Assembly: GCF_002356355.1 (NCBI RefSeq)
Contig: NZ_AP018052.1
Coordinates: forward strand, 1,674,001 to 1,738,000
From: Thiohalobacter thiocyanaticus
GTDB lineage: Bacteria; Pseudomonadota; Gammaproteobacteria; Thiohalobacterales; Thiohalobacteraceae
DNA length: 64,000 nt
Reading direction: 5' to 3'
Position 1 is the first letter of the stretch; every line of letters starts with the position of its first letter. A program made the translations under genes and the position numbers. The notes beneath the pieces are model-generated. The model was not told where the DNA came from and ran no database searches. It saw only the letters and a list, made by a program, of their open reading frames with translations. Shown piece by piece: positions 1-64,000 of this stretch.

Positions 1-402
1 ATTCTCCCGGTGCTGATCGGCGTGGTCGCCGCCATCGGCAGCAATGGCCGCTTCTACCGTGCCATCTTCCTGGAGGAACTGGGCCGCGACTATGTCCGTA
101 CGGCGCGCGCCAAGGGCACCAGCGAGCCGCGCCTGATGTTCCGCCACGTGCTCAAGAACGCCATGATCCCGGTGCTGACCAACATCGTGGTCATCCTGCC
201 GCTGCTGTTCATGGGCAGTCTGATCATGGAGTCCTTCTTCGGTATCCCGGGCCTGGGCAGCTACACCATCGATGCCATCCAGAATCAGGATTTCGCCATC
301 GTGCGTTCCATGGTCTTCCTAGGCTCGGTGCTCTACATCCTCGGCCTGCTGCTGACCGATATCTCCTACACCCTGGTCGACCCGAGGATACGCCTGTCAT
401 GA
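1..402 (+). CDS. ABC transporter permease, 3' part (YejB/OppB-like)
   Basis: The reading frame is open from the first base and ends at a TGA at 400-402, so only the C-terminal ~133 residues are present. They hold the binding-protein-dependent permease signature: the EAA-type loop 'DYVRTARAKGT' followed by 'HVLKNAMIPVLTNI', then hydrophobic helices and a 'ESFFGIPGLGSY' motif. These are typical of the OppB/DppB/YejB inner-membrane permease that imports peptides or other small substrates. The stop overlaps the start of the next permease (ATGA), so the two are translationally coupled. The substrate cannot be told from this fragment; the binding protein is probably upstream of the window. Confidence 0.9.
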   Translation: MLPVLIGVVAAIGSNGRFYRAIFLEELGRDYVRTARAKGTSEPRLMFRHVLKNAMIPVLTNIVVILPLLFMGSLIMESFFGIPGLGSYTIDAIQNQDFAIVRSMVFLGSVLYILGLLLTDISYTLVDPRIRLS

Positions 403-1811
403 AGCCGGTGATCCTCTGGACCGATGCGCTGATCTGGCTGCTGGTGGCGGTCATCGTCTTCACGGGTCTCTACATGCGCCGCAAGCCCCACCTGCGCGAG
501 CCCTGGCAGCGGGTGATCCGCAGCCGCATGGGCATGTCCGCGCTGGTGGTGCTGTTGGCCTTCGTTCTGATCGGGCTGCTGGACTCGCTGCATTTCCGCG
601 AGGCCCTTCCGGACCAGGCGGCGGGCGAGGAGGTGCATTATTCCGGCGAGGTGCTGAGCCTGTTCGACAAACTGGTCGGACCGCTGCGTACCCAGGTGGA
701 GAAGACCTATTCGGCGCCGTTCTCGGCCTGGCTGTACATGAAGGAGATGATCGAGCGCCCCGACGGCAGCCAGGTCCGGGATTACCCGCGGCTGGAATAT
801 GGCGCGGCGCACCTGGCCGACCCGGTAAACGAGCGGGGACCGGACATCGCCCGCCGTCTCGGGCTGGCCACGCTGCAGACCCTGGCTGGCATGGGGCTGG
901 TGCTGCTCATCACCTCCGCCCTGGTGGCCAGGCGCTACCGGCAGGGACTGGGCCCGGCACTGGGCAGAAGCCTGCGCGGCGGCACGGCGCTGCCGCTGCC
1001 CACACTCCTGCTGACCCTGGGTGCGCTGCTCTGGCTGTTGTTCGCCAGCATCAACCTGGCCGGGGCCTACCACGTTTTCGGCACTGACAAGGTGGGGCAG
1101 GATGTCTTCTATCAGGCCCTGAAAAGCGTCCGCACCGGATTGGTCATCGGTACCCTGACCACTCTCATCATGCTGCCCTTCGCCGTCCTGCTCGGGATCA
1201 TGGCCGGCTATTTCCGCGGCTGGGTGGATGATGTCATCCAGTATCTCTACACCACGCTGAATTCCATCCCCGGGGTGCTGCTGATCGCCGCCGCGGTGCT
1301 GATGATGCAGGTCTACATGGATACCCATCCGGAGTTGTTCGAGACCATGGCCGAGCGGGCCGACCTGCGACTGCTGTTCCTGTGCATCATACTCGGCGTG
1401 ACCAGTTGGACCGGTCTGTGCCGCATGCTGCGCGGAGAAACCCTGAAACTGCGCGAATTGGACTATATCCAGGCCGCCACCGCCTTCGGCGTGCCGAATT
1501 TCGTGGTCATCCTGCGCCACATCCTGCCCAATGTGATGCACATCGTGCTGATCGCCGTGGTGCTGGACTTCAGCGGCCTGGTGCTGGCCGAGGCGGTACT
1601 GTCCTATGTCGGCGTCGGCGTGGATCCGACCATGAACAGCTGGGGCAACATGATCAACCGCGCCCGCCTGGAGATGGCGCGCGAACCCATGGTCTGGTGG
1701 TCGCTGTTGGCCGCCTTCATTTTCATGTTCACCCTGGTGCTGGCGGCGAACCTGTTTTCCGATGTGGTCCGCGATGCCTTCGACCCGCGGCTGCGGGAGC
1801 AGCGTGGGTGA
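399..1811 (+). CDS. ABC transporter permease (YejE/OppC-like), long form
   Basis: A 470-residue inner-membrane permease, second subunit of the transporter begun upstream. The C-terminal half carries the permease domain: 'GTDKVGQDVFYQALKSVRTG', the EAA loop 'LRELDYIQAATAFGVPNFVV' and the closing helices 'LSYVGVGVDPTMNSWGNMI'. The N-terminal part is longer than ordinary OppC/YejE proteins (about 300-340 residues). It has an extra helix near residues 165-180 and a soluble segment around residues 75-155, probably periplasmic. The start overlaps the previous gene by 4 bases. The double ATPase gene follows after a repeat-containing gap and is the expected energy subunit. Peptide or microcin-type substrates are the family's usual cargo; the exact one is unknown. 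Confidence 0.88.
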   Translation: MKPVILWTDALIWLLVAVIVFTGLYMRRKPHLREPWQRVIRSRMGMSALVVLLAFVLIGLLDSLHFREALPDQAAGEEVHYSGEVLSLFDKLVGPLRTQVEKTYSAPFSAWLYMKEMIERPDGSQVRDYPRLEYGAAHLADPVNERGPDIARRLGLATLQTLAGMGLVLLITSALVARRYRQGLGPALGRSLRGGTALPLPTLLLTLGALLWLLFASINLAGAYHVFGTDKVGQDVFYQALKSVRTGLVIGTLTTLIMLPFAVLLGIMAGYFRGWVDDVIQYLYTTLNSIPGVLLIAAAVLMMQVYMDTHPELFETMAERADLRLLFLCIILGVTSWTGLCRMLRGETLKLRELDYIQAATAFGVPNFVVILRHILPNVMHIVLIAVVLDFSGLVLAEAVLSYVGVGVDPTMNSWGNMINRARLEMAREPMVWWSLLAAFIFMFTLVLAANLFSDVVRDAFDPRLREQRG

Positions 1812-1897
1812 TGTCCGGGGCCTGGTGACGGGAACGCAATGGGCACGAAGGAAACAAAGACACTGCTTTACTTGATTTCATCGCAAAATTCACGAAG

Positions 1898-2030
1898 CCG
1901 TCATTCCCGCGCAGGCGGGAATCCAGATGCCGCTGCGGTTACTGGATTACTCGCTTCGCTCGCCCTTCGGGCCGCCCTGCGGGCGTTCAACGCGCTCCGC
2001 GCTTTTGTCCGGCCTGCGCCGGGATGACGG
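1898..2030. repeat. Palindromic repeat, family A, long form
   Basis: This 133-base element sits in the 302-base gap between the permease and ATPase genes (1812-2113). It opens with 'CCGTCATTCCCGCGCAGGCG' and closes with the matching inverted end 'CGCCGGGATGACGG'. The interior is 'TGGATTACTCGCTTCGCTCG' followed by GC-rich text and 'GCGCTTTTGTCC'. The same interior recurs, diverged, at 49236-49367. Short forms with the same ends but a ~15-base interior lie at 36058-36128 and 54321-54390. It looks like a non-autonomous palindromic element of the REP/MITE kind. Apart from it the gap shows only a weak leader before the ATPase start. Confidence 0.75.
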
Positions 2031-2113
2031 GGAGACGGAAAACGGGCTTTATGTATTCTGATGTCCTTTGTGCACTTTGTGGTAATGGAAATCCTTTCAC
2101 TACTGGGTAAATA

Positions 2114-4120
2114 ATGTCCGACAAGCTGCTCACAGTCCGGGATCTGCAGGTGCGCTTCGGCGCGGGCGAGGGCGCGGTGCGCGCCGTCGACGGGATCAGC
2201 CTGGAGATCGATCGCGGCGAGACCCTGGCGCTGCTGGGTGAATCCGGCTGCGGCAAATCCATGACCGCGCTGGCGCTGCTGCGGCTGCTGCCGCAGCCGG
2301 CCGGGCACATCGCCGGCGGGCAGGTGCTGCTGGAGGGGCAGGATCTGCTGGCGCTGCCCGAGGTGGGCATGCGCCGCATCCGCGGCGGGCGCATCGCCAT
2401 GATCTTCCAGGAGCCCATGACCTCGCTCAACCCGGTGATGACGGTCGGCCGTCAGATCGGCGAGGTGCTGGCCGCGCACAAGGGTCTGCAGGGACGGGCG
2501 GCGACGGCCCGGGCCGTCGAGCTGCTGGACCTGGTCGGGATCCCCGATCCCGCCCGCCGGGTGGACGAATACCCGCATCAGCTCTCCGGCGGCATGAAGC
2601 AGCGGGTGATGATCGCCATGGCGCTGGCCGGCGAGCCGGACCTGCTGATCGCCGACGAGCCGACCACGGCACTGGATGTCACCATCCAGGCCCAGGTGCT
2701 GGAGCTGATGCGCGATATCCAGCGTGAGACCGGTATGGCCATGCTGCTGATCACCCATGACCTGGGCGTGGTCGCCGGGATGGCCGACCGGGTGGCGGTG
2801 ATGTATGCCGGCCAGATCGTCGAGCAGGCCGACCGCAGGGCCTTCTTCGAGGAACCGCGCCATCCCTACAGCCGCAAGCTGTTCGCCGCCCTGCCGGATA
2901 TGGACAAGCGCGACCGGCCGCTGACCGTGATTCCCGGCACCGTGCCGCCCCTGAACCAGCGTTTCCATGCCTGCCGCTTTGCCGAGCGTTGTGAATCCGC
3001 CTGGCAGACCTGCCGCGAGCTCGAGCCCGCCTGGCTGGAGGATACCGGCGGGCGGGGAGTGCGCTGCCATCTGTACGATCCGAACCATCCACATCCGGCC
3101 GCGGCCGCAGCCGTCGCCGCGTCCGAAAAGCTGGGCAAGCGCACGGCCGCGCCGCGCGAGCTCCTTGACGTGAGCGGACTCAAGGTGCATTTCCCCATCC
3201 ACAAGGGGCTGTTCAAGCGCACGGTCGGGCATGTCTATGCCGTGGACGATGTCGATATCCGTATCCCCAGCGGCTGCACCCTGGCGCTGGTGGGCGAGTC
3301 GGGCTGCGGCAAGACCACGGTGGGCAAGTCCATTCTGCAGCTGCTGCGTCCCACCGCCGGCAGCGTGCGGTTCGACGGCGACGAACTGACCCGGCTGCGC
3401 GGCGAGGCGTTGCGCCGCCGGCGCCGCGAATTCCAGATCATCTTCCAGGATCCCTTCTCCTCCATGAACCCACGCATGCAGGTCGGGGAGATCATCGAGG
3501 AAGGCATGGTGGCGCAGGGCCTGCTGCCGGATACGGCTGCGCGCGAGCGGCGAGTGGCTGAACTGCTGGATCAGGTCGGGCTGCGCCCCGAACATGCCCG
3601 ACGCTATCCGCACGAGTTCTCGGGTGGCCAGCGTCAGCGCATCTGCGTGGCGCGCGCCCTGGCGGTGGAACCTCGGCTGATCATCTGCGACGAGCCCACC
3701 AGCGCGCTGGACGTCTCGGTCCAGGCGCAGATCCTGAATCTGCTCAAGCGACTGCAGCTGGAACTTGACCTGGCCTACCTGTTCATCACCCATAACATCT
3801 CAGTGGTGGCCTATCTCGCCGACCGCGTGGCCGTGATGTACCTGGGCCGCATCGTGGAGGAGGGGCCGGTCGACCGGGTGCTGACCGATCCGCAGCACCC
3901 CTACACCCAGGCGCTGCTCTCGGCTGTACCGACCCTCGATGCCGGCGGCGGGCGCGAGGTGATCCGGCTGGAAGGCGATATTCCCTCGCCCTCGAATCCG
4001 CCGGCCGGCTGTCATTTCCACCCCCGCTGTCCGCAGGCCATGGAACGCTGCCGCCGGGCCTATCCCGAGCGCTTCGAGCGGGGATCGGAGCACTGGGCCC
4101 GCTGCTGGCTGCTGGAATAG
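2114..4120 (+). CDS. ABC transporter ATP-binding protein, two fused ATPase domains (YejF-like)
   Basis: A 668-residue protein with two complete nucleotide-binding domains in one chain. Domain 1 has Walker A 'GESGCGKS' at residues 42-49, signature 'LSGGMKQR' near 158 and Walker B '[12 protein letters not shown]' near 178. Domain 2 has Walker A 'GESGCGKT' near 395, signature 'FSGGQRQR' near 503 and Walker B '[12 protein letters not shown]'. Each half is followed by the oligopeptide/dipeptide C-terminal domain with spaced cysteines ('[18 protein letters not shown]' in the first, '[14 protein letters not shown]' in the second). The layout matches YejF or a DppD-DppF fusion. With the two upstream permeases it makes a peptide-type importer. 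No strong ribosome site is visible before the chosen ATG. Confidence 0.92.
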
Positions 4121-4257
4121 TCGCAACCCGGCGCCGGTGGTATATACACTACGGATGTGCGCGAACCGGCGCACAAGCAGGGCTGTCTCTGTCACACGAT
4201 CGCGCAGTACCCGACATGCACAGAGTTGATTGATGTCGTTGAACCCGGAGAAGCATT

Positions 4258-5748
4258 GTGATTGAAATCTGGAAACGTCTGGTGCTGCCGGTACTGCTGG
4301 CCGGCTTCAGCCTGTCCGCCCTGGCCGCGGAGACCCATGATCGGCTTCTGCTGCGATTGCAGGAGGGCGTCGATGAGACCGCATTCCTGCAGCGGATCGG
4401 CGAGCGTTTCGCGCGCGATTTCGTCATTCAGCGCCGTCTCGGATATACCCTGGTGCTGAATTTCACTCCCGCCCTGCCACGCACCGGGGCCGCGGATCTG
4501 GCAGTGCAGGTCGATTCACTGCCGGAGGTGATGTATGCACAGCTGCCGGGCGGCCGCCTGCAGCCGCAGTTCGTGCCCAACGATGCCCTCTATCCCAATC
4601 AGTGGCATCTGTTCGATACCTACGGCATCAATGCCCAGGAGGCCTGGGATCGCACGCGCGGCAGCAGCAGCGTGGTCATCGCCCAGGTCGACACCGGCAT
4701 CCTCGGCCACGAGGATCTGGACAGCGGCCGCGTGCTACCCGGATACGACTTCGTCTCCGACCCCTTCATGGCCAATGACGGCGACGGCATGGACGCCGAC
4801 CCCACCGACCCCGGCGACGCGGTGGCCCAGGATGAATGCGGCAACGGCAACGATGCGGCAGACAGTTCCTGGCACGGCCTGCTGGTGGCCGGCATCATGC
4901 TGGCGACGGCCGACAACACCCTGGGCGTGGTCGGCGTGGATCATCGCGCCCGGCTGCTGCCGGTGCGTGCCTTCGGCAGGTGCGGCGGGGACTTCGTCGA
5001 CATCCTCACCGGCATGAGCTGGGCGGCCGGGCTGCCGGTCACGGACGAGGCGGACAACCCGATCCCCGACAATCCCAACCCGGCCGATGTGATCAATCTC
5101 AGCTTTGCCGGCAGCGGCTCCTGCGATCCCGTCATCCAGGACATCATCGACCAGATCCGGGCCCGCGGCGTGGTGCTGGTGGCGGCGGCCGGCAACGAGG
5201 GCATGCCGGATATGAGCAGTGTGCTGCCGGCCAACTGTACGGGGGTGATCGCGGTGGCGGCCACCACCCGCACCGGCGATCGGGCCGGGTATTCGAATTA
5301 CGGCGCGGAGATCGAGATTTCCGCCCCCGGCGGGGAGGGATTCGAATCGATCCTGACCCTTCACAACACGGGCGATATCACAGCGGAGTTCGATGATTAC
5401 GCGGCCTTCAACGGTACCAGCATGGCCGCGGCGCAGGTCAGTGCGGCGGTGGCACTGATGCGCGCCGTGGATGGCGATGTTTCACCCGCGACCGTGACCA
5501 GCCTGCTGATCAACTCGGCGCAGCCCTTCCCCGGGGGCAGCACCTGCGCCACGACGATCTGCGGGGCCGGCATCCTGGATCTGGATGCCGCCCTGCAGCA
5601 GGTCGCGCAGTCCGGCTCGGCCGCCGTGGACAGCGGCGGCGGGGGCTGCATGCTCGCAGGACAGGATCGCCATGACCTCGGGCTGACACTGCTGCTGACG
5701 CTGCTGCTGGTGGGCCGTCTGGCCGGGCGGCGTGCCTCCAATCCGTAA
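4258..5748 (+). CDS. Secreted S8 (subtilisin-like) serine protease with C-terminal membrane tail
   Basis: A 496-residue subtilase. The GTG start (ribosome site GGAG at 4247-4250) gives an N-terminal signal peptide, residues 1 to ~24, ending in 'SALAAE'. An inhibitor-like prodomain occupies residues ~25-100. The catalytic triad is Asp145 ('AQVDTGILGHEDL'), His206 ('SSWHGLLVAG') and Ser388 ('NGTSMAAAQ'), with oxyanion Asn313 ('AAAGNEG'). The C-terminus is unusual: 'SGGGGCMLAGQDRHDLGLTL', a hydrophobic stretch and 'AGRRASNP'. This Gly-Cys motif, helix and Arg cluster resembles tripartite CTERM protein-sorting signals. The enzyme is therefore likely exported and membrane- or surface-anchored. It stands alone, between the transporter and the aminotransferase. 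Confidence 0.93.
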   Translation: MIEIWKRLVLPVLLAGFSLSALAAETHDRLLLRLQEGVDETAFLQRIGERFARDFVIQRRLGYTLVLNFTPALPRTGAADLAVQVDSLPEVMYAQLPGGRLQPQFVPNDALYPNQWHLFDTYGINAQEAWDRTRGSSSVVIAQVDTGILGHEDLDSGRVLPGYDFVSDPFMANDGDGMDADPTDPGDAVAQDECGNGNDAADSSWHGLLVAGIMLATADNTLGVVGVDHRARLLPVRAFGRCGGDFVDILTGMSWAAGLPVTDEADNPIPDNPNPADVINLSFAGSGSCDPVIQDIIDQIRARGVVLVAAAGNEGMPDMSSVLPANCTGVIAVAATTRTGDRAGYSNYGAEIEISAPGGEGFESILTLHNTGDITAEFDDYAAFNGTSMAAAQVSAAVALMRAVDGDVSPATVTSLLINSAQPFPGGSTCATTICGAGILDLDAALQQVAQSGSAAVDSGGGGCMLAGQDRHDLGLTLLLTLLLVGRLAGRRASNP

Positions 5749-5828
5749 CGTCGCTGTGTGTATTCCCCCGGCCCGGGGTGCTAGAATCCCGAGCCTTTGA
5801 GTCAATTATTCCAGCAGTCGAGGTCACC

Positions 5829-7013
5829 ATGACGCAGTCCTTTCATCCCCCCGTTCGTACCCTGATGGGTCCCGGTCCGTCCGATGTGAACCCGCGCATC
5901 CTGGAGGCCATGAGCCGGCCCACCATCGGCCATCTGGATCCGATGTTCGTACAGATGATGGACGAGATGAAGGGCCTGCTGCGCTATGCCTTCCAGACCG
6001 ACTATGACCTGGCCATGCCGGTCTCCGCGCCCGGTTCGGCCGGTATGGAGACCTGTTTCGTCAACCTGGTCGAGCCGGGCGACAAGGTCATCGTGTGCCA
6101 GAATGGCGTGTTCGGCGGCCGCATGAAGGAGAACGTCGAACGCTGCGGCGCCACCCCCGTGATGGTGGAAGACGAGTGGGGCCGGGCGGTGGACGTGCAC
6201 AAGGTCGAGGACGCGCTCAAGGCCAATCCGGATGCGAAGATCCTGGCCTTCGTTCACGCCGAAACTTCCACCGGCGCCATGTCGGACGCCAAGGCCCTGG
6301 CCGAACTGGCCCGCCGGCATGACTGTCTGACCATCGTCGATACCGTCACCTCGCTGGGCGGCTGCGAGCTCAAGGTCGGGGAGTGGGGGCTGGACGCCGT
6401 CTATTCCGGCACTCAGAAATGCCTGTCCTGCGTGCCGGGCCTGTCGCCGGTCACCTTCAGCGAGCGCGCCCTGGAGGTGGTAAAGAACCGCCGGCACAAG
6501 GTGCAGAGCTGGTTCCTGGATCTGAACCTGGTGCTGGGCTACTGGGGCTCGGGCGGCAAACGTGCCTATCATCACACCGCACCGGTCAACACCCTGTATG
6601 CCCTGCACGAGGCCCTGGTGCTGCTGCAGGAGGAGGGCATCGAGAATGCCTGGACCCGCCACCGCAAGCATCATGAGGCGCTCAAGGCCGGTTTCGAGGC
6701 CATGGGACTGAACTTCGTGGTCCCGGAAGGCGAGCGCCTGCCCCAGCTCAATGCCGTCACCATTCCCGAGGGGGTGGAAGACGCCGCCGTGCGCACGCGC
6801 CTGCTGACGGAGTACAACCTGGAGATCGGCGCCGGCCTGGGGGCCCTGGCCGGCAAGGTCTGGCGGGTGGGGCTGATGGGCTTTGCCTGCAACCGCACCA
6901 ACGTGCTGACCTGCCTGGGCGCGATGGATGCCGTGCTCAGCGATATGGGCGCGAAGATCGACGCCGGCAGGGCGGTCGAGGCGGCCATGGCCTGTTACCG
7001 TGGGCAGGACTGA
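5829..7013 (+). CDS. Class V PLP aminotransferase (serine-pyruvate/alanine-glyoxylate type)
   Basis: 394 residues from the ATG at 5829, which has a GAGG ribosome site close in front; an in-frame ATG at 5778 would add 17 non-family residues. The start '[13 protein letters not shown]' is characteristic of alanine-glyoxylate/serine-glyoxylate aminotransferases and related phosphonate transaminases. The PLP-binding lysine is Lys197 in '[16 protein letters not shown]', and 'DTVTSLGG' near 171-178 holds the conserved Asp that contacts the cofactor. The C-terminus keeps '[15 protein letters not shown]'. The likely role is transfer of an amino group to glyoxylate or pyruvate in photorespiratory-type or glycine/serine metabolism. 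Neighbours give no pathway hint, so the exact substrate pair is uncertain. Confidence 0.9.
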
Positions 7014-7158
7014 CACCGCGAGAGGCACTGGCCTACAGGCGCCGGCGCCGGCTGCCGACGGCGGGATCCGCGGCCGCGTGATCTGTGAGCCATTCATTTG
7101 ACAAGCCGGTCGGGCAGGCTGTTACAGTGACAGGCTGTAATCGACCATGAGGTAGAGC

Positions 7159-7788
7159 ATGATGGCATTTGTTTCCGATTTCAGTCAGTCACTGCGCAAA
7201 CTGCTGCCGGCCCTGGCCGCGGGCGTGGTGCTGGCGGGGGCGCTGGGCAGCGCCGGTGTGCGCGCCGAGTCACCGGCTCCGGGCGCGCAGCAACAGCAAC
7301 AGCAACTCAGCCCGGAACAGACTCAGCAGGTGCAGCGTTTCCAGCAACTGCAGGCCGAACTGCAGGGACTGCAGCAGCAACTCGGCGCGATCCAGGAGAA
7401 GACCCTGGAGGCACGGCCCGAACTGGCGCAGCAGCAGGAGGATTTCGAGCAGCTGGTGATGGAGCAGATGCGCGCCAACGGCCATCAGCCCGAGCAGGAA
7501 TTCGAACAGATCCAGGCCCTGCAGGAAAAGGTCCAGGACCAGAACCTGTCCGAAGATCAGCGCCGCGGTCACTACGACGAATATCGCCAGGCGGTGATGG
7601 AATTCCAGCAGGCCCAGCAGCAGGTCATGCAGCAGGAACAGGTGCAGTCGGCCCGCCAGGAACTGAACCAGGCCATGCTGACCGCGATGAAATCCGAGGA
7701 TTCCAGGACCGAGTCGCTGCTGCAGGATATGCAGAACAAGCAGCAGCAGATGATGGAGATCCGCAACTCGGTCATGGGCGGGCAGTAA
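7159..7788 (+). CDS. Exported glutamine-rich coiled-coil protein, function unknown
   Basis: A 209-residue protein I cannot assign. Residues 1-37 look like a signal peptide with a hydrophobic core ('LLPALAAGVVLAGALGSAG') ending in 'VRAESP'. The rest is strongly biased to Gln and Glu with heptad-like spacing and no cysteines, suggesting a long periplasmic coiled coil. Examples are 'QLSPEQTQQVQRFQQLQAEL' and 'QVMQQEQVQSARQELNQAML'. Two adjacent ATG codons (7159, 7162) could start it. The next gene starts 22 bases after the stop on the same strand, so they may be co-transcribed, although that neighbour is a cytoplasmic hydrolase. A chaperone-like or cell-envelope scaffold role is only a guess. 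Confidence 0.72.
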   Translation: MMAFVSDFSQSLRKLLPALAAGVVLAGALGSAGVRAESPAPGAQQQQQQLSPEQTQQVQRFQQLQAELQGLQQQLGAIQEKTLEARPELAQQQEDFEQLVMEQMRANGHQPEQEFEQIQALQEKVQDQNLSEDQRRGHYDEYRQAVMEFQQAQQQVMQQEQVQSARQELNQAMLTAMKSEDSRTESLLQDMQNKQQQMMEIRNSVMGGQ

Positions 7789-7810
7789 GCACGCAACTCC
7801 CCGTCCCGGC

Positions 7811-8800
7811 ATGGACCGGTCGACTGAGACCGCCTCGGGACGCCACCAGGCCGATTTCCGGCCGGCCTGGTGGCTGCCATCGCCACATCTGCAGACCCTG
7901 TGGCCGGTGCTGGCGCGCCGGCCCCGGCGCCTTGCGCTGGCCCGCGAGCGAGTCGAACTCGCCGATGGCGATTTCATCGATCTGGCCGCCTGCGGTCCGG
8001 AATCCGGACCGGGGGTGCTGATCATCCACGGGCTGGAAGGCTCGCTGAGCTCCCACTACGCCACCCCCCTCCTGCATGCCCTGGCCGCGGCCGGCTGCCG
8101 CGCCCGGTTCATGCACCTGCGCGGCTGCAGTGAGGAGCCGAACCGCCTGGCCCGCAGTTACCATTCCGGCGCCAGCGACGATCTGCGCGAGGTGCTGGCC
8201 TGGCTGCGCGCGCGTGATTGCGCGCCACGGGCCGCGGTGGGCTTCTCCCTGGGCGGAAACCTGCTGCTCAAGCACCTGGGCGAAAGCGGCGCGGACAGTG
8301 GTCTGGAGTGCGCCGTGGCCGTGTCGGTCCCCTTCCGGCTGGAGGCTGCGGTACAGCGAATGAATAAAGGGATTTCAAGGATATATGGAAGATATCTCCT
8401 CAATCGCTTGAAATTCTCCTATCGCCGCCGCTGCCGGCACCGGGCGGCAGTGCTGGAGGTGGATCTGGATGGCATCGACAGTATCCGCGCCTTCGACGAC
8501 CGCATCACCGCCCCGCTCAACGGCTTTGCCGATGCCGCTGACTACTACCGTCGCTGCAGCGCTGCCGGCTTTGTCGGTGCCATCGTCACACCGACCCTGA
8601 TCCTGCATGCCCGTGACGACCCCTTCATGTATCCCGATACGGTGCCGGACCCCGGCGATCTGGGGCCGGGCGTGACCCTGGCGCTGTCCGCGCACGGCGG
8701 TCATGTCGGCTTCGTCGCCGGACGCTTCCCCTGGCGGCCGGTCTACTGGGCCGAGCAGCGTATCCTGGCCTGGTTGCGCCCACGTCTGCTGCTGCCCTGA
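7811..8800 (+). CDS. Alpha/beta hydrolase, YheT family
   Basis: 329 residues of the YheT-type alpha/beta hydrolase family. Family marks are the N-terminal 'WWLPSPHLQTLWPVL', the oxyanion-region 'IIHGLEGSLSSHY', the nucleophile elbow 'GFSLGGN' with Ser146, an acid segment 'LHARDDPF' and the C-terminal 'SAHGGHVGFVAG' with the catalytic His. It is predicted to be a cytoplasmic esterase; the physiological substrate of bacterial YheT proteins is not established. No clear ribosome site precedes the ATG. A short AT-rich stretch (about 8355-8425, coding 'MNKGISRIYGRYLLNRLKFS') departs from the local GC-rich codon use but does not disturb the frame. It converges with the small minus-strand gene that ends 3 bases beyond. 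Confidence 0.9.
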   Translation: MDRSTETASGRHQADFRPAWWLPSPHLQTLWPVLARRPRRLALARERVELADGDFIDLAACGPESGPGVLIIHGLEGSLSSHYATPLLHALAAAGCRARFMHLRGCSEEPNRLARSYHSGASDDLREVLAWLRARDCAPRAAVGFSLGGNLLLKHLGESGADSGLECAVAVSVPFRLEAAVQRMNKGISRIYGRYLLNRLKFSYRRRCRHRAAVLEVDLDGIDSIRAFDDRITAPLNGFADAADYYRRCSAAGFVGAIVTPTLILHARDDPFMYPDTVPDPGDLGPGVTLALSAHGGHVGFVAGRFPWRPVYWAEQRILAWLRPRLLLP

Positions 8801-8803
8801 GGC

Positions 8804-9097
8804 TTACTTCTCCAGCCGCTCGAGCAGGTGCTCGAGCTTCTGCGCCACCACGTCCCAGACCGCCATCGGCCCGGCCTGACGGATCTCGTCCTTTTCCCAC
8901 TGCTCCTGTGGCGTCTGCCTGAGTGTTTCGACCTTGCCCGCCAGCGCCTGGCGCTGGTCCCGGATTTCGGCCAGTTCTGCATGTGTGGCAGGTGTGACGC
9001 CCTTGCTTCCGGCCCGGGCCATGAGTTCGTCAATGCGCTTGAGCCGTGCCTCGTACTCCCGGATGTGCTGTTCGATCAGCTGGTCGGTGTGGTTCAT
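8804..9097 (-). CDS. Small coiled-coil protein, unknown function
   Basis: 97 residues, almost entirely predicted helix with charged heptads ('IEQHIREYEARLKRIDELMA' and later 'VVAQKLEHLLERLEK'). No cysteines, signal peptide or membrane segment. A GAGGGA ribosome site lies before the ATG on the minus strand, and the coding frame shows the same GC-rich third positions as its neighbours. I do not recognise a named family. It is convergent with the YheT hydrolase, with three bases between the two stops. Confidence 0.65.
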   Translation of the reverse strand: MNHTDQLIEQHIREYEARLKRIDELMARAGSKGVTPATHAELAEIRDQRQALAGKVETLRQTPQEQWEKDEIRQAGPMAVWDVVAQKLEHLLERLEK

Positions 9098-9258
9098 GTG
9101 TCTTCCCTCTGCCTGTCAGCACGCTGCCTGACCGGAAGTATTGTTCGAGACGGGCCGATTTCAAGCCCCCGTCCGGCGGCGGGTTGAATCCGACAGCCGC
9201 CGACTCCAGTCTGGAAACTCGACTATGCTTGACATGCATTTCAATCACGGAGGTGGAC

Positions 9259-9507
9259 ATGATGGATGCGGCTCAATGGGAAACCGCCCGACTCGATCCA
9301 ACCGCGGTCTTTCGCCGTCCCCGCGAACTGATGGCGCGGGCCGATCTGAATGATGCACAGAAGATCGAACTCCTGCGGCGTTGGGAATACGATGCCCGCG
9401 AACTGGAGATCGCCGAGGAGGAGAACATGCCGGCGCCCGGCGAGTCTGATGATCTGCTGGACGAGATACTGGACTGCCTGCGCCAACTGGAGGCGGGTGC
9501 AAGTTAG
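9259..9507 (+). CDS. Small acidic conserved protein, unknown function
   Basis: 82 residues. The start at 9259 is set by a good GGAGG site at 9249-9253; a much longer upstream frame has no such site. The sequence opens 'MMDAAQWETARLDPTAVFRR' and continues 'DLNDAQKIELLRRWEYDARE', then an acidic tail. It resembles small conserved cytoplasmic proteins found in proteobacteria next to stress genes, but no function is known to me. A possible promoter with a TATGCT -10 lies near 9220 ('GACTATGCTTGACATG'). Confidence 0.7.
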   Translation: MMDAAQWETARLDPTAVFRRPRELMARADLNDAQKIELLRRWEYDARELEIAEEENMPAPGESDDLLDEILDCLRQLEAGAS

Positions 9508-9572
9508 CGGGATTTTCCCCGGCCGATGGATCAGGCACAATGCCCTGACATGGATCCAGCCGGCGGGGGTAT

Positions 9573-10421
9573 ATGAACAGGACAATCCTGGCGATTGTGG
9601 TGGTATTGGTGGTGCTGGGCGCACTGTATTTCTGGCAGCAACCGCCGCCGCAGACGCTCACCCCCGCTCCCGAACCTGCCCGCTCCATACAGGAAGCCGA
9701 ACCCCCGGCTCCAGAGTACCCGGTGCCGGAGCCGTCGTCGGCCCTGGATGCCGGTGACGGCGGCGGGATGGAGCCGCCGCCGGGGGCCGCGCCGGCGCCG
9801 GGACCGGAGCCCGCGCCGCCACTGCCCGCACTCGGCGAGAGCGATCCGCTGGCCGCCCAGGCCCTGCAGACCGTATTCACCGCCGGCGATGCCCTGGGAT
9901 TGTTCAATATCGACGGTTTCATCCGGCGTCTGGTGGTGACCGTCGACAATCTGCCGCGGACCAGGTTGCCACTGAAGCAGCTGGCGGTACAGACCGCGCC
10001 GGAGCGGTTTCTGGTCCGGGCCGGCGCGGGCGAGGATGAATATTTCATCCGGCCGGAGAACTACCGCCGCTACATCCCCCATGTCCGTCTGCTGGAATCC
10101 CTGGATACCGCGACCTTCGCCGGGCTCTATATCCGCTATTACCCGCTGTTCCAGGCCGCCTACGAGGAACTCGGCTATCCCGACGCCTACTTCAACGACC
10201 GCCTGGTGGAAGTGATCGATCACCTGCTGGCCACGCCCGAGGTCAGCGACCCGATCCGGCTGGCGCGCCCGCATGTGTTGTATCAGTACGCCGATCCCGA
10301 ACTGGAGGCGCTGTCAGCCGGGCAGAAGACACTGATCCGTATCGGACCGGACAATGCCCGCCGGGTGAAGGTGAAACTGCGCGAGATCCGTGCGCGCCTG
10401 ACCCGGCTCGAGATCGAGTGA
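9573..10421 (+). CDS. DUF3014-type membrane-anchored protein
   Basis: 282 residues. Residues ~5-22 form a single N-terminal membrane anchor ('ILAIVVVLVVLGALYFWQ'), followed by a Pro/Glu-rich flexible linker to about residue 85. A globular domain then begins 'LPALGESDPLAAQALQTVF'. That opening, and the later 'YYPLFQAAYEELGYPDAYFN' and 'RLVEVIDHLLATPEV', fit the DUF3014 family of proteobacterial envelope proteins. It is probably anchored in the inner membrane with the domain in the periplasm. The family has no established function. It converges with the DsrE-like gene, leaving one base between the stops. Confidence 0.82.
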   Translation: MNRTILAIVVVLVVLGALYFWQQPPPQTLTPAPEPARSIQEAEPPAPEYPVPEPSSALDAGDGGGMEPPPGAAPAPGPEPAPPLPALGESDPLAAQALQTVFTAGDALGLFNIDGFIRRLVVTVDNLPRTRLPLKQLAVQTAPERFLVRAGAGEDEYFIRPENYRRYIPHVRLLESLDTATFAGLYIRYYPLFQAAYEELGYPDAYFNDRLVEVIDHLLATPEVSDPIRLARPHVLYQYADPELEALSAGQKTLIRIGPDNARRVKVKLREIRARLTRLEIE

Positions 10422-10422
10422 A

Positions 10423-10902
10423 TCAGCGCATGTAGGCGTAGCCTTCCTCCTGCTGCAGGCGCACGATCTCGGCATCCGCCATCGGCACCATCTGCACGAA
10501 GCCGTGTATATCCTTCGGGGCATAGCCGTGGCCCCGCGCGGCAATGCGGCACATGCGGAACTCGATGATTCCGCCGACCGTCAGGCTCTGGGCGCGGCGC
10601 ATCAGTTCCCGGTAGCGGTCGTGATTCTCCAGGGCGAAGAAGTCGATCTCGCCGCCGTGCAGGACCAGCACGATGGAGGCATCGAACGGATCGGCGCCGT
10701 AGACATTATTCAGATAACTGGCACGATCGAGCACACCCTCGAACTGTTCCATGCTGCCGGCGCTGACATCGTAGAGCACCTTGTGCGGTGCATACTCGAT
10801 CTCGAGCTGGTTATCGGCCGCCGTGCCCCAGGGGGCATTGTCGCCGGCGGCGACGGCGAGGTTGCAGATCAGCAGGAGGGGAAACAGGATCAGGGCGCGC
10901 AT
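10423..10902 (-). CDS. DsrE-like protein with signal peptide (periplasmic)
   Basis: 159 residues. The first ~19 ('MRALILFPLLLICNLAVAAG') form a signal peptide. The remainder has the DsrE/DsrF fold pattern: 'HKVLYDVSAG', a hydrophobic strand 'ASIVLVLHGGEIDFFA' and 'GGIIEFRMCRIAARGHGY', with a single cysteine at the position where sulfur-carrying DsrE proteins have theirs. Cytoplasmic DsrE relays sulfur in sulfur oxidation. The exported relatives are less well characterised. Ribosome site AAGGAG precedes the ATG. No other dsr genes are in the window, so a direct role in sulfur oxidation is only a possibility. Confidence 0.82.
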   Translation of the reverse strand: MRALILFPLLLICNLAVAAGDNAPWGTAADNQLEIEYAPHKVLYDVSAGSMEQFEGVLDRASYLNNVYGADPFDASIVLVLHGGEIDFFALENHDRYRELMRRAQSLTVGGIIEFRMCRIAARGHGYAPKDIHGFVQMVPMADAEIVRLQQEEGYAYMR

Positions 10903-10987
10903 GTGAGCTCCTTGTGCGGATGGGTCGTCAGACCCCGCATATTACCGCTCCCCGGAATTCAATGCATGCCCCGCATTTCCCACGCCG

Positions 10988-11019
10988 GAAAAAACAAACC
11001 CCGCACCTTAGCGCGGGGT
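10988..11019 (-). terminator. Rho-independent terminator for the cold shock gene
   Basis: On the minus strand an ACCCCGC / GCGGGGT stem (10998-11004 with 11013-11019) is followed by a run of T (A run at 10989-10994 on the plus strand). It lies about 30 bases past the stop of the cold shock gene. Confidence 0.88.
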
Positions 11020-11047
11020 CTGCATGCTCATTGCCGCTGCAGCGAGC

Positions 11048-11254
11048 TCAGCCCTGGGCCACGACGTTCGCGGCCTGCGGTCCCTTGGGCCCCTGTTCGA
11101 CATCGAAGGTCACGGACTGACCCTCGAGCAGGGTCTTGAAGCCCTTGCCCTGGATCGCCGAGAAATGCACGAAGACATCCGAACCGCCGTCCTCGGGAGT
11201 AATGAAGCCGAAGCCCTTGGATTCGTTGAACCACTTCACAGTACCTGTAGCCAT
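11048..11254 (-). CDS. Cold shock domain protein (CspA family)
   Basis: 68 residues, the usual Csp length. The start at 11254 gives '[20 protein letters not shown]' with an AGAGGT ribosome site; the frame extends upstream but the extra residues are not family sequence. RNP1 is 'KGFGFI' and RNP2 is 'VFVHF', the two aromatic RNA-binding motifs. It acts as a cytoplasmic single-stranded nucleic acid chaperone, either cold-induced or constitutive. A 185-base gap separates it from the upstream minus-strand gene, enough for the long leader typical of csp genes, and a strong terminator follows. Confidence 0.95.
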
Positions 11255-11439
11255 GAAACATACCTCTAGCACTTGACTGACGATGATGACAGATTGCATG
11301 CGAGGAAGACGGCGTGGGGAGGGCGCAAGCCAGACACCTGAGTTCATGCAATCAATTTCAGTTTACCCCAGCATCCGCATATGTACAGTAAAAAAGCGCC
11401 GGTTTTGTCATGTTGCTGTCATCCGCTCCGGATGTGCAT

Positions 11440-11853
11440 TCAGGGCAGCTGAAAGCCGCCGCCGGGCATGCCGCCGCCGAATCCGCCTCCGGGACCGCCC
11501 ATGCCCTCACCGCCACCTTTGGGAAGGACAATGGAGGAAGCCGCCTCGCGGCGCATCTCCTCGAGTTCCTGCATGGTGCGTTCCACGGCCTGCTCGGTCG
11601 CCTCGCTGAACTTGTCCACGGCCTCAGCCAGGGTGGCGGCAGGGATCTCGAAGTTCAATGGCAGAGCCCCGGCAGGGGTCATCAGTTGTGCCTGTCCCAC
11701 ATAGACCACTGTGCGTCCGGGATCGGTGGCGCCCTCGGCGGTGACGGGAGTCAGCACCCGGATACTGCCCACCCGGCGGTCGGTGATCACTTCCTCGCGA
11801 TACAGATCGGCGGCGTCCATCTGCGGGCTGTCGAGGCTTTCATCCTGTTGCAT
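11440..11853 (-). CDS. Conserved protein with Gly-rich tail, unknown function
   Basis: 137 residues in two parts. Residues 1 to ~110 form a mixed domain ('VGSIRVLTPVTAEGATDPGR', then a helix 'TLAEAVDKFSEATEQAVERT'). The last ~28 residues are almost all Gly, Met and Pro ('GGGEGMGGPGGGFGGGMPGG'). No signal peptide is seen, and a GAGGA ribosome site precedes the ATG. The Gly-rich tail resembles those of aggregation-prone or RNA-interacting proteins, but I recognise no family. It is divergent from the next gene, with about 75 bases between them. Confidence 0.65.
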   Translation of the reverse strand: MQQDESLDSPQMDAADLYREEVITDRRVGSIRVLTPVTAEGATDPGRTVVYVGQAQLMTPAGALPLNFEIPAATLAEAVDKFSEATEQAVERTMQELEEMRREAASSIVLPKGGGEGMGGPGGGFGGGMPGGGFQLP

Positions 11854-11927
11854 GGTCGCTTATCCTCATGGATGGTTTCAGTTGGACAACAGCCTAGCAG
11901 ATTTGCACGCCAGGCTGGGAGGGGAAC

Positions 11928-12176
11928 ATGCCGATCGATCCCGAAGACACCGACCGCGACGGGCTGCTGCAGCGCAGGGAGGCCCTGCGTGAGCGTCTCG
12001 ATGCGATAAAGCAGGATTATGCCGCCGGCCTGGATCCCGATTCGGGGGAGCGTGCGCAGCAACTGGAGAACGCCGAAGTGCTGGCGGCCATCGCCCGCAG
12101 CACCGCCGAGGAACTGGAGGAGGTCGAGCGCCTGTTGCAGGGGCTGCCGGCAGAAGGGGGGCCGCGGAAGGACTGA
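11928..12176 (+). CDS. Small helical acidic protein, unknown function
   Basis: 82 residues with a strong GGAGGGG ribosome site. The composition is Glu/Asp/Arg-rich, with two predicted helices ('LLQRREALRERLDAIKQDYA' and 'EVLAAIARSTAEELEEVERL') that could form a coiled-coil hairpin resembling a DksA-type hairpin. No zinc-finger cysteines are present. It is followed 19 bases later by arfB on the same strand, so the two are probably co-transcribed. Confidence 0.7.
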   Translation: MPIDPEDTDRDGLLQRREALRERLDAIKQDYAAGLDPDSGERAQQLENAEVLAAIARSTAEELEEVERLLQGLPAEGGPRKD

Positions 12177-12195
12177 GTCCGGCCGCAGCTGTGCC

Positions 12196-12612
12196 ATGGA
12201 CCTGCAGATCACGCCCGAGCTGACATTGCCGGAGGAGGAACTCGAGATCAGCGCGGTGCGGGCCCAGGGCGCCGGCGGCCAGAACGTGAACAAACTGGCC
12301 ACGGCCATTCATCTGCGCTTCGATATCCCCGCCTCCTCGCTGCCCGAGACCTGCAAACAGCGGTTGCTCGCCCGCCGCGACCGCCGCATAACCCGCGACG
12401 GGGTGCTCGTGATCAAGGCCCAGGCCGCACGCACCCAGGAGCGCAACCGTGCCCAGGCCCTGGAGCGCCTGCGCGAGTTGATTCGCAGCGCGCTCACGCC
12501 GCCGAAACGGCGAATCCCCACCAAGCCCTCGCGCAGTGCGCGCCAGCGCCGGCTGGAAGCCAAGAAACGCCGGGGCCAGGACAAGGCGCTGCGGCGCAAA
12601 CTGGATGTTTAA
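12196..12612 (+). CDS. arfB: Alternative ribosome-rescue factor, peptidyl-tRNA hydrolase ArfB (YaeJ)
   Basis: 138 residues from the ATG at 12196. The GGQ catalytic loop 'RAQGAGGQNVNKLATAIHLR' matches class I release factors, and the basic tail 'RQRRLEAKKRRGQDKALRRK' is the segment that enters the empty mRNA channel. Together they identify ArfB, which releases peptides from ribosomes stalled at mRNA ends lacking a stop codon. Length agrees with the family (about 140). It overlaps a longer open frame in the same phase, but only this start yields the family N-terminus. A small acidic gene precedes it and may share its transcript. Confidence 0.93.
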   Translation: MDLQITPELTLPEEELEISAVRAQGAGGQNVNKLATAIHLRFDIPASSLPETCKQRLLARRDRRITRDGVLVIKAQAARTQERNRAQALERLRELIRSALTPPKRRIPTKPSRSARQRRLEAKKRRGQDKALRRKLDV

Positions 12613-12779
12613 CTATCCTCAATGCATGCCTGCATGCGGGCGCCTGTTGCGCGGACTGCAATAACCCTGTCTTTTCTGCGCCTGCGTTTGCAGCCGCCAT
12701 GGCGTCATGGCACTCTCCGGGACAGTCCCGGCGTCGTGATTCCCGCACGGCGCTGCAGGAAACGACTGAAGGAACGGGC

Positions 12780-14074
<1,295 letters not shown>

Positions 14075-14078
<4 letters not shown>

Positions 14079-15046
14079 ATCCGCCGCACGAATCTGCCGT
14101 GCAATTCCATGATATGCACCCGCCGGCAGAGGATCTGCGTGCGGAGGTGCTGCATGGCCTGGCACAGCGCCCGCGGCGTATTCCGCCCAAGTTCTTCTAT
14201 GACCAGCGCGGCTCGGAGTTGTTCGAGGCCATCACCGATACCCCGGAGTATTATCCCACCCGCACCGAACTTGGTTTGCTGGAGGCGCACGGCGAGGCGA
14301 TGGCGGAACTGCTCGGCCGCGGCGGTGTGCTGTTGGAACTGGGCTCGGGCAGCAGCCGCAAGATCCGGCTGCTGCTCGACGCCCTGCGGCCGGCACTCTA
14401 CATGCCGCTGGACATCTCACGAGAGTTCCTGCTGCTGTCCGCCGGTGAACTGGCCCGTGACTATCCCGCTATCCGGGTGCACGCCGCCTGCGTGGATTAT
14501 TCACAGGGCCTGGCGCTGCCCGCACTGCCGGAAGGGCTGCCGCGCGCGGCTTTCTTCCCCGGCTCCAGCATCGGCAACTTCGAGCCGGACCAGGCCCGGC
14601 AGCTGCTCGCGCATGTCACCCGCGCCCTGGGTCCGGGCGGCCGGCTGCTGATCGGCGTGGACCTGCAGAAGGACCCGGCCATCCTCAACGCCGCCTATAA
14701 CGATGCTACCGGTGTGACCGCTGCCTTCAACCGCAACCTGCTGGTGCGTATCAACCGCGAGCTGGGCGCGGATTTCGACCTGGCGCACTTTCACCACCGG
14801 GCCTTCTACGCCCCCGGGCACGGTCGGGTCGAGATGCACCTGATCAGCGACTGCCTGCAGCAGGTGCGGCTGGACGGTCAACGTTTCCGGTTCGAGGCCG
14901 GCGAGGGCATCCATACCGAATGCTCCTACAAGTACAGCGTGGAGGGTTTTCAGACCCTGGCGGCCCGGGCCGGTTTCGCGCCGCTGGCGGTCTGGACCGA
15001 TCGCGATCAGTTGTTCAGCGTACACTGCCTGGAGGTGGCCGCCTGA
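14075..15046 (+). CDS. egtD: L-histidine N-alpha-methyltransferase EgtD
   Basis: 323 residues, the family's usual length. The start overlaps the egtB stop (ATGA). Near the N-terminus is 'KFFYDQRGSELFEAITDTPE', then the SAM-binding glycine motif 'LLELGSGSSRKIRLLLDAL', and 'PGSSIGNFEPDQARQLL', all typical of EgtD. The enzyme trimethylates histidine to hercynine, the first step of ergothioneine synthesis, in the cytoplasm. The EgtB product immediately upstream uses hercynine, so the pair covers the core pathway. Confidence 0.96.
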
Positions 15047-15071
15047 GCGGCGCCGATCCCGATCGGGTAGA

Positions 15072-16920
15072 ATGAGGCGGATGGACCCGCAGCCCCACAC
15101 CCGCGACGATCCGGCCGAGGCGGCCCGCCGCGTCCTGCGTGACACCTTCGGTTACACCGATTTCCGTCCTCACCAGCAGCGCATCATCGAGCAGCTCACC
15201 GTCGGCGAGGACGCCTTCGTACTCATGCCCACCGGTGGCGGCAAGTCCCTGTGCTACCAGATCCCAGCCCTGCTGCGATCCGGCACGGCGCTGGTGGTCT
15301 CGCCCCTGATCTCACTGATGCAGGATCAGGTCGCCGCCCTGCAGGCCAACGGCGTGGCCGCGGCCGGCTACAACTCGAACCTGGACAGTGACAGCGCCCG
15401 CCAGGTGCTGGCACGTCTGCACGCCGGTGAGCTGGACCTGCTCTATGTCAGCCCGGAACGGCTGCTGAGCGAGGGCTTCCTGGAACGCCTGCAGGAGATC
15501 CCGCTGGCCCTGATCGCCATCGACGAAGCCCATTGTGTGTCCCAGTGGGGGCATGATTTCCGGCCTGAATATGCCCGCCTGGGCGGGCTGGCCGAGCATT
15601 TTCCGGACGTGCCGCGCGCGCATCGCGCTGACCGCCACCGCTGATGTCCAGACCCGCGCCGATATCCTGCGGGTGCTCAGACTGACAGGCGCACGCGAGC
15701 ACGTCACCGGTTTCGACCGGCCCAACATCCGCTACACCGTGCTGGAGAAGCACAAGCCCTTCGAGCAGCTGCTGGCCTTTCTGGAGACGCGTCCGGAGCA
15801 GGCCGGCATCGTCTATGCCCTGAGCCGCAAGCGGGTCGACGAGGTGGCGCAGCGGCTGGCCGAGCGCGGTCTGCGCGCCGCCGCCTACCACGCCGGCCTT
15901 CCGGGCGAGCAGCGCCGCCGGGTGCAGGAGGACTTCCTGCGCGACCGGCTCGACCTGGTGGTTGCCACGGTAGCCTTCGGCATGGGCATCGACAAGCCCA
16001 ATGTGCGCTTCGTCGTCCATTACGACCTGCCGCGCAACATCGAGGGCTATTATCAGGAGACCGGGCGGGCAGGGCGCGACGGCCTGCCGGCCGAGGCGCT
16101 GCTGCTGCACGGCCAGCAGGATATCGTCACCGCCCGTCGGCTGGTGGACAATACCGAGGATCCCGACCAGCGCCGCATCGAGCTGCACAAGCTCAATGCC
16201 ATGGTGGACTTCGCCGAAAGCGGCGTGTGCCGCCGGCGTATCCTGCTGCACTACTTCGACCAGAGCCTGGAGCAGGACTGCGGCAACTGCGATGTCTGCC
16301 TGGATCCGCCCGAGCGCTTCGATGCCACGGTGCCGGCGCAGATGGCCCTGTCGTGCGTGTACCGGGTCGGCCAGCGCTTCGGTATCAAGCATGTGGTCGA
16401 TGTATTGCGCGGACTGGACAACGAACGCATCCGCCGACTCGGTCATGACCGTCTCTCCACCTACGGCATCGGCAGCGAGACCAGCGAACAGGACTGGGTG
16501 TCCATCGTGCGCCAGCTGATCCACCTGGGCTACCTGACCCAGGACGTCGCCAACTACTCGGTATTGAAACTCACCGAACGTGCCCGGCCGCTGCTGCGCG
16601 GTGAGCGGAACCTGGAACTGGCCCGGCCGCGGGTGCGCGAACGCAGCCGCAAGCGTCCGCGTGCCGCCGCCGCGGAAGGTCCCTATGACGAGGCCCTGTT
16701 CGAGGAACTGCGCGCCCTGCGCAAACGCCTGGCCGAGGCCCAGGGCGTGCCGCCCTACATCATCTTCGGCGACGCCAGCCTGATCCAGATGGCGCGTGCC
16801 AAACCCCGTGACGCCGAGGCGCTGCTGGCCATCAGCGGCGTCGGCCAGACCAAGTTCGAGCGTTACGGCAGCGACTTTCTGCAGACGATCAGCGCCTGGT
16901 GTGAGGCGCAGACGTCATAA
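15072..16920 (+). pseudogene. recQ: ATP-dependent DNA helicase RecQ, interrupted by a frameshift
   Basis: Two open frames together give a full RecQ of about 615 residues. The first (15072-15644) has Walker A 'MPTGGGKSLCYQIPAL' and the DEAH-type box 'AIDEAHCVSQWGHDFRPEY'. The second continues from 'IALTATADVQTRADILRVLR' through the helicase C domain, the zinc-binding cysteine set ('CRRRILLHYF', 'CGNCDVCLDP'), the RQC region and a C-terminal HRDC domain. The break is at the alternating GC run 15611-15621. Removing one base, or four, restores 'FPDVPR' to 'IALTATAD'. It may be a genuine recent mutation, slippage-prone phase variation or a base-call error. Without the shift the product stops after the first RecA lobe. 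Confidence 0.85.
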
Positions 16921-17040
16921 GAAAATATGATCACCGGTCATTCAATCATTCATGCGCCGGGCATTGTCAGCCGGCTGTTCTGAACTAGGCTTGGGGTAAC
17001 GGGCGTATCTGTCTGTCCGCACACTTACTGGAGGTGGACG

Positions 17041-17544
17041 ATGAGACGACTCTATTTTCTCCTGCCTGACCTGGAAGTGACTCACAAGGCGGTCGAGGAG
17101 TTGCTGCTGCAGCGAATCGACGATCGTCATATACATGTCATGGCCCGGGACGACAGCGAACTGGGTGACCTGCCCCGCGCCTCGCTGGCCCAGCGCAGCG
17201 ACTTCATTCCCGGCATTGAACGCGGCATCACCTTCGGCGGAGCGACCGGCATCGTCGCCGGACTGGTGGCCCTGCTGATGCCGGAGGTGGTGATCACCGG
17301 CGGGGCGATCCTCGCCATGGGCCTGGTCGGTGCCGGCATGGGCGCCTGGGCGGGCGGCATGATCGGCCTGGATGTGCCCAACAGCCAGATGCGGCGCTTC
17401 GAACAGCCGCTGGCGCAGGGACAGATCCTGCTGATGGTGGATGTCCCCAAGGGCCGTGTGCACGAGATCGAGGCATCGGTGCGCAAGCATCATCCCGAGG
17501 CCGGCTACGGCGGTACCGAGCCCACCATTCCCGCCTTTCCCTGA
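17041..17544 (+). CDS. DUF1269-type membrane protein
   Basis: 167 residues with a GGAGG ribosome site eight bases before the ATG. The N-terminal 'MRRLYFLLPDLEVTHKAVEE' and 'DRHIHVMARDDSELGDLPRA' precede a central glycine-rich hydrophobic hairpin at residues ~62-110 ('GATGIVAGLVALLMPEVVIT', 'GAILAMGLVGAGMGAWAGGM'). The C-terminal strand 'GQILLMVDVPKGRVHEIEAS' repeats the ferredoxin-like pattern seen in DUF1269. The hydrophobic hairpin suggests membrane insertion, as in glycine-zipper stress proteins. The family is uncharacterised. The gene runs convergent with the cytochrome c pair across a strong hairpin. Confidence 0.82.
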   Translation: MRRLYFLLPDLEVTHKAVEELLLQRIDDRHIHVMARDDSELGDLPRASLAQRSDFIPGIERGITFGGATGIVAGLVALLMPEVVITGGAILAMGLVGAGMGAWAGGMIGLDVPNSQMRRFEQPLAQGQILLMVDVPKGRVHEIEASVRKHHPEAGYGGTEPTIPAFP

Positions 17545-17560
17545 TTCTCCGACGCAGCAC

Positions 17561-17588
17561 ATAAAAAAGGCCCCGCCATGGCGGGGCC
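17561..17588 (-). terminator. Rho-independent terminator for the cytochrome c genes
   Basis: A perfect self-complementary stem, GGCCCCGCC / GGCGGGGCC (17569-17588), is flanked on the plus strand by a run of A (17563-17568). It therefore works as a T-tailed terminator on the minus strand, just past the cytochrome c stop at 17613. It may also help end the plus-strand DUF1269 transcript. Confidence 0.85.
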
Positions 17589-17612
17589 CCGTCGGGTGCG
17601 GCCGAGCCGGGA

Positions 17613-17960
17613 TCAGCGTTCCAGGGTGCGCGGATCCTTCGGTGCCACCAGTCCGCTGCGGGTGGCATACCAGGCCGCGACGGCCTCGATGTCGGCCTCG
17701 GACAGGCCGGCGGCCATGGGCGCCATGATGGCGTTTTTGCGCTCGCCGCTCTGGTACTGGGCCAGGGAGTAGGCCAGGTAGTCGGCATGCTGACCGGCCA
17801 GGCGCGGGTACATGGGATTGTCGCTGTTGCCGTCCACGCCGTGGCAGGCCTGGCAGGTCTTTTCCGCGATCTCCCGGCCGCGCTCCAGATCGCCGCCGGC
17901 CTGCGCGGCGCCTGCCACGGTCAGCAGGCAGGCGGATGCAATATAAGACAGGGCTTTCAT
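17613..17960 (-). CDS. Monoheme class I cytochrome c, periplasmic
   Basis: 115 residues. A signal peptide (residues 1 to ~21, 'SACLLTVAGAAQAG') is followed by the haem attachment motif 'CQACH' at about 36-40. The distal Met ligand is probably in 'NAIMAPMAAGL', and 'YPRLAGQHADYLAYSLAQYQ' is typical of cytochromes c4/c5. The protein is one haem domain, where classical c4 proteins have two in one chain. It is paired with another monoheme gene 26 bases upstream in the same direction, so the two may replace a single diheme c4. It would shuttle electrons in the periplasm, for example to a terminal oxidase. Confidence 0.92.
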   Translation of the reverse strand: MKALSYIASACLLTVAGAAQAGGDLERGREIAEKTCQACHGVDGNSDNPMYPRLAGQHADYLAYSLAQYQSGERKNAIMAPMAAGLSEADIEAVAAWYATRSGLVAPKDPRTLER

Positions 17961-17986
17961 CGGTTCACTCCTCGGTGCAATCGGTA

Positions 17987-18313
17987 TCAGTTCCCAAGCT
18001 GGGAGAAATAGGCGGCGATATCCTGCATGTCCTGCTCGCTCAGCGACGCGGCCTGGGCGTGCATGGTGCCATGCGGGCGCTGGCCGTCCTGATAGGCCTT
18101 CAGCGCGTCGACGATGTACTGCGCGTGCTGGCCACCGAGTTTCGGCACGTGGAAGGTGGGGTAGGCGTTGTTGTAGCTGGGAACGCCGTGGCAGCCCATG
18201 CAGGTGAAGGCCTTGTCCTTGCCGGCGACCGGATCGCCCGCGGCGGCCGCACCCAGCGGCAGGCAGCCGGCGGCAGCCAGCATCAGCAGCCCTGATAGAT
18301 GCTTTGTCTTCAT
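17987..18313 (-). CDS. Monoheme class I cytochrome c, periplasmic
   Basis: 108 residues with a signal peptide ending near 'GAAAAG' (residues 1-25). The haem motif 'CMGCH' lies at about 38-42, followed by 'FHVPKLGGQHAQYIVDALKA', and the likely axial Met is in 'PHGTMHAQAASLSEQDM'. It is closely similar in layout to the next gene on the same strand, 26 bases downstream, as expected for the two halves of a cytochrome c4-type diheme unit. It is probably the first gene of that transcript. Confidence 0.92.
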   Translation of the reverse strand: MKTKHLSGLLMLAAAGCLPLGAAAAGDPVAGKDKAFTCMGCHGVPSYNNAYPTFHVPKLGGQHAQYIVDALKAYQDGQRPHGTMHAQAASLSEQDMQDIAAYFSQLGN

Positions 18314-18515
18314 AGTCCTCGCTCTCGTGGTTACGGGTTGGTGGTTTGTGTTTATTTTGTGAGGCTCGGACCGGGCGCGTCGGAAAGGCGTCTTGTTCTG
18401 GTTTCGGTTCCGGCCGGTGTTCGCCCGATTATAAACAAAATCGTCTCAATATCACGCTTTTGCACGGCGATGATAACAGGTGCTTGTAGCCCCATAATCC
18501 AGGTTTTGGGTCGCG

Positions 18516-18740
18516 TTATGCGCCCGCCGCGCTGAGCACCCCCTGCACGACGAACCAGATCGTGAGAATGAACGCCAGGGTGGCCACCAGTCCCACTGCG
18601 ATGTAGACCAGTGGGCGGCCGCGGGTGAAATCCTCCTGGTGCCGGCCGCTGCCCTGCACGCCGAAGAAACTCGCCAGTACGCTGAACACCACGCGGCGCA
18701 GGGGCGGGGGATCTGAATCATGATCATCTGTTCGGGACAT
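18516..18740 (-). CDS. DUF2970 small membrane protein
   Basis: 74 residues from the ATG at 18740, which has an AGGAG site; an upstream in-frame ATG at 18767 lacks one. The N-terminal part is charged ('MSRTDDHDSDPPPLRRV'). The core 'VVFSVLASFFGVQGSGRHQE' with 'DFTRGRPLVYIAVGLVATLA' is the DUF2970 pattern: a short amphipathic region followed by one C-terminal membrane helix. Function is unknown for the family. It lies upstream of, and in the same direction as, the two cytochromes c, separated by about 200 bases. Confidence 0.8.
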   Translation of the reverse strand: MSRTDDHDSDPPPLRRVVFSVLASFFGVQGSGRHQEDFTRGRPLVYIAVGLVATLAFILTIWFVVQGVLSAAGA

Positions 18741-19051
18741 CAAGGCTCCTGATTGCAGTCGCATCACAAAGCTGTGTGGTCAATCGCTGCATGCGTCTGC
18801 TCAGTCTATCGACTTTGGGGAGTTCATGTAAGTCCGCCGAAGGCGGACTACAGCGACATGATGGAATATTAGATTATGCTTATTGATTTCTGTGGCGCAT
18901 GCAGGCGCAGTGTCTGATGGTCGCACTGTGCCCGCGCTCGCAGTGGGCGGCCGGTAATGCCAGCCATGCATTCAAGATTCCCGGAGATGGCCGAAAATCA
19001 GGTATGGTAGAAGCCAACGTTTTTCTGAATCGGGTTTGAGGAGAGTCGGGA
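18741..19051. other. Intergenic region before the PrsT-like gene
   Basis: 311 bases between divergent genes. It contains a short perfect hairpin, AGTCCGCC GAA GGCGGACT (18831-18849), flanked by 'CATGT' and 'ACATG', which looks like a small repeat and not a terminator (no T run). An AT-richer stretch at 18860-18895 may hold the promoter. A GAGGAG site at 19038-19043 serves the GTG at 19052. No convincing sigma-54 element was found here. Confidence 0.5.
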
Positions 19052-21859
19052 GTGCATATCCACATGCGTTTCTTACTGGCGTTGTTGTCCGCTTGCTGGC
19101 TGGCGACTGCCGCAGCTGAGGTCGCTCCAGTCGGTGCCGATTATGAAGCAGCGCTATCGGCCTATAATAACGATGATGTACAGACCGCTGTCATCCTGCT
19201 CAAGAATATTCTCCAGAAACACCCTGACAACCTTTCCGCCCATGTGCTGCTTGGCAAGGCCTATCTGAAAACCGGTGATGCCGCCGGCGCGGAGAAGGAA
19301 CTCCGCATCGCGGATCGTCTGGGTGCGGACCCGTCTCTGACCACGGTTGCGTGGGCGCGCGCGCTGAAGCAACAGCGTGAATATCAGGAGGCATTGGGGC
19401 TTGCAGATCCGGAGCGGTTCCCCGCTGTAGTGCAGGCGCAACTGCTGGTCGTACATGGCCATATCCATCTTGAAACACGTCAGCCCGAGGCGGCCCGCGA
19501 TGTTTTCGCCGATGCTGTAAGACTGCAGCCCGAAGCTATAGAGCCTGTGCTCGGCCAGGCCCTTGCCGAACTGCAACTGGGTCAGGTCGAGCAGGCGCGG
19601 GGCTACGTTGCGCGTGCTCTCGAACTCGACGACGGCGCCGCGGACGTTTGGCAGGTACGCGCCTCGATCGAGTATGCCGCCGGTGCGCTGGAACAGGCAT
19701 TGAAGTATTACGGCCGTGCCTTGGAGTATGTGCCCGGCCATCTGGCGGCGCGGATGGGACGGGCCGGTGTCTATATCGATCTCGAGCGTTACGCGTCGGC
19801 CGTGAAGGATCTCGAAACCCTGCGCGAGCAGCATCCATACGATCCTCGCGCGAACTATATGCTGGCCGTTGCCCATGGCAGACTCGGCAACGCGAGCGAG
19901 GCCCAGCAGGCCCTGGCCGATGCGGGGCAGGTGCTCAACCAGATGCCGCGTGAGCAACTTGTCAGCGACGGGGCCAGTCTGCTCCTGTCCGGCCTGGTTA
20001 ACTTCAGCCGCGGTGCCTGGGAAGAGGCCTATCGTGATCTGAGCGAGACGGTCAAGCTCTATCCCGATCAGACCAGCGCGCGCAAATTGCTGGCGCGTAT
20101 CCACGTTCAGCGCGAGGAGTACACACAAGCCATCGATGTGCTGGAGCCTCTGATAATGAGCGGTGCTGCGGATTACCAGAGCCTGACCATGCTGGGAACA
20201 GCGTTGGTGAAGACGGGTCGCTACGACAAGGCTGAGCGATACCTGGAGCAGGCGATGGCTCATGACAACGAAGGCGCAGAGGCAAGAATGCAGCACGCGC
20301 TTGTCAGTCTTGCCACCGGGCGCGACGAGCAGGCGATGGCGAACCTGCAGGAACTGCTGGACAACGGTGGCCTGGCGAGCAGTGCTGGTATGACATTGGT
20401 CGTCCTGCATCTGCGGCGCAATGACCCCCAGGCTGCGATCCGGTTGGCGCAGCAGCTGTTGCAGCAGGATCCTGACGACAAGCGTTTGCGGAACCTGCTG
20501 GGCGCCGCTCAACTTGCAGCCGGCCGTTTCACGGACGCGCGTGCGACTTTCAACGCCATACTCGAACATGACCCGAAGTACATGCCTGCCCGGATCAATC
20601 TGGGCAAGCTCGCGGTGCGAAAGGAGAACTATCAACAGGCGCGGTCGATTTTCGAGGATATTCTCCGGACAGACCCCGAGCATACGCTGACACTGATCGA
20701 AATGGCGCGGCTGGAGCGCGCCATGGGTCAATCCGAAGCGGCAATCGCCTGGCTGCGCAAGGCTGTGGCGCACGACAGACGCTCGATCGACGGGGCACTG
20801 GAACTGGTCGGACTCTACCTTTCACTGGGTCGTGCCGACGCGGCAACCGAAGTGGCAACGGCGATTTCCGACGAGATGGAGGACAGCCTGCCGGTGCTGC
20901 AGGCGCTGGTGCGTAGCCACCTGGCCCAGGGGAGCGCAGACCTGGCCAGAGTGAATCTCGACCGCATGTCAAAGCTCGCGGGTTTTGACAGCGGTTGGAT
21001 GTTCCGTATTGCACAACTGCAATTGCAGGCGAAGGATGAGGCCGCGGCCATGTTTTCCCTGCGCAAGGCCCTGGCGGAGCGTCCTGAGTTCCTCCGCGCC
21101 GGGGTTATGCTGACGGAACTTTATCTTCAGGGCGGGAAATACATACTGGCGATGGAACAGGCCCAGGCGCTGCAGCAGGCCAACCCGGATTCCAGCGAGG
21201 GCTACCGCCTGGCAGGCGATATTCACCATGCCCGTGGTGAGGTTGAAGCTGCACTGGCATCCTATCGTGCCGGGTTGGTGCGGGAAGAGGACCCGCGCCT
21301 TGTCGTTGCGCAGTACCGGGTGCTGCTGGCGCAGGACCGGTTGCAAGCCGGGGTGGCGCTGCTGGAAGATTGGCTGCAACGGCGGCCGCAGGCCTCCCTG
21401 GTGCGCTTTGCGCTGGCTGACGGACTATTGCGGCTCGGTGACCATGCCCGGGCTGCTGCGGCCTATGAAACCCTGGTCGCGGACGGCTTCAATCCGCCGC
21501 TGGTGCTCAATAATCTCGCCAACACCTATCTCGAACTCGGCGATGATCGGGCCCTGGCTACGGCAAGACGCGCCCATGCTCTCGATCCGGATTCCGCCAT
21601 GCTCAATGACACACTGGGTTGGATCCTGGTGAACCGGGGGCAGTCCGGTGAGGCATTGCCCTACCTGCGCCATGCGCACGCCCGTGCCGCCGGGAATCCC
21701 GAAATCCGTTACCACATTGCCGTGGCGCTGCAGCAGCAGGGTAGAAATCGGGAAGCCCGGCGCGAGTTCCAGGCGGCCCTCGCCGGCGCGGCAACCTTTC
21801 CCGGTCGCGACGATGCCCGGATGCGGCTGCAGGCGCTTGATCATGCTGCTGACTCCTGA
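19052..21859 (+). CDS. prsT: TPR-repeat protein of the PEP-CTERM/exosortase system (PrsT-like)
   Basis: 935 residues. The GTG start with GAGGAG eight bases ahead gives a signal peptide (to about residue 23, 'WLATAAAEV'); an ATG at 19064 is a less well-placed alternative. Essentially the whole mature protein is tandem TPR helices, more than twenty by eye, e.g. 'AGAEKELRIADRLGADPSLT' and 'ALAYLRHAHARAAGNP'-type units. Size, export and repeats fit PrsT, the large TPR protein of XrtA/PEP-CTERM exopolysaccharide loci. A PEP-CTERM protein gene follows 185 bases downstream, which supports this. Exosortase and most EPS genes are not in the window. Its role is thought to be surface-polymer or protein-sorting related. 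Confidence 0.85.
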   Translation: MHIHMRFLLALLSACWLATAAAEVAPVGADYEAALSAYNNDDVQTAVILLKNILQKHPDNLSAHVLLGKAYLKTGDAAGAEKELRIADRLGADPSLTTVAWARALKQQREYQEALGLADPERFPAVVQAQLLVVHGHIHLETRQPEAARDVFADAVRLQPEAIEPVLGQALAELQLGQVEQARGYVARALELDDGAADVWQVRASIEYAAGALEQALKYYGRALEYVPGHLAARMGRAGVYIDLERYASAVKDLETLREQHPYDPRANYMLAVAHGRLGNASEAQQALADAGQVLNQMPREQLVSDGASLLLSGLVNFSRGAWEEAYRDLSETVKLYPDQTSARKLLARIHVQREEYTQAIDVLEPLIMSGAADYQSLTMLGTALVKTGRYDKAERYLEQAMAHDNEGAEARMQHALVSLATGRDEQAMANLQELLDNGGLASSAGMTLVVLHLRRNDPQAAIRLAQQLLQQDPDDKRLRNLLGAAQLAAGRFTDARATFNAILEHDPKYMPARINLGKLAVRKENYQQARSIFEDILRTDPEHTLTLIEMARLERAMGQSEAAIAWLRKAVAHDRRSIDGALELVGLYLSLGRADAATEVATAISDEMEDSLPVLQALVRSHLAQGSADLARVNLDRMSKLAGFDSGWMFRIAQLQLQAKDEAAAMFSLRKALAERPEFLRAGVMLTELYLQGGKYILAMEQAQALQQANPDSSEGYRLAGDIHHARGEVEAALASYRAGLVREEDPRLVVAQYRVLLAQDRLQAGVALLEDWLQRRPQASLVRFALADGLLRLGDHARAAAAYETLVADGFNPPLVLNNLANTYLELGDDRALATARRAHALDPDSAMLNDTLGWILVNRGQSGEALPYLRHAHARAAGNPEIRYHIAVALQQQGRNREARREFQAALAGAATFPGRDDARMRLQALDHAADS

Positions 21860-21876
21860 GTGTCAGTAATTTTAAC

Positions 21877-21905
21877 AATACTCCCGGTGCTTCCTGGGGG
21901 GTATT
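21877..21905. promoter_or_regulatory. Inverted repeat upstream of the sigma-54 promoter
   Basis: Arms AATACTCCC (21877-21885) and GGGGGTATT (21897-21905) pair over nine positions with one G-T pair. The centre lies about 75 bases before the start predicted from the -24/-12 element downstream. It has no T run, so an activator-binding site is more likely than a terminator, although it also follows the PrsT stop by only 17 bases. Confidence 0.45.
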
Positions 21906-21939
21906 CTTCAACCAGTTGAAATTCAAGCTGAAGTAGATG

Positions 21940-21955
21940 TGGCTGGATTATTGCT
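21940..21955 (+). promoter_or_regulatory. Sigma-54 (-24/-12) promoter for the PEP-CTERM gene
   Basis: TGGCTGGATTATTGCT has the GG and GC dinucleotides exactly 10 bases apart and TTGCT at -12, matching the consensus TGGCAC-N5-TTGCA in all key positions. The predicted start is near 21966, giving an 80-base leader. PEP-CTERM loci are known to be controlled by the PrsK/PrsR sensor and RpoN activator, so the context fits. Confidence 0.65.
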
Positions 21956-22044
21956 TAAAAATATTCAAAGCATAAGAATGGAGCCCTTATGTCATTTTTC
22001 CGGACAGGAATGCCGACACAATCAATCAGCAGCAGGTGACCAAC

Positions 22045-22830
22045 ATGGCATTTCGCAAATCCTTGATCGTGACATCTGTACTGGGTTCAGTGTTGTCGCT
22101 GATGAGCGCACAGGCTGTGGCGGGGGTGTGGCAGTTCGCCAACCACAGCGGCAGTATCAACTGCGTCAGCGGTTGTGGCAGTACCGCCTATGGCAACAGC
22201 ATGATGTTTCAGGGCTCGGACGGCTCTCAGGTCGAAGTCAGCGCCTGGGCGAATACGGCCGGCGGCGGCAACACCGACCTGGCGGGTGCCAGTCTGCGCG
22301 ACTACAGTCACGGCCTGGGCGTGTACAACGCCGATGGTGACGGTCAGCACGGTGTGGACAACTCCGGACGTTTCGACTCGGTCCTGTTCAGTTTCCAGGG
22401 CCAGGAAGTGACCCTGAGCCAGATCGACGTCACCGGCTGGGGCGGCAGAAGCTATCGCGACATCGATATTTCGGTACTTGCCTATACCGGTGCCGGGGCT
22501 CCGGGGCTGGCCGGTTATGAATACGGCGAATTGGCCAGCAGCGGCTGGACCCTGGTCCAGAATTCCACCGGCCCGTCGGTGGCATACGATGGCCAGCACT
22601 ATGTCCACAACCTTGCCGCCACGACCGTGAAGTCCAGCTACTGGTTGATCGGCGCACTCAACCCGGCGTTCTGGAGCGGCAGCAGCAATTACATCGGCAA
22701 CGACTACTTCAAGATCTACTCGCTGGCCGGCACCACGCCCCCGAGCACCGTGTCGGAACCGGCAACCCTGGCGCTGTTGATGGCGGGGCTGCCGTTGATG
22801 CTGCGTGCTCGTCGCCGTCGAGTGATGTGA
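22045..22830 (+). CDS. PEP-CTERM sorting-domain protein, exosortase substrate
   Basis: 261 residues from the ATG at 22045, preceded by AGCAGG; a GTG nine bases earlier is possible. The signal peptide ends near 'LMSAQAVAGVW' (about residue 28). The mature part is a beta-rich, Gly/Ser/Tyr/Asp-rich extracellular domain with two close cysteines ('NCVSGCGS'). The C-terminus 'TVSEPATLALLMAGLPLMLR' followed by 'ARRRRVM' is a PEP-CTERM signal (SEP in place of PEP, membrane helix, Arg cluster), cleaved by an exosortase. It is probably displayed or released with exopolysaccharide. A sigma-54 promoter lies ahead and a terminator follows, so it is monocistronic. The function of the domain is unknown. Confidence 0.92.
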   Translation: MAFRKSLIVTSVLGSVLSLMSAQAVAGVWQFANHSGSINCVSGCGSTAYGNSMMFQGSDGSQVEVSAWANTAGGGNTDLAGASLRDYSHGLGVYNADGDGQHGVDNSGRFDSVLFSFQGQEVTLSQIDVTGWGGRSYRDIDISVLAYTGAGAPGLAGYEYGELASSGWTLVQNSTGPSVAYDGQHYVHNLAATTVKSSYWLIGALNPAFWSGSSNYIGNDYFKIYSLAGTTPPSTVSEPATLALLMAGLPLMLRARRRRVM

Positions 22831-22854
22831 CTGCGCACCGGCAGCGGTCGTGAA

Positions 22855-22879
22855 AGAGGGCCTCCGGCCCTCTTTTTTT
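22855..22879 (+). terminator. Rho-independent terminator after the PEP-CTERM gene
   Basis: AGAGGGCC (22855-22862) pairs perfectly with GGCCCTCT (22866-22873) across a three-base loop, followed by seven T. It ends the PEP-CTERM transcript 25 bases after the stop. Confidence 0.93.
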
Positions 22880-22956
22880 GTTGTCAGGAAACCTGAATCT
22901 CCTCCCTCAAACGGTTTATACTCCCGGCAGATTGCCTGCTGCAGAAATCCCTGATT

Positions 22957-23871
22957 GTGATATCAAACATCCCAGATGCTGTTCGTGCCGTCCAGCCCAA
23001 CCTGTTTCTGATCGGGGCGATGAAATCCGGTACCACCAGCCTGCATGCGCTGCTCGCCATGCATCCCCAGGTGTTCATGTGCGAGCCGAAGGAGCCGTGC
23101 TATTTCCTGGACCCGGACCAGCTCAGGCGCTACTGGCCGGAGATGTGGGAGCGCCGCTACTGGGAGAGCGAGGCGGCCTACCTGAAGCTGTTTGCCGCGG
23201 CCGGCGATGTCCCCGTCATCGGCGAATCCAGTACCGACTACAGCAAGCTGCCGCGGTTTGCCGGCGTGGTGGAGAGGATCCGGGCCTTTAATCCGCAGGC
23301 GCGCTTCATCTACATCATGCGCGATCCGGTCGAGCGCACCCTGAGCCATTACTGGCACATGGTCACGCACCGGGCCGAGCGCCGGGACATGCTCACGGCG
23401 CTGCGCGAGGAGCCGCACTACCTCGAGGTCAGCCATTACGCCCGCCAGCTGCGGCCCTATCTCGACGCCTTCACGGGAGAGCGCATTCTCACCCTGACCT
23501 TCGAGGCGCTGCAGTCGGATCCGCTCACTACGGTGCAGCAGGTATTCGCCTGGCTGGGCGTGGACCCCGATTTCGTGCCGCCGGATCCGGCCAAGCGCGA
23601 AAACGTCACTGCCGAACGCGTCCAGCAGGTCAGCGGCAGGGGGTTGCTGCACCGGCTGCGCCACTCCCGGTTGTGGGACCGGGTCGGCCCCTGGGTCCCG
23701 GCGGGCGTGCGCAGGCTCGGTGTCAGGCTGTCCCAGAAGGAGGTCGATCGCGCCGACGTCGACCGCCGGGCGGCCGTGGACTACCTGCGTCCGATCCAGC
23801 GTGAACAGACCGAGGAACTCCGCCGACTGCTCGGCTGCGACTTCCCCGAGTGGAAGACCCTTTACGGCTGA
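22957..23871 (+). CDS. Sulfotransferase (PAPS-dependent)
   Basis: 304 residues from a GTG at 22957. The 5'-phosphosulfate-binding loop is 'LFLIGAMKSGTTSLHALLA' near the N-terminus, and the 3'-phosphate-binding segment is 'FIYIMRDPVERTLSHYWHM' around residue 120. These are the two PAPS-contact motifs of the heparan-sulfate/NodH sulfotransferase superfamily. It would sulfate a sugar, lipid or protein acceptor in the cytoplasm. It sits between the PEP-CTERM gene and a family 2 glycosyltransferase with only nine bases to the latter, so a surface polysaccharide acceptor is plausible. A TTTATACT -10-like box is at 22915-22922. Confidence 0.92.
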   Translation: MISNIPDAVRAVQPNLFLIGAMKSGTTSLHALLAMHPQVFMCEPKEPCYFLDPDQLRRYWPEMWERRYWESEAAYLKLFAAAGDVPVIGESSTDYSKLPRFAGVVERIRAFNPQARFIYIMRDPVERTLSHYWHMVTHRAERRDMLTALREEPHYLEVSHYARQLRPYLDAFTGERILTLTFEALQSDPLTTVQQVFAWLGVDPDFVPPDPAKRENVTAERVQQVSGRGLLHRLRHSRLWDRVGPWVPAGVRRLGVRLSQKEVDRADVDRRAAVDYLRPIQREQTEELRRLLGCDFPEWKTLYG

Positions 23872-23880
23872 GCCGAGCGC

Positions 23881-24843
23881 ATGCCCATGCCCATGCCCGA
23901 CCATTCCCCCCGGTTCTCGGTCATCATCCCCGCCTACAACAGCGAGGCGACCATTGCTGCCGCCATCGATTCCGTGTTGGCGCAGAGCTGGCCGGCACAC
24001 GAGTTGATCATCGTCGACGACGGCTCCAGCGACGCTACCGCCGACCGCATCCTGGCCTATGGCGAACGGGTCCGCTACATCCATCAGTCCAACGCCGGCG
24101 TATCCGCCGCCCGCAATCATGGCATCCGCGCCGCGAGCGGCGACTGGCTCGCCTTTCTGGATGCCGACGATCTGTACCTGCCCGACCGCCTGAGGTGGCA
24201 TGCCGAATGGATACAACGCAATCCGGGGCTGGATTTCTACGTCGGCAACTTCGAACACCGCGATGAGACCGGCAGGCCGCTCGGCACCGGCATGGCAGGC
24301 ACCGCGGTCGGTCAGCGGCTGCTGGAGCAGGCCGGCGGCCGGCGTGAAGTCATCATGGAAGGCGAGGATATCCTGCAGTTCATCGAGCACCAGTTCTCCG
24401 ACGTCCGCTGCCTGAGCGTACCCAAGCCGCTGATGGAGGCGGTCGGCGGTTTCCCTGCGGGCATTGCGGTGGGCGAGGACGTCTATTGCATCGTCCAGCT
24501 GTGTGCCCGCGCCCGGGCCGTCGGCGTGATCACCGCGCCGATGGCGGTATACACCGTACATGACACCGGGGCGATCCGTTCCGACAGCCTGCGGGCGCAG
24601 GCCGAATCCGTGGTCACCTTCACCCGGCTGCGGTCAGATCTGCGGGATGCGGATCCCGGTGTGGGCCGGGCGCTCAGGGCCCTGGTGCGGCGGGTACGGC
24701 GCGACTGGGCCACGGCGCTGCTGCGCCAGGGGCGGCGCGCGGAGGCGATCAGGGCGATCCTGCCGGAGTTGATCGAATCCCCCGGTCCGACGGCACTGCG
24801 TGACCTGCTGTCGGTGCTGCGCGGCGTCAAAGGCCGGGCGTAG
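23881..24843 (+). CDS. Family 2 glycosyltransferase
   Basis: 320 residues of the GT-A fold. 'FSVIIPAYNSEATIAAAIDS' and 'IIVDDGSSDATADRILAYGE' are the nucleotide-sugar-binding strands, 'NHGIRAASGDWLAFLDADDL' carries the DXD motif, and an ED-type acceptor motif is at 'GIAVGEDVYCIVQ'. It is likely an inverting enzyme that transfers one sugar to a polysaccharide or lipid carrier. It lies nine bases after the sulfotransferase, so the pair is probably one operon. The TAG stop lies at the edge of a palindromic repeat. Confidence 0.92.
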   Translation: MPMPMPDHSPRFSVIIPAYNSEATIAAAIDSVLAQSWPAHELIIVDDGSSDATADRILAYGERVRYIHQSNAGVSAARNHGIRAASGDWLAFLDADDLYLPDRLRWHAEWIQRNPGLDFYVGNFEHRDETGRPLGTGMAGTAVGQRLLEQAGGRREVIMEGEDILQFIEHQFSDVRCLSVPKPLMEAVGGFPAGIAVGEDVYCIVQLCARARAVGVITAPMAVYTVHDTGAIRSDSLRAQAESVVTFTRLRSDLRDADPGVGRALRALVRRVRRDWATALLRQGRRAEAIRAILPELIESPGPTALRDLLSVLRGVKGRA

Positions 24844-24910
24844 GAGGGGTGAAGCGCAGCGCAACCCATCGCAATCGGCATGATGGGTTACGCTGCGCTT
24901 CACCCCTCCT
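24842..24910. repeat. Palindromic repeat, family B
   Basis: A 69-base element with arms of 28 bases (one mismatch): left arm 'AGGAGGGGTGAAGCGCAGCG', right arm its complement ending 'CTTCACCCCTCCT'. Related elements lie at 52471-52556 and 55139-55224 (shared 'GCGTAACCC' / 'GGGTTACGC' core). The TAG of the glycosyltransferase and the TGA of the M20 peptidase both fall inside or at the edge of it. Such hairpins often end convergent transcripts, though no T run is present. Confidence 0.85.
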
Positions 24911-26063
24911 GCTTCACGCAGGCCTCGTAGATCATGGCCGTGTACAGCCGCGCAGCGCGGCGCACTTCCTCCAGCGCCACATGCTCGCCGCGGGTGTGGG
25001 CGACCTCCAGCCGGCCCGGACCGCAGATCACCGGCACCGCGCCGCTCTGGTGGAACAGGCTGCCGTCGGAATGCGAGCGGAAGGCCACCGGCTCCCAGGC
25101 CAGTCCGCAGGCGCCATAGGCTGCGCTCAACGGCGTCAGCAGGGGATGGTCGGCAGGATTGGCGTAGCCGGGGCCCCAGAAGATGTTCTCGTACTCCAGC
25201 CGGCAGGTCGGGTGCGTCTCGCGGGCGCGCAGCATCGCCATCTCGATCAGACCGTCGACCTCGGTCCGGTCCACTCCCGGCGGGGCATGGATGTCGATGG
25301 CGGCCTCGCAGTCCTCGGCTACCACGAACTGATCGGCGCCGCCGCGGATTTCGCGCGGATTGATGGTGAGCTGGCGCGCGAACTCGGCCTCGCTGCCGAC
25401 CTGGAGCAGCTGCTGCATCCATTCCAGCATGGCGTGGATGGCGCTGGCGCCGACCTCGGGCAGTGCGGCATGGGCGCGGGTGCCGCGCGCACTCAGCCGG
25501 CACTCGTAGTAGCTGTAGTGATTGATGCAGGGCGTGAGTCCGGTGGGTTCGCCGATGACCACCAGCGGCGCGGTATGGGCCTGCAGCAGGGCCTCGGCGC
25601 CGTCGCCGTATTCCTCCTCGCCCACCACCAGGGCGATGCACAGCCCGTGTTTGAATTCCGCGCCGGCCTCGTGCAGCGCGGTCACCGCCTCGACGATGGC
25701 GGCGCAGCCGGACTTCATGTCGGCCGTGCCGAGGCCGTGCAGGACGTCATCCTCGCGGCGCAGGGCCTGCTCCTCCTCGTCGATCATGGGTACGGTGTCG
25801 ACATGCCCGACCCACATGAAGGCCGGCGGGGTCGGGCCGAGCTGGACGATCAGATTGGCGCGGGCATCGCCCATGGTGCCGCCTGGGGTTTCCACCGGCT
25901 GACGCAGGTAGCTGATGCCGGCCTGCGCCAGCTGCGAGGCAAACACCTCCATGGCCGGCTCCTCGGCGAAGGAGGGGCTGTACTGGGCCACGGCCTCGGT
26001 CAGCAGTTCGACCAGGCGGTCATCGTTGATCTGTTCCAGTATGTCTTTCAGTGACTGCGTCAT
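24900..26063 (-). CDS. M20-family zinc metallopeptidase/deacylase
   Basis: 387 residues. The metal ligands of M20 enzymes are visible: 'WVGHVDTVP' (His, with the conserved downstream Asp), 'HGLGTADMKSG' (Asp bridging two metals), 'VVGEEEYGDGAEAL' (catalytic Glu pair), 'VIGEPTG' and the C-terminal 'HTRGEHV' His. The inserted dimerisation domain includes 'ARGTRAHAALPEVGASAIHA'. This is the fold of ArgE, DapE and CPG2; the exact substrate is not clear from motifs. Downstream of GNAT and ahcY on the same strand, with 30 bases to the GNAT gene, it may be part of that operon. Its last codons and TGA lie in the family B repeat. Confidence 0.9.
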   Translation of the reverse strand: MTQSLKDILEQINDDRLVELLTEAVAQYSPSFAEEPAMEVFASQLAQAGISYLRQPVETPGGTMGDARANLIVQLGPTPPAFMWVGHVDTVPMIDEEEQALRREDDVLHGLGTADMKSGCAAIVEAVTALHEAGAEFKHGLCIALVVGEEEYGDGAEALLQAHTAPLVVIGEPTGLTPCINHYSYYECRLSARGTRAHAALPEVGASAIHAMLEWMQQLLQVGSEAEFARQLTINPREIRGGADQFVVAEDCEAAIDIHAPPGVDRTEVDGLIEMAMLRARETHPTCRLEYENIFWGPGYANPADHPLLTPLSAAYGACGLAWEPVAFRSHSDGSLFHQSGAVPVICGPGRLEVAHTRGEHVALEEVRRAARLYTAMIYEACVKQEG

Positions 26064-26093
26064 GATCCAGGGTCTCGCTGTCCGGTGGCGGCT

Positions 26094-26612
26094 TCAGTCC
26101 AGGCCTTCATCGCGCAGGCGCTGATAATCGGGGTGACTGGTCAGGTTCTTGCTCAGGTAGACGTGCTTGTCCTCGTTGCCGAAGCCGTGACGGTGGAAGA
26201 AGGCGATGGCGGCCGCGTTGGCCGCGTCGGTGTCCACGATCATCATGCGGGCGCCGGTCCGGATGAAGGTCTCGGTCAGGGCGTCGACCAGCTGCGAGGC
26301 GATGCCGCTGCGCTTGAGGTCGGGCTCCACCGCCAGCCACATCAGGTAGCCGTAGGTCCAGGCGCTCTTGCGCTTGTTGATCAGGGTGCCGAGCGCGAAG
26401 CCGACCACCCGGTCGTCACGCTCGGCAACCAGGCAGTACTCGCCATCAGAGGAGAACAGCCCGACCGCCTCGTACTCGTCCCAGGTCCGGTACAGGCTGG
26501 GCCATTTGTCGGCGGTGAACACACGCTCGCCCAGGGCGTAGACGGTGGAGAGATCCTCGAGTTCCATTTCCCGGATATGGAGGGCGGCGGCGGGATCGGT
26601 GGACATGGTCAT
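26094..26612 (-). CDS. GNAT-family N-acetyltransferase
   Basis: 172 residues with the GNAT layout: 'IREMELEDLSTVYALGERVF', a core strand 'YGYLMWLAVEPDLKRSGIAS' that contains the acetyl-CoA-binding loop (consensus Q/RxxGxG/A), and 'TDAANAAAIAFFHRHGFGNE' at the C-terminal end. An AAAGG site precedes the first ATG; a second ATG lies two codons later. RimI-like or small-molecule acetylation cannot be separated from sequence alone. It sits between ahcY upstream (120 bases) and the M20 gene on the same strand. Confidence 0.88.
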   Translation of the reverse strand: MTMSTDPAAALHIREMELEDLSTVYALGERVFTADKWPSLYRTWDEYEAVGLFSSDGEYCLVAERDDRVVGFALGTLINKRKSAWTYGYLMWLAVEPDLKRSGIASQLVDALTETFIRTGARMMIVDTDAANAAAIAFFHRHGFGNEDKHVYLSKNLTSHPDYQRLRDEGLD

Positions 26613-26732
26613 GATGCCTTTGTTGCGGTTCGAAGTGACAGTCGCAGCCTACCTGAGGGCCGCAGTTCTGTCAGCATGGATGTTCCGGCTGGCCAGGTGG
26701 ACACGCCCGCTCCCGCGATGCTGGAGGATGCT

Positions 26733-27986
26733 TCAGGTTCCCTCCTGCCAGGAGCTCAGGTAGTCGCGCTGTTCCCCGGTCAGGTTGTCGATGTCGATGC
26801 CCATGGCCGCCAGCTTGAGCCGGGCGACCTCGCGGTCGATCTCCGCGGGAACCGGATGCACCTGCGCTGCCAGTTCGCGCCCGTGTTGCGCCAGGTGCAC
26901 CACTGCCAGCAGCTGGTTGGCGAAGCTCATGTCCATGACCGCCGAGGGGTGACCTTCGGCCGCGGCCAGGTTGACCAGCCGGCCCTCGGCCAGCAGGCAC
27001 AGGCGCCGGCCGTCGGCCAGCAAGAATTCCTCGACCGAGGCCCGCGGCCGCCGCCGCTCGACCGCCAGGGCCTCCAGTGCGGGGATGTTGATCTCCACGT
27101 TGAAGTGGCCCGAGTTGGCCAGTACGCAGCCGTCCTTCATGCGTTCGAAGTGAGTCCGGTCCACCACGTGTTTGTCACCGGTGGCAGTGACGATGAAATC
27201 GGCGATCGCCGCCGCCTCCCGCAGCGGCAGGACGCGGAAGCCGTCCATGGCCGCTTCCAGCGCCCGCAACGGCTCGACCTCGGTGACGATCACATGCGCG
27301 CCATGGCCCTTTGCCCGCATGGCGATGCCGCGGCCGCACCAGCCGTAGCCGCACACCACGAAGGTCTTGCCGGCGAGCAGGATGTTGGTGGCCCGGATCA
27401 GTCCGTCCAGGGTGCTCTGGCCGGTGCCGTAGCGGTTGTCGAACAGGTGCTTGGTCTGGGCGTCGTTGACCGCGATCACCGGGTAGCTCAGCGCGCCCTC
27501 GGCGGCCATCGCCCGCAGCCGGATGACGCCGGTGGTGGTTTCCTCGGTGCCGCCGAGCATGCTGTCGATCAGGTCCCGTCGGCGTTTGTGGATCTCGCTG
27601 ACCAGGTCGGCACCATCGTCCAGGGTGATGACGGGGCGGTGATCGAGCGCGGCATTGATATGGCCATAGTAGGTCTCGGTGGACTCGCCGCGGATGGCGA
27701 ACACCGGGATGCCGTGATCCCCGGCCAGGGCGGCGGCCACGTCGTCCTGGGTGCTCAGCGGATTGCTGGCGCACAGCACGACCTCGGCGCCGGCGGCCTG
27801 CAGGGCCAGGGCCAGGTTGGCGGTCTCGGTGGTGATGTGCAGGCAGCCGCTGATGTGCAGCCCGGCCAGGGGGCGCTCGCGGCCCAGGCGTTCACTCAGC
27901 TGGCGCAGCACCGGCATTTCCCGGGCGGCCCAGGCGATGCGCTCGCGGCCGCCGGCGGCCAGGTCGGGGTTCTTGATATCTGCCAT
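26733..27986 (-). CDS. ahcY: S-adenosylhomocysteine hydrolase
   Basis: 417 residues from the ATG at 27986, giving the family start '[20 protein letters not shown]'; a further ATG four codons upstream (27998) is possible. Marks are '[20 protein letters not shown]', the active-site segment '[11 protein letters not shown]', '[20 protein letters not shown]' and the NAD-binding '[17 protein letters not shown]'. It is the shorter form lacking the ~40-residue insert of classical proteobacterial SahH and resembles the archaeal/Thermotoga type. It splits SAH to homocysteine and adenosine, relieving inhibition of methyltransferases. The divergent operon encodes two SAM-dependent lipid enzymes. No SAH riboswitch pattern was found in the leader. 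Confidence 0.95.
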
Positions 27987-28065
27987 GTATGACACCATGG
28001 TGGGTTGGAAATAATGACGGATTGTCCATTTTTTTCTTAGGTTAAGATAGTATGTACTGCGTCAG

Positions 28066-28083
28066 GTGTCTGTCCGGAGACAC
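28066..28083. promoter_or_regulatory. Inverted repeat in the ahcY/pmtA-like divergent region
   Basis: GTGTCT and AGACAC (perfect six-base arms, six-base spacer) sit midway between the divergent starts at 27986 and 28119. It may be an operator for both promoters or a small hairpin; no regulator gene is adjacent. Confidence 0.35.
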
Positions 28084-28118
28084 GACACGCGCCTGAATTG
28101 GCCAGCTAGCGGAAGGGG

Positions 28119-28799
28119 ATGACATTGGATATCGAGGCGATACGAAAAAGCTACAAGCGTTACGCCGCCGGCTACGATCTGCTGTTCGGCGGGGTATTTC
28201 ACGCCGGACGTACCACCCTGGTCCAGCGCATGGACCTGCAACCGGGCGACCGGGTGCTGGAGGTGGGCGTGGGCACGGGGCTGTCGCTGCCGATGTATCC
28301 CGCCGACGTGGAGATCGTCGGCATCGATCTCTCGCCCGAGATGCTGGAGCGGGCCGAACGGCGCTGCCGGCGCCTGGGCATGCAGTCCCGGGTCCGGCTG
28401 GAACTGATGGATGCCGAGGACATGAGCTTCGATGATGCCAGCTTCGACAAGGTGGCCGCCATGTACGTCGCCACCGTCTCGCCCCGGCCGGCGCGCCTGA
28501 TCGAGGAGATGGGGCGGGTATGCAAGCCCGGGGGCGATCTGTTCATTCTCAACCACTTCTCCAGTGCCAACCCGGTGCTCGGCGGCATCGAGCGGCTGCT
28601 GGCGCCGTTGTCGCGGCGCCTGGGCTGGCGGCCGGATTTCTCGCTGGAGGAATTCCTGTGGGAGACCCGCCTCGATCTGGTGGAACGTATTCCGGTGAAC
28701 CTGTTCGGCTACTGGATGCTGTTGCATGCGCGCAACCGCATGGATATGCCGATGTCGATGGCCGCGCCCCTGTCACAGACCGCGGCACGGGCCGAGTAG
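28119..28799 (+). CDS. SAM-dependent methyltransferase, PmtA-like (phosphatidylethanolamine N-methyltransferase)
   Basis: 226 residues with a GGAAGGGG ribosome site. The opening 'IRKSYKRYAAGYDLLFGGVF' and 'HAGRTTLVQRM' are very like Rhodobacter-type PmtA. The SAM motif is 'VLEVGVGTGLSLPMY' (about residues 47-61), with a downstream acidic residue in 'IVGIDLSPEMLERA'. PmtA enzymes methylate phosphatidylethanolamine to mono-, di- or trimethyl forms (phosphatidylcholine) at the membrane surface. The gene heads an operon with a cyclopropane-synthase-family enzyme (93-base gap) and a flavoprotein, all consistent with membrane lipid tailoring. ahcY runs divergently and would remove the SAH produced. 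Confidence 0.88.
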   Translation: MTLDIEAIRKSYKRYAAGYDLLFGGVFHAGRTTLVQRMDLQPGDRVLEVGVGTGLSLPMYPADVEIVGIDLSPEMLERAERRCRRLGMQSRVRLELMDAEDMSFDDASFDKVAAMYVATVSPRPARLIEEMGRVCKPGGDLFILNHFSSANPVLGGIERLLAPLSRRLGWRPDFSLEEFLWETRLDLVERIPVNLFGYWMLLHARNRMDMPMSMAAPLSQTAARAE

Positions 28800-28892
28800 A
28801 CCCCGGCGGCGGCGGAGCGGAGCAACGGCGAGGACTTGCACCGGCAGCGGATTTTGGGTAAACCCGGAAGGAAACGATGTCGAGGAGTCGAT

Positions 28893-30185
28893 ATGTTGAA
28901 CAAGCGGGATCAGGCTCAGGATTCTTACCCAGCCGGCAACGGGACCCCTGAACGTCCCCGTATCACTCAGGTGGACAACGCCGGCGAGAGTGCGCGCCAG
29001 TCCGGCAACTGGCTGGTGCGACGCCTGTTCGACCTGGCCGGACAGCCGCCAGTGGCGGTCCGGCTGTGGGACGGCTCCGAGTATGCCTCCAGCCGGACCG
29101 AACCGGTCGCCCGTCTGCACATCCATGACCGTCGTGCCCTGCAGAAGCTGCTGGGCAACCCCCATTACGAGTTCGGCGAGCTCTACAGCGCCGGGCGCAT
29201 CGAGGTGGAGGGCAACCTGGCCGAGTTTCTGGATGTGGTCTATCGCCATCTGCACAAGGTCCGCCGCGACGGCCTGCGCGGTCGGCTGGTGCGCCTGCTG
29301 GCCCGGCGTCAGGGCAATACCGAGGACCGCGCCCGCCAGAACATCACCCATCACTACGACATCGGCAACGACTTCTACCGGCTGTGGCTGGATGAGAACA
29401 TGGTCTACACCTGTGCCTATTATCCGCATTCCGAAGCCGGTCTGGAGCTGGCGCAGACCGCTAAGCTGGACCATGTCTGCCGCAAGCTGCGGCTGCAGCC
29501 CGGCGACCGGGTGGCCGAGGCCGGCTGCGGCTGGGGCGCGCTGGCACTGCACATGGCGCGCCACTACGGTGTCCACGTCAAGGCCTACAATATCTCCCGC
29601 GAACAGCTGGCCTTTGCCCGCGAGCGGGCCCGCGCCGAAGGGCTGGACGACCGGGTCGAATTCATCGAGGACGACTACCGTGCCATCCAGGGCGAATTCG
29701 ACGCCTTTGTCTCGGTGGGCATGCTGGAACACGTGGGCGTGGACAACTACGGCGCCCTGGGCGAGACCATCGATCGGGTGCTGGCGCCCCATGGCCGCGG
29801 CCTGATCCACACCATCGGCCGTGACGCTCCCGGCCCCATGAACGAATGGATCGAACGGCGCATCTTCCCCGGCGCCTATCCTCCCAGCCTGAGCGAGATC
29901 ACCGAAATACTCGAACCCTGGGGGCTGTCGGTGCTGGACGTGGAGAACATCCGTCTGCACTACGCCCGCACCCTGGAGCACTGGCTGGAGCGTTACGATG
30001 CCAACGCCGACCGCGTGCGCGACATGTTCGATGACACCTTCGTCCGCGCCTGGCGGCTGTACCTGGCCGGCTCCATCGCCGCCTTCACCAGCGGCGCCCT
30101 GCAGCTGTTCCAGGTGGTGTTCAACCGCCACGGCAGCAACGAACTGCCCTGGACCCGCGACTATATCTACCGGGAGCCGGCATGA
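28893..30185 (+). CDS. Cyclopropane-fatty-acyl-phospholipid synthase family methyltransferase
   Basis: 430 residues from the ATG at 28893 with a GAGGAG site; upstream in-frame codons are not conserved-looking. The domain opens 'RLHIHDRRALQKLLGNPHYE' and 'GELYSAGRIEVEGNLAEFLD', continues 'NITHHYDIGNDFYRLWLDEN' and 'MVYTCAYYPHSEAGLELAQT', then the SAM site 'VAEAGCGWGALALHMARHYG'. These match CFA synthases, which add a methylene or methyl to unsaturated phospholipid acyl chains. Related enzymes make 10-methyl or furan fatty acids together with a flavoprotein, and a flavoprotein follows here with a 4-base overlap. Hence either plain cyclopropanation or a modified fatty acid is possible. Confidence 0.92.
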   Translation: MLNKRDQAQDSYPAGNGTPERPRITQVDNAGESARQSGNWLVRRLFDLAGQPPVAVRLWDGSEYASSRTEPVARLHIHDRRALQKLLGNPHYEFGELYSAGRIEVEGNLAEFLDVVYRHLHKVRRDGLRGRLVRLLARRQGNTEDRARQNITHHYDIGNDFYRLWLDENMVYTCAYYPHSEAGLELAQTAKLDHVCRKLRLQPGDRVAEAGCGWGALALHMARHYGVHVKAYNISREQLAFARERARAEGLDDRVEFIEDDYRAIQGEFDAFVSVGMLEHVGVDNYGALGETIDRVLAPHGRGLIHTIGRDAPGPMNEWIERRIFPGAYPPSLSEITEILEPWGLSVLDVENIRLHYARTLEHWLERYDANADRVRDMFDDTFVRAWRLYLAGSIAAFTSGALQLFQVVFNRHGSNELPWTRDYIYREPA

Positions 30186-31309
30186 GCGGGGAACGCTGCG
30201 ACGCCCTGATCGTCGGCGGCGGTCCGTCCGGGGCGACCTGCGCCCGCGAGTTGCGCCGCGCCGGGCTGGATGTCGTCATCCTGGACAAGAAGACCTTCCC
30301 GCGGGACAAGGTGTGCGCCGGCTGGGTCACACCGCTGGTGCTCCAGACCCTGGAGATCGATCGCGACGACTATGCCGACGGCCGGGTACTGCAGCCGATC
30401 AGCAGTTTCCGCAGCGGCATGATCGGCGGTGATGCGGTGGAGGTCGACTATGCGGAGGTGGTCAGCTATGGCATCCGCCGCTGCGAGTTCGACGATTATC
30501 TGCTCCGGCGCAGCGATGCCCGACTGTTGCTCGGCGAGCCACTGAAGCAAATGGAGCGCCGCGAGGGTGAATGGCTCATCAACGACCGTCTGCGCACGCC
30601 GCTGGTGATCGGAGCCGGCGGCCACTTCTGCCCGGTGGCGAAACAACTCGGCGCCCGCGTCGGCAGCGGTGAGCCGGTGGTCGCGGCCAAGGAGATCGAG
30701 TTCGAGATGACGCCGGCGCAGCGTCAGGCCTGTCGGGTCGATGCGCGCCGGCCGGAGTTGTACTTCTGCCGTGACCTCAAGGGCTACGGCTGGATCTTCC
30801 GCAAGGGGGATTACCTGAATATCGGCCTGGGCCGTGAGGACAATCACCGGCTGTCCGAGCACATCGACGCCTTCATGGACTGGCTCAAGGCCAGCGGGCG
30901 CATTCCCGCGGACATCGATCATCGCTTCAAGGGTCATGCCTACCTGCTCTATGCCCACGGCAACCGGCCGCTCATCGACGACGGTGTGCTGCTGATCGGC
31001 GACGCCGCCGGCCTGGCCTATCCCCAGAGCGGGGAGGGCATCCGGCCGGCGATCGAGTCCGCCGTGCTGGCCGCGCAGACCCTGCGCGAGGCCGACGGCG
31101 ATTACAGCGTCGCCCGTCTCGCGCCCTATCGCCAGCGGCTGGAGGCCCGTTTCGGACCGCTGGAGACGAATGACTACAGCATGATCCCCGACGGCCTGCG
31201 TCAGCGTCTGGCCGCGCCGCTGCTGAAGAACCGCTGGTTTACCCGCCACGTGGTGCTGGATCGCTGGTTCCTCCATGTGCATCAGCCGCCGCTGCGCACG
31301 GCGGCCTGA
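30182..31309 (+). CDS. FAD-dependent oxidoreductase, geranylgeranyl-reductase-like
   Basis: 375 residues. The N-terminal Rossmann motif 'ALIVGGGPSGATCARELRRA' is followed by 'DVVILDKKTFPRDKVCAGWV', typical of the geranylgeranyl reductase/PHBH-like flavoprotein group. The second FAD motif is 'LIGDAAGLAYPQSGEGIRPA'. The start overlaps the CFA-type gene by four bases, so translation is coupled. Such enzymes reduce isoprenoid or acyl double bonds, or act as monooxygenases. Placed after a CFA-family enzyme, reduction or oxidation of a modified acyl chain is a reasonable guess. Substrate not known. Confidence 0.88.
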   Translation: MSGERCDALIVGGGPSGATCARELRRAGLDVVILDKKTFPRDKVCAGWVTPLVLQTLEIDRDDYADGRVLQPISSFRSGMIGGDAVEVDYAEVVSYGIRRCEFDDYLLRRSDARLLLGEPLKQMERREGEWLINDRLRTPLVIGAGGHFCPVAKQLGARVGSGEPVVAAKEIEFEMTPAQRQACRVDARRPELYFCRDLKGYGWIFRKGDYLNIGLGREDNHRLSEHIDAFMDWLKASGRIPADIDHRFKGHAYLLYAHGNRPLIDDGVLLIGDAAGLAYPQSGEGIRPAIESAVLAAQTLREADGDYSVARLAPYRQRLEARFGPLETNDYSMIPDGLRQRLAAPLLKNRWFTRHVVLDRWFLHVHQPPLRTAA

Positions 31310-31317
31310 GCCAGGCC

Positions 31318-32268
31318 CTATCCCGCATGGCTCGTCCCGAGCCAGAATCCCAGACTCCGGCGAATGAACTCATCCACCGGGATGTAATACGACCCGTCGC
31401 AGGAAAAGGTCAGCCCCACCATGCCGTTGATCAGGTTCAGCGAGCCCGAGCGCAGATAGATGTTGGTGTCCAGGGTGCGCAGTGCCCGGAACTGTTCGAA
31501 CACCGCCTCGATCCGGTCCGCCGCGACACTGGCCCGTTGCGAATAGCTGCAGGGCGGATAGGCGAGGCAGATCTCCGGGTCCAGGATCTCCTCCACTCCG
31601 TGCACGCGATAGGACCAGGGATCGTTCAGCAGCCAGAGCGTGACCCGGGAACTGGAGTAGTGCAGCTTGAGATGAAAGACGCCGTGTCCCTGCATCAGCG
31701 TCTGTGCCATCGCGTGGGTGGCCTGAATGTGTTCATCCAGGAAACTCTGCGTGCGTTCCTGAGCGAAGATCCCGCCGCGGATGGCCGGATCGCCCCTGAA
31801 TTGCTGCTGCCGGCGGAGCAGCGCGGTGACGGGTGTGGTCAACGGCAGGTCGCGCAGCCGGAAGTCCGCCAGCACGAAGCCCAGCAGCCGCTCATCCGCG
31901 CTCACTGCCTGCACGGCGGTGATGCAGGGCTCGTGGTCGAGCCGGTCGAGATAGATGTTCGACAACACGAAGCCGCGGTAGGGCAGGGTGGATTCCAGGT
32001 AGGGGCGGTCGGCCAGGTCCTGCTCGCGTTTGTCCGAATCGATGCGGCCATGACCGACGTTGGAGGACACCTGCTTCAGATCCGGTGCGATGGCATAGAG
32101 ATGATTGCAGTAGGGCAGTGATTCCAGAGCCTGATGCAGACACCGATCCAGCGCGTCGTTGTCATCCCATACCGGCCTGCAGCAATCGGCCAGCTGATTC
32201 AGGGGCGCATCAATCAATGCCGCTATGGCGCGTTTCTTGGCCGAGACCTCCTGCCTCAATTCGTCCAT
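31318..32268 (-). CDS. PDC (dCACHE)-type sensor domain protein, stand-alone
   Basis: 316 residues, no signal peptide or clear membrane segment. The N-terminal ~30 residues are helical. The central part ('RPYLESTLPYRGFVLSNIYL', 'CITAVQAVSADERLLGFVLA') has the PAS-like pattern of PDC/Cache ligand-binding domains. The C-terminal 'YLRSGSLNLINGMVGLTFSC' with 'DGSYYIPVDEFIRRSLGFWL' is the conserved ending of a small family of PDC-sensor proteins. No output domain (kinase, GGDEF, MCP) is fused. Two overlapping palindromes lie in the promoter. It converges with the flavoprotein gene, eight bases apart. What ligand it binds, and how it signals, is unknown. Confidence 0.8.
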   Translation of the reverse strand: MDELRQEVSAKKRAIAALIDAPLNQLADCCRPVWDDNDALDRCLHQALESLPYCNHLYAIAPDLKQVSSNVGHGRIDSDKREQDLADRPYLESTLPYRGFVLSNIYLDRLDHEPCITAVQAVSADERLLGFVLADFRLRDLPLTTPVTALLRRQQQFRGDPAIRGGIFAQERTQSFLDEHIQATHAMAQTLMQGHGVFHLKLHYSSSRVTLWLLNDPWSYRVHGVEEILDPEICLAYPPCSYSQRASVAADRIEAVFEQFRALRTLDTNIYLRSGSLNLINGMVGLTFSCDGSYYIPVDEFIRRSLGFWLGTSHAG

Positions 32269-32293
32269 GGTGTCTGGCTTCTCCCCGCCGCCG

Positions 32294-32330
32294 TGACAAT
32301 CTGCATTTGTCAGGCACTATTCGTGCCTGA
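32294..32330. promoter_or_regulatory. Two overlapping palindromes in front of the PDC-sensor gene
   Basis: TGACAA/TTGTCA (32294-32299 and 32307-32312, seven-base spacer) overlaps TCAGGCAC/GTGCCTGA (32310-32317 and 32323-32330, five-base spacer). Both are perfect and lie 26-62 bases upstream of the minus-strand ATG, where an operator would sit. They could also form alternative leader hairpins. Confidence 0.45.
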
Positions 32331-32397
32331 TCCCGACTGTGGGGAAAAACAGGGGCCTGCAGTACTCGGTGTGTGGAGGCCGGGACGGTAGAGGTGC

Positions 32398-32425
32398 AAT
32401 CAGGGCGTGGTATGCGCCCTGATTG
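32398..32425. repeat. Perfect 11-base inverted repeat in the intergenic gap
   Basis: CAATCAGGGCG and CGCCCTGATTG pair without mismatch across a six-base loop, in the 228-base gap between the PDC-sensor gene start and the small membrane protein stop. No T run follows in either direction, so it is not a standard terminator. Confidence 0.55.
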
Positions 32426-32496
32426 TGCAGGGAATGACGTTTATCGCTGTTCAGGCCGGCCGGTGCGCCCGGCCGCCTCTGTCGCTGAGGCAGGCA

Positions 32497-32886
32497 TCAG
32501 TGATGCAGCGGATGCCAGGGCCGGCCCATCGGATCCCGGTTCAGCAGCGCCCACACCACCAGCCCCGCCATGATCACGGCAAGCACCAGCGGTACTGTGT
32601 AGATCAGGCCGTCCTCGTAGCCGTTGAAGTTGAGAAAACGCTGGTTGGCGACCAGTCCGGCATGAATCAGCACCAGGGCGGCGCCGGGGACGGTCAGGGC
32701 GGAGCCGCGCAGATGCGGGAAGGTCATGGCGTAGACGATATAGGGTACCAGGCCGGCCAGGATCACGCTGACCCAGAGTTCATGGCCCATGGCCGGTTGC
32801 GGCGCCAGGCCGGAGATGAACGCCAGCACCGCGCCTGCGGCCAGCATCCAGTAGGCGAAAACACGATAACCGGGGGTGTGCTCCAT
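32497..32886 (-). CDS. Small four-helix membrane protein, unknown function
   Basis: 129 residues from the ATG at 32886. The same minus-strand frame is open much further upstream (through the uvrA 5' region), but the family-like start 'MEHTPGYRVFAYWMLAAGAV' and the absence of signals upstream favour this ATG. Four hydrophobic helices are visible (about 9-28, 37-54, 64-80 and 95-115). The end 'NRDPMGRPWHPLHH' is His-rich and faces the cytoplasm or periplasm. I recognise no named family; the layout resembles small integral proteins linked to respiration or desiccation. It is divergent from uvrA. Confidence 0.62.
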   Translation of the reverse strand: MEHTPGYRVFAYWMLAAGAVLAFISGLAPQPAMGHELWVSVILAGLVPYIVYAMTFPHLRGSALTVPGAALVLIHAGLVANQRFLNFNGYEDGLIYTVPLVLAVIMAGLVVWALLNRDPMGRPWHPLHH

Positions 32887-33024
32887 GACAGCCTCCTCGC
32901 GGGGGACCCGCTTTGCGCTTGCAGTCTCACGAGTATAGAAGCCCTCGGCAACAGGGAAGTTCCATAACCCCACGCGGTATCGGTTTATCGCCGACCCTGT
33001 TCCCTGTAGTTTGGTCAATTGATC

Positions 33025-33109
33025 GTCATTGCGAGGCGCGAAGCGCCGCGGCAATCTCTTGCCGATCGAGTCTGCGTTGGGGGCTTGCCACGCCCCGCCC
33101 GCGATGACG
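33025..33109. repeat. Palindromic repeat, family C
   Basis: An 85-base element between the membrane-protein gene and uvrA. It starts 'CGTCATTGCGAGGCGCGAAG' and ends 'CGCGATGACG'. An internal 'GGCGCGAAGCGCC' forms a small hairpin. Broken copies occur at 39149-39187 and, inverted, at 52441-52470. It occupies most of the upstream region of uvrA, so it may influence uvrA transcription; no SOS box was seen nearby. Confidence 0.75.
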
Positions 33110-33171
33110 TTGTGCTCTGAAAACGGGTAAAATCCGACTCTCAATACCCACTCCACCAACCGGACACCGAC

Positions 33172-38839
<5,668 letters not shown>

Positions 38840-38847
<8 letters not shown>

Positions 38848-39133
38848 GCCATTTCACAACTCCTCCAGAACCTGTACCCTCTGTGGCCGCGCCGTGCCCC
38901 TGACCTTCCATCACCTCATCCCGCGCAAGGTCCACCGCCGCAATCACTTCGTCAGGCACTACAGCCGGGAGCAGCTCGCCGCGGGCATCCATGTCTGCCG
39001 CCTCTGTCACAATGGCATCCACAATGCCCACGACGAGATGACGCTGGCGAAGGAACTGAACACCCTGGAGAAGTTGCAGCGGGACGACCAGATCAGGCGA
39101 CACGTGCAGTGGGTGGCGAAGCAGAAGACATAG
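38840..39133 (+). CDS. Small HNH-type nuclease domain protein
   Basis: 97 residues from a GTG at 38840 that overlaps the uvrA stop by eight bases; a longer upstream frame would lie wholly within uvrA. 'CTLCGRAVPLTFHHLIPRKV' gives the first CXXC and the HH of an HNH fold, and 'CRLCHNGIHNAHDEMTLAKE' the second CXXC with the metal-binding His-Asn-His. The tail is basic. It is a stand-alone HNH domain of the McrA type, probably metal-dependent. Overlap with uvrA suggests coupled translation and possibly a role in DNA damage handling, but this is inference. Confidence 0.82.
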
Positions 39134-39148
39134 CCGATCAGCATCAGG

Positions 39149-39187
39149 CCGTCATTGCGGGGAGCGCGGCGACATGGCAATCTCCGA
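39149..39187. repeat. Partial family C repeat
   Basis: 'CCGTCATTGCGGGGAGCGCG' followed by 'GCGACATGGCAATCTCCGAT' matches one half of the family C element at 33025-33109 with substitutions; the partner arm is missing. It lies in the 186-base gap after the HNH gene. Confidence 0.6.
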
Positions 39188-39319
39188 TTTGCCGAAATCG
39201 GTCGCTATCGAGCTGCGGGCCTGGTGGTGGATCATCGGGATTGCATTTTGCCGCCGCGCCCCTGTGTCATTTCAACCGACACCATTGAACCGGATATTCA
39301 GGTAGATCATCACATCACC

Positions 39320-39952
39320 ATGAGCATGAAGCTGACACAAAAACGCTTTCTGAAAGGCACCCGGGAATTCGAGATAATCGATGATGCCATTCATGTGCGG
39401 ATAAAGACGCCATTCAATAAGGAAAAATTGACGGTGTCGCTGTCGATGTTGAACCCCAACCCCGTCGTCAACCAGGCATGTCTTGAGTTTCATGGTCGCG
39501 ATACAAACGAGCCGGTGCTGTCGCTTTTGCTGAACCAGCCGAACCCCGAGGAATTCGATGCCTTTGTCGAGGCGCTGAAGCGGCGGGTGCTGGAAGAATA
39601 CAGCGTTGCCGCCGGGGTAAAGGCAGCTTCTCATTCCGGCGAATTCGATGGGAATCATCATCATGAACCGCCGGAATTCGAGGAATCCCATGATATTCGA
39701 CTGCGGGTCAAGGTGCAGGCTGTTGATGCAGAGAGGATTGAGCACGCGATTCAGATGCTGGAAACCTATCTTGTTGCCGACGATATCAAACCCCTGCTCT
39801 CTGCCCTGGAGGCACTGAAAGCAGAGCCTCGGAATGAATCGTGTCTGGTGCAGGTGGCGGCCGCGTTCAATGACCTGAAGGGGATGCAGGGTGCAGTACT
39901 GACGTATGCGCCATATCTCAGCATCCTGTTTTCCGATAATCCATTCGAATAA
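39320..39952 (+). CDS. Hypothetical cytoplasmic protein
   Basis: 210 residues from the ATG at 39320; the frame extends upstream through a repeat fragment that is not likely coding. No signal peptide or membrane segment. The N-terminal half has beta-rich text ('GTREFEIIDDAIHVRIKTPF', 'LLNQPNPEEFDAFVEALKRR'). The C-terminal half is helical ('AERIEHAIQMLETYLVADDI'), and a His patch 'GNHHHEPPEFEE' joins them. Base composition is lower in GC than the neighbours, which may indicate recent acquisition. I recognise no family and no function. Confidence 0.6.
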   Translation: MSMKLTQKRFLKGTREFEIIDDAIHVRIKTPFNKEKLTVSLSMLNPNPVVNQACLEFHGRDTNEPVLSLLLNQPNPEEFDAFVEALKRRVLEEYSVAAGVKAASHSGEFDGNHHHEPPEFEESHDIRLRVKVQAVDAERIEHAIQMLETYLVADDIKPLLSALEALKAEPRNESCLVQVAAAFNDLKGMQGAVLTYAPYLSILFSDNPFE

Positions 39953-40012
39953 GGCGGATCGAGGGAGGCAGTCAGGCTGCGGAAATCTTGCGGGCACATG
40001 GGCCAGCGGTTT

Positions 40013-40738
40013 TCATGACTGCTTATCCAGTTCCGGATAATGCCGGAAGATCCCATCCTCGTTGAAAGCCAGCCGCCGCTGCGTGGTGAGATAGGCCGCC
40101 GGATTCGGTCGTCCGGCCACCCGGTCATGCAGGGCGACCAGGCCGGGGATATCCGGCTCGATCCCCGCCATCAGCTTCGGAAAGGCATAGCGCAGACCGG
40201 CCACGAGCTGGAACATGGACAGATCCACGTAGCTGAGACTGCGGCCGAGCATCCAGCCGCGTTGGCCGCCGTTGTGCTGGAGTACGCCCTCGAAATAGCC
40301 CAGCAGTTCCGGGGCGCGTTCCTCCCGGAAGTATTTCGCCCGGCGCCGTGACTCGGGCTTCTGATCCTCGTAGTAGAGATTTGCGCCGATGGGATGGTGG
40401 GTGTCGTGGATATCCACCAGAAAATCCTCCACGGTCAGCTGCAGCTGGTGTGCCCACAGCCGGCCGGCCTCTGAATCGGGCGCCAGGCCCAGCCGCGGCC
40501 CCAGGTAGTGCAGGATATTGGCGGTCTGAGCGATGACCAGCCTGCCGGCCCGCAGGAAGGGCGGGGCGAAAGGTGGGTGTTTCAACTCCGGGCTCTGCAT
40601 CAGGTCCAGCATCCTCTGCATGCCGGCGGCGCCCTCGCGGGCCACATCGACATAGTCGGCGCCGGCTGTCTCCAGTGCCAGCCGCACGAATTCACCGCGG
40701 CCCTGGATGGCGGGCCAGTAGAAGAGTTCGTAGCGCAT
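40013..40738 (-). CDS. Glutathione S-transferase
   Basis: 241 residues from the ATG at 40738, with an AAGGAG site on the minus strand; an upstream ATG would add ten residues and lacks one. The N-terminal thioredoxin fold starts 'MRYELFYWPAIQGRGEFVRL' and contains the glutathione-binding 'AQTANILHYLGPRLGLAPD'. The C-terminal all-helical domain follows, with 'GWMLGRSLSYVDLSMFQLVA'. It is a cytosolic GST that conjugates glutathione to electrophiles or reduces peroxides. It is divergent from katG, consistent with an oxidative-stress pairing. The class cannot be fixed from sequence alone. Confidence 0.9.
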   Translation of the reverse strand: MRYELFYWPAIQGRGEFVRLALETAGADYVDVAREGAAGMQRMLDLMQSPELKHPPFAPPFLRAGRLVIAQTANILHYLGPRLGLAPDSEAGRLWAHQLQLTVEDFLVDIHDTHHPIGANLYYEDQKPESRRRAKYFREERAPELLGYFEGVLQHNGGQRGWMLGRSLSYVDLSMFQLVAGLRYAFPKLMAGIEPDIPGLVALHDRVAGRPNPAAYLTTQRRLAFNEDGIFRHYPELDKQS

Positions 40739-40790
40739 GCTGTCTCCTTGAATCCGACTGGGTGGCATCCATGAATATAGATCAGCCGCG

Positions 40791-40819
40791 ATCCGGTTCT
40801 ATACTTTCCTTAATCCCGG
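40791..40819 (+). promoter_or_regulatory. Promoter-like motif upstream of katG
   Basis: 'ATCCGGTTCTATACTTTCC' then 'TTAATCCCGG' contains a TATACT -10 box (40800-40805). The segment matches the one before the secreted protein gene at 43373-43401 at 23 of 29 positions, which suggests a shared promoter class. It lies 190 bases before the katG start, giving a long leader if used. Confidence 0.5.
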
Positions 40820-40975
40820 CAACAGTCAGGGGGGCATGCCACGCGGCCATTCTTGTTATTGCCGTACCCTTCGTGCCAGCCGTCTGCAATGGGCAGTAAC
40901 GGCCTGTTTCATTCGGAGTCAATTTATCGAATCCTGTCCACACTCTGCCATGCCAGCCTGCCAGGCCGGTAATAA

Positions 40976-43162
<2,187 letters not shown>

Positions 43163-43372
43163 GCCCGCTGAACGTCGCCGTGCCGCACCGTATCGCGGCG
43201 CGGCGATGTCTCGAAGGGACAAGGGCGGCGACGAATGATAATGATTGCGGTTCGACGCCCACTCCATATTTGATTCTTACATGCATCTGAATCCCGGCCG
43301 GAGCCTGCCTTGGCGCAGCCCGGTCATCAGAATGACCCGATGCCCGCCGCCCCTGAATGTAGAAGCCTCGGA

Positions 43373-43401
43373 ATCCGCTTCTATACTTGAATCAACCCCG
43401 G
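43373..43401 (+). promoter_or_regulatory. Promoter-like motif before the secreted unknown protein
   Basis: 'ATCCGCTTCTATACTTGAA' then 'TCAACCCCGG' holds TATACT at 43382-43387, placing the transcript start near 43394, 32 bases before the ATG. It is the near copy of the katG upstream motif. Confidence 0.5.
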
Positions 43402-43425
43402 GATGGCGCCGAGGAGGCGGTGAGC

Positions 43426-44829
43426 ATGAAATATGTCGTCAGCCTGTATCTGCTGCTGTGCAGCATTCCCCTGCATGCCGGGATCACCGAGCCGGACTGC
43501 ACGCAACTCCTGTCGTGGGCGGCGCAGCATGATCAGAAGCAGCAGTGGCAGGTCACTCCCCGTTATCAGTTTCCCGGCATCAGCCGCGATGAGGTCCTGA
43601 TGCCGCTGTTCGGCGAGTCGGTAACCCGCTGGTCGATGGAGGATTTCCGCAATCTCAGCCAGTGGATGCGCACGTGCCGCCAGCAGTTTCTGCAGGACGG
43701 CGACCCTGCCGCTGCCCGGACCCTGGCGACCGCCAGCGGGGCCATGATGCGGCTGACCGGCTATGTCCAGCAGTTTGACCGTAGCCGCGGCGAGGCGGAG
43801 CAGGCCGTCGCCGGTCTCCTGGCCGCACCCGAATCGCAAGGCAGGGCAGCGGCGATCGAACTGGCACAGCAGGCCCTGCGCGGAACCAATATCCGGCGTG
43901 AACTGCGCAATGTGCCGCGCGAGTTCATGCGGCCGCTGATGGGGCTGACCAATATCCACGGCCTGCTGCCGCAGCGGGATATCGAGGCCCTGCAGGCGCA
44001 GCTGGGCAGCGGCGGGGGCGTTGCCGGGACCAGTGCTGACAGGGTGCCGGGTAGGGCGGATGTCGAAGCGCAGAAGGACGCGCAGAGCCGTGCGGTCGCA
44101 TCGCAGTCGCCGGATCGCCGGGCGACTCCACCGCCGACGACGACGGAGCAGCCGGAGCCCTCTGCGCCGGCTGAGTCCCGGGTCGTCGCTTCCCAGTCCC
44201 TCGACGTGCCGGATATCTCGCAGATCGAACTGCTGCCGCCTCCGTTGCAGGGCGGCGCCGATGTCACGCAGACGCGGCTGGTGGGCGTTCGCCTCGGCAT
44301 GCCGCTGGAGGCCGCGATCGAGGCGGTGCAGCAGGCGGGGTTCCGGCTCAAGGACAAGGGCGGTAGTCTGCACAAGCTGGGGGTGTACCAGTACTGGCTG
44401 GATTTCGCCGAACTGGAGAAGGGCGAGACCGTACCCTTTCCCGGCACAATGACGCCGGCGGAATCCCGGGCCTACCAGACCCGGCTCGGCATCCAGAGCG
44501 TGCAGTCAGGCAAAGTTTCGCTGGTGGCCTACGAGGGGCGGGTGGGCAGGATCAGCGTCAGCGCGAGCACCTTCGATGGCCCTGATGCTGTGAAAGCCTA
44601 TGTGCTCGAGCGCCTGGGTGAACCGCACACGCTGGAGGGATATCCCGACGTTCGCTGGTACATGGTCTGGCATCAGGACCGGGACAAGCAGACCATCGAC
44701 GACACCCAGCTGCGCATCGAGGCCAAACAGACGCAGTACACCGATCTTGTGCGCAATCTCAACGTGCCCTATACCCGAATCAGCTATTCGGCCTGGCTGT
44801 GCGGGACTCTGCCCAGATGCATGGAATGA
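43426..44829 (+). CDS. Secreted protein of unknown function
   Basis: 467 residues from the ATG at 43426 with a GAGGAGG site; an upstream in-frame ATG at 43387 overlaps the promoter. The signal peptide (residues 1-18, 'YVVSLYLLLCSIPLHAG') precedes an alpha-helical region to about residue 200. A low-complexity linker ('ASQSPDRRATPPPTTTEQPE') covers roughly 205-265. A C-terminal domain begins with 'TRLVGVRLGMPLEAAIEAVQ' and ends with two cysteines ('WLCGTLPRCME'). No catalytic motif is recognised. Its promoter resembles that of katG, so co-regulation with oxidative stress is possible. Confidence 0.7.
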   Translation: MKYVVSLYLLLCSIPLHAGITEPDCTQLLSWAAQHDQKQQWQVTPRYQFPGISRDEVLMPLFGESVTRWSMEDFRNLSQWMRTCRQQFLQDGDPAAARTLATASGAMMRLTGYVQQFDRSRGEAEQAVAGLLAAPESQGRAAAIELAQQALRGTNIRRELRNVPREFMRPLMGLTNIHGLLPQRDIEALQAQLGSGGGVAGTSADRVPGRADVEAQKDAQSRAVASQSPDRRATPPPTTTEQPEPSAPAESRVVASQSLDVPDISQIELLPPPLQGGADVTQTRLVGVRLGMPLEAAIEAVQQAGFRLKDKGGSLHKLGVYQYWLDFAELEKGETVPFPGTMTPAESRAYQTRLGIQSVQSGKVSLVAYEGRVGRISVSASTFDGPDAVKAYVLERLGEPHTLEGYPDVRWYMVWHQDRDKQTIDDTQLRIEAKQTQYTDLVRNLNVPYTRISYSAWLCGTLPRCME

Positions 44830-44893
44830 CCCTGCCTCAGGCACGGAAAAAGCTGACGCTGACATGAATCGACACCAGCAAGGAGGAGCAAGC

Positions 44894-45280
44894 ATGCGCA
44901 TAGCACGCGAAGACATACCGGTGCGGATCGACGTCCCGGGCGCGACCGCGCGCCAGCAGACCGATTTCGGCGATGTGTCCGGCTACGGCCGGATGGGGGC
45001 GGAGTATTTCTCCTTCGGCGCCGGCACCGATATCACCGAACTGCTGCACGGTCTGGAGGGCGATGCCTGTCAGTCCCCGCACTGGGGCTATGTGGTGGGC
45101 GGCCGCATCACGGCCATCTACCAGAACGGCGAGGAGGAGACCTCGACGACCGGGGATCTGTTCTACTGGCCGCCCGGCCACAGTGTGCGCGCCGAGGAGG
45201 ATACCGACATCGTCATGTTCAGCCCGCAGGAGGAGCACGGCCGGGTCATCGACCATGTGCTGAACAGGCTCGGCGGCTGA
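44894..45280 (+). CDS. Small cupin-domain protein
   Basis: 128 residues from the ATG at 44894 with AAGGAGG; an in-frame ATG at 44864 has no such site. It shows the single-domain cupin pattern: 'GAEYFSFGAGTDITELLHGL', 'SPHWGYVVGGRITAIYQNGE' and 'GDLFYWPPGHSVRAEEDTDI', with His at the metal-binding site of motif 1 and His/Glu in motif 2. Likely a small-molecule-binding or detoxification cupin. The substrate is unknown. It stands between the secreted protein gene and the DUF2235 gene on the same strand. Confidence 0.82.
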   Translation: MRIAREDIPVRIDVPGATARQQTDFGDVSGYGRMGAEYFSFGAGTDITELLHGLEGDACQSPHWGYVVGGRITAIYQNGEEETSTTGDLFYWPPGHSVRAEEDTDIVMFSPQEEHGRVIDHVLNRLGG

Positions 45281-45386
45281 GTCCGGCGGGCAGGGAAGGT
45301 CCGTATGGGCGGTGACAAACGGTGCTGATTCGGTTTTAATCCCCCGGTCACTGCCTATTGTCGCAAGGCCATCAGGGATTGATGCA

Positions 45387-46424
45387 ATGAAAAAGAGAAT
45401 CGTGATCTGCGCGGACGGCACCTGGAACCGTCCGGAGAAGGACCTCGCCCAGGATTTTCCCACCAATGTGTTGAAACTCGCCCGGGCCATTGCGCCCGTC
45501 GGCACCGATGGCGTGCCGCAGCAGGTGTTCTACGACTGGGGCGTGGGCTCCTACTACGACCCGGTCGTCGGCGGGGCCACCGGCAAGGGCCTGCACAAGA
45601 ACATCATGGACGATTACCGCTATATCGTGCAGAACTACAAGCCCGGTGACGAATTGTACCTGTTCGGCTTCAGCCGCGGCGCCTACACCGTCCGCTGCCT
45701 GTGCGGTCTGATCAACAATATCGGCATCGTCACCCGACCGGTGGCGCACCTGATTCAGCAGGCCTTCGATCACTACAAGAATCCGGCCCGGGCCTACAAG
45801 CCCGATGGCGAGAAATCGATCGAGTTCCGGGAGGCGCATTCCCACCCCTCCCGGGAGGTGGAGTTCGTCGGCGTCTGGGACACGGTGGGGGCGATGGGTA
45901 TCCCGATCTCCTTCCTGGGCCTGTTCGACGACAGGGACGAATTTTACGACACCAAGCTCGGCCGCAATGTCCGCGTGGCCCGCCACGCCATGGCGATCGA
46001 CGAGCGTCGCATCGATTTCATGCCCACGGTCTGGGAACCGCGCGCCGATATCGACATCCGGCAGGTGTGGTTTGCCGGCGCGCACAGCAATGTCGGCGGC
46101 AGCTACAAGCCGGATGCGGACGGCAGGGTGTTGTCCGATGTCCCGCTGGTGTGGATGGTGAACGAGGCCACCCAGGCCGGCCTCAGCGTCGAACCCCACC
46201 TGGGCGAGCAGATCCACGGCAGCCCGTTCGCCACGGTGCACGATTCCCGGCGCAAGTTCTACCGGCTGCGGCAGGAATACCTGCGTCCCATCGACCACGG
46301 CAAGGGTGAGGTGCTGATCCACAGTTCGGTGCGCCAGCGCTACGAGGGTGACCCCGACTACCGGCCGCAGAACCTGGTGGAGTACCTGGACGAGTTCGGT
46401 TGGCCGGATGAGATGGCTGAATGA
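45387..46424 (+). CDS. DUF2235 alpha/beta hydrolase
   Basis: 345 residues from the ATG at 45387; the frame is open further upstream but without a family start. The opening 'MKKRIVICADGTWNRPEKDL' and the nucleophile elbow 'FGFSRGAYTVRCLCGL' (G-F-S-R-G) are DUF2235 signatures, shared with T6SS phospholipase effectors such as Tle1. Further conserved segments are 'VEFVGVWDTVGAMGIP' with the catalytic Asp and 'VWFAGAHSNVGGSY' with the His. No VgrG, PAAR or immunity gene lies nearby, so a housekeeping lipase or esterase role is as likely as an effector one. Confidence 0.88.
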   Translation: MKKRIVICADGTWNRPEKDLAQDFPTNVLKLARAIAPVGTDGVPQQVFYDWGVGSYYDPVVGGATGKGLHKNIMDDYRYIVQNYKPGDELYLFGFSRGAYTVRCLCGLINNIGIVTRPVAHLIQQAFDHYKNPARAYKPDGEKSIEFREAHSHPSREVEFVGVWDTVGAMGIPISFLGLFDDRDEFYDTKLGRNVRVARHAMAIDERRIDFMPTVWEPRADIDIRQVWFAGAHSNVGGSYKPDADGRVLSDVPLVWMVNEATQAGLSVEPHLGEQIHGSPFATVHDSRRKFYRLRQEYLRPIDHGKGEVLIHSSVRQRYEGDPDYRPQNLVEYLDEFGWPDEMAE

Positions 46425-46743
46425 GCCTGCCTGGTCCCGGCGTGTAGCCTTCGGCGGTGACGGAGATATCCCTGAAATCGCCGTTTGTCCCGTGTCAGTA
46501 ACTGATACGACACCTCCGGATTATTTCCGGCATCTGAACATATAATATATTTTTCAAATATTATTATATGGTTCAGTTCAAGTAATTTCTCAAGGGGTCG
46601 CTAACCGGGCATCAGCAACTGAAGAGGTATACTGTCTGCAGCTTTGCTGTGTTATTCGGGATGTACGAATAGCCTGGAACCCGAGGCTTCCAGTCGGGCT
46701 TTGATGTCCACATAAGCCAACAGACTATACACAGTGGTGAAAA
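46425..46743. other. AT-rich intergenic region before the repeat lipoprotein
   Basis: 319 bases with no gene. It is much richer in A and T than its surroundings and contains an imperfect palindrome at 46541-46569 ('TATAATATATTT' / 'AAATATTATTATA'), which could be a promoter UP element or binding site for a nucleoid protein. The lipoprotein's own leader is the last ~60 bases; no clear ribosome site is seen. Confidence 0.45.
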
Positions 46744-48588
46744 ATGAATAAAAACCGTCTATTCCTTCCGTGTTTGTATCTGCTTGCTGGCTGCGGTGGT
46801 GGTGGGGGCGATGCCTCCGGTCCGTCAACCGGCTATTTCGTTGACTCTCCGGTTGCAGGCGTAGGTTATAGCACCGCAACCCAGTCCGGCCTGACCGGCG
46901 CCGACGGCAGCTTTCTCTACCTGCCGGGTGAGGAGATCACCTTCACCCTTGGCGCTGTCGTGCTGGGTGGTGGTCAGGCCAGAGCCACCATGACACCTTT
47001 TGATCTGTTTCCCGATGCGAGCGTGCCGGACAGCCAACAGGCGATCTATTCCCTATTGCGGCAGATCCCGGAAAATAGCGGCCCGCGAATCAGGCTACCT
47101 GAAGGGGCAACCCTGGAGCAGCTGGTGCCCGGCGCCATCCAGGCGATCAACCAGCTGGTGCTCCTGCAGGCACTGGACAGTGATGGCAATCCCGAGAACG
47201 GGATATCCATCGAATCCGGTATGTTGGAACTGCTAGAGCATACCGAGATCGACTTCGCGCAGTCACCGAATGATTTCCACCGGGATTCCGAACTCGAACA
47301 CGTTGTCCAGATGGGGGTGGGCGCCGGTCTGCTTGCGAGCACGCGGATTCCCTCTCCCGCTCAGGCTCTGGCCCATTTCTCCGCCGCCCAGGGGGTGGGC
47401 TTCACTGCTGCCCGTCCTGTTGCCTATGAGGAGGATGATGATAATGACGGCGTGGCAGACAAGCGGGAAGAGTATGAATATGACGAGGATGGCCGTCTCG
47501 TTATAGAACGCGATGACAATGACGGCGACGGTGTCTTCGACACCATTATGAATACCACCTATGCCGAGAACGGCCGGATTCTGGAACGCGATCGCGGGGA
47601 CTGGAAGATGGCCTACCAATATGATGCTCAGGACCGCCTGGTGAGAACGGCCGAGGATTATGAAGGCGATGGCATAGACGATCAGTGTCGCTTCTACGTC
47701 TGGGGTGAGGACGGTAAGCTGGAAAGTGAAAGTCGCGATGACGGTTGTGACGGAACTGCGCAAAGAGCAGAGGATTTTGCCTATGACGCCTTCGGCAATC
47801 TGATCCGTGAGCGTCTTGACTCGAACGGTGACGGTGTCTGGGATCGCATCGAGGTGTACGAGTTCTCGGACAGCGACCATCCGCGCACCCGGACCGGAGA
47901 ACGTATTGATACGGATGCGGACGGGGACTGGAACTTCATCGGAGCAGTCATACTGACAGCGGCCGGGGCTACCAGTGTTTACAAGCACGATTCAGGCGCT
48001 GATGGGGCCTGGGATTATATTGCTAATTATTTCTATGACGATGCCGGGTACGCTACAGGTCTGGAGGAGGACAATGATGGCGATGGACAGGTGGATCGTA
48101 TCGCCCGGTATGATTACGATGCCCTGGGTAACCTGATGAAGTTCGCGGACGATACTGATGCCGACGGCGTGGCCGAGCGGATTGATGAATATGCGTATGC
48201 CAATGCTTCTTATCCCCGGGGCGTGACCGCCTACACTGAGGATCATGACGGTGATGGCGTGGCTGATGAGATCGATAGCTACATCTACGATGCCCAGGGG
48301 CGGCGGGTGCGAGAGGAGTATGACGGGAATGCCGACGGTGTGCTGGAGACGGTCGAGTTTTATATATACGATGCGGCTGGCAACTTCATCGAGGAGTCGG
48401 AGGACCGCGATGCCGATGGCGACAAGGATTATATCCTGACCCGCACCTATGACGCGAACGGTATGCAGTTGACGGAGAGCCAGGACTTCGATGGAGATGG
48501 CGTGGTCGATCGTGTGTATTCGTGGGAATACGAAGCCGGAACCGCGGTGAATCTGGTGTTCGAATTACAGGATCAGGCGGAAAGGTGA
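46744..48588 (+). CDS. Lipoprotein with calcium-binding/YD-like hybrid repeats
   Basis: 614 residues. The lipobox 'LLAGC' places the lipidated Cys at residue 17, followed by a glycine run. Residues ~28-225 form an N-terminal domain ('FVDSPVAGVGYSTATQSGLT'). From about residue 228 to the end there are about eleven repeats of ~30 residues. Each joins a Ca-binding-like 'DDNDGDGVFD' element to an RHS/YD-like 'YDAQGRRVREEYDG' strand. The repeats are acidic and tyrosine-rich. It is likely surface-exposed on the outer membrane and calcium-stabilised. AT-rich flanks and lower GC suggest horizontal acquisition. Function is unknown; adhesion is a guess. Confidence 0.8.
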   Translation: MNKNRLFLPCLYLLAGCGGGGGDASGPSTGYFVDSPVAGVGYSTATQSGLTGADGSFLYLPGEEITFTLGAVVLGGGQARATMTPFDLFPDASVPDSQQAIYSLLRQIPENSGPRIRLPEGATLEQLVPGAIQAINQLVLLQALDSDGNPENGISIESGMLELLEHTEIDFAQSPNDFHRDSELEHVVQMGVGAGLLASTRIPSPAQALAHFSAAQGVGFTAARPVAYEEDDDNDGVADKREEYEYDEDGRLVIERDDNDGDGVFDTIMNTTYAENGRILERDRGDWKMAYQYDAQDRLVRTAEDYEGDGIDDQCRFYVWGEDGKLESESRDDGCDGTAQRAEDFAYDAFGNLIRERLDSNGDGVWDRIEVYEFSDSDHPRTRTGERIDTDADGDWNFIGAVILTAAGATSVYKHDSGADGAWDYIANYFYDDAGYATGLEEDNDGDGQVDRIARYDYDALGNLMKFADDTDADGVAERIDEYAYANASYPRGVTAYTEDHDGDGVADEIDSYIYDAQGRRVREEYDGNADGVLETVEFYIYDAAGNFIEESEDRDADGDKDYILTRTYDANGMQLTESQDFDGDGVVDRVYSWEYEAGTAVNLVFELQDQAER

Positions 48589-48678
48589 TTGTGTCGATCG
48601 TGATTGCCGTATGCAAGGCCCTGGACTGGGAAGTGGTGAATCTGACATGGCTCATTCCCGCTCCAGGGCCAGGCTGGT

Positions 48679-49158
48679 TCAGTACTGATCGTCGGGCGAA
48701 TCGATCCGGGCATAGACCCGGCTCCCGCCGTCCTTCTGCAGCAGCAATACTTCATAGGGCATGAACTTGTCACCGACCTCCATGCCGGGGCTGCCCACCG
48801 GCATGGCCGGGACGCTCAGGCCTTTGGCGTCTGCCGGCGGATCGGCGAGGAAGCGGGCCACGATCCGGGCCGGGACATGGCCTTCGAAGATGTAGCCGGT
48901 CTGCTCGCCCACGGCGGTGTGGCAGGACCGGTAGGCGGGCCAGATATCGTGCTCGCGCTTGATCCGGCCGAGATCGGCCACGTCGATCGGGGTGACGGCG
49001 AAGCCGTTGGCTTCCATGTGATCGATCCACTTGCCGCAGCAGCCGCAGGTCGGGCTCTTGTGCACCACCAGCCGGTCCAGTTGTTCGGCCAGTGCCGGAT
49101 GGAAGGCGAGGGCGGTGGTCAGGGCCAGGGCGGCGAGGGTTCGGATGGGTGTCGACAT
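48679..49158 (-). CDS. DUF411 metal-binding protein, exported
   Basis: 159 residues from the ATG at 49158 with AAGGAA; an upstream start at 49206 lacks a site. A signal peptide ends about residue 26 ('LAFHPALAEQ'). 'VHKSPTCGCCGKWIDHMEAN' holds the CGCCGKW motif of DUF411, and 'YRSCHTAVGEQTGYIFEGHV' a third conserved Cys. 'GLSVPAMPVGSPGMEVG' matches the family end. DUF411 proteins are periplasmic metal-binding proteins often next to copper and other metal resistance genes. Here it precedes an arsenic-related block, separated by a repeat. Confidence 0.88.
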   Translation of the reverse strand: MSTPIRTLAALALTTALAFHPALAEQLDRLVVHKSPTCGCCGKWIDHMEANGFAVTPIDVADLGRIKREHDIWPAYRSCHTAVGEQTGYIFEGHVPARIVARFLADPPADAKGLSVPAMPVGSPGMEVGDKFMPYEVLLLQKDGGSRVYARIDSPDDQY

Positions 49159-49235
49159 ATTGGGTTTCCTTTCAGCTTTCTGATCAGCCAGCGAAGCTGG
49201 CGTCATCCGGTTGCGTCTGTGACGGTACTGCCCCG

Positions 49236-49367
49236 GTCGTTATTCCAGGCCGCCGCGGTGACTGGATTACTCGCTGCGCTCGCCCTACTACCCTGAAGGG
49301 CATAAAGGGCCGCCCTTCGGGCGTTCAACACGCTGCGCGCTTTTGTCCTGCCTGCCCAGGAATCACG
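49236..49367. repeat. Palindromic repeat, family A, diverged long form
   Basis: It shares the interior of the element at 1898-2030: 'ACTGGATTACTCGCTGCGCT', 'GGGCCGCCCTTCGGGCGTTC' and 'GCGCTTTTGTCC'. The ends are degraded ('GTTATTCCAGG' at the left, 'CCCAGGAATCACG' at the right). It fills most of the 254-base gap between the DUF411 and CxxC-protein genes. Confidence 0.65.
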
Positions 49368-49412
49368 CAAGCGAAGGCCTCAGCCTGAACGGCCGGGTAT
49401 GGCTCGATGCAT

Positions 49413-49799
49413 TCACGCGGTCGCCGCCAGCTGCGCATCGAGTCCGGCACGGATGCGCTGCTTGAGCGCGGCCAGGTCGCGGCAGGCAGCGATGGCCTGG
49501 CGGTCCAGCAGCAGTTCGGGGCCGTCGCCGGTATCCAGCAGCACGGCCGGCGGTTGCAATTCCGCCCCGCCGTGGCGGGCCCGGTATTCATCCCGGTGCA
49601 GGAATTCCTGCTCGAGCGGCAGCGATTCCAGGAAGGCCACCCACTCCTTGCGGATCCGGAAATGCCCGTGGGTCAGGGTGCACAGGTCGCAGGAATAGGT
49701 CTGCGGCGACAGGATCTTGTGCGCGATGTCGGTGGCGGTGTTGAACAGGCCGCTGTCGGCGTTGTAGACGAAGATCAGTTTGTCGGCTGAGTGATGCAT
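49413..49799 (-). CDS. Conserved CxxC protein (YNADSG family), unknown function
   Basis: 128 residues, no signal peptide. The opening 'LIFVYNADSGLFNTATDIAH' and 'ILSPQTYSCDLCTLTHGHFR' carry a conserved 'YNA(D/N)SG' strand and a C-X2-C motif that I know from scattered small proteobacterial proteins of unknown function. The rest is mixed alpha-beta with an acidic loop ('LLDTGDGPELLL'). It follows the ArsR-rhodanese gene by 42 bases in the same direction, so it is likely in the same transcript. A thiol or metal redox role would suit the context but is not shown. Confidence 0.72.
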   Translation of the reverse strand: MHHSADKLIFVYNADSGLFNTATDIAHKILSPQTYSCDLCTLTHGHFRIRKEWVAFLESLPLEQEFLHRDEYRARHGGAELQPPAVLLDTGDGPELLLDRQAIAACRDLAALKQRIRAGLDAQLAATA

Positions 49800-49841
49800 G
49801 GCCGCCTCCGCTGGCTGTCATTACCGGATTGGACCACGAAA

Positions 49842-50507
49842 TCAGTGCCGGGTTTCCTCCACCGGCAGACCGGCACTGCGCCATTCGGGATAGCCTTCCT
49901 CCAGCCGCCGGGCCTGGTAGCCGCGCCGGCGCAACTCGGCCACGGCGTCGTAGGAGAGCACGCAGTAGGGACCGCGGCAGTAGGCGATGACTTCCCGGTC
50001 AGCGGGGAGGGCGGCGAGTTGCTTTTCCAGCGAGTCCAGGGGGATATTGACCGCGCCTGGAAGATGGCCGGCCGCATATTCCTCCTCGGGCCGTACATCC
50101 AGCACAGTGACCTCGCCGCGTTTCAGCCGCTTCATGAGTTCCTGTGCCGCGACCGGTTCCATGCTGTCCTTGACGGTGAGATAGGTATCGACCAGCTGGT
50201 CGATCTCGGCCAGGTGGCGGTTGGCCACACGGCGCATGGCGTCCAGCAGCGCGACCACGTCCTCGCCGGAGAGCCTGTAGTAGATGCGCTGGCCTTCACG
50301 GCGGGTTTCCACCAGCCCGGCCTGGCGCAGTTGCTGCAGGTGCTGCGAGGTGTTGGCCACGCTGAGACCCGCGACCTGCGCCAGTGCCTCCACGCTGCGC
50401 TCGCCCTGGCCCAGGTATTCAATCAGGGCCAGGCGGTGGGCGTTGCCCAGGACCTTGCCGACGCGGGCGAACTGGGTGAACAGGGCATGTTTGACGTTGA
50501 AGCTCAT
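49842..50507 (-). CDS. ArsR-family regulator fused to a rhodanese domain
   Basis: 221 residues. The N-terminal winged helix has 'FNVKHALFTQFARVGKVLGN', 'EALAQVAGLSVANTSQHLQQ' and 'LRQAGLVETRREGQRIYYRL', typical of ArsR/SmtB repressors. A C-terminal rhodanese domain begins 'VTVLDVRPEEEYAAGHLPGA', with the active cysteine in 'AYCRGPYCVLSYDAVAEL'. Such fusions are annotated as sulfur- or arsenic-responsive regulators (compare BigR/SqrR-type persulfide sensors). It is divergent from the desaturase-TVP38-ArsS operon and an AT-rich palindrome sits between. It probably represses both itself and that operon; the inducer is not known. Confidence 0.9.
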   Translation of the reverse strand: MSFNVKHALFTQFARVGKVLGNAHRLALIEYLGQGERSVEALAQVAGLSVANTSQHLQQLRQAGLVETRREGQRIYYRLSGEDVVALLDAMRRVANRHLAEIDQLVDTYLTVKDSMEPVAAQELMKRLKRGEVTVLDVRPEEEYAAGHLPGAVNIPLDSLEKQLAALPADREVIAYCRGPYCVLSYDAVAELRRRGYQARRLEEGYPEWRSAGLPVEETRH

Positions 50508-50535
50508 TGACGCGATCCCGGGTGGCGTATATTGT

Positions 50536-50555
50536 ATTCAATAGATCAATTGAAT
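50536..50555. promoter_or_regulatory. Operator candidate for the ArsR-rhodanese regulator
   Basis: ATTCAAT (50536-50542) and ATTGAAT (50549-50555) are perfect inverted arms with a six-base spacer, embedded in AT-rich flanks ('TATATTG' and 'AATATTA'). It lies 29 bases upstream of the regulator's start and about 55 bases before the divergent gene. ArsR-family operators commonly have this AT-rich, roughly 12-2-12 palindromic form. Confidence 0.65.
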
Positions 50556-50609
50556 AATATTACCAGAATATCTCCGGCGCCGGCCGGATGCAAGCGAGAG
50601 GATCGGACC

Positions 50610-51467
50610 ATGGCAGGCGAAAGCTGGATACTGGCCTACGAGGCGCAGATACGCCTCGGGTTCTTCGTCGGTGTGTTCGCTTTGATGGCGCTGTGGGAAA
50701 TTCTGGCCCCGCGGCGCATGCCCGGCCACAGCAAATCGGTGCGCTGGTCCAACAATCTGGGTCTGGTGGTGCTCAACACGGTGCTGTTGCGGCTGGTGTT
50801 CCCGGCCGCGGCCGTGGGCATGGCGGCCTTCGCCCAGGCCCAGGGCTGGGGCATGTTCAATTATCTGGAGGTTCCCTTCTGGCTGGCAGTGCTGGCCTCG
50901 GTGGTGGCGCTGGATTTCTTCATCTGGCTGCAGCATGTGATGGTGCATGCCGTCCCGGCGCTGTGGCGCCTGCACCGGGTGCATCATGCCGATCTGGACT
51001 ATGACGTCACCACCGGCCTGCGCTTCCATCCGCTGGAGATCCTGCTGTCCATGCTGATCAAGTTCGGCGTGATCGTCGTGCTGGGTCCGCCGGTCCTGGC
51101 CGTGGTGCTGTTCGAGGTGCTGCTCAACGCCACCTCCATGTTCAATCACGGCAATGTGCGCATCCCGGTTGCGCTGGACCGGGCACTGCGCTGGTTCGTG
51201 GTTACGCCGGACATGCACCGGGTGCATCATTCGATCGAGGACGACGAGACCAACAGCAACTTCGGCTTCAACCTGCCCTGGTGGGACCGGCTGCTGGGCA
51301 CCTACCGCGACCAGCCGCGCGCCGGCCACGAGGGCATGACCATCGGTATCCGCACCTTCCGCGAGGACAAATGGTGCAGCTGGCTGCCGGGGCTGCTGAG
51401 CATTCCCTTCAGCCGCGGCACTGCCGGCTATGCCATCAACCGGCGCAAGTGGGGGGAGGGCGAATGA
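50610..51467 (+). CDS. Sterol desaturase/fatty acid hydroxylase family protein
   Basis: 285 residues from the ATG at 50610 with a GAGAGG site; the frame continues upstream across the operator and is not used. Four or five membrane helices are present. Di-iron His motifs are 'FIWLQHVMVH', 'WRLHRVHHADLDYDVTTGLR', 'ATSMFNHGNV' and 'DMHRVHHSIEDDETNSNFGF', as in the sterol desaturase/fatty acid hydroxylase superfamily. It would hydroxylate or desaturate a membrane lipid or other hydrophobic substrate. It opens the plus-strand operon; a 4-base overlap with the TVP38 gene couples them. Confidence 0.9.
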   Translation: MAGESWILAYEAQIRLGFFVGVFALMALWEILAPRRMPGHSKSVRWSNNLGLVVLNTVLLRLVFPAAAVGMAAFAQAQGWGMFNYLEVPFWLAVLASVVALDFFIWLQHVMVHAVPALWRLHRVHHADLDYDVTTGLRFHPLEILLSMLIKFGVIVVLGPPVLAVVLFEVLLNATSMFNHGNVRIPVALDRALRWFVVTPDMHRVHHSIEDDETNSNFGFNLPWWDRLLGTYRDQPRAGHEGMTIGIRTFREDKWCSWLPGLLSIPFSRGTAGYAINRRKWGEGE

Positions 51468-52426
51468 AGTCCACCGGCCGTCTCCTGCTGCTGGCGTTGC
51501 TGGCAGCCGGCATTGCCCTGGCAGTGATCTACCGCGACCGCTTCGATGTGGCCGCGCTGGAGGCCTGGATCGGCGAGGCCGGAGCGGTCGCGCCGCTGGC
51601 CTTCATGGCCCTGTATGCCATCGCCGCGGTGCTGTTCCTGCCCGGCTCGGTGATGACCCTGGCCGGCGGCGCCCTGTTCGGGCCGGTGCTGGGCACCTTC
51701 TACAACCTGACCGGCGCCACCCTGGGCGCGGCCCTGGCCTTCCTGGTGGCACGCTACCTGGCCTCGGACTGGGTGGCGCGGCGCACCGGCGGCCGGCTGA
51801 AGCAGTTGATCCAGGGCGTGGAGGCCGAGGGCTGGCGCTTCGTCGCCTTCGTGCGCCTGGTGCCGCTGTTTCCCTTCAACCTGCTCAACTACGCCCTGGG
51901 GCTGACCCGCATCCGGTTCCTGCATTACCTCATTGCCACCTGGATCTGCATGCTGCCGGGCGCGCTGGCCTATACCTACCTCGGCTATGCCGGGCGCGAG
52001 GCGGTGGCCGGCGGCGAGGGCCTGATCCAGAAGGGGCTGCTGGCACTGGCGCTGCTGGCGGTGGTGGCCTTCCTGCCGCGGCTGATCGCCATCATCCGCA
52101 AGGGCAAACTGCTGCCCACGGATGAACTCAAGCGACGGCTGGATGCCGGAGAGGATCTGCTGCTGCTGGATGTGCGCAAACCGGAGGATTATCACGGTGA
52201 GCTGGGCCACATCTCCGGTGCGGTGAATATCCCGCTGGAGGAACTGCCGCAGCGTCTGGATGAGCTCGGTGAGTACCAGGAGCGCCCGGTGGCGACCGTG
52301 TGTCGCACCGACCGCATGTCGGCCGCCGCGGCCCGGCTGCTGGTCCAGCAGGGGTTTGCCGATGTGCATGTGGTGCGCAAGGGCATGGTGAGCTGGAATC
52401 AGCAGGGTTATCCTGTGGAGAAGTGA
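51464..52426 (+). CDS. TVP38/TMEM64 (DedA-like) membrane protein fused to a rhodanese domain
   Basis: 320 residues from the ATG at 51464, overlapping the previous stop. Residues 1-210 are the TVP38/TMEM64 membrane domain: 'AVLFLPGSVMTLAGGALFGP', 'FVAFVRLVPLFPFNLLNYAL' (the conserved P-x-x-P-x-x-L-x-N loop) and 'TYLGYAGREA'. Residues ~220-318 are a cytoplasmic rhodanese domain ('LLLLDVRKPEDYHGELGHIS', with cysteine in 'VATVCRTDRMSAAAARLL'). TVP38 proteins are thought to be involved in lipid scrambling or membrane transport. A fused sulfurtransferase suggests handling of sulfane sulfur at the membrane. A diverged repeat separates it from arsS. Confidence 0.9.
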   Translation: MKSTGRLLLLALLAAGIALAVIYRDRFDVAALEAWIGEAGAVAPLAFMALYAIAAVLFLPGSVMTLAGGALFGPVLGTFYNLTGATLGAALAFLVARYLASDWVARRTGGRLKQLIQGVEAEGWRFVAFVRLVPLFPFNLLNYALGLTRIRFLHYLIATWICMLPGALAYTYLGYAGREAVAGGEGLIQKGLLALALLAVVAFLPRLIAIIRKGKLLPTDELKRRLDAGEDLLLLDVRKPEDYHGELGHISGAVNIPLEELPQRLDELGEYQERPVATVCRTDRMSAAAARLLVQQGFADVHVVRKGMVSWNQQGYPVEK

Positions 52427-52440
52427 TGGCTGGTCCATAT

Positions 52441-52470
52441 GAAATTGTCACGTTGCTCTCGCAATGACAG
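52441..52470. repeat. Partial family C repeat, inverted
   Basis: 'GAAATTGTCACGTTGCTCTC' then 'GCAATGACAG' is the reverse complement of the family C start ('CTGTCATTGCGAGAG...'). It directly adjoins the family B repeat on the right. Confidence 0.5.
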
Positions 52471-52556
52471 CATGTAGGTCGGGTTAGCGAAGCGTAACCC
52501 GACAACCGGCGAGATGTGTTGGGTTACGACGCTGCGCGTCTAACCCAACCTGCATG
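52471..52556. repeat. Palindromic repeat, family B
   Basis: 'CATGTAGGTCGGGTTAGCGA' at the left pairs with 'TAACCCAACCTGCATG' at the right; the centre has two internal hairpins. It shares the '...GCGTAACCC' / 'GGGTTACG...' text with the family B copies at 24842-24910 and 55139-55224. It lies between the TVP38-rhodanese stop and the arsS start. Confidence 0.75.
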
Positions 52557-52635
52557 GATGTATAGAGACGGTGGCACTTTACTGACAATCCACTGTCCAA
52601 CACGCAAACTCATAGCCTTCAGGAGTCCGACCGGC

Positions 52636-53595
52636 ATGCACGCCACCCTGCCATTACTGCGCGAAACAGATTTCCCGCCCATCCGCCGCGGCCCGCTGCA
52701 GACCCTGCAGGTCAATCTCGGCTACAAGTGCAACCAGAGTTGTCTGCACTGTCATGTGAATGCCGGTCCCACCCGCAGCGAGATGATGGACGGTACCACT
52801 CTGCAGATGGTGGTGGCCTTCCTGCAGGCCAGCGGCGTGCGGCAGCTGGATCTGACCGGCGGCGCACCCGAACTGCATCCCCGCTTCCGCGAACTGGTCA
52901 GTGTGGCACGCGCGCTGGAGGTGGAGGTCATCGACCGCTGCAACCTCACCATCCTGGAGGAGCCCGGCCAGGAGGATCTGGCCGACTTCCTGGCCGAACA
53001 CCGGGTCGGCATCATCGCCTCGCTGCCCTGCTATCTGGAAGAGAACGTGGAAAACCAGCGCGGCAAGGGCGTGTATGGCGCCAGCATCCGCGGCCTGCGG
53101 CGGTTGAACGCCCTGGGCTACGGGCAGCCCGACAGCGGGCTGGAACTCAATCTGATGTACAACCCGGTCGGTCCCTGGCTGCCACCGCCGCAGGCCGGTC
53201 TGGAGGCCGATTACCGGCGCGAACTGGCTGAACGCGAGGGCGTGGTATTCAACCGCCTGTATGCGCTGACCAACATGCCCATCGCCCGCTTCGGCAGCAC
53301 CCTGATCTCGCATGACGGGTTCGAGGATTACATGGCCCTGCTCAAGTCGGCGCACTGTCCGGACAACCTGAATACGGTGATGTGCCGGAGTCTGATCAGC
53401 GTCGACTGGCAGGGTTACGTCTACGACTGCGATTTCAACCAGATGCTCGGGCTCGCCCTGGGAGACGATCGCCCGACCCATCTGTCCGAACTGATCGGCC
53501 GGGACCTTGACGCCCGCCCCATTGCCGTGGCCGATCACTGCTATGGCTGCACGGCAGGGCAGGGCAGCAGCTGCGGCGGGGCGCTGGGTGGCTGA
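52636..53595 (+). CDS. arsS: Radical SAM arsenosugar biosynthesis protein ArsS
   Basis: 319 residues from the ATG at 52636 with an AGGAG site ten bases ahead; the upstream open frame runs through a repeat. The radical SAM cluster motif CX3CX2C is Cys32, Cys36, Cys39 in 'NLGYKCNQSCLHCHVNAG'. 'DLTGGAPELHPRFRELVSVA' and 'DRCNLTILEEPGQEDLADFL' are the SAM and substrate segments. The C-terminus has the DUF3641 cysteines ('CYGCTAGQGSSCGG'). ArsS moves a deoxyadenosyl group to dimethylarsinous acid, giving the nucleoside precursor of arsenosugars. The next two glycosyltransferases and arsM complete the pathway. Confidence 0.95.
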   Translation: MHATLPLLRETDFPPIRRGPLQTLQVNLGYKCNQSCLHCHVNAGPTRSEMMDGTTLQMVVAFLQASGVRQLDLTGGAPELHPRFRELVSVARALEVEVIDRCNLTILEEPGQEDLADFLAEHRVGIIASLPCYLEENVENQRGKGVYGASIRGLRRLNALGYGQPDSGLELNLMYNPVGPWLPPPQAGLEADYRRELAEREGVVFNRLYALTNMPIARFGSTLISHDGFEDYMALLKSAHCPDNLNTVMCRSLISVDWQGYVYDCDFNQMLGLALGDDRPTHLSELIGRDLDARPIAVADHCYGCTAGQGSSCGGALGG

Positions 53596-54271
53596 ACGGC
53601 TGTCCATCATCATCCCGGCCCTGAACGAGGCCGGGGGTATCGTCGGTCTGCTCGATGCGCTGCAGCCGCTGCGTGGGCAGGGCCATGAGGTCATACTGGT
53701 CGACGGCGGCAGTCAGGATGCCACGCTCGAACTGGCCCGCCCGTATATCGATGCGGCGCTGCAGAGCGCCCCGGGCCGGGCGCGGCAGATGAACGCCGGT
53801 GCGCGGGCGGCGGGCGGCGATATTCTCTGGTTCGTGCATGCGGATACCCGGCTCGGTCATGGGCATGCCGCGGCGCTGCTGCAGGCAATGCAAGCCGATC
53901 CGGACCGGGCGTGGGGACGATTCGATGTGCGCATCAACGGCCGTGCCCCTCTGCTGGGGTGGGTGGCCCGGATGATGAATCTGCGCTCGCGCCTGACCGG
54001 CATTGCCACCGGCGATCAGGGCATCTTTGTGCGACGCGCTGCGTTTCTGGACATCGGCGGCTATGCCGATCAGCCGCTGATGGAGGACATCGAACTGAGC
54101 CGGGCGCTTAAACGCATCAGTCCGCCGCTGTGCCTGCGTCAGTGCATCGAAACCTCCGGCCGGCGCTGGGAGCAGGGCGGAGTGGTCCGCATCATCCTGC
54201 TGATGTGGAGCCTGCGTCTGGGTTATTTCCTGGGCCTGGCGCCCGAGCGCCTGGCCCGGCTTTACACTTGA
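53588..54271 (+). CDS. TIGR04283-type arsenosugar glycosyltransferase
   Basis: 227 residues from the GTG at 53588, which overlaps the arsS stop by 8 bases. The frame is open further upstream inside arsS. GT-A motifs: 'RLSIIIPALNEAGGIVGLLD', 'EVILVDGGSQDATLELARPY', 'GDILWFVHADTRL' (DXD-like HAD) and 'IATGDQGIFVRRAAFLDIGG'. This is the family 2 glycosyltransferase that consistently accompanies arsS. It is thought to work on the deoxyadenosyl-arsenic intermediate or an acceptor in arsenosugar synthesis. Confidence 0.92.
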   Translation: MAERLSIIIPALNEAGGIVGLLDALQPLRGQGHEVILVDGGSQDATLELARPYIDAALQSAPGRARQMNAGARAAGGDILWFVHADTRLGHGHAAALLQAMQADPDRAWGRFDVRINGRAPLLGWVARMMNLRSRLTGIATGDQGIFVRRAAFLDIGGYADQPLMEDIELSRALKRISPPLCLRQCIETSGRRWEQGGVVRIILLMWSLRLGYFLGLAPERLARLYT

Positions 54272-54320
54272 GGATATGGCTGCGAAACCCACTGAATCCA
54301 CAAAGGAAGCTCTGATCAAT

Positions 54321-54390
54321 CCGTCATGCCGGCGAAGGCCGGCATCCAGGTGTCTGATGCCTCTGGATCCCGGCCTTCGCCGGGATGACG
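54321..54390. repeat. Palindromic repeat, family A short form
   Basis: A 70-base element with near-perfect inverted ends ('CCGTCATGCCGGCGAAGGCC' at the left, 'GGCCTTCGCCGGGATGACG' at the right) and a 12-base centre. It lies in the 204-base gap between the two arsenosugar-type glycosyltransferase genes. Confidence 0.85.
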
Positions 54391-54475
54391 AAGAAGGAAT
54401 CAATCAGAAGTTTCCTCGAGGAATACGGTTCGTGGATTTCCCGGGTTTGGTGGTCAGTCAGGCGAGTCGCCCGGA

Positions 54476-55129
54476 ATGAGTCGTACAGCCAGATACCCGG
54501 GTGCCCGCCTGCTGCTGTTCGCACGCAGCCCGGTGCGCGGCCGGGTCAAGCGCCGCCTGGCGGCCGAGATGGGCGAACAGGCGGCCTTTGACATTCATTG
54601 CGCCATGACCGCGTACCTGGCCGGCATGGCAGGCGGGGCTGCCCTGATGCCGGCCTGCCTGTATGCCTGGCCCGATGTCGATTCACCCTGGCTGCAGAAC
54701 CTGGCCGCACGTCATGCCCTGCAACTCCGGGCGCAGCAGGGCAGTGACCTGGGCGAGCGCATGGGCAATGCCCTGGCGGCCGAACTGCGACACGCCGATT
54801 TCGCGATCCTGATCGGCAGCGACTGCCCCGGTATCGATCCGGCCTATATTGAAGCTGCCGCCGCGCGGCTGCAGGCGGGCGTGCCCTGGGTGTTCGGACC
54901 GGCCATCGACGGTGGCTACGGTCTGGTGGGTACCTGCCGTGCCGATCCGGCGCCCTTCCGGAATATCGACTGGGGTACGGCAGAAGTCATGGCGCAGACC
55001 CGCGACCGCTGCCGCGCAGCCGGCCTGGCGTGGGAGGAGTTGGATGCATTGTATGATATCGATACCCGTGAGGACTGGCTGCGGCTGCAGCGCGACAGGC
55101 CGGAATTGTGCGGAAATCTGGTCTGGTAA
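54476..55129 (+). CDS. TIGR04282-type arsenosugar glycosyltransferase (cofC/GT-A-like)
   Basis: 217 residues. The N-terminal 'RLLLFARSPVRGRVKRRLAA' is the nucleotide-sugar/nucleotidyltransferase-like loop, 'FAILIGSDCPGIDPAYIEAA' holds the acidic DCP motif, and 'PAIDGGYGLVGTCRADPAPF' the substrate segment. This matches the TIGR04282 family, which sits beside arsS and TIGR04283 in arsenosugar loci. It may prepare or transfer the sugar part; the exact split with the preceding enzyme is not established. It has no close ribosome site and is separated from its neighbours by repeats. Confidence 0.9.
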   Translation: MSRTARYPGARLLLFARSPVRGRVKRRLAAEMGEQAAFDIHCAMTAYLAGMAGGAALMPACLYAWPDVDSPWLQNLAARHALQLRAQQGSDLGERMGNALAAELRHADFAILIGSDCPGIDPAYIEAAAARLQAGVPWVFGPAIDGGYGLVGTCRADPAPFRNIDWGTAEVMAQTRDRCRAAGLAWEELDALYDIDTREDWLRLQRDRPELCGNLVW

Positions 55130-55138
55130 CGGGGTGAC

Positions 55139-55224
55139 GTAGGATGGGTGAAGCAAGGCGTAACCCATCATGGCGCAGACTGCCGACGATGGGTTTCGGC
55201 GCCCTGCGCCTGCACCCATCCTAC
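55139..55224. repeat. Palindromic repeat, family B
   Basis: 'GTAGGATGGGTGAAGCAAGG' at the left mirrors 'CTGCACCCATCCTAC' at the right, with the 'GCGTAACCC' / 'GATGGGTTTCGGC' core of family B. It separates the TIGR04282 gene from arsM. Confidence 0.82.
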
Positions 55225-55255
55225 ATTCTGTTAATACCGAACAGGAGTAATGGCC

Positions 55256-56086
55256 ATGAGCGAACAACGATCCGATGATATCCGCAACGCCGTGCGCAGC
55301 AGCTATGCCGCCGTGGCCGAGGCCAGCGAGGCCGGCGACTGCTGCGGGGTGGAGTCGAGCTGCTGCGGGGTGTCCGACGATGCCGCCATCAATGCCCTGA
55401 TCTCGACCCGACTGGGCTACAGTCAGGCCGACCTCGAGAGCGTCCCGGAAGGCGCGGACATGGGCCTGGGCTGCGGCAACCCGCGCGCCATCGCCAGTCT
55501 GCAGCCGGGCGAAACGGTACTGGACCTGGGCAGCGGCGGCGGCTTCGATGCCTTTCTGGCCGCGGCCGAGGTCGGTGCCTCCGGCCGGGTGATCGGCGTG
55601 GACATGACGCCCGAGATGCTGGCCAAGGCGCGCGCCAATGCCCGCAAGGGCAACTATTCGCAGGTCGAATTCCGCCTCGGCGAGATCGAGCACCTGCCGG
55701 TGAGTGATGGCAGCGTCGATGTCATCATCTCCAACTGCGTGATCAACCTGTCACCGGACAAGGCGCAGGTCTTTCGCGAGGCCTTCCGGGTGCTGAGGCC
55801 GGGCGGGCGTCTGGCCATCTCCGACGTGGTGGCCGGCACCGAGTTGCCGGAGGCGATGCAACAGGATCTGCAGCTGCACTCGGCCTGTGTGTCCGGCGCC
55901 TCCACCGCCGCGGAACTGACCGCGATACTGGCGGCGGCGGGTTTCGCCGACATCCGCATCGAGCCGAAGGACGCGTCGCGCGAGTTCATCCGCGACTGGG
56001 TGCCCGGCAGCAGGGTGGAGGACTATGTGCTGTCCGCGACCATCGAGGCAGTCAAGCCCCAGGCCGGACAGGTGAAGGGATCTTGA
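55256..56086 (+). CDS. arsM: Arsenite S-adenosylmethionine methyltransferase ArsM
   Basis: 276 residues from the ATG at 55256; an ATG at 55250 lies too close to the AGGAG site. The N-terminus has cysteine pairs 'GDCCGVESSCCGVSDD'. The arsenic ligands are Cys73 ('MGLGCGNPRAI'), Cys161 ('SNCVINLSPDK') and Cys211 ('LHSACVSGASTA'), matching the three conserved cysteines of algal ArsM. The SAM motif is 'VLDLGSGGGFDAFLAA'. It methylates arsenite stepwise to mono- and dimethylated forms, the substrate ArsS then uses. It closes the arsenosugar block. Confidence 0.96.
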   Translation: MSEQRSDDIRNAVRSSYAAVAEASEAGDCCGVESSCCGVSDDAAINALISTRLGYSQADLESVPEGADMGLGCGNPRAIASLQPGETVLDLGSGGGFDAFLAAAEVGASGRVIGVDMTPEMLAKARANARKGNYSQVEFRLGEIEHLPVSDGSVDVIISNCVINLSPDKAQVFREAFRVLRPGGRLAISDVVAGTELPEAMQQDLQLHSACVSGASTAAELTAILAAAGFADIRIEPKDASREFIRDWVPGSRVEDYVLSATIEAVKPQAGQVKGS

Positions 56087-56144
56087 AAATCACAGGCCGA
56101 TCCCCATCTGATCGGCATGGAGTTATCGACAGCGGATTTTCGCC

Positions 56145-56585
56145 ATGCCTGAAGCACTGCATCTCGTCTGTCCGCATTGCCAATCGGTCAATCGCATCCC
56201 GTCCATGCGCCTGGGCGAGGGGCCCAAATGCGGTAAATGCCACCGGCCGCTGTTCACCGGCGAACCGGTCGACTTGACCCAGGCCGGATTCCAGAAGCAG
56301 TTCGAACGCAGCGACATCCCGCTGCTGGTCGATTTCTGGGCCCCCTGGTGCGGGCCGTGCAAGATGATGGCGCCGCAGTTCACCCAGGCCGCGCGGCAGC
56401 TCGAACCGCAGCTGCGGCTGGCCAAGGTCAACACCGAGGTCGAGCAGTCACTGGCCGCGCATTTCGGCATCCGCAGCATTCCCACCCTGGCCCTGTTCGC
56501 CCGGGGCCGCGAACTGGCCCGCCAGCCCGGCGCGATGGGCGCGGCCGATATCGTGCGCTGGGTGAAACACCACCTCCCCCGCTGA
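56145..56585 (+). CDS. trxC: Thioredoxin 2 (TrxC)
   Basis: 146 residues. The N-terminal zinc-binding part has 'LVCPHCQSVNRIP' and 'PKCGKCHRPLF' (two CXXC pairs). The thioredoxin domain has the active site 'WAPWCGPCKM' and the cis-Pro 'RSIPTLALF'. It is the cytoplasmic zinc-containing thioredoxin, usually peroxide-induced. It comes 58 bases after arsM on the same strand and could supply reducing power to ArsM, which needs thioredoxin or glutathione. Confidence 0.95.
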   Translation: MPEALHLVCPHCQSVNRIPSMRLGEGPKCGKCHRPLFTGEPVDLTQAGFQKQFERSDIPLLVDFWAPWCGPCKMMAPQFTQAARQLEPQLRLAKVNTEVEQSLAAHFGIRSIPTLALFARGRELARQPGAMGAADIVRWVKHHLPR

Positions 56586-56837
56586 AAGCTGATCGCTGCC
56601 CCGGTCGGTACTGTCCCGCCGGACCGGTCCGATCGCCGGGTTTCATTCCGAAACGCGGATCAAATTCCACAAATCCCGGCCGTTACATGACATGCAGACG
56701 CCCTGTATGATGCATTTCCAGCGGGGCGTGGCGGACACTGCCGGGCACCCAGGCCGGCTCTCCGTGCTGGAAGTTAATGAACTGATTTTTATGGAAATCA
56801 TGTCCGCCAGGGACAGAGCACCGGCGAGCGCCACGAT

Positions 56838-59800
56838 ATGCAGAGTCCGCCAACCGACCAGCGCCGCTTCAGCCGCAGCCGCAGTGCCCTGCGGGTGACC
56901 TTCTATTACGCCCTGTTCGGCATTGCCTGGATCCTGTCCAGCGACTGGCTGGTGCGCCTGATCGCCGTGGATGCAGACATGTTGCACAGTCTGCAGAACC
57001 TCAAGGGGCTGGCCTATGTGCTGCTGTCTGCACTCCTGATCTATGCCCTGATCCGGCACGAGAACCGCAATACCGTCAGCGTGCTCCAGGCGCTCACCAC
57101 CGAGCGCGAGCGCCTGGCCGGGATCATCGAGGGCACCCGGGTCGGGACCTGGGAGTGGCACATCCCCAGCGGCCGGACCGTGTTCAACGAGCGCTGGGCG
57201 GAGCTGATCGGCTACCGCCTGGATGAGTTGATGCCCACCACCATCAGGACCTGGGAAGACCGCGTCCACCCCGAAGACCTGCCACGGGCGCGTAATGCCC
57301 TGCAGCGCCATCTGCGCGGCGAACTGGATTACTACGACATCGAACACCGGATGCGCCACCGGGACGGCCACTGGATCTGGATTCATGACCGTGGCCGGGT
57401 GCTGGAGTGGGACGACCAGGGCCAGCCGCTGCGCATGCTCGGCACCCACACCGATGTCAGCCGGCGCAAGCGCAACGAGGCCGAGATCGCCCATACCAAC
57501 CGGCTGTATGCCACCCTCAGCGAGACCAATCAGGCGATCGTGCGCTTCAGCAACCAGGATGAGTTGTTCCGGCAGGTGTGCGATATCGCGGCGAAGTACG
57601 GCGGCTTCCGACTGGCCTGGATCGGCCTGCCCGATGCCGACGGCTGGCTGCAGGTGGCTGCCGCCAGCGGGGAACTGGATTATCTCCAGGGATTGCAGGT
57701 CTCGGTCGATGCCGGCCGGCCCGAAGGCGGCGGCCCCAGCGGCTGCGCCTTCCGCGAACGCCGACATCAGATCAACAACAACTTCAGCGCCAACCGGGAT
57801 ACCCGGCCCTGGCTGCAGCGGGCTGAGCAGGTCGGTTTCGGGGCCTCTGCCGCCTTTCCCCTGGTCTGCGAGGGCGAGGTCTTCGGGGTGTTCAACATCT
57901 ACGCCGACACGCCCGGTTATTTCAAGGAACGCGAAATAACACTGCTCGACGAGATGGCGGCCGACATCGGCTTCGGGGTGGAGAACCACCGCCGCCGGCT
58001 GCGCCAGATCCGCAGCGAGGCGCGTTTCCATGCCATTGCCGACGGCTTCCCCGACGCCATCGTGCTGGCCGATCCCGAACGGCGCATCGAGTGGATCAAC
58101 CCGGGATTCGAGCAGACCTTCGGCTACCGGCTGGAGGAACTGCAGGGACAACCGACCCGGATGCTCTATGCCGACGAAAACGATTTCAGTGAGCAGGGGC
58201 GGCTGCACTACCACAGCGGGGCGCACACGAGACAATCCCCTTACGAGATGGTGTACCGGAAACAGGATGGTACGGATTTCGTCGGCGAGACCATCGGCAC
58301 GCCGCTGCGCAGCGAGGAGGGCGAGCTGCTCGGCTATGCGGCAGTGATCCGGGATGTGACCGAGCGCCGCCGCACGGAGGACCGGCTGCGCATCGCCGCG
58401 GCCGCCTTCGAGGTCGAGAACGGCATCATGATCACGGACCGGGATCTGCGCATCGAGCAGGTCAACCAGGCCTTCACCCGCATTACCGGCTATACGGCAG
58501 AGGAGGCGATCGGCACCACGCCTGAGCTCCTCAAATCCGGCCGCCACAGCGCACGCTTCTACGTGCGGATGTGGCGCGACATCCTCCGTCAGGGCTACTG
58601 GCAGGGCGAGGTCTGGAACCGCAAGAAGGACGGCGAGATCTATCCGGGATGGCTGACCATCAGCGTGGTGCACGACACGGCCGGTGAGGTGACCCACTAC
58701 ATCGGCTCGTTCACCGACATCTCGGACCGCAAGGCGGCCGAGCAGCGCATCCATCAGCTGGCTTTCTATGATCCGCTGACCCAGCTCGCCAACCGACGCC
58801 TGTTCCTCGACCGGCTCGAACACGCCCGGGCCACCAGCGAGCGCAGCCGCCAGCACGGGGCGGTTCTGATCCTCGACCTGGATCACTTCAAGCTGCTCAA
58901 CGACACTCAGGGGCACCATGCCGGTGACGAACTGCTGATCGAGGTCGGTCGCCGCATCCGGCGCCAGGTACGGGACTCCGATACCGTGGCGCGGCTGGGC
59001 GGCGATGAATTCGTGGTGCTGCTGGAAGCGCTGGCCGAGGACCGTGATCAGGCCGCGGGCTATGTCAGCGAGGTCGCGTCCAAGATCCATGAAGGCCTGA
59101 TCCAGCCCTACAGCCTGGCCGGAATCAGTGACTACCGTCTCACCGCCAGCCTGGGCGTGACCCTGTTCCAGGGGCGGGAGTCGAGCCAGGAGGAACTGCT
59201 CAAGCAGGCCGACGTCGCCCTCTATGAGGGCAAGTCGGCCGGGCGCAATGCCATCCGCTTCTTCAATCCCGACATGCAGCACAAGGTCGAGCAGCGCGCC
59301 AGCATGGAGACGGCGCTGTCCCGGGCGCTGGAACAGCGCGAGTTCGAGTTGTACTACCAGCCGCAGATCGACCGCGAGGGTGGGCTGCTGGGCGCCGAGG
59401 TACTGCTGCGCTGGATCCCGGAACCGGGCAAGCCGGTCTCCCCGGCCGAGTTCATTCCGCTGGCCGAGGATACCGGGCTGATCGTGCCGCTCGGCTACTG
59501 GGTGCTGGAAACCGCCTGTCTGCAGCTGCGAGCCTGGCAGCAGCAGTGCCCGGAGCGGGGTTTCAGTCTGGCGGTGAATATCAGCGCGCGGCAGTTCCAC
59601 CAGCATGATTTCATCCGCCGGCTGCAGGAGATCATCGAACGCAGCGGCGCGGATCCGTGCGGTCTGAAGCTGGAGCTCACCGAGTCTGTGGTCCTGGACG
59701 ACATCGCCGGCGTGATCGAGAAGATCGACGGTCTGCGCCGGCTCGGCCTGGGCTTTTCCATGGATGATTTCGGTACCGGCTACTCATCGCTGTCCTATCT

Positions 59801-60074
59801 CAAGCGCCTGCCGCTGGACCAGCTCAAGATCGACACCTCCTTCGTTCGCGACCTGGCGCATTCGGCCAACGATCTGGCCATCGTGCGCGCCATCATCGCC
59901 ATGGGGCACTCGCTCAACCTGCACGTCATCGCCGAGGGCGTGGAGACCGCCGAGCAGAAGGTCTACCTGGAGCGCTACGGCTGCGATGCCTACCAGGGCT
60001 ATCTGTTCGGCCGTCCCATGGCTGCCCGCGAGTTCGAGTCCCGCTTCATCGTTGCCGCCGCCCGGATGGACTAG
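56838..60074 (+). CDS. GGDEF-EAL signalling protein with PAS and GAF sensor domains
   Basis: 1,078 residues. Two N-terminal membrane helices (about 21-42 and 56-73) are followed by PAS ('IEGTRVGTWEWHIPSGRTVF'), GAF ('ICDIAAKYGGFRLAWIGLPD') and two more PAS domains ('HAIADGFPDAIVLADPERRI', 'AAFEVENGIMITDRDLRIEQ'). The GGDEF domain has the intact active site 'VARLGGDEFVVLLE'. In the EAL domain the motif is EVL ('LLGAEVLLRW'), with 'LELTESVVLDD' and 'SMDDFGTGYSSLSYLKRLPL' intact. It would make or break cyclic di-GMP depending on a signal. Expected to control biofilm or motility; ligand unknown. Confidence 0.95.
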   Translation: MQSPPTDQRRFSRSRSALRVTFYYALFGIAWILSSDWLVRLIAVDADMLHSLQNLKGLAYVLLSALLIYALIRHENRNTVSVLQALTTERERLAGIIEGTRVGTWEWHIPSGRTVFNERWAELIGYRLDELMPTTIRTWEDRVHPEDLPRARNALQRHLRGELDYYDIEHRMRHRDGHWIWIHDRGRVLEWDDQGQPLRMLGTHTDVSRRKRNEAEIAHTNRLYATLSETNQAIVRFSNQDELFRQVCDIAAKYGGFRLAWIGLPDADGWLQVAAASGELDYLQGLQVSVDAGRPEGGGPSGCAFRERRHQINNNFSANRDTRPWLQRAEQVGFGASAAFPLVCEGEVFGVFNIYADTPGYFKEREITLLDEMAADIGFGVENHRRRLRQIRSEARFHAIADGFPDAIVLADPERRIEWINPGFEQTFGYRLEELQGQPTRMLYADENDFSEQGRLHYHSGAHTRQSPYEMVYRKQDGTDFVGETIGTPLRSEEGELLGYAAVIRDVTERRRTEDRLRIAAAAFEVENGIMITDRDLRIEQVNQAFTRITGYTAEEAIGTTPELLKSGRHSARFYVRMWRDILRQGYWQGEVWNRKKDGEIYPGWLTISVVHDTAGEVTHYIGSFTDISDRKAAEQRIHQLAFYDPLTQLANRRLFLDRLEHARATSERSRQHGAVLILDLDHFKLLNDTQGHHAGDELLIEVGRRIRRQVRDSDTVARLGGDEFVVLLEALAEDRDQAAGYVSEVASKIHEGLIQPYSLAGISDYRLTASLGVTLFQGRESSQEELLKQADVALYEGKSAGRNAIRFFNPDMQHKVEQRASMETALSRALEQREFELYYQPQIDREGGLLGAEVLLRWIPEPGKPVSPAEFIPLAEDTGLIVPLGYWVLETACLQLRAWQQQCPERGFSLAVNISARQFHQHDFIRRLQEIIERSGADPCGLKLELTESVVLDDIAGVIEKIDGLRRLGLGFSMDDFGTGYSSLSYLKRLPLDQLKIDTSFVRDLAHSANDLAIVRAIIAMGHSLNLHVIAEGVETAEQKVYLERYGCDAYQGYLFGRPMAAREFESRFIVAAARMD

Positions 60075-60159
60075 GCCGGCGCCGCGACCACCCCCGTGTC
60101 TTCACTGCCATAATTCTGTAATATGCGCCTGTGTCCCGACCGTTCCTGGGAGCAGGCGT

Positions 60160-61746
60160 TTGAAAGCAAATACCAAAGTCGCTGCCATACGCAGTCCTGA
60201 ATACTTCCGGCTGACCGCCGGTCTGGTCTTCATGATCGGCGTGTTCGCCTTCGGCATCTGGCACGCCGGGCATCTGCCCACGCTGAGCGGCACCGGCCTG
60301 CTGCTGCTGGTCGCCTCGGCCATCGTCGGCGCCTACATGGCCATGAACATCGGCGCCAACGACGTGGCCAACAACATGGGCCCGGCGGTGGGTTCGAAGG
60401 CCGTGAGCATGGGCTGGGCGATTGTGATCGCGGCTGTGTTCGAGGCCCTGGGCGCGATCATCGCCGGCGGCGAGGTGGTGAGTACCATCAAGGGCGGCAT
60501 CATCGATCCGTCCCAGATCGCCCAGGTGTCCGATTTCGCCTGGCTGATGCTGGCCGCGCTGCTGGGCGCGGCCCTGTGGCTGAACCTGGCCACCGCCCTG
60601 GGCGCGCCGGTCTCCACCACTCATTCCATCATCGGTGCGGTCATGGGCGCCGGTGTAGCGGCCGGCGGCTGGGGCCTGGTCAACTGGGTCACCATTGGCA
60701 AGATCGTGGCCAGCTGGGTGATTTCGCCGCTGCTGGGCGGTGTGATCGCCGTGGCCATCCTGTATTTCATCAAGCGCAGCATCACCTACCGGCGTGACAT
60801 GAATCAGGCCGCGGGACGCATCATGCCCTGGCTGGTGGCCCTGATGGCCTGGGCCTTCACGACCTTCATGCTGATCAAGGGCCTCGGCGCGATCCTGCGT
60901 CTGCCCATCGGCCAGGCCGTGGGTGTTGGCCTGGTGGTGGCCGCTGTGGTATTTGCCCTGATTCGCACGCCGCTGCGCCGGGCGGCCGCGGCCGGCAACA
61001 ATGACAAGAAGGCGGTCAACCAGCTGTTCACCTGGCCGCTGGTGTTCGCCGCCGCGCTGCTGAGTTTTGCCCATGGGGCGAACGACGTAGCCAACGCCAT
61101 CGGCCCGCTGGCGGCCATCTACGAGACCATTCGCACCGGCGAGGTGGCGGGCAAGGCGCCGGCGCCGCTGTGGATTCTGGTGCTGGGCGCGCTTGGCCTG
61201 GCGGCGGGGCTGGCGCTGTACGGATCCAAACTGATCCGGACCGTAGGCAAGGAGATCACAGAACTGGACCGCATGCGCGCCTTTGCCATCGCACTGTCCG
61301 CAACCCTGACCGTGATCCTGGCCGCCCAACTCGGTATGCCGGTCTCCACTACCCATGTCACCATCGGTGCCCTGTTCGGCGTGGGCTTCCTGCGCGAGTA
61401 CCTCAAGACCAACTACGCCAAGATGGAGAAGATCATCCATGCCGGCCACAAGGGCAGTGATCTGGCCGCGGTCGAAGCCTATATGAAGGCCTTCGAGATG
61501 GCCCCGGTGGCCGAGAAGCGGGTGATGCTGGCGGAGATGAAGCGCCGCGCCAAGGCCAATGATCCGGACGCACTGGTCTTTGCCAAGAAGGAACGCAAGG
61601 CGATGAAGAAGGCCTACAAGAGCGAACTGGTGAAGCGCTCCATGGTGCTGCGCATCGTCGCCGCCTGGGTCATCACCGTCCCCGCCACCGCCGTGCTGGC
61701 CGCACTGCTGTTCCGGATCACCACCTGGTGGGATCCGGGGCTCTAG
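60160..61746 (+). CDS. Inorganic phosphate transporter, PiT family
   Basis: 528 residues from a TTG at 60160, chosen for the GGGAG site seven bases ahead; an ATG at 60232 would cut the first helix. The two PiT signatures are 'NIGANDVANNMGPAVGSKA' and 'SFAHGANDVANAIGPLAAI'. About ten membrane helices are visible. A C-terminal cytoplasmic tail of about 100 residues is long for the family ('HKGSDLAAVEAYMKAFEMAP' onwards), with a final membrane helix. It imports phosphate, or arsenate as an unwanted analogue, coupled to protons or sodium. The proximity to the arsenic genes may be fortuitous. Confidence 0.92.
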   Translation: MKANTKVAAIRSPEYFRLTAGLVFMIGVFAFGIWHAGHLPTLSGTGLLLLVASAIVGAYMAMNIGANDVANNMGPAVGSKAVSMGWAIVIAAVFEALGAIIAGGEVVSTIKGGIIDPSQIAQVSDFAWLMLAALLGAALWLNLATALGAPVSTTHSIIGAVMGAGVAAGGWGLVNWVTIGKIVASWVISPLLGGVIAVAILYFIKRSITYRRDMNQAAGRIMPWLVALMAWAFTTFMLIKGLGAILRLPIGQAVGVGLVVAAVVFALIRTPLRRAAAAGNNDKKAVNQLFTWPLVFAAALLSFAHGANDVANAIGPLAAIYETIRTGEVAGKAPAPLWILVLGALGLAAGLALYGSKLIRTVGKEITELDRMRAFAIALSATLTVILAAQLGMPVSTTHVTIGALFGVGFLREYLKTNYAKMEKIIHAGHKGSDLAAVEAYMKAFEMAPVAEKRVMLAEMKRRAKANDPDALVFAKKERKAMKKAYKSELVKRSMVLRIVAAWVITVPATAVLAALLFRITTWWDPGL

Positions 61747-61797
61747 CCCGCGACAGATTCGTCCGGGCCGCCCCGATGCTTCAGTCCGGCAAAGGGC

Positions 61798-62280
61798 TCA
61801 CTTCCGCAGCCGGCTGAACACATAATCATGGTCGCGCTGCGAGGTGTGGCACTGGAAGCAGGCCGTGTCGGCCTCCTTTCCCACGGCACGTCGCCCACGG
61901 TCGCCCTCGGCGAAGCCCTCGAAGCCCCAGCCGCCGGTTTCGGCATAGCGTCCGCTGTCCTTGTGCATCACCCCCAGCACCTTGCGTGATCCCTCGGTGA
62001 CCGCATTGCCCCCGTGCTCGGCCTCGAGCAGATCGAACACGATGACCGCGCCGTCCGGGAAGCTGCCTGCCTGATAGCCCTCCAGTGCCGCATCATTGGC
62101 GTACAGATGATGGATGCCGCCGAAGGCCTCGTACAGATCATGACCTTCCTCGATCACCATACTCTTGACGTGGTGCCAGTCGCGGTAGTCCTCGGGATAG
62201 GGCACGCCATTGTCGTCCGCGAGGATGGGGGCTGAACTGATTCCGGCCAGGATGGCGAGTGAGAGTGCAGTACGGATCAT
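61798..62280 (-). CDS. Cytochrome P460-type c-haem protein, periplasmic
   Basis: 160 residues from the ATG at 62280 with a GGAGGG site. The signal peptide (1 to ~19, 'LSLAILAGISSAPILADD') is followed by 'PEDYRDWHHVKSMVIEEGHD' and 'GIHHLYANDAALEGYQAGSF', and the haem motif 'CFQCH' near the C-terminus. This is the cytochrome P460 family, in which a lysine or similar crosslink tunes the haem for hydroxylamine or NO oxidation. Related c'-beta forms bind NO. It is divergent from a MarR-type regulator across an AT-rich region holding a perfect palindrome, so control by that regulator is likely. Confidence 0.9.
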   Translation of the reverse strand: MIRTALSLAILAGISSAPILADDNGVPYPEDYRDWHHVKSMVIEEGHDLYEAFGGIHHLYANDAALEGYQAGSFPDGAVIVFDLLEAEHGGNAVTEGSRKVLGVMHKDSGRYAETGGWGFEGFAEGDRGRRAVGKEADTACFQCHTSQRDHDYVFSRLRK

Positions 62281-62319
62281 GATAATCCCTCCTTTATATA
62301 TAATAAACAATTAACTATA

Positions 62320-62334
62320 GTATTAACTTAATAC
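62320..62334. promoter_or_regulatory. Perfect palindrome between cytochrome P460 and MarR-type genes
   Basis: GTATTAACTTAATAC (62320-62334) is a perfect 7+1+7 palindrome in an AT-rich, 137-base divergent region (62281-62417). Such an element is the usual operator for a MarR-type dimer acting on both divergent promoters. Confidence 0.7.
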
Positions 62335-62417
62335 AGATTATATGAATCGAGTCGATACAAAATGAAGTATTGACCCGACGCGCCTGCTTGTCAATAAATG
62401 CTTTGAGGCGATACATT

Positions 62418-62987
62418 ATGAGTATGAACCTCTCTGCCTTACTGCTCGAACGCCTGGGTGCATTGATCCATCAATCCGTGCGTGAGGACGCCGCCCGTCA
62501 CGGCCTGCTGCCCATCCATGTGCAGGTGCTCGGCTACCTGGCCCAGGCCAACCGCTACAGCGATCTGCCCATTGCCATCGCCGAATACTTCGGTATTACC
62601 CGCGGCACCGTGTCCCAGTCCCTGGCGGTACTGGAGCGCAAGGGCCTGCTGGTCAAGCGGCCGGACCCGAAACACGGCCGACGCATCCACCTGGAACTGA
62701 CCCGGGCGGGCAGGGCGGTGCTCGAGCGCAGCTGGGCGCAGCGGCTGGATGCGGCACTGGCCGCGGCCGATGCCGGAGGCGAGGCGCTCGAGATCGGGCT
62801 GCGGTCGCTGCTGGCAGAACTGCAGCGCCTCAATGGCCAGCGGGCCTTCGGTATCTGTCGTCAGTGTGTGCATTTCCAGGGCAGCCCGGAGAATGCCAGC
62901 TGCGGCCTGACCGGTGAGCCCCTTGCCGAAGAGCAGACCGGGCGGTTGTGTCGTGAGTGGTCGCAGGCGGGTGGACAGGAAAGCTAG
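62418..62987 (+). CDS. MarR-family regulator with C-terminal cysteine cluster
   Basis: 189 residues from the ATG at 62418 with a GAGG site. The winged helix covers 'HVQVLGYLAQANRYSDLPIA' to 'ERKGLLVKRPDPKHGRRIHL'. A C-terminal extension carries four cysteines: 'FGICRQCVHFQGSPENASCG' and 'GRLCREWSQ' (spacing C-X2-C-X11-C-X14-C). Such a cluster suggests a metal or Fe-S sensor. It is divergent from cytochrome P460. NO, redox or metal sensing is plausible, but the ligand is unproven. Confidence 0.88.
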   Translation: MSMNLSALLLERLGALIHQSVREDAARHGLLPIHVQVLGYLAQANRYSDLPIAIAEYFGITRGTVSQSLAVLERKGLLVKRPDPKHGRRIHLELTRAGRAVLERSWAQRLDAALAAADAGGEALEIGLRSLLAELQRLNGQRAFGICRQCVHFQGSPENASCGLTGEPLAEEQTGRLCREWSQAGGQES

Positions 62988-63163
62988 ACCGGGGCGGTCA
63001 GCGCGACAGACGCATGTCCGTACAGGAGTGATGAACCGCCCCGGGTTTCGCGGAGGCTGTTTGGTTTAAGTCAGGGCGCGATTGCCTCCTGACTGACGAG
63101 TTGCCGGTAATAGAACGCTACGGTTTCCATATGCGTCGCAACCGTTTCCGCCAGGGCGCCCGT

Positions 63164-63898
63164 TCAGGCTTTTGACGCGACGATGATCATTGCGACGAAC
63201 ACACCGCCGGCCAGGGCAACCAGGCTGTATCGCCTGTGCTCCTGTTCCGCCCGGGGCAGCAGGTGGGTGGCGCCGACATAGACCAGGGCGCCGGCGGACA
63301 GCGACAGCAGGGCGCCCAGCATATCCCGGTCAATCGCGCTGATGAAGGGATAGGAGACCAGCATGCCCAGCGGCGTGGTTGCCGCAGCCGCCAGGAACGC
63401 CAGGAGCACGGCCCTGCGCTCGGCGATGCCGCCGCGTACGAGTAGCAGATAGGTGATGATGCCTTCCGGAAATTCGTGCAGCACCATCCCCAGGGTCGCC
63501 AGGTAGCCCGTGAGGATGCTGACAGTGAAGGTGATGGAGTAGATAAAGCCGTCAATGAGGGAGTGCAAACCGATGCCGAGCATGGGGATCAGGCCGATGG
63601 CATAGTCCTTCCGCTCGGGATCGCGTTCGCAGACGAAGGCAGTGACGAATCGATTGAACAGGTGCAGTCCCAGGAACCCGGCCAGCAGCCAGAAGGGTGC
63701 CTGAGGATTCATTGAGAAGGATTTCGGGATGATGTGCAGAAAGGAAGCTGATACCAGCACCCCCGCCGCGAAGCACATGAAGTAGGTGGTGTTGCGATGT
63801 CCCCAGGCGGTGAAACGTCGGATGGTATAGATGCCCAGGCTCGTCACCAGGGCGGCAAGGCTGCTTGCGATCAGGGCAGTCCAGAAGCTGTTTTCCAT
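63164..63898 (-). CDS. ZIP-family metal transporter
   Basis: 244 residues from the ATG at 63898 (AAAGG six bases ahead); a GTG one codon upstream is also open. Seven or eight membrane helices are visible. The metal-binding helices are 'GIGLHSLIDGFIYS' (HS/D motif) and 'VLHEFPEGIITYLLL' (HEFPEG), as in bacterial ZIP/ZupT proteins that import zinc or iron. No metal regulator is adjacent. The 176-base gap to the MarR-type gene holds nothing recognisable. Confidence 0.93.
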   Translation of the reverse strand: MENSFWTALIASSLAALVTSLGIYTIRRFTAWGHRNTTYFMCFAAGVLVSASFLHIIPKSFSMNPQAPFWLLAGFLGLHLFNRFVTAFVCERDPERKDYAIGLIPMLGIGLHSLIDGFIYSITFTVSILTGYLATLGMVLHEFPEGIITYLLLVRGGIAERRAVLLAFLAAAATTPLGMLVSYPFISAIDRDMLGALLSLSAGALVYVGATHLLPRAEQEHRRYSLVALAGGVFVAMIIVASKA

Positions 63899-63934
63899 CA
63901 CTGGCCTTTATCGTGTCGGGCTGCGGCGGCAAAT

Positions 63935-63963
63935 CAAAAAGCCGCCCCGGATCGGGGCGGCTT
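63935..63963 (-). terminator. Rho-independent terminator for the partial gene at the window's end
   Basis: On the minus strand AAGCCGCCCC (63939-63948) pairs with GGGGCGGCTT (63954-63963) around a five-base loop, followed by T (A run at 63936-63940). It ends the transcript of the gene whose stop is at 63976-63978. Confidence 0.9.
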
Positions 63964-63975
63964 GGTTGTGGCGGA

Positions 63976-64000
63976 TCAGATCGCCTTCTTGCAGAAGTAC
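63976..64000 (-). CDS. 3' end of an unidentified gene
   Basis: The last 25 bases hold the end of a minus-strand reading frame, '...YFCKKAI' and a TGA (63976-63978), with a strong terminator right after. Too short to identify. Support is the frame, the stop and the terminator. Confidence 0.4.

Follow-up and report, generated by a model that had tools for sequence, protein, structure and literature searches.

The window (the whole 64,000 nt stretch that was analysed) carries, on the minus strand at 49842–50507, a gene for an ArsR-family regulator of 221 aa with a C-terminal rhodanese domain. Its ArsR/SmtB winged helix scores above the curated cut-offs of PF01022 (36.8 bits, cut-off 22) and NF033788 (82 bits, cut-off 55), and the rhodanese part above that of PF00581 (70.7 bits, cut-off 22.2). 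The only cysteines of the protein are C177, in the active-site loop of the rhodanese (YCRGPYC), and C182 in the same loop. A cysteine metal or metalloid site in the DNA-binding domain is typical of ArsR and CadC; it is absent from the DNA-binding domain of this regulator. An AlphaFold model of the protein (mean pLDDT 79, pTM 0.56) does not give a credible arrangement of the domains. Just downstream of the regulator, a 128 aa protein (49413–49799) has no Pfam or NCBIfam match, and tblastn relatives of it were found in 9 of the 80 named loci described below.

The divergent operon lies on the plus strand. It begins with a membrane protein of the fatty-acid hydroxylase/sterol desaturase family (50610–51467; PF04116, 96.8 bits), the stop of which is overlapped by the start of a VTT (TVP38/DedA-like) membrane protein with a C-terminal rhodanese (51464–52426; PF09335, 98.2 bits; PF00581, 66.9 bits). 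These are followed by the arsenosugar radical SAM enzyme ArsS (52636–53595; TIGR04167, 446.8 bits, cut-off 300), two arsenosugar glycosyltransferases (TIGR04283 at 53507–54271, 267.8 bits, cut-off 182; TIGR04282 at 54476–55129, 171.7 bits, cut-off 134), an ArsM-type arsenite methyltransferase (55250–56086; NF008823, 368.6 bits, cut-off 263) and Thioredoxin 2 (TrxC, 56145–56585; NF008229, 151.3 bits, cut-off 125), which is a possible end of the operon. All four members expected of an arsenosugar cluster (ArsS, TIGR04283, TIGR04282 and ArsM) are thus present above cut-off. The arsS open reading frame opens at a GTG (52516), and the ATG at 52636 matches, by eye, the start in congeners. The chemistry of ArsS has reportedly been described by Cheng et al. 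in 2021.

A simple scan of the gap before arsS (52427–52635) found no promoter- or terminator-like site, and read-through into arsS from the upstream genes is plausible. The same gap holds two REP-like hairpins at 52477–52549 (GGTCGGGTTAGCGAAGCGTAACCCGAC; the second with TGGGTTACGACGC and GCGTCTAACCCA); among congeners, it carries another insert in G001 and is far shorter in G002. An in-frame TGA in the matches raised the question of selenocysteine in the VTT-rhodanese protein, which was rejected: the active-site codon is TGC or TGT in 42 of 43 rows, the exception being TCA in the second L090 row, with two of the rows representing the regulator's own loop.

The two start codons are separated by 102 bp (50508–50609), and within this gap ATTCAAT-AGATCA-ATTGAAT was confirmed at 50536–50555 by reading the letters of the window. 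The preliminary description, which had reported this gap and an AT-rich ATTCAAT-N6-ATTGAAT site in GC-rich DNA, was accurate in each respect, except that the site is slightly longer. With one more pair it forms a gapless inverted repeat of 22 bp at 50535–50556 (TATTCAATAGATCAATTGAATA), 10 of 11 pairs matching. The GC content falls from 64.6% in the window to 50% in the intergenic gap and 18% in the palindrome. Among the approximately 64,000 even-centred 22-mers of the window only two pair at 10/11, and the second (17568–17589) is GC-rich. At up to three mismatches, ATTCAAT-N6-ATTGAAT occurs twice in the window against 0.68 expected, and 15 of 100 shuffles gave as many, so that the exact match alone is notable. 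Across the genome (3,233,441 bp) there is one exact copy and one copy with a single mismatch; with up to three mismatches allowed, each strand has 62 matches, compared to 17 when the pattern is reversed.

The predicted operon promoter (50507–50535, plus strand) consists of a −35 TTGACG (50507–50512), a 17 nt spacer and a −10 TATTGT (50530–50535), and scores 9/12 in a promoter scan; its transcript is expected to start near 50542, inside the palindrome. The predicted arsR promoter on the minus strand (50565–50593; −35 TTGCAT at 50593–50588, 17 nt spacer, −10 TATTCT at 50570–50565) is weak relative to consensus, its −35 matching at 3/6 positions, and was missed by the scan; its transcript is expected to start near 50558, beside the palindrome. 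Because the expected starts fall within the palindrome or beside it, a dimer bound there would block the two promoters, and this anatomy supports the earlier proposal that a single dimer could control both directions.

Conservation and covariation of the site

A first set of relatives comprised 18 loci with a full-length relative (L009–L026), from 56 genomes searched including this one, and 80 named loci of 56–95% identity, mainly from proteobacterial MAGs. Together with the window these made 99 regions, 97 of them with usable upstream sequence (L059, with 47 nt upstream, and L114, which had no start, were dropped), and the 120 nt before arsR were searched. With no consensus assumed, a 22 bp palindrome of at least 9/11 pairs was found in 51 of the 97 upstream regions (shuffles 2.5%), including a few unlike this motif. 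After removal of four repeats, 93 regions remained, and the consensus TATTCAATNNATNNATTGAATA was found at no more than 3/18 mismatches in 64 of them, nine being perfect, compared to 0.04% of shuffles and none of 463 coding windows. This consensus was derived from the same first set that it was then counted in, a limitation that the second set does not share. For the latter, a further 57 regulators were taken from the class sample after the consensus had been fixed; 53 were kept (L226 was too short, and L221, L241 and L242 repeated the first set). Matches at up to three mismatches were found in 34 of the 53 upstream regions (shuffles 0.04%, coding windows 0/159). Regions lacking a site at this threshold number 29 in the first set and 19 in the second, and none was found at the SKHL locus L023. 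A lack of the palindrome at orthologous promoters had been named in the preliminary description as grounds for rejecting the operator; conservation was found in both sets, the independent one included.

A logo of the 74 distinct aligned sites shows ATTCAA and TTGAAT as near invariant, with a looser centre. The window site matches the consensus perfectly, and the sole other site listed in its own genome has three mismatches, so no second target with fewer than three was found there.

The facing promoters recur at these sites. On the arsR side, an opposite-strand TTGACA is exact in 60 of 74 sites (shuffles 2.7%) and matches at 5/6 or better in 69, of which 62 lie 36–45 nt from the palindrome centre. 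At many loci this operon −35 coincides with the start of the regulator gene, which reads ATGTCAA in 52 of 76 cases and GTGTCAA in four more. Ser-2 of the regulator is encoded by TCA in 65 of 77 genes, whereas this codon accounts for 73 of the 960 other serines (counted over 97 rows, four duplicates included), and in L060, L075, L077 and L108 the TTGACA element is kept although it lies outside the called arsR frame, both of which indicate that the −35 element is maintained at the DNA level. On the side away from arsR, 27 of the 74 sites have an exact TATAAT (shuffles 5%), mostly ending 24–29 nt from the centre; at 5/6 or better it is present in 47 of 74, but also in 42% of shuffles. The operon −10 is poor, with no more than 4/6 matches in 47 of 69 loci.

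Changes in the half-sites follow the recognition helix of the regulator. Residue 51 was compared in the second set, in loci with a site of up to five mismatches: alanine goes with A at base ±6, and T in both arms at this position was seen in none of 38 loci with Ala, compared to all four with Gly (ATTCTA), while C occupies both arms in the two loci with Arg (ATTCCA). The first-set Gly locus, L022, agrees, with T at ±6 (ATTCTAT). Gly is found in three genera and Arg in one, so the independent events are few. At residue 55, seven of eight loci with Lys carry C at ±4 on both sides, compared to none of 62 with Gln; the second set gave 1/1 and 0/40, respectively. Five of the eight Lys-55 loci read A(T/C)TCAAC in both arms. 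In a tree test, helix and base each require three changes on the best tree, with supported branches forcing one, and this second covariation is regarded as suggestive. Among more distant loci (22 of 24 read, all but L198 and L199; the L188 reading looks off frame), the family with the helix KLxSAHL shows A(T/C)TC(T/C)AA in each arm at 6 of 10 loci. Half-site changes that track the recognition helix are the trace expected of direct protein–DNA contact. The palindrome is very likely a true operator, and we put the probability that 50535–50556 is bound by the ArsR-rhodanese protein of 49842–50507 at roughly 0.87. The original proposal that the palindrome is the operator of this regulator is strongly supported in silico, including by the independent set.

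Proposed mechanism of repression and release

A homodimer of the regulator would bind 50535–50556 via its winged helices; the covariation suggests that base ±6 is read by residue 51 of the recognition helix. The arsR and operon promoters face each other, and one bound dimer would presumably shut both. The regulator would then be autorepressed and would also repress the desaturase/VTT-rhodanese operon, which at this locus has the arsenosugar genes attached. For release, the favoured route is that a sulfane-sulfur donor would place a persulfide on C177 of the rhodanese loop; C182 would then react with the C177 persulfide, changing the dimer so that the DNA is let go. Whether release takes this form we regard as an even bet.

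A persulfide inducer, as the preliminary description suggested, is plausible because there is no cysteine outside the rhodanese loop and because sulfur genes are among the neighbours. The motif YCRGxxC is present in all 97 relatives, partly by selection, as YCRGPxC was one of the two search patterns for the 80 named loci; its conservation in the 18 full-length loci (L009–L026) is free of this. Before the rhodanese part, 71 of the 97 relatives have no cysteine, 20 have one and 6 have two. The organism itself is probably a sulfur oxidiser, since its genome encodes SoxB and two DsrA proteins, all over cut-offs; the two dsrA genes are at C1:1380489–1381682 and 2037658–2038869.

Genes linked to the regulator and the nature of the inducer

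Across the 80 named loci, the most frequent neighbour is a desaturase, found divergent to the regulator in 58; a VTT protein is likewise divergent in 45. At least one of a multihaem cytochrome, an Fe-S flavoprotein, DsrE and TauE is found on the divergent side in 26. The multihaem cytochrome (e.g., L109:3092–4420), which has a weak likeness to hydrazine dehydrogenase, and the NapH-GltD-like Fe-S flavoprotein (e.g., L076:2–1960) are each on the divergent side in 15 of the 80 loci, and the two appear to make up an unnamed redox module. An arsS gene was counted in 10 of the 80, but the loci reach no more than 6 kb, so distant genes are undercounted. The reading of the arsenosugar genes as a rare add-on was dropped, as arsS lies 9–14 kb away in several genomes and the link recurs across the class; in G004, G006 and G010 it stands at the far end of a desaturase–VTT–Fe-S-flavoprotein cluster.

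The main alternative for the inducer retains the same operator and repressor but has trivalent arsenic (arsenite or a methylated arsenical) held by C177 and C182, a pair that, being five residues apart, could plausibly bind As(III). It would suit an operon that encodes ArsS, two arsenosugar glycosyltransferases and ArsM. A class-wide search of 369 genomes found the regulator in 94 (E ≤ 1e-40, L025 as query) and arsS in 181 (E ≤ 1e-80), with arsS in 70 of the 94 regulator genomes versus 111 of the 275 others (Fisher p 1e-8, kinship uncorrected), and this co-occurrence raised the odds of an arsenic inducer above our earlier, lower estimate. Of the 61 genomes that have both genes and a listed place for arsS, 22 carry it no more than 15 kb from the regulator, and in 19 of these 22 it is on the divergent side and oriented away from the regulator (the exceptions are G099, G131 and G245). 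In the second set, the site is also commoner in genomes with arsS (29/40) than in those without (5/13).

Other counts weigh against arsenic as the inducer. The regulator occurs without arsS in 24 of its 94 genomes, and the site is present in 35 of the 47 loci that have a divergent desaturase but lack arsS and arsM in a flank of up to 6 kb (arsS may lie further away). In eight genomes searched, arsS is separated from the regulator or sits on a different contig, and no site of up to three mismatches was found near it in any of the eight (G007, G011, G019, G044, G050, G053, G054 and G055; six of the eight are drafts). In the congener G002, a second perfect site (L165:4117–4138) lies 66 nt before a gene for a TauE/SafE exporter, about 1.97 Mb from the regulator, and the exporter gene is followed by one for a PLP enzyme of Cys/Met metabolism. 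The window's own genome has no close relative of this exporter, the best match being 37% identical over part of its length. In support of the operator, sites were also found before desaturase–VTT in G010 (perfect), before the desaturase in G011 and before VTT in G007 (three mismatches each). On balance, arsenic is an unlikely inducer, with perhaps somewhat better than one chance in four; the operator is common to this reading and the best explanation, so the two probabilities do not sum to one.

The desaturase/VTT-rhodanese pair thus appears to be the commonest target of the regulator and arsenosugar synthesis a recurrent one. The preliminary description had called the divergent genes an arsenosugar operon; this is correct for the genes here (ArsS, glycosyltransferases, ArsM), and across the class the link recurs without being constant. 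Its mechanism seems right in outline, with arsenosugar synthesis as a part that comes and goes.

It is very improbable that the palindrome serves some other regulator, of FNR/CRP type or an ArsR paralogue, and sits beside this gene incidentally. The genome does have further ArsR-type genes, and several families suit AT-rich palindromes, but in many families the site accompanies the ArsR-rhodanese gene, its half-sites vary with the recognition helix of that protein, and a single exact copy in the genome speaks against a global regulator. Least probable of all is an RNA hairpin in overlapping 5′ leaders, for although the repeat would be in both predicted transcripts, its stem is AT-rich, its perfect form has no loop, and the bases themselves are near invariant and change with the recognition helix.

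Under the favoured reading, a common fusion regulator gains both an operator and a simple code of recognition, in which residue 51 is matched to base ±6. Should the rhodanese domain prove to be the sensor, this would be another bacterial way to read persulfide, and would explain the repeated joining of arsenosugar genes to divergons with desaturase, VTT-rhodanese and sulfur genes.

Comparison with known ArsR-type regulators

The closest solved DNA-binding domain is that of Mb0332 of Mycobacterium bovis (2KKO, 3GW2), with 50% identity over about 95 residues. The structure covers the fragment 1–100 only. Mb0332 presumably corresponds to Rv0324, an ArsR-rhodanese protein, and we know of no operator for it. 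In the literature searched, no paper joined Rv0324 with rhodanese. NolR (4OMY, with oligo AT DNA, and 4OMZ) was also recovered in the fold match, its ArsR-type domain being 37–38% identical; the match has no rhodanese domain. Among the literature matches listed (titles and abstract openings, with subscription papers mostly outside), no description of an ArsR-rhodanese fusion regulator was found.

The conserved cysteines of the repressors sHdrR and SoxR are in the ArsR domain, and, unlike theirs, the ArsR domain of the window protein has no cysteine. As described in PMC12423496, sHdrR and SoxR of Hyphomicrobium denitrificans are ArsR-type repressors of sulfur genes that are thought to respond via a sulfur bridge between two conserved cysteines, and its authors link such regulators to rhodaneses and sulfite exporters. 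The rhodanese and exporter neighbours found here resemble those.

The regulator shares the ArsR-type winged helix with the SqrR/BigR/YgaV group, and the BigR family NF040642 is its second-best NCBIfam match, at 60.8 bits far below the curated cut-off of 155. PMC9774250 gives ATTC-N8-GAAT as the sequence bound by SqrR and YgaV; the ATTC/GAAT arms are common to both operators, whereas the spacing here is ATTC-N12-GAAT. The same source describes YgaV as autorepressing an operon with a rhodanese by binding over the promoter. At C1:296664–297418 (L002, L003), the genome analysed here also has another ArsR-type gene and, after it, one for a membrane-anchored rhodanese with a CRSGSRS loop; the layout is like that of E. 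coli ygaVP as outlined in that text (PMC9774250), and this is possibly a second sulfane-sulfur switch. SqrR and BigR have two conserved cysteines in the ArsR domain, compared to none in the window protein, and in the latter the rhodanese is fused to the regulator, unlike in SqrR, BigR and YgaV. Judged from its sequence features, the regulator probably works like this group without being a member of it. More tentatively, and with the odds leaning somewhat against it, it may represent a widespread second design of ArsR-type sulfane-sulfur repressor, in which the sensing cysteines have shifted out of the DNA-binding domain into a fused rhodanese, sulfur transfer is itself the signal, and the conserved operator between facing promoters brings arsenosugar synthesis under persulfide control.
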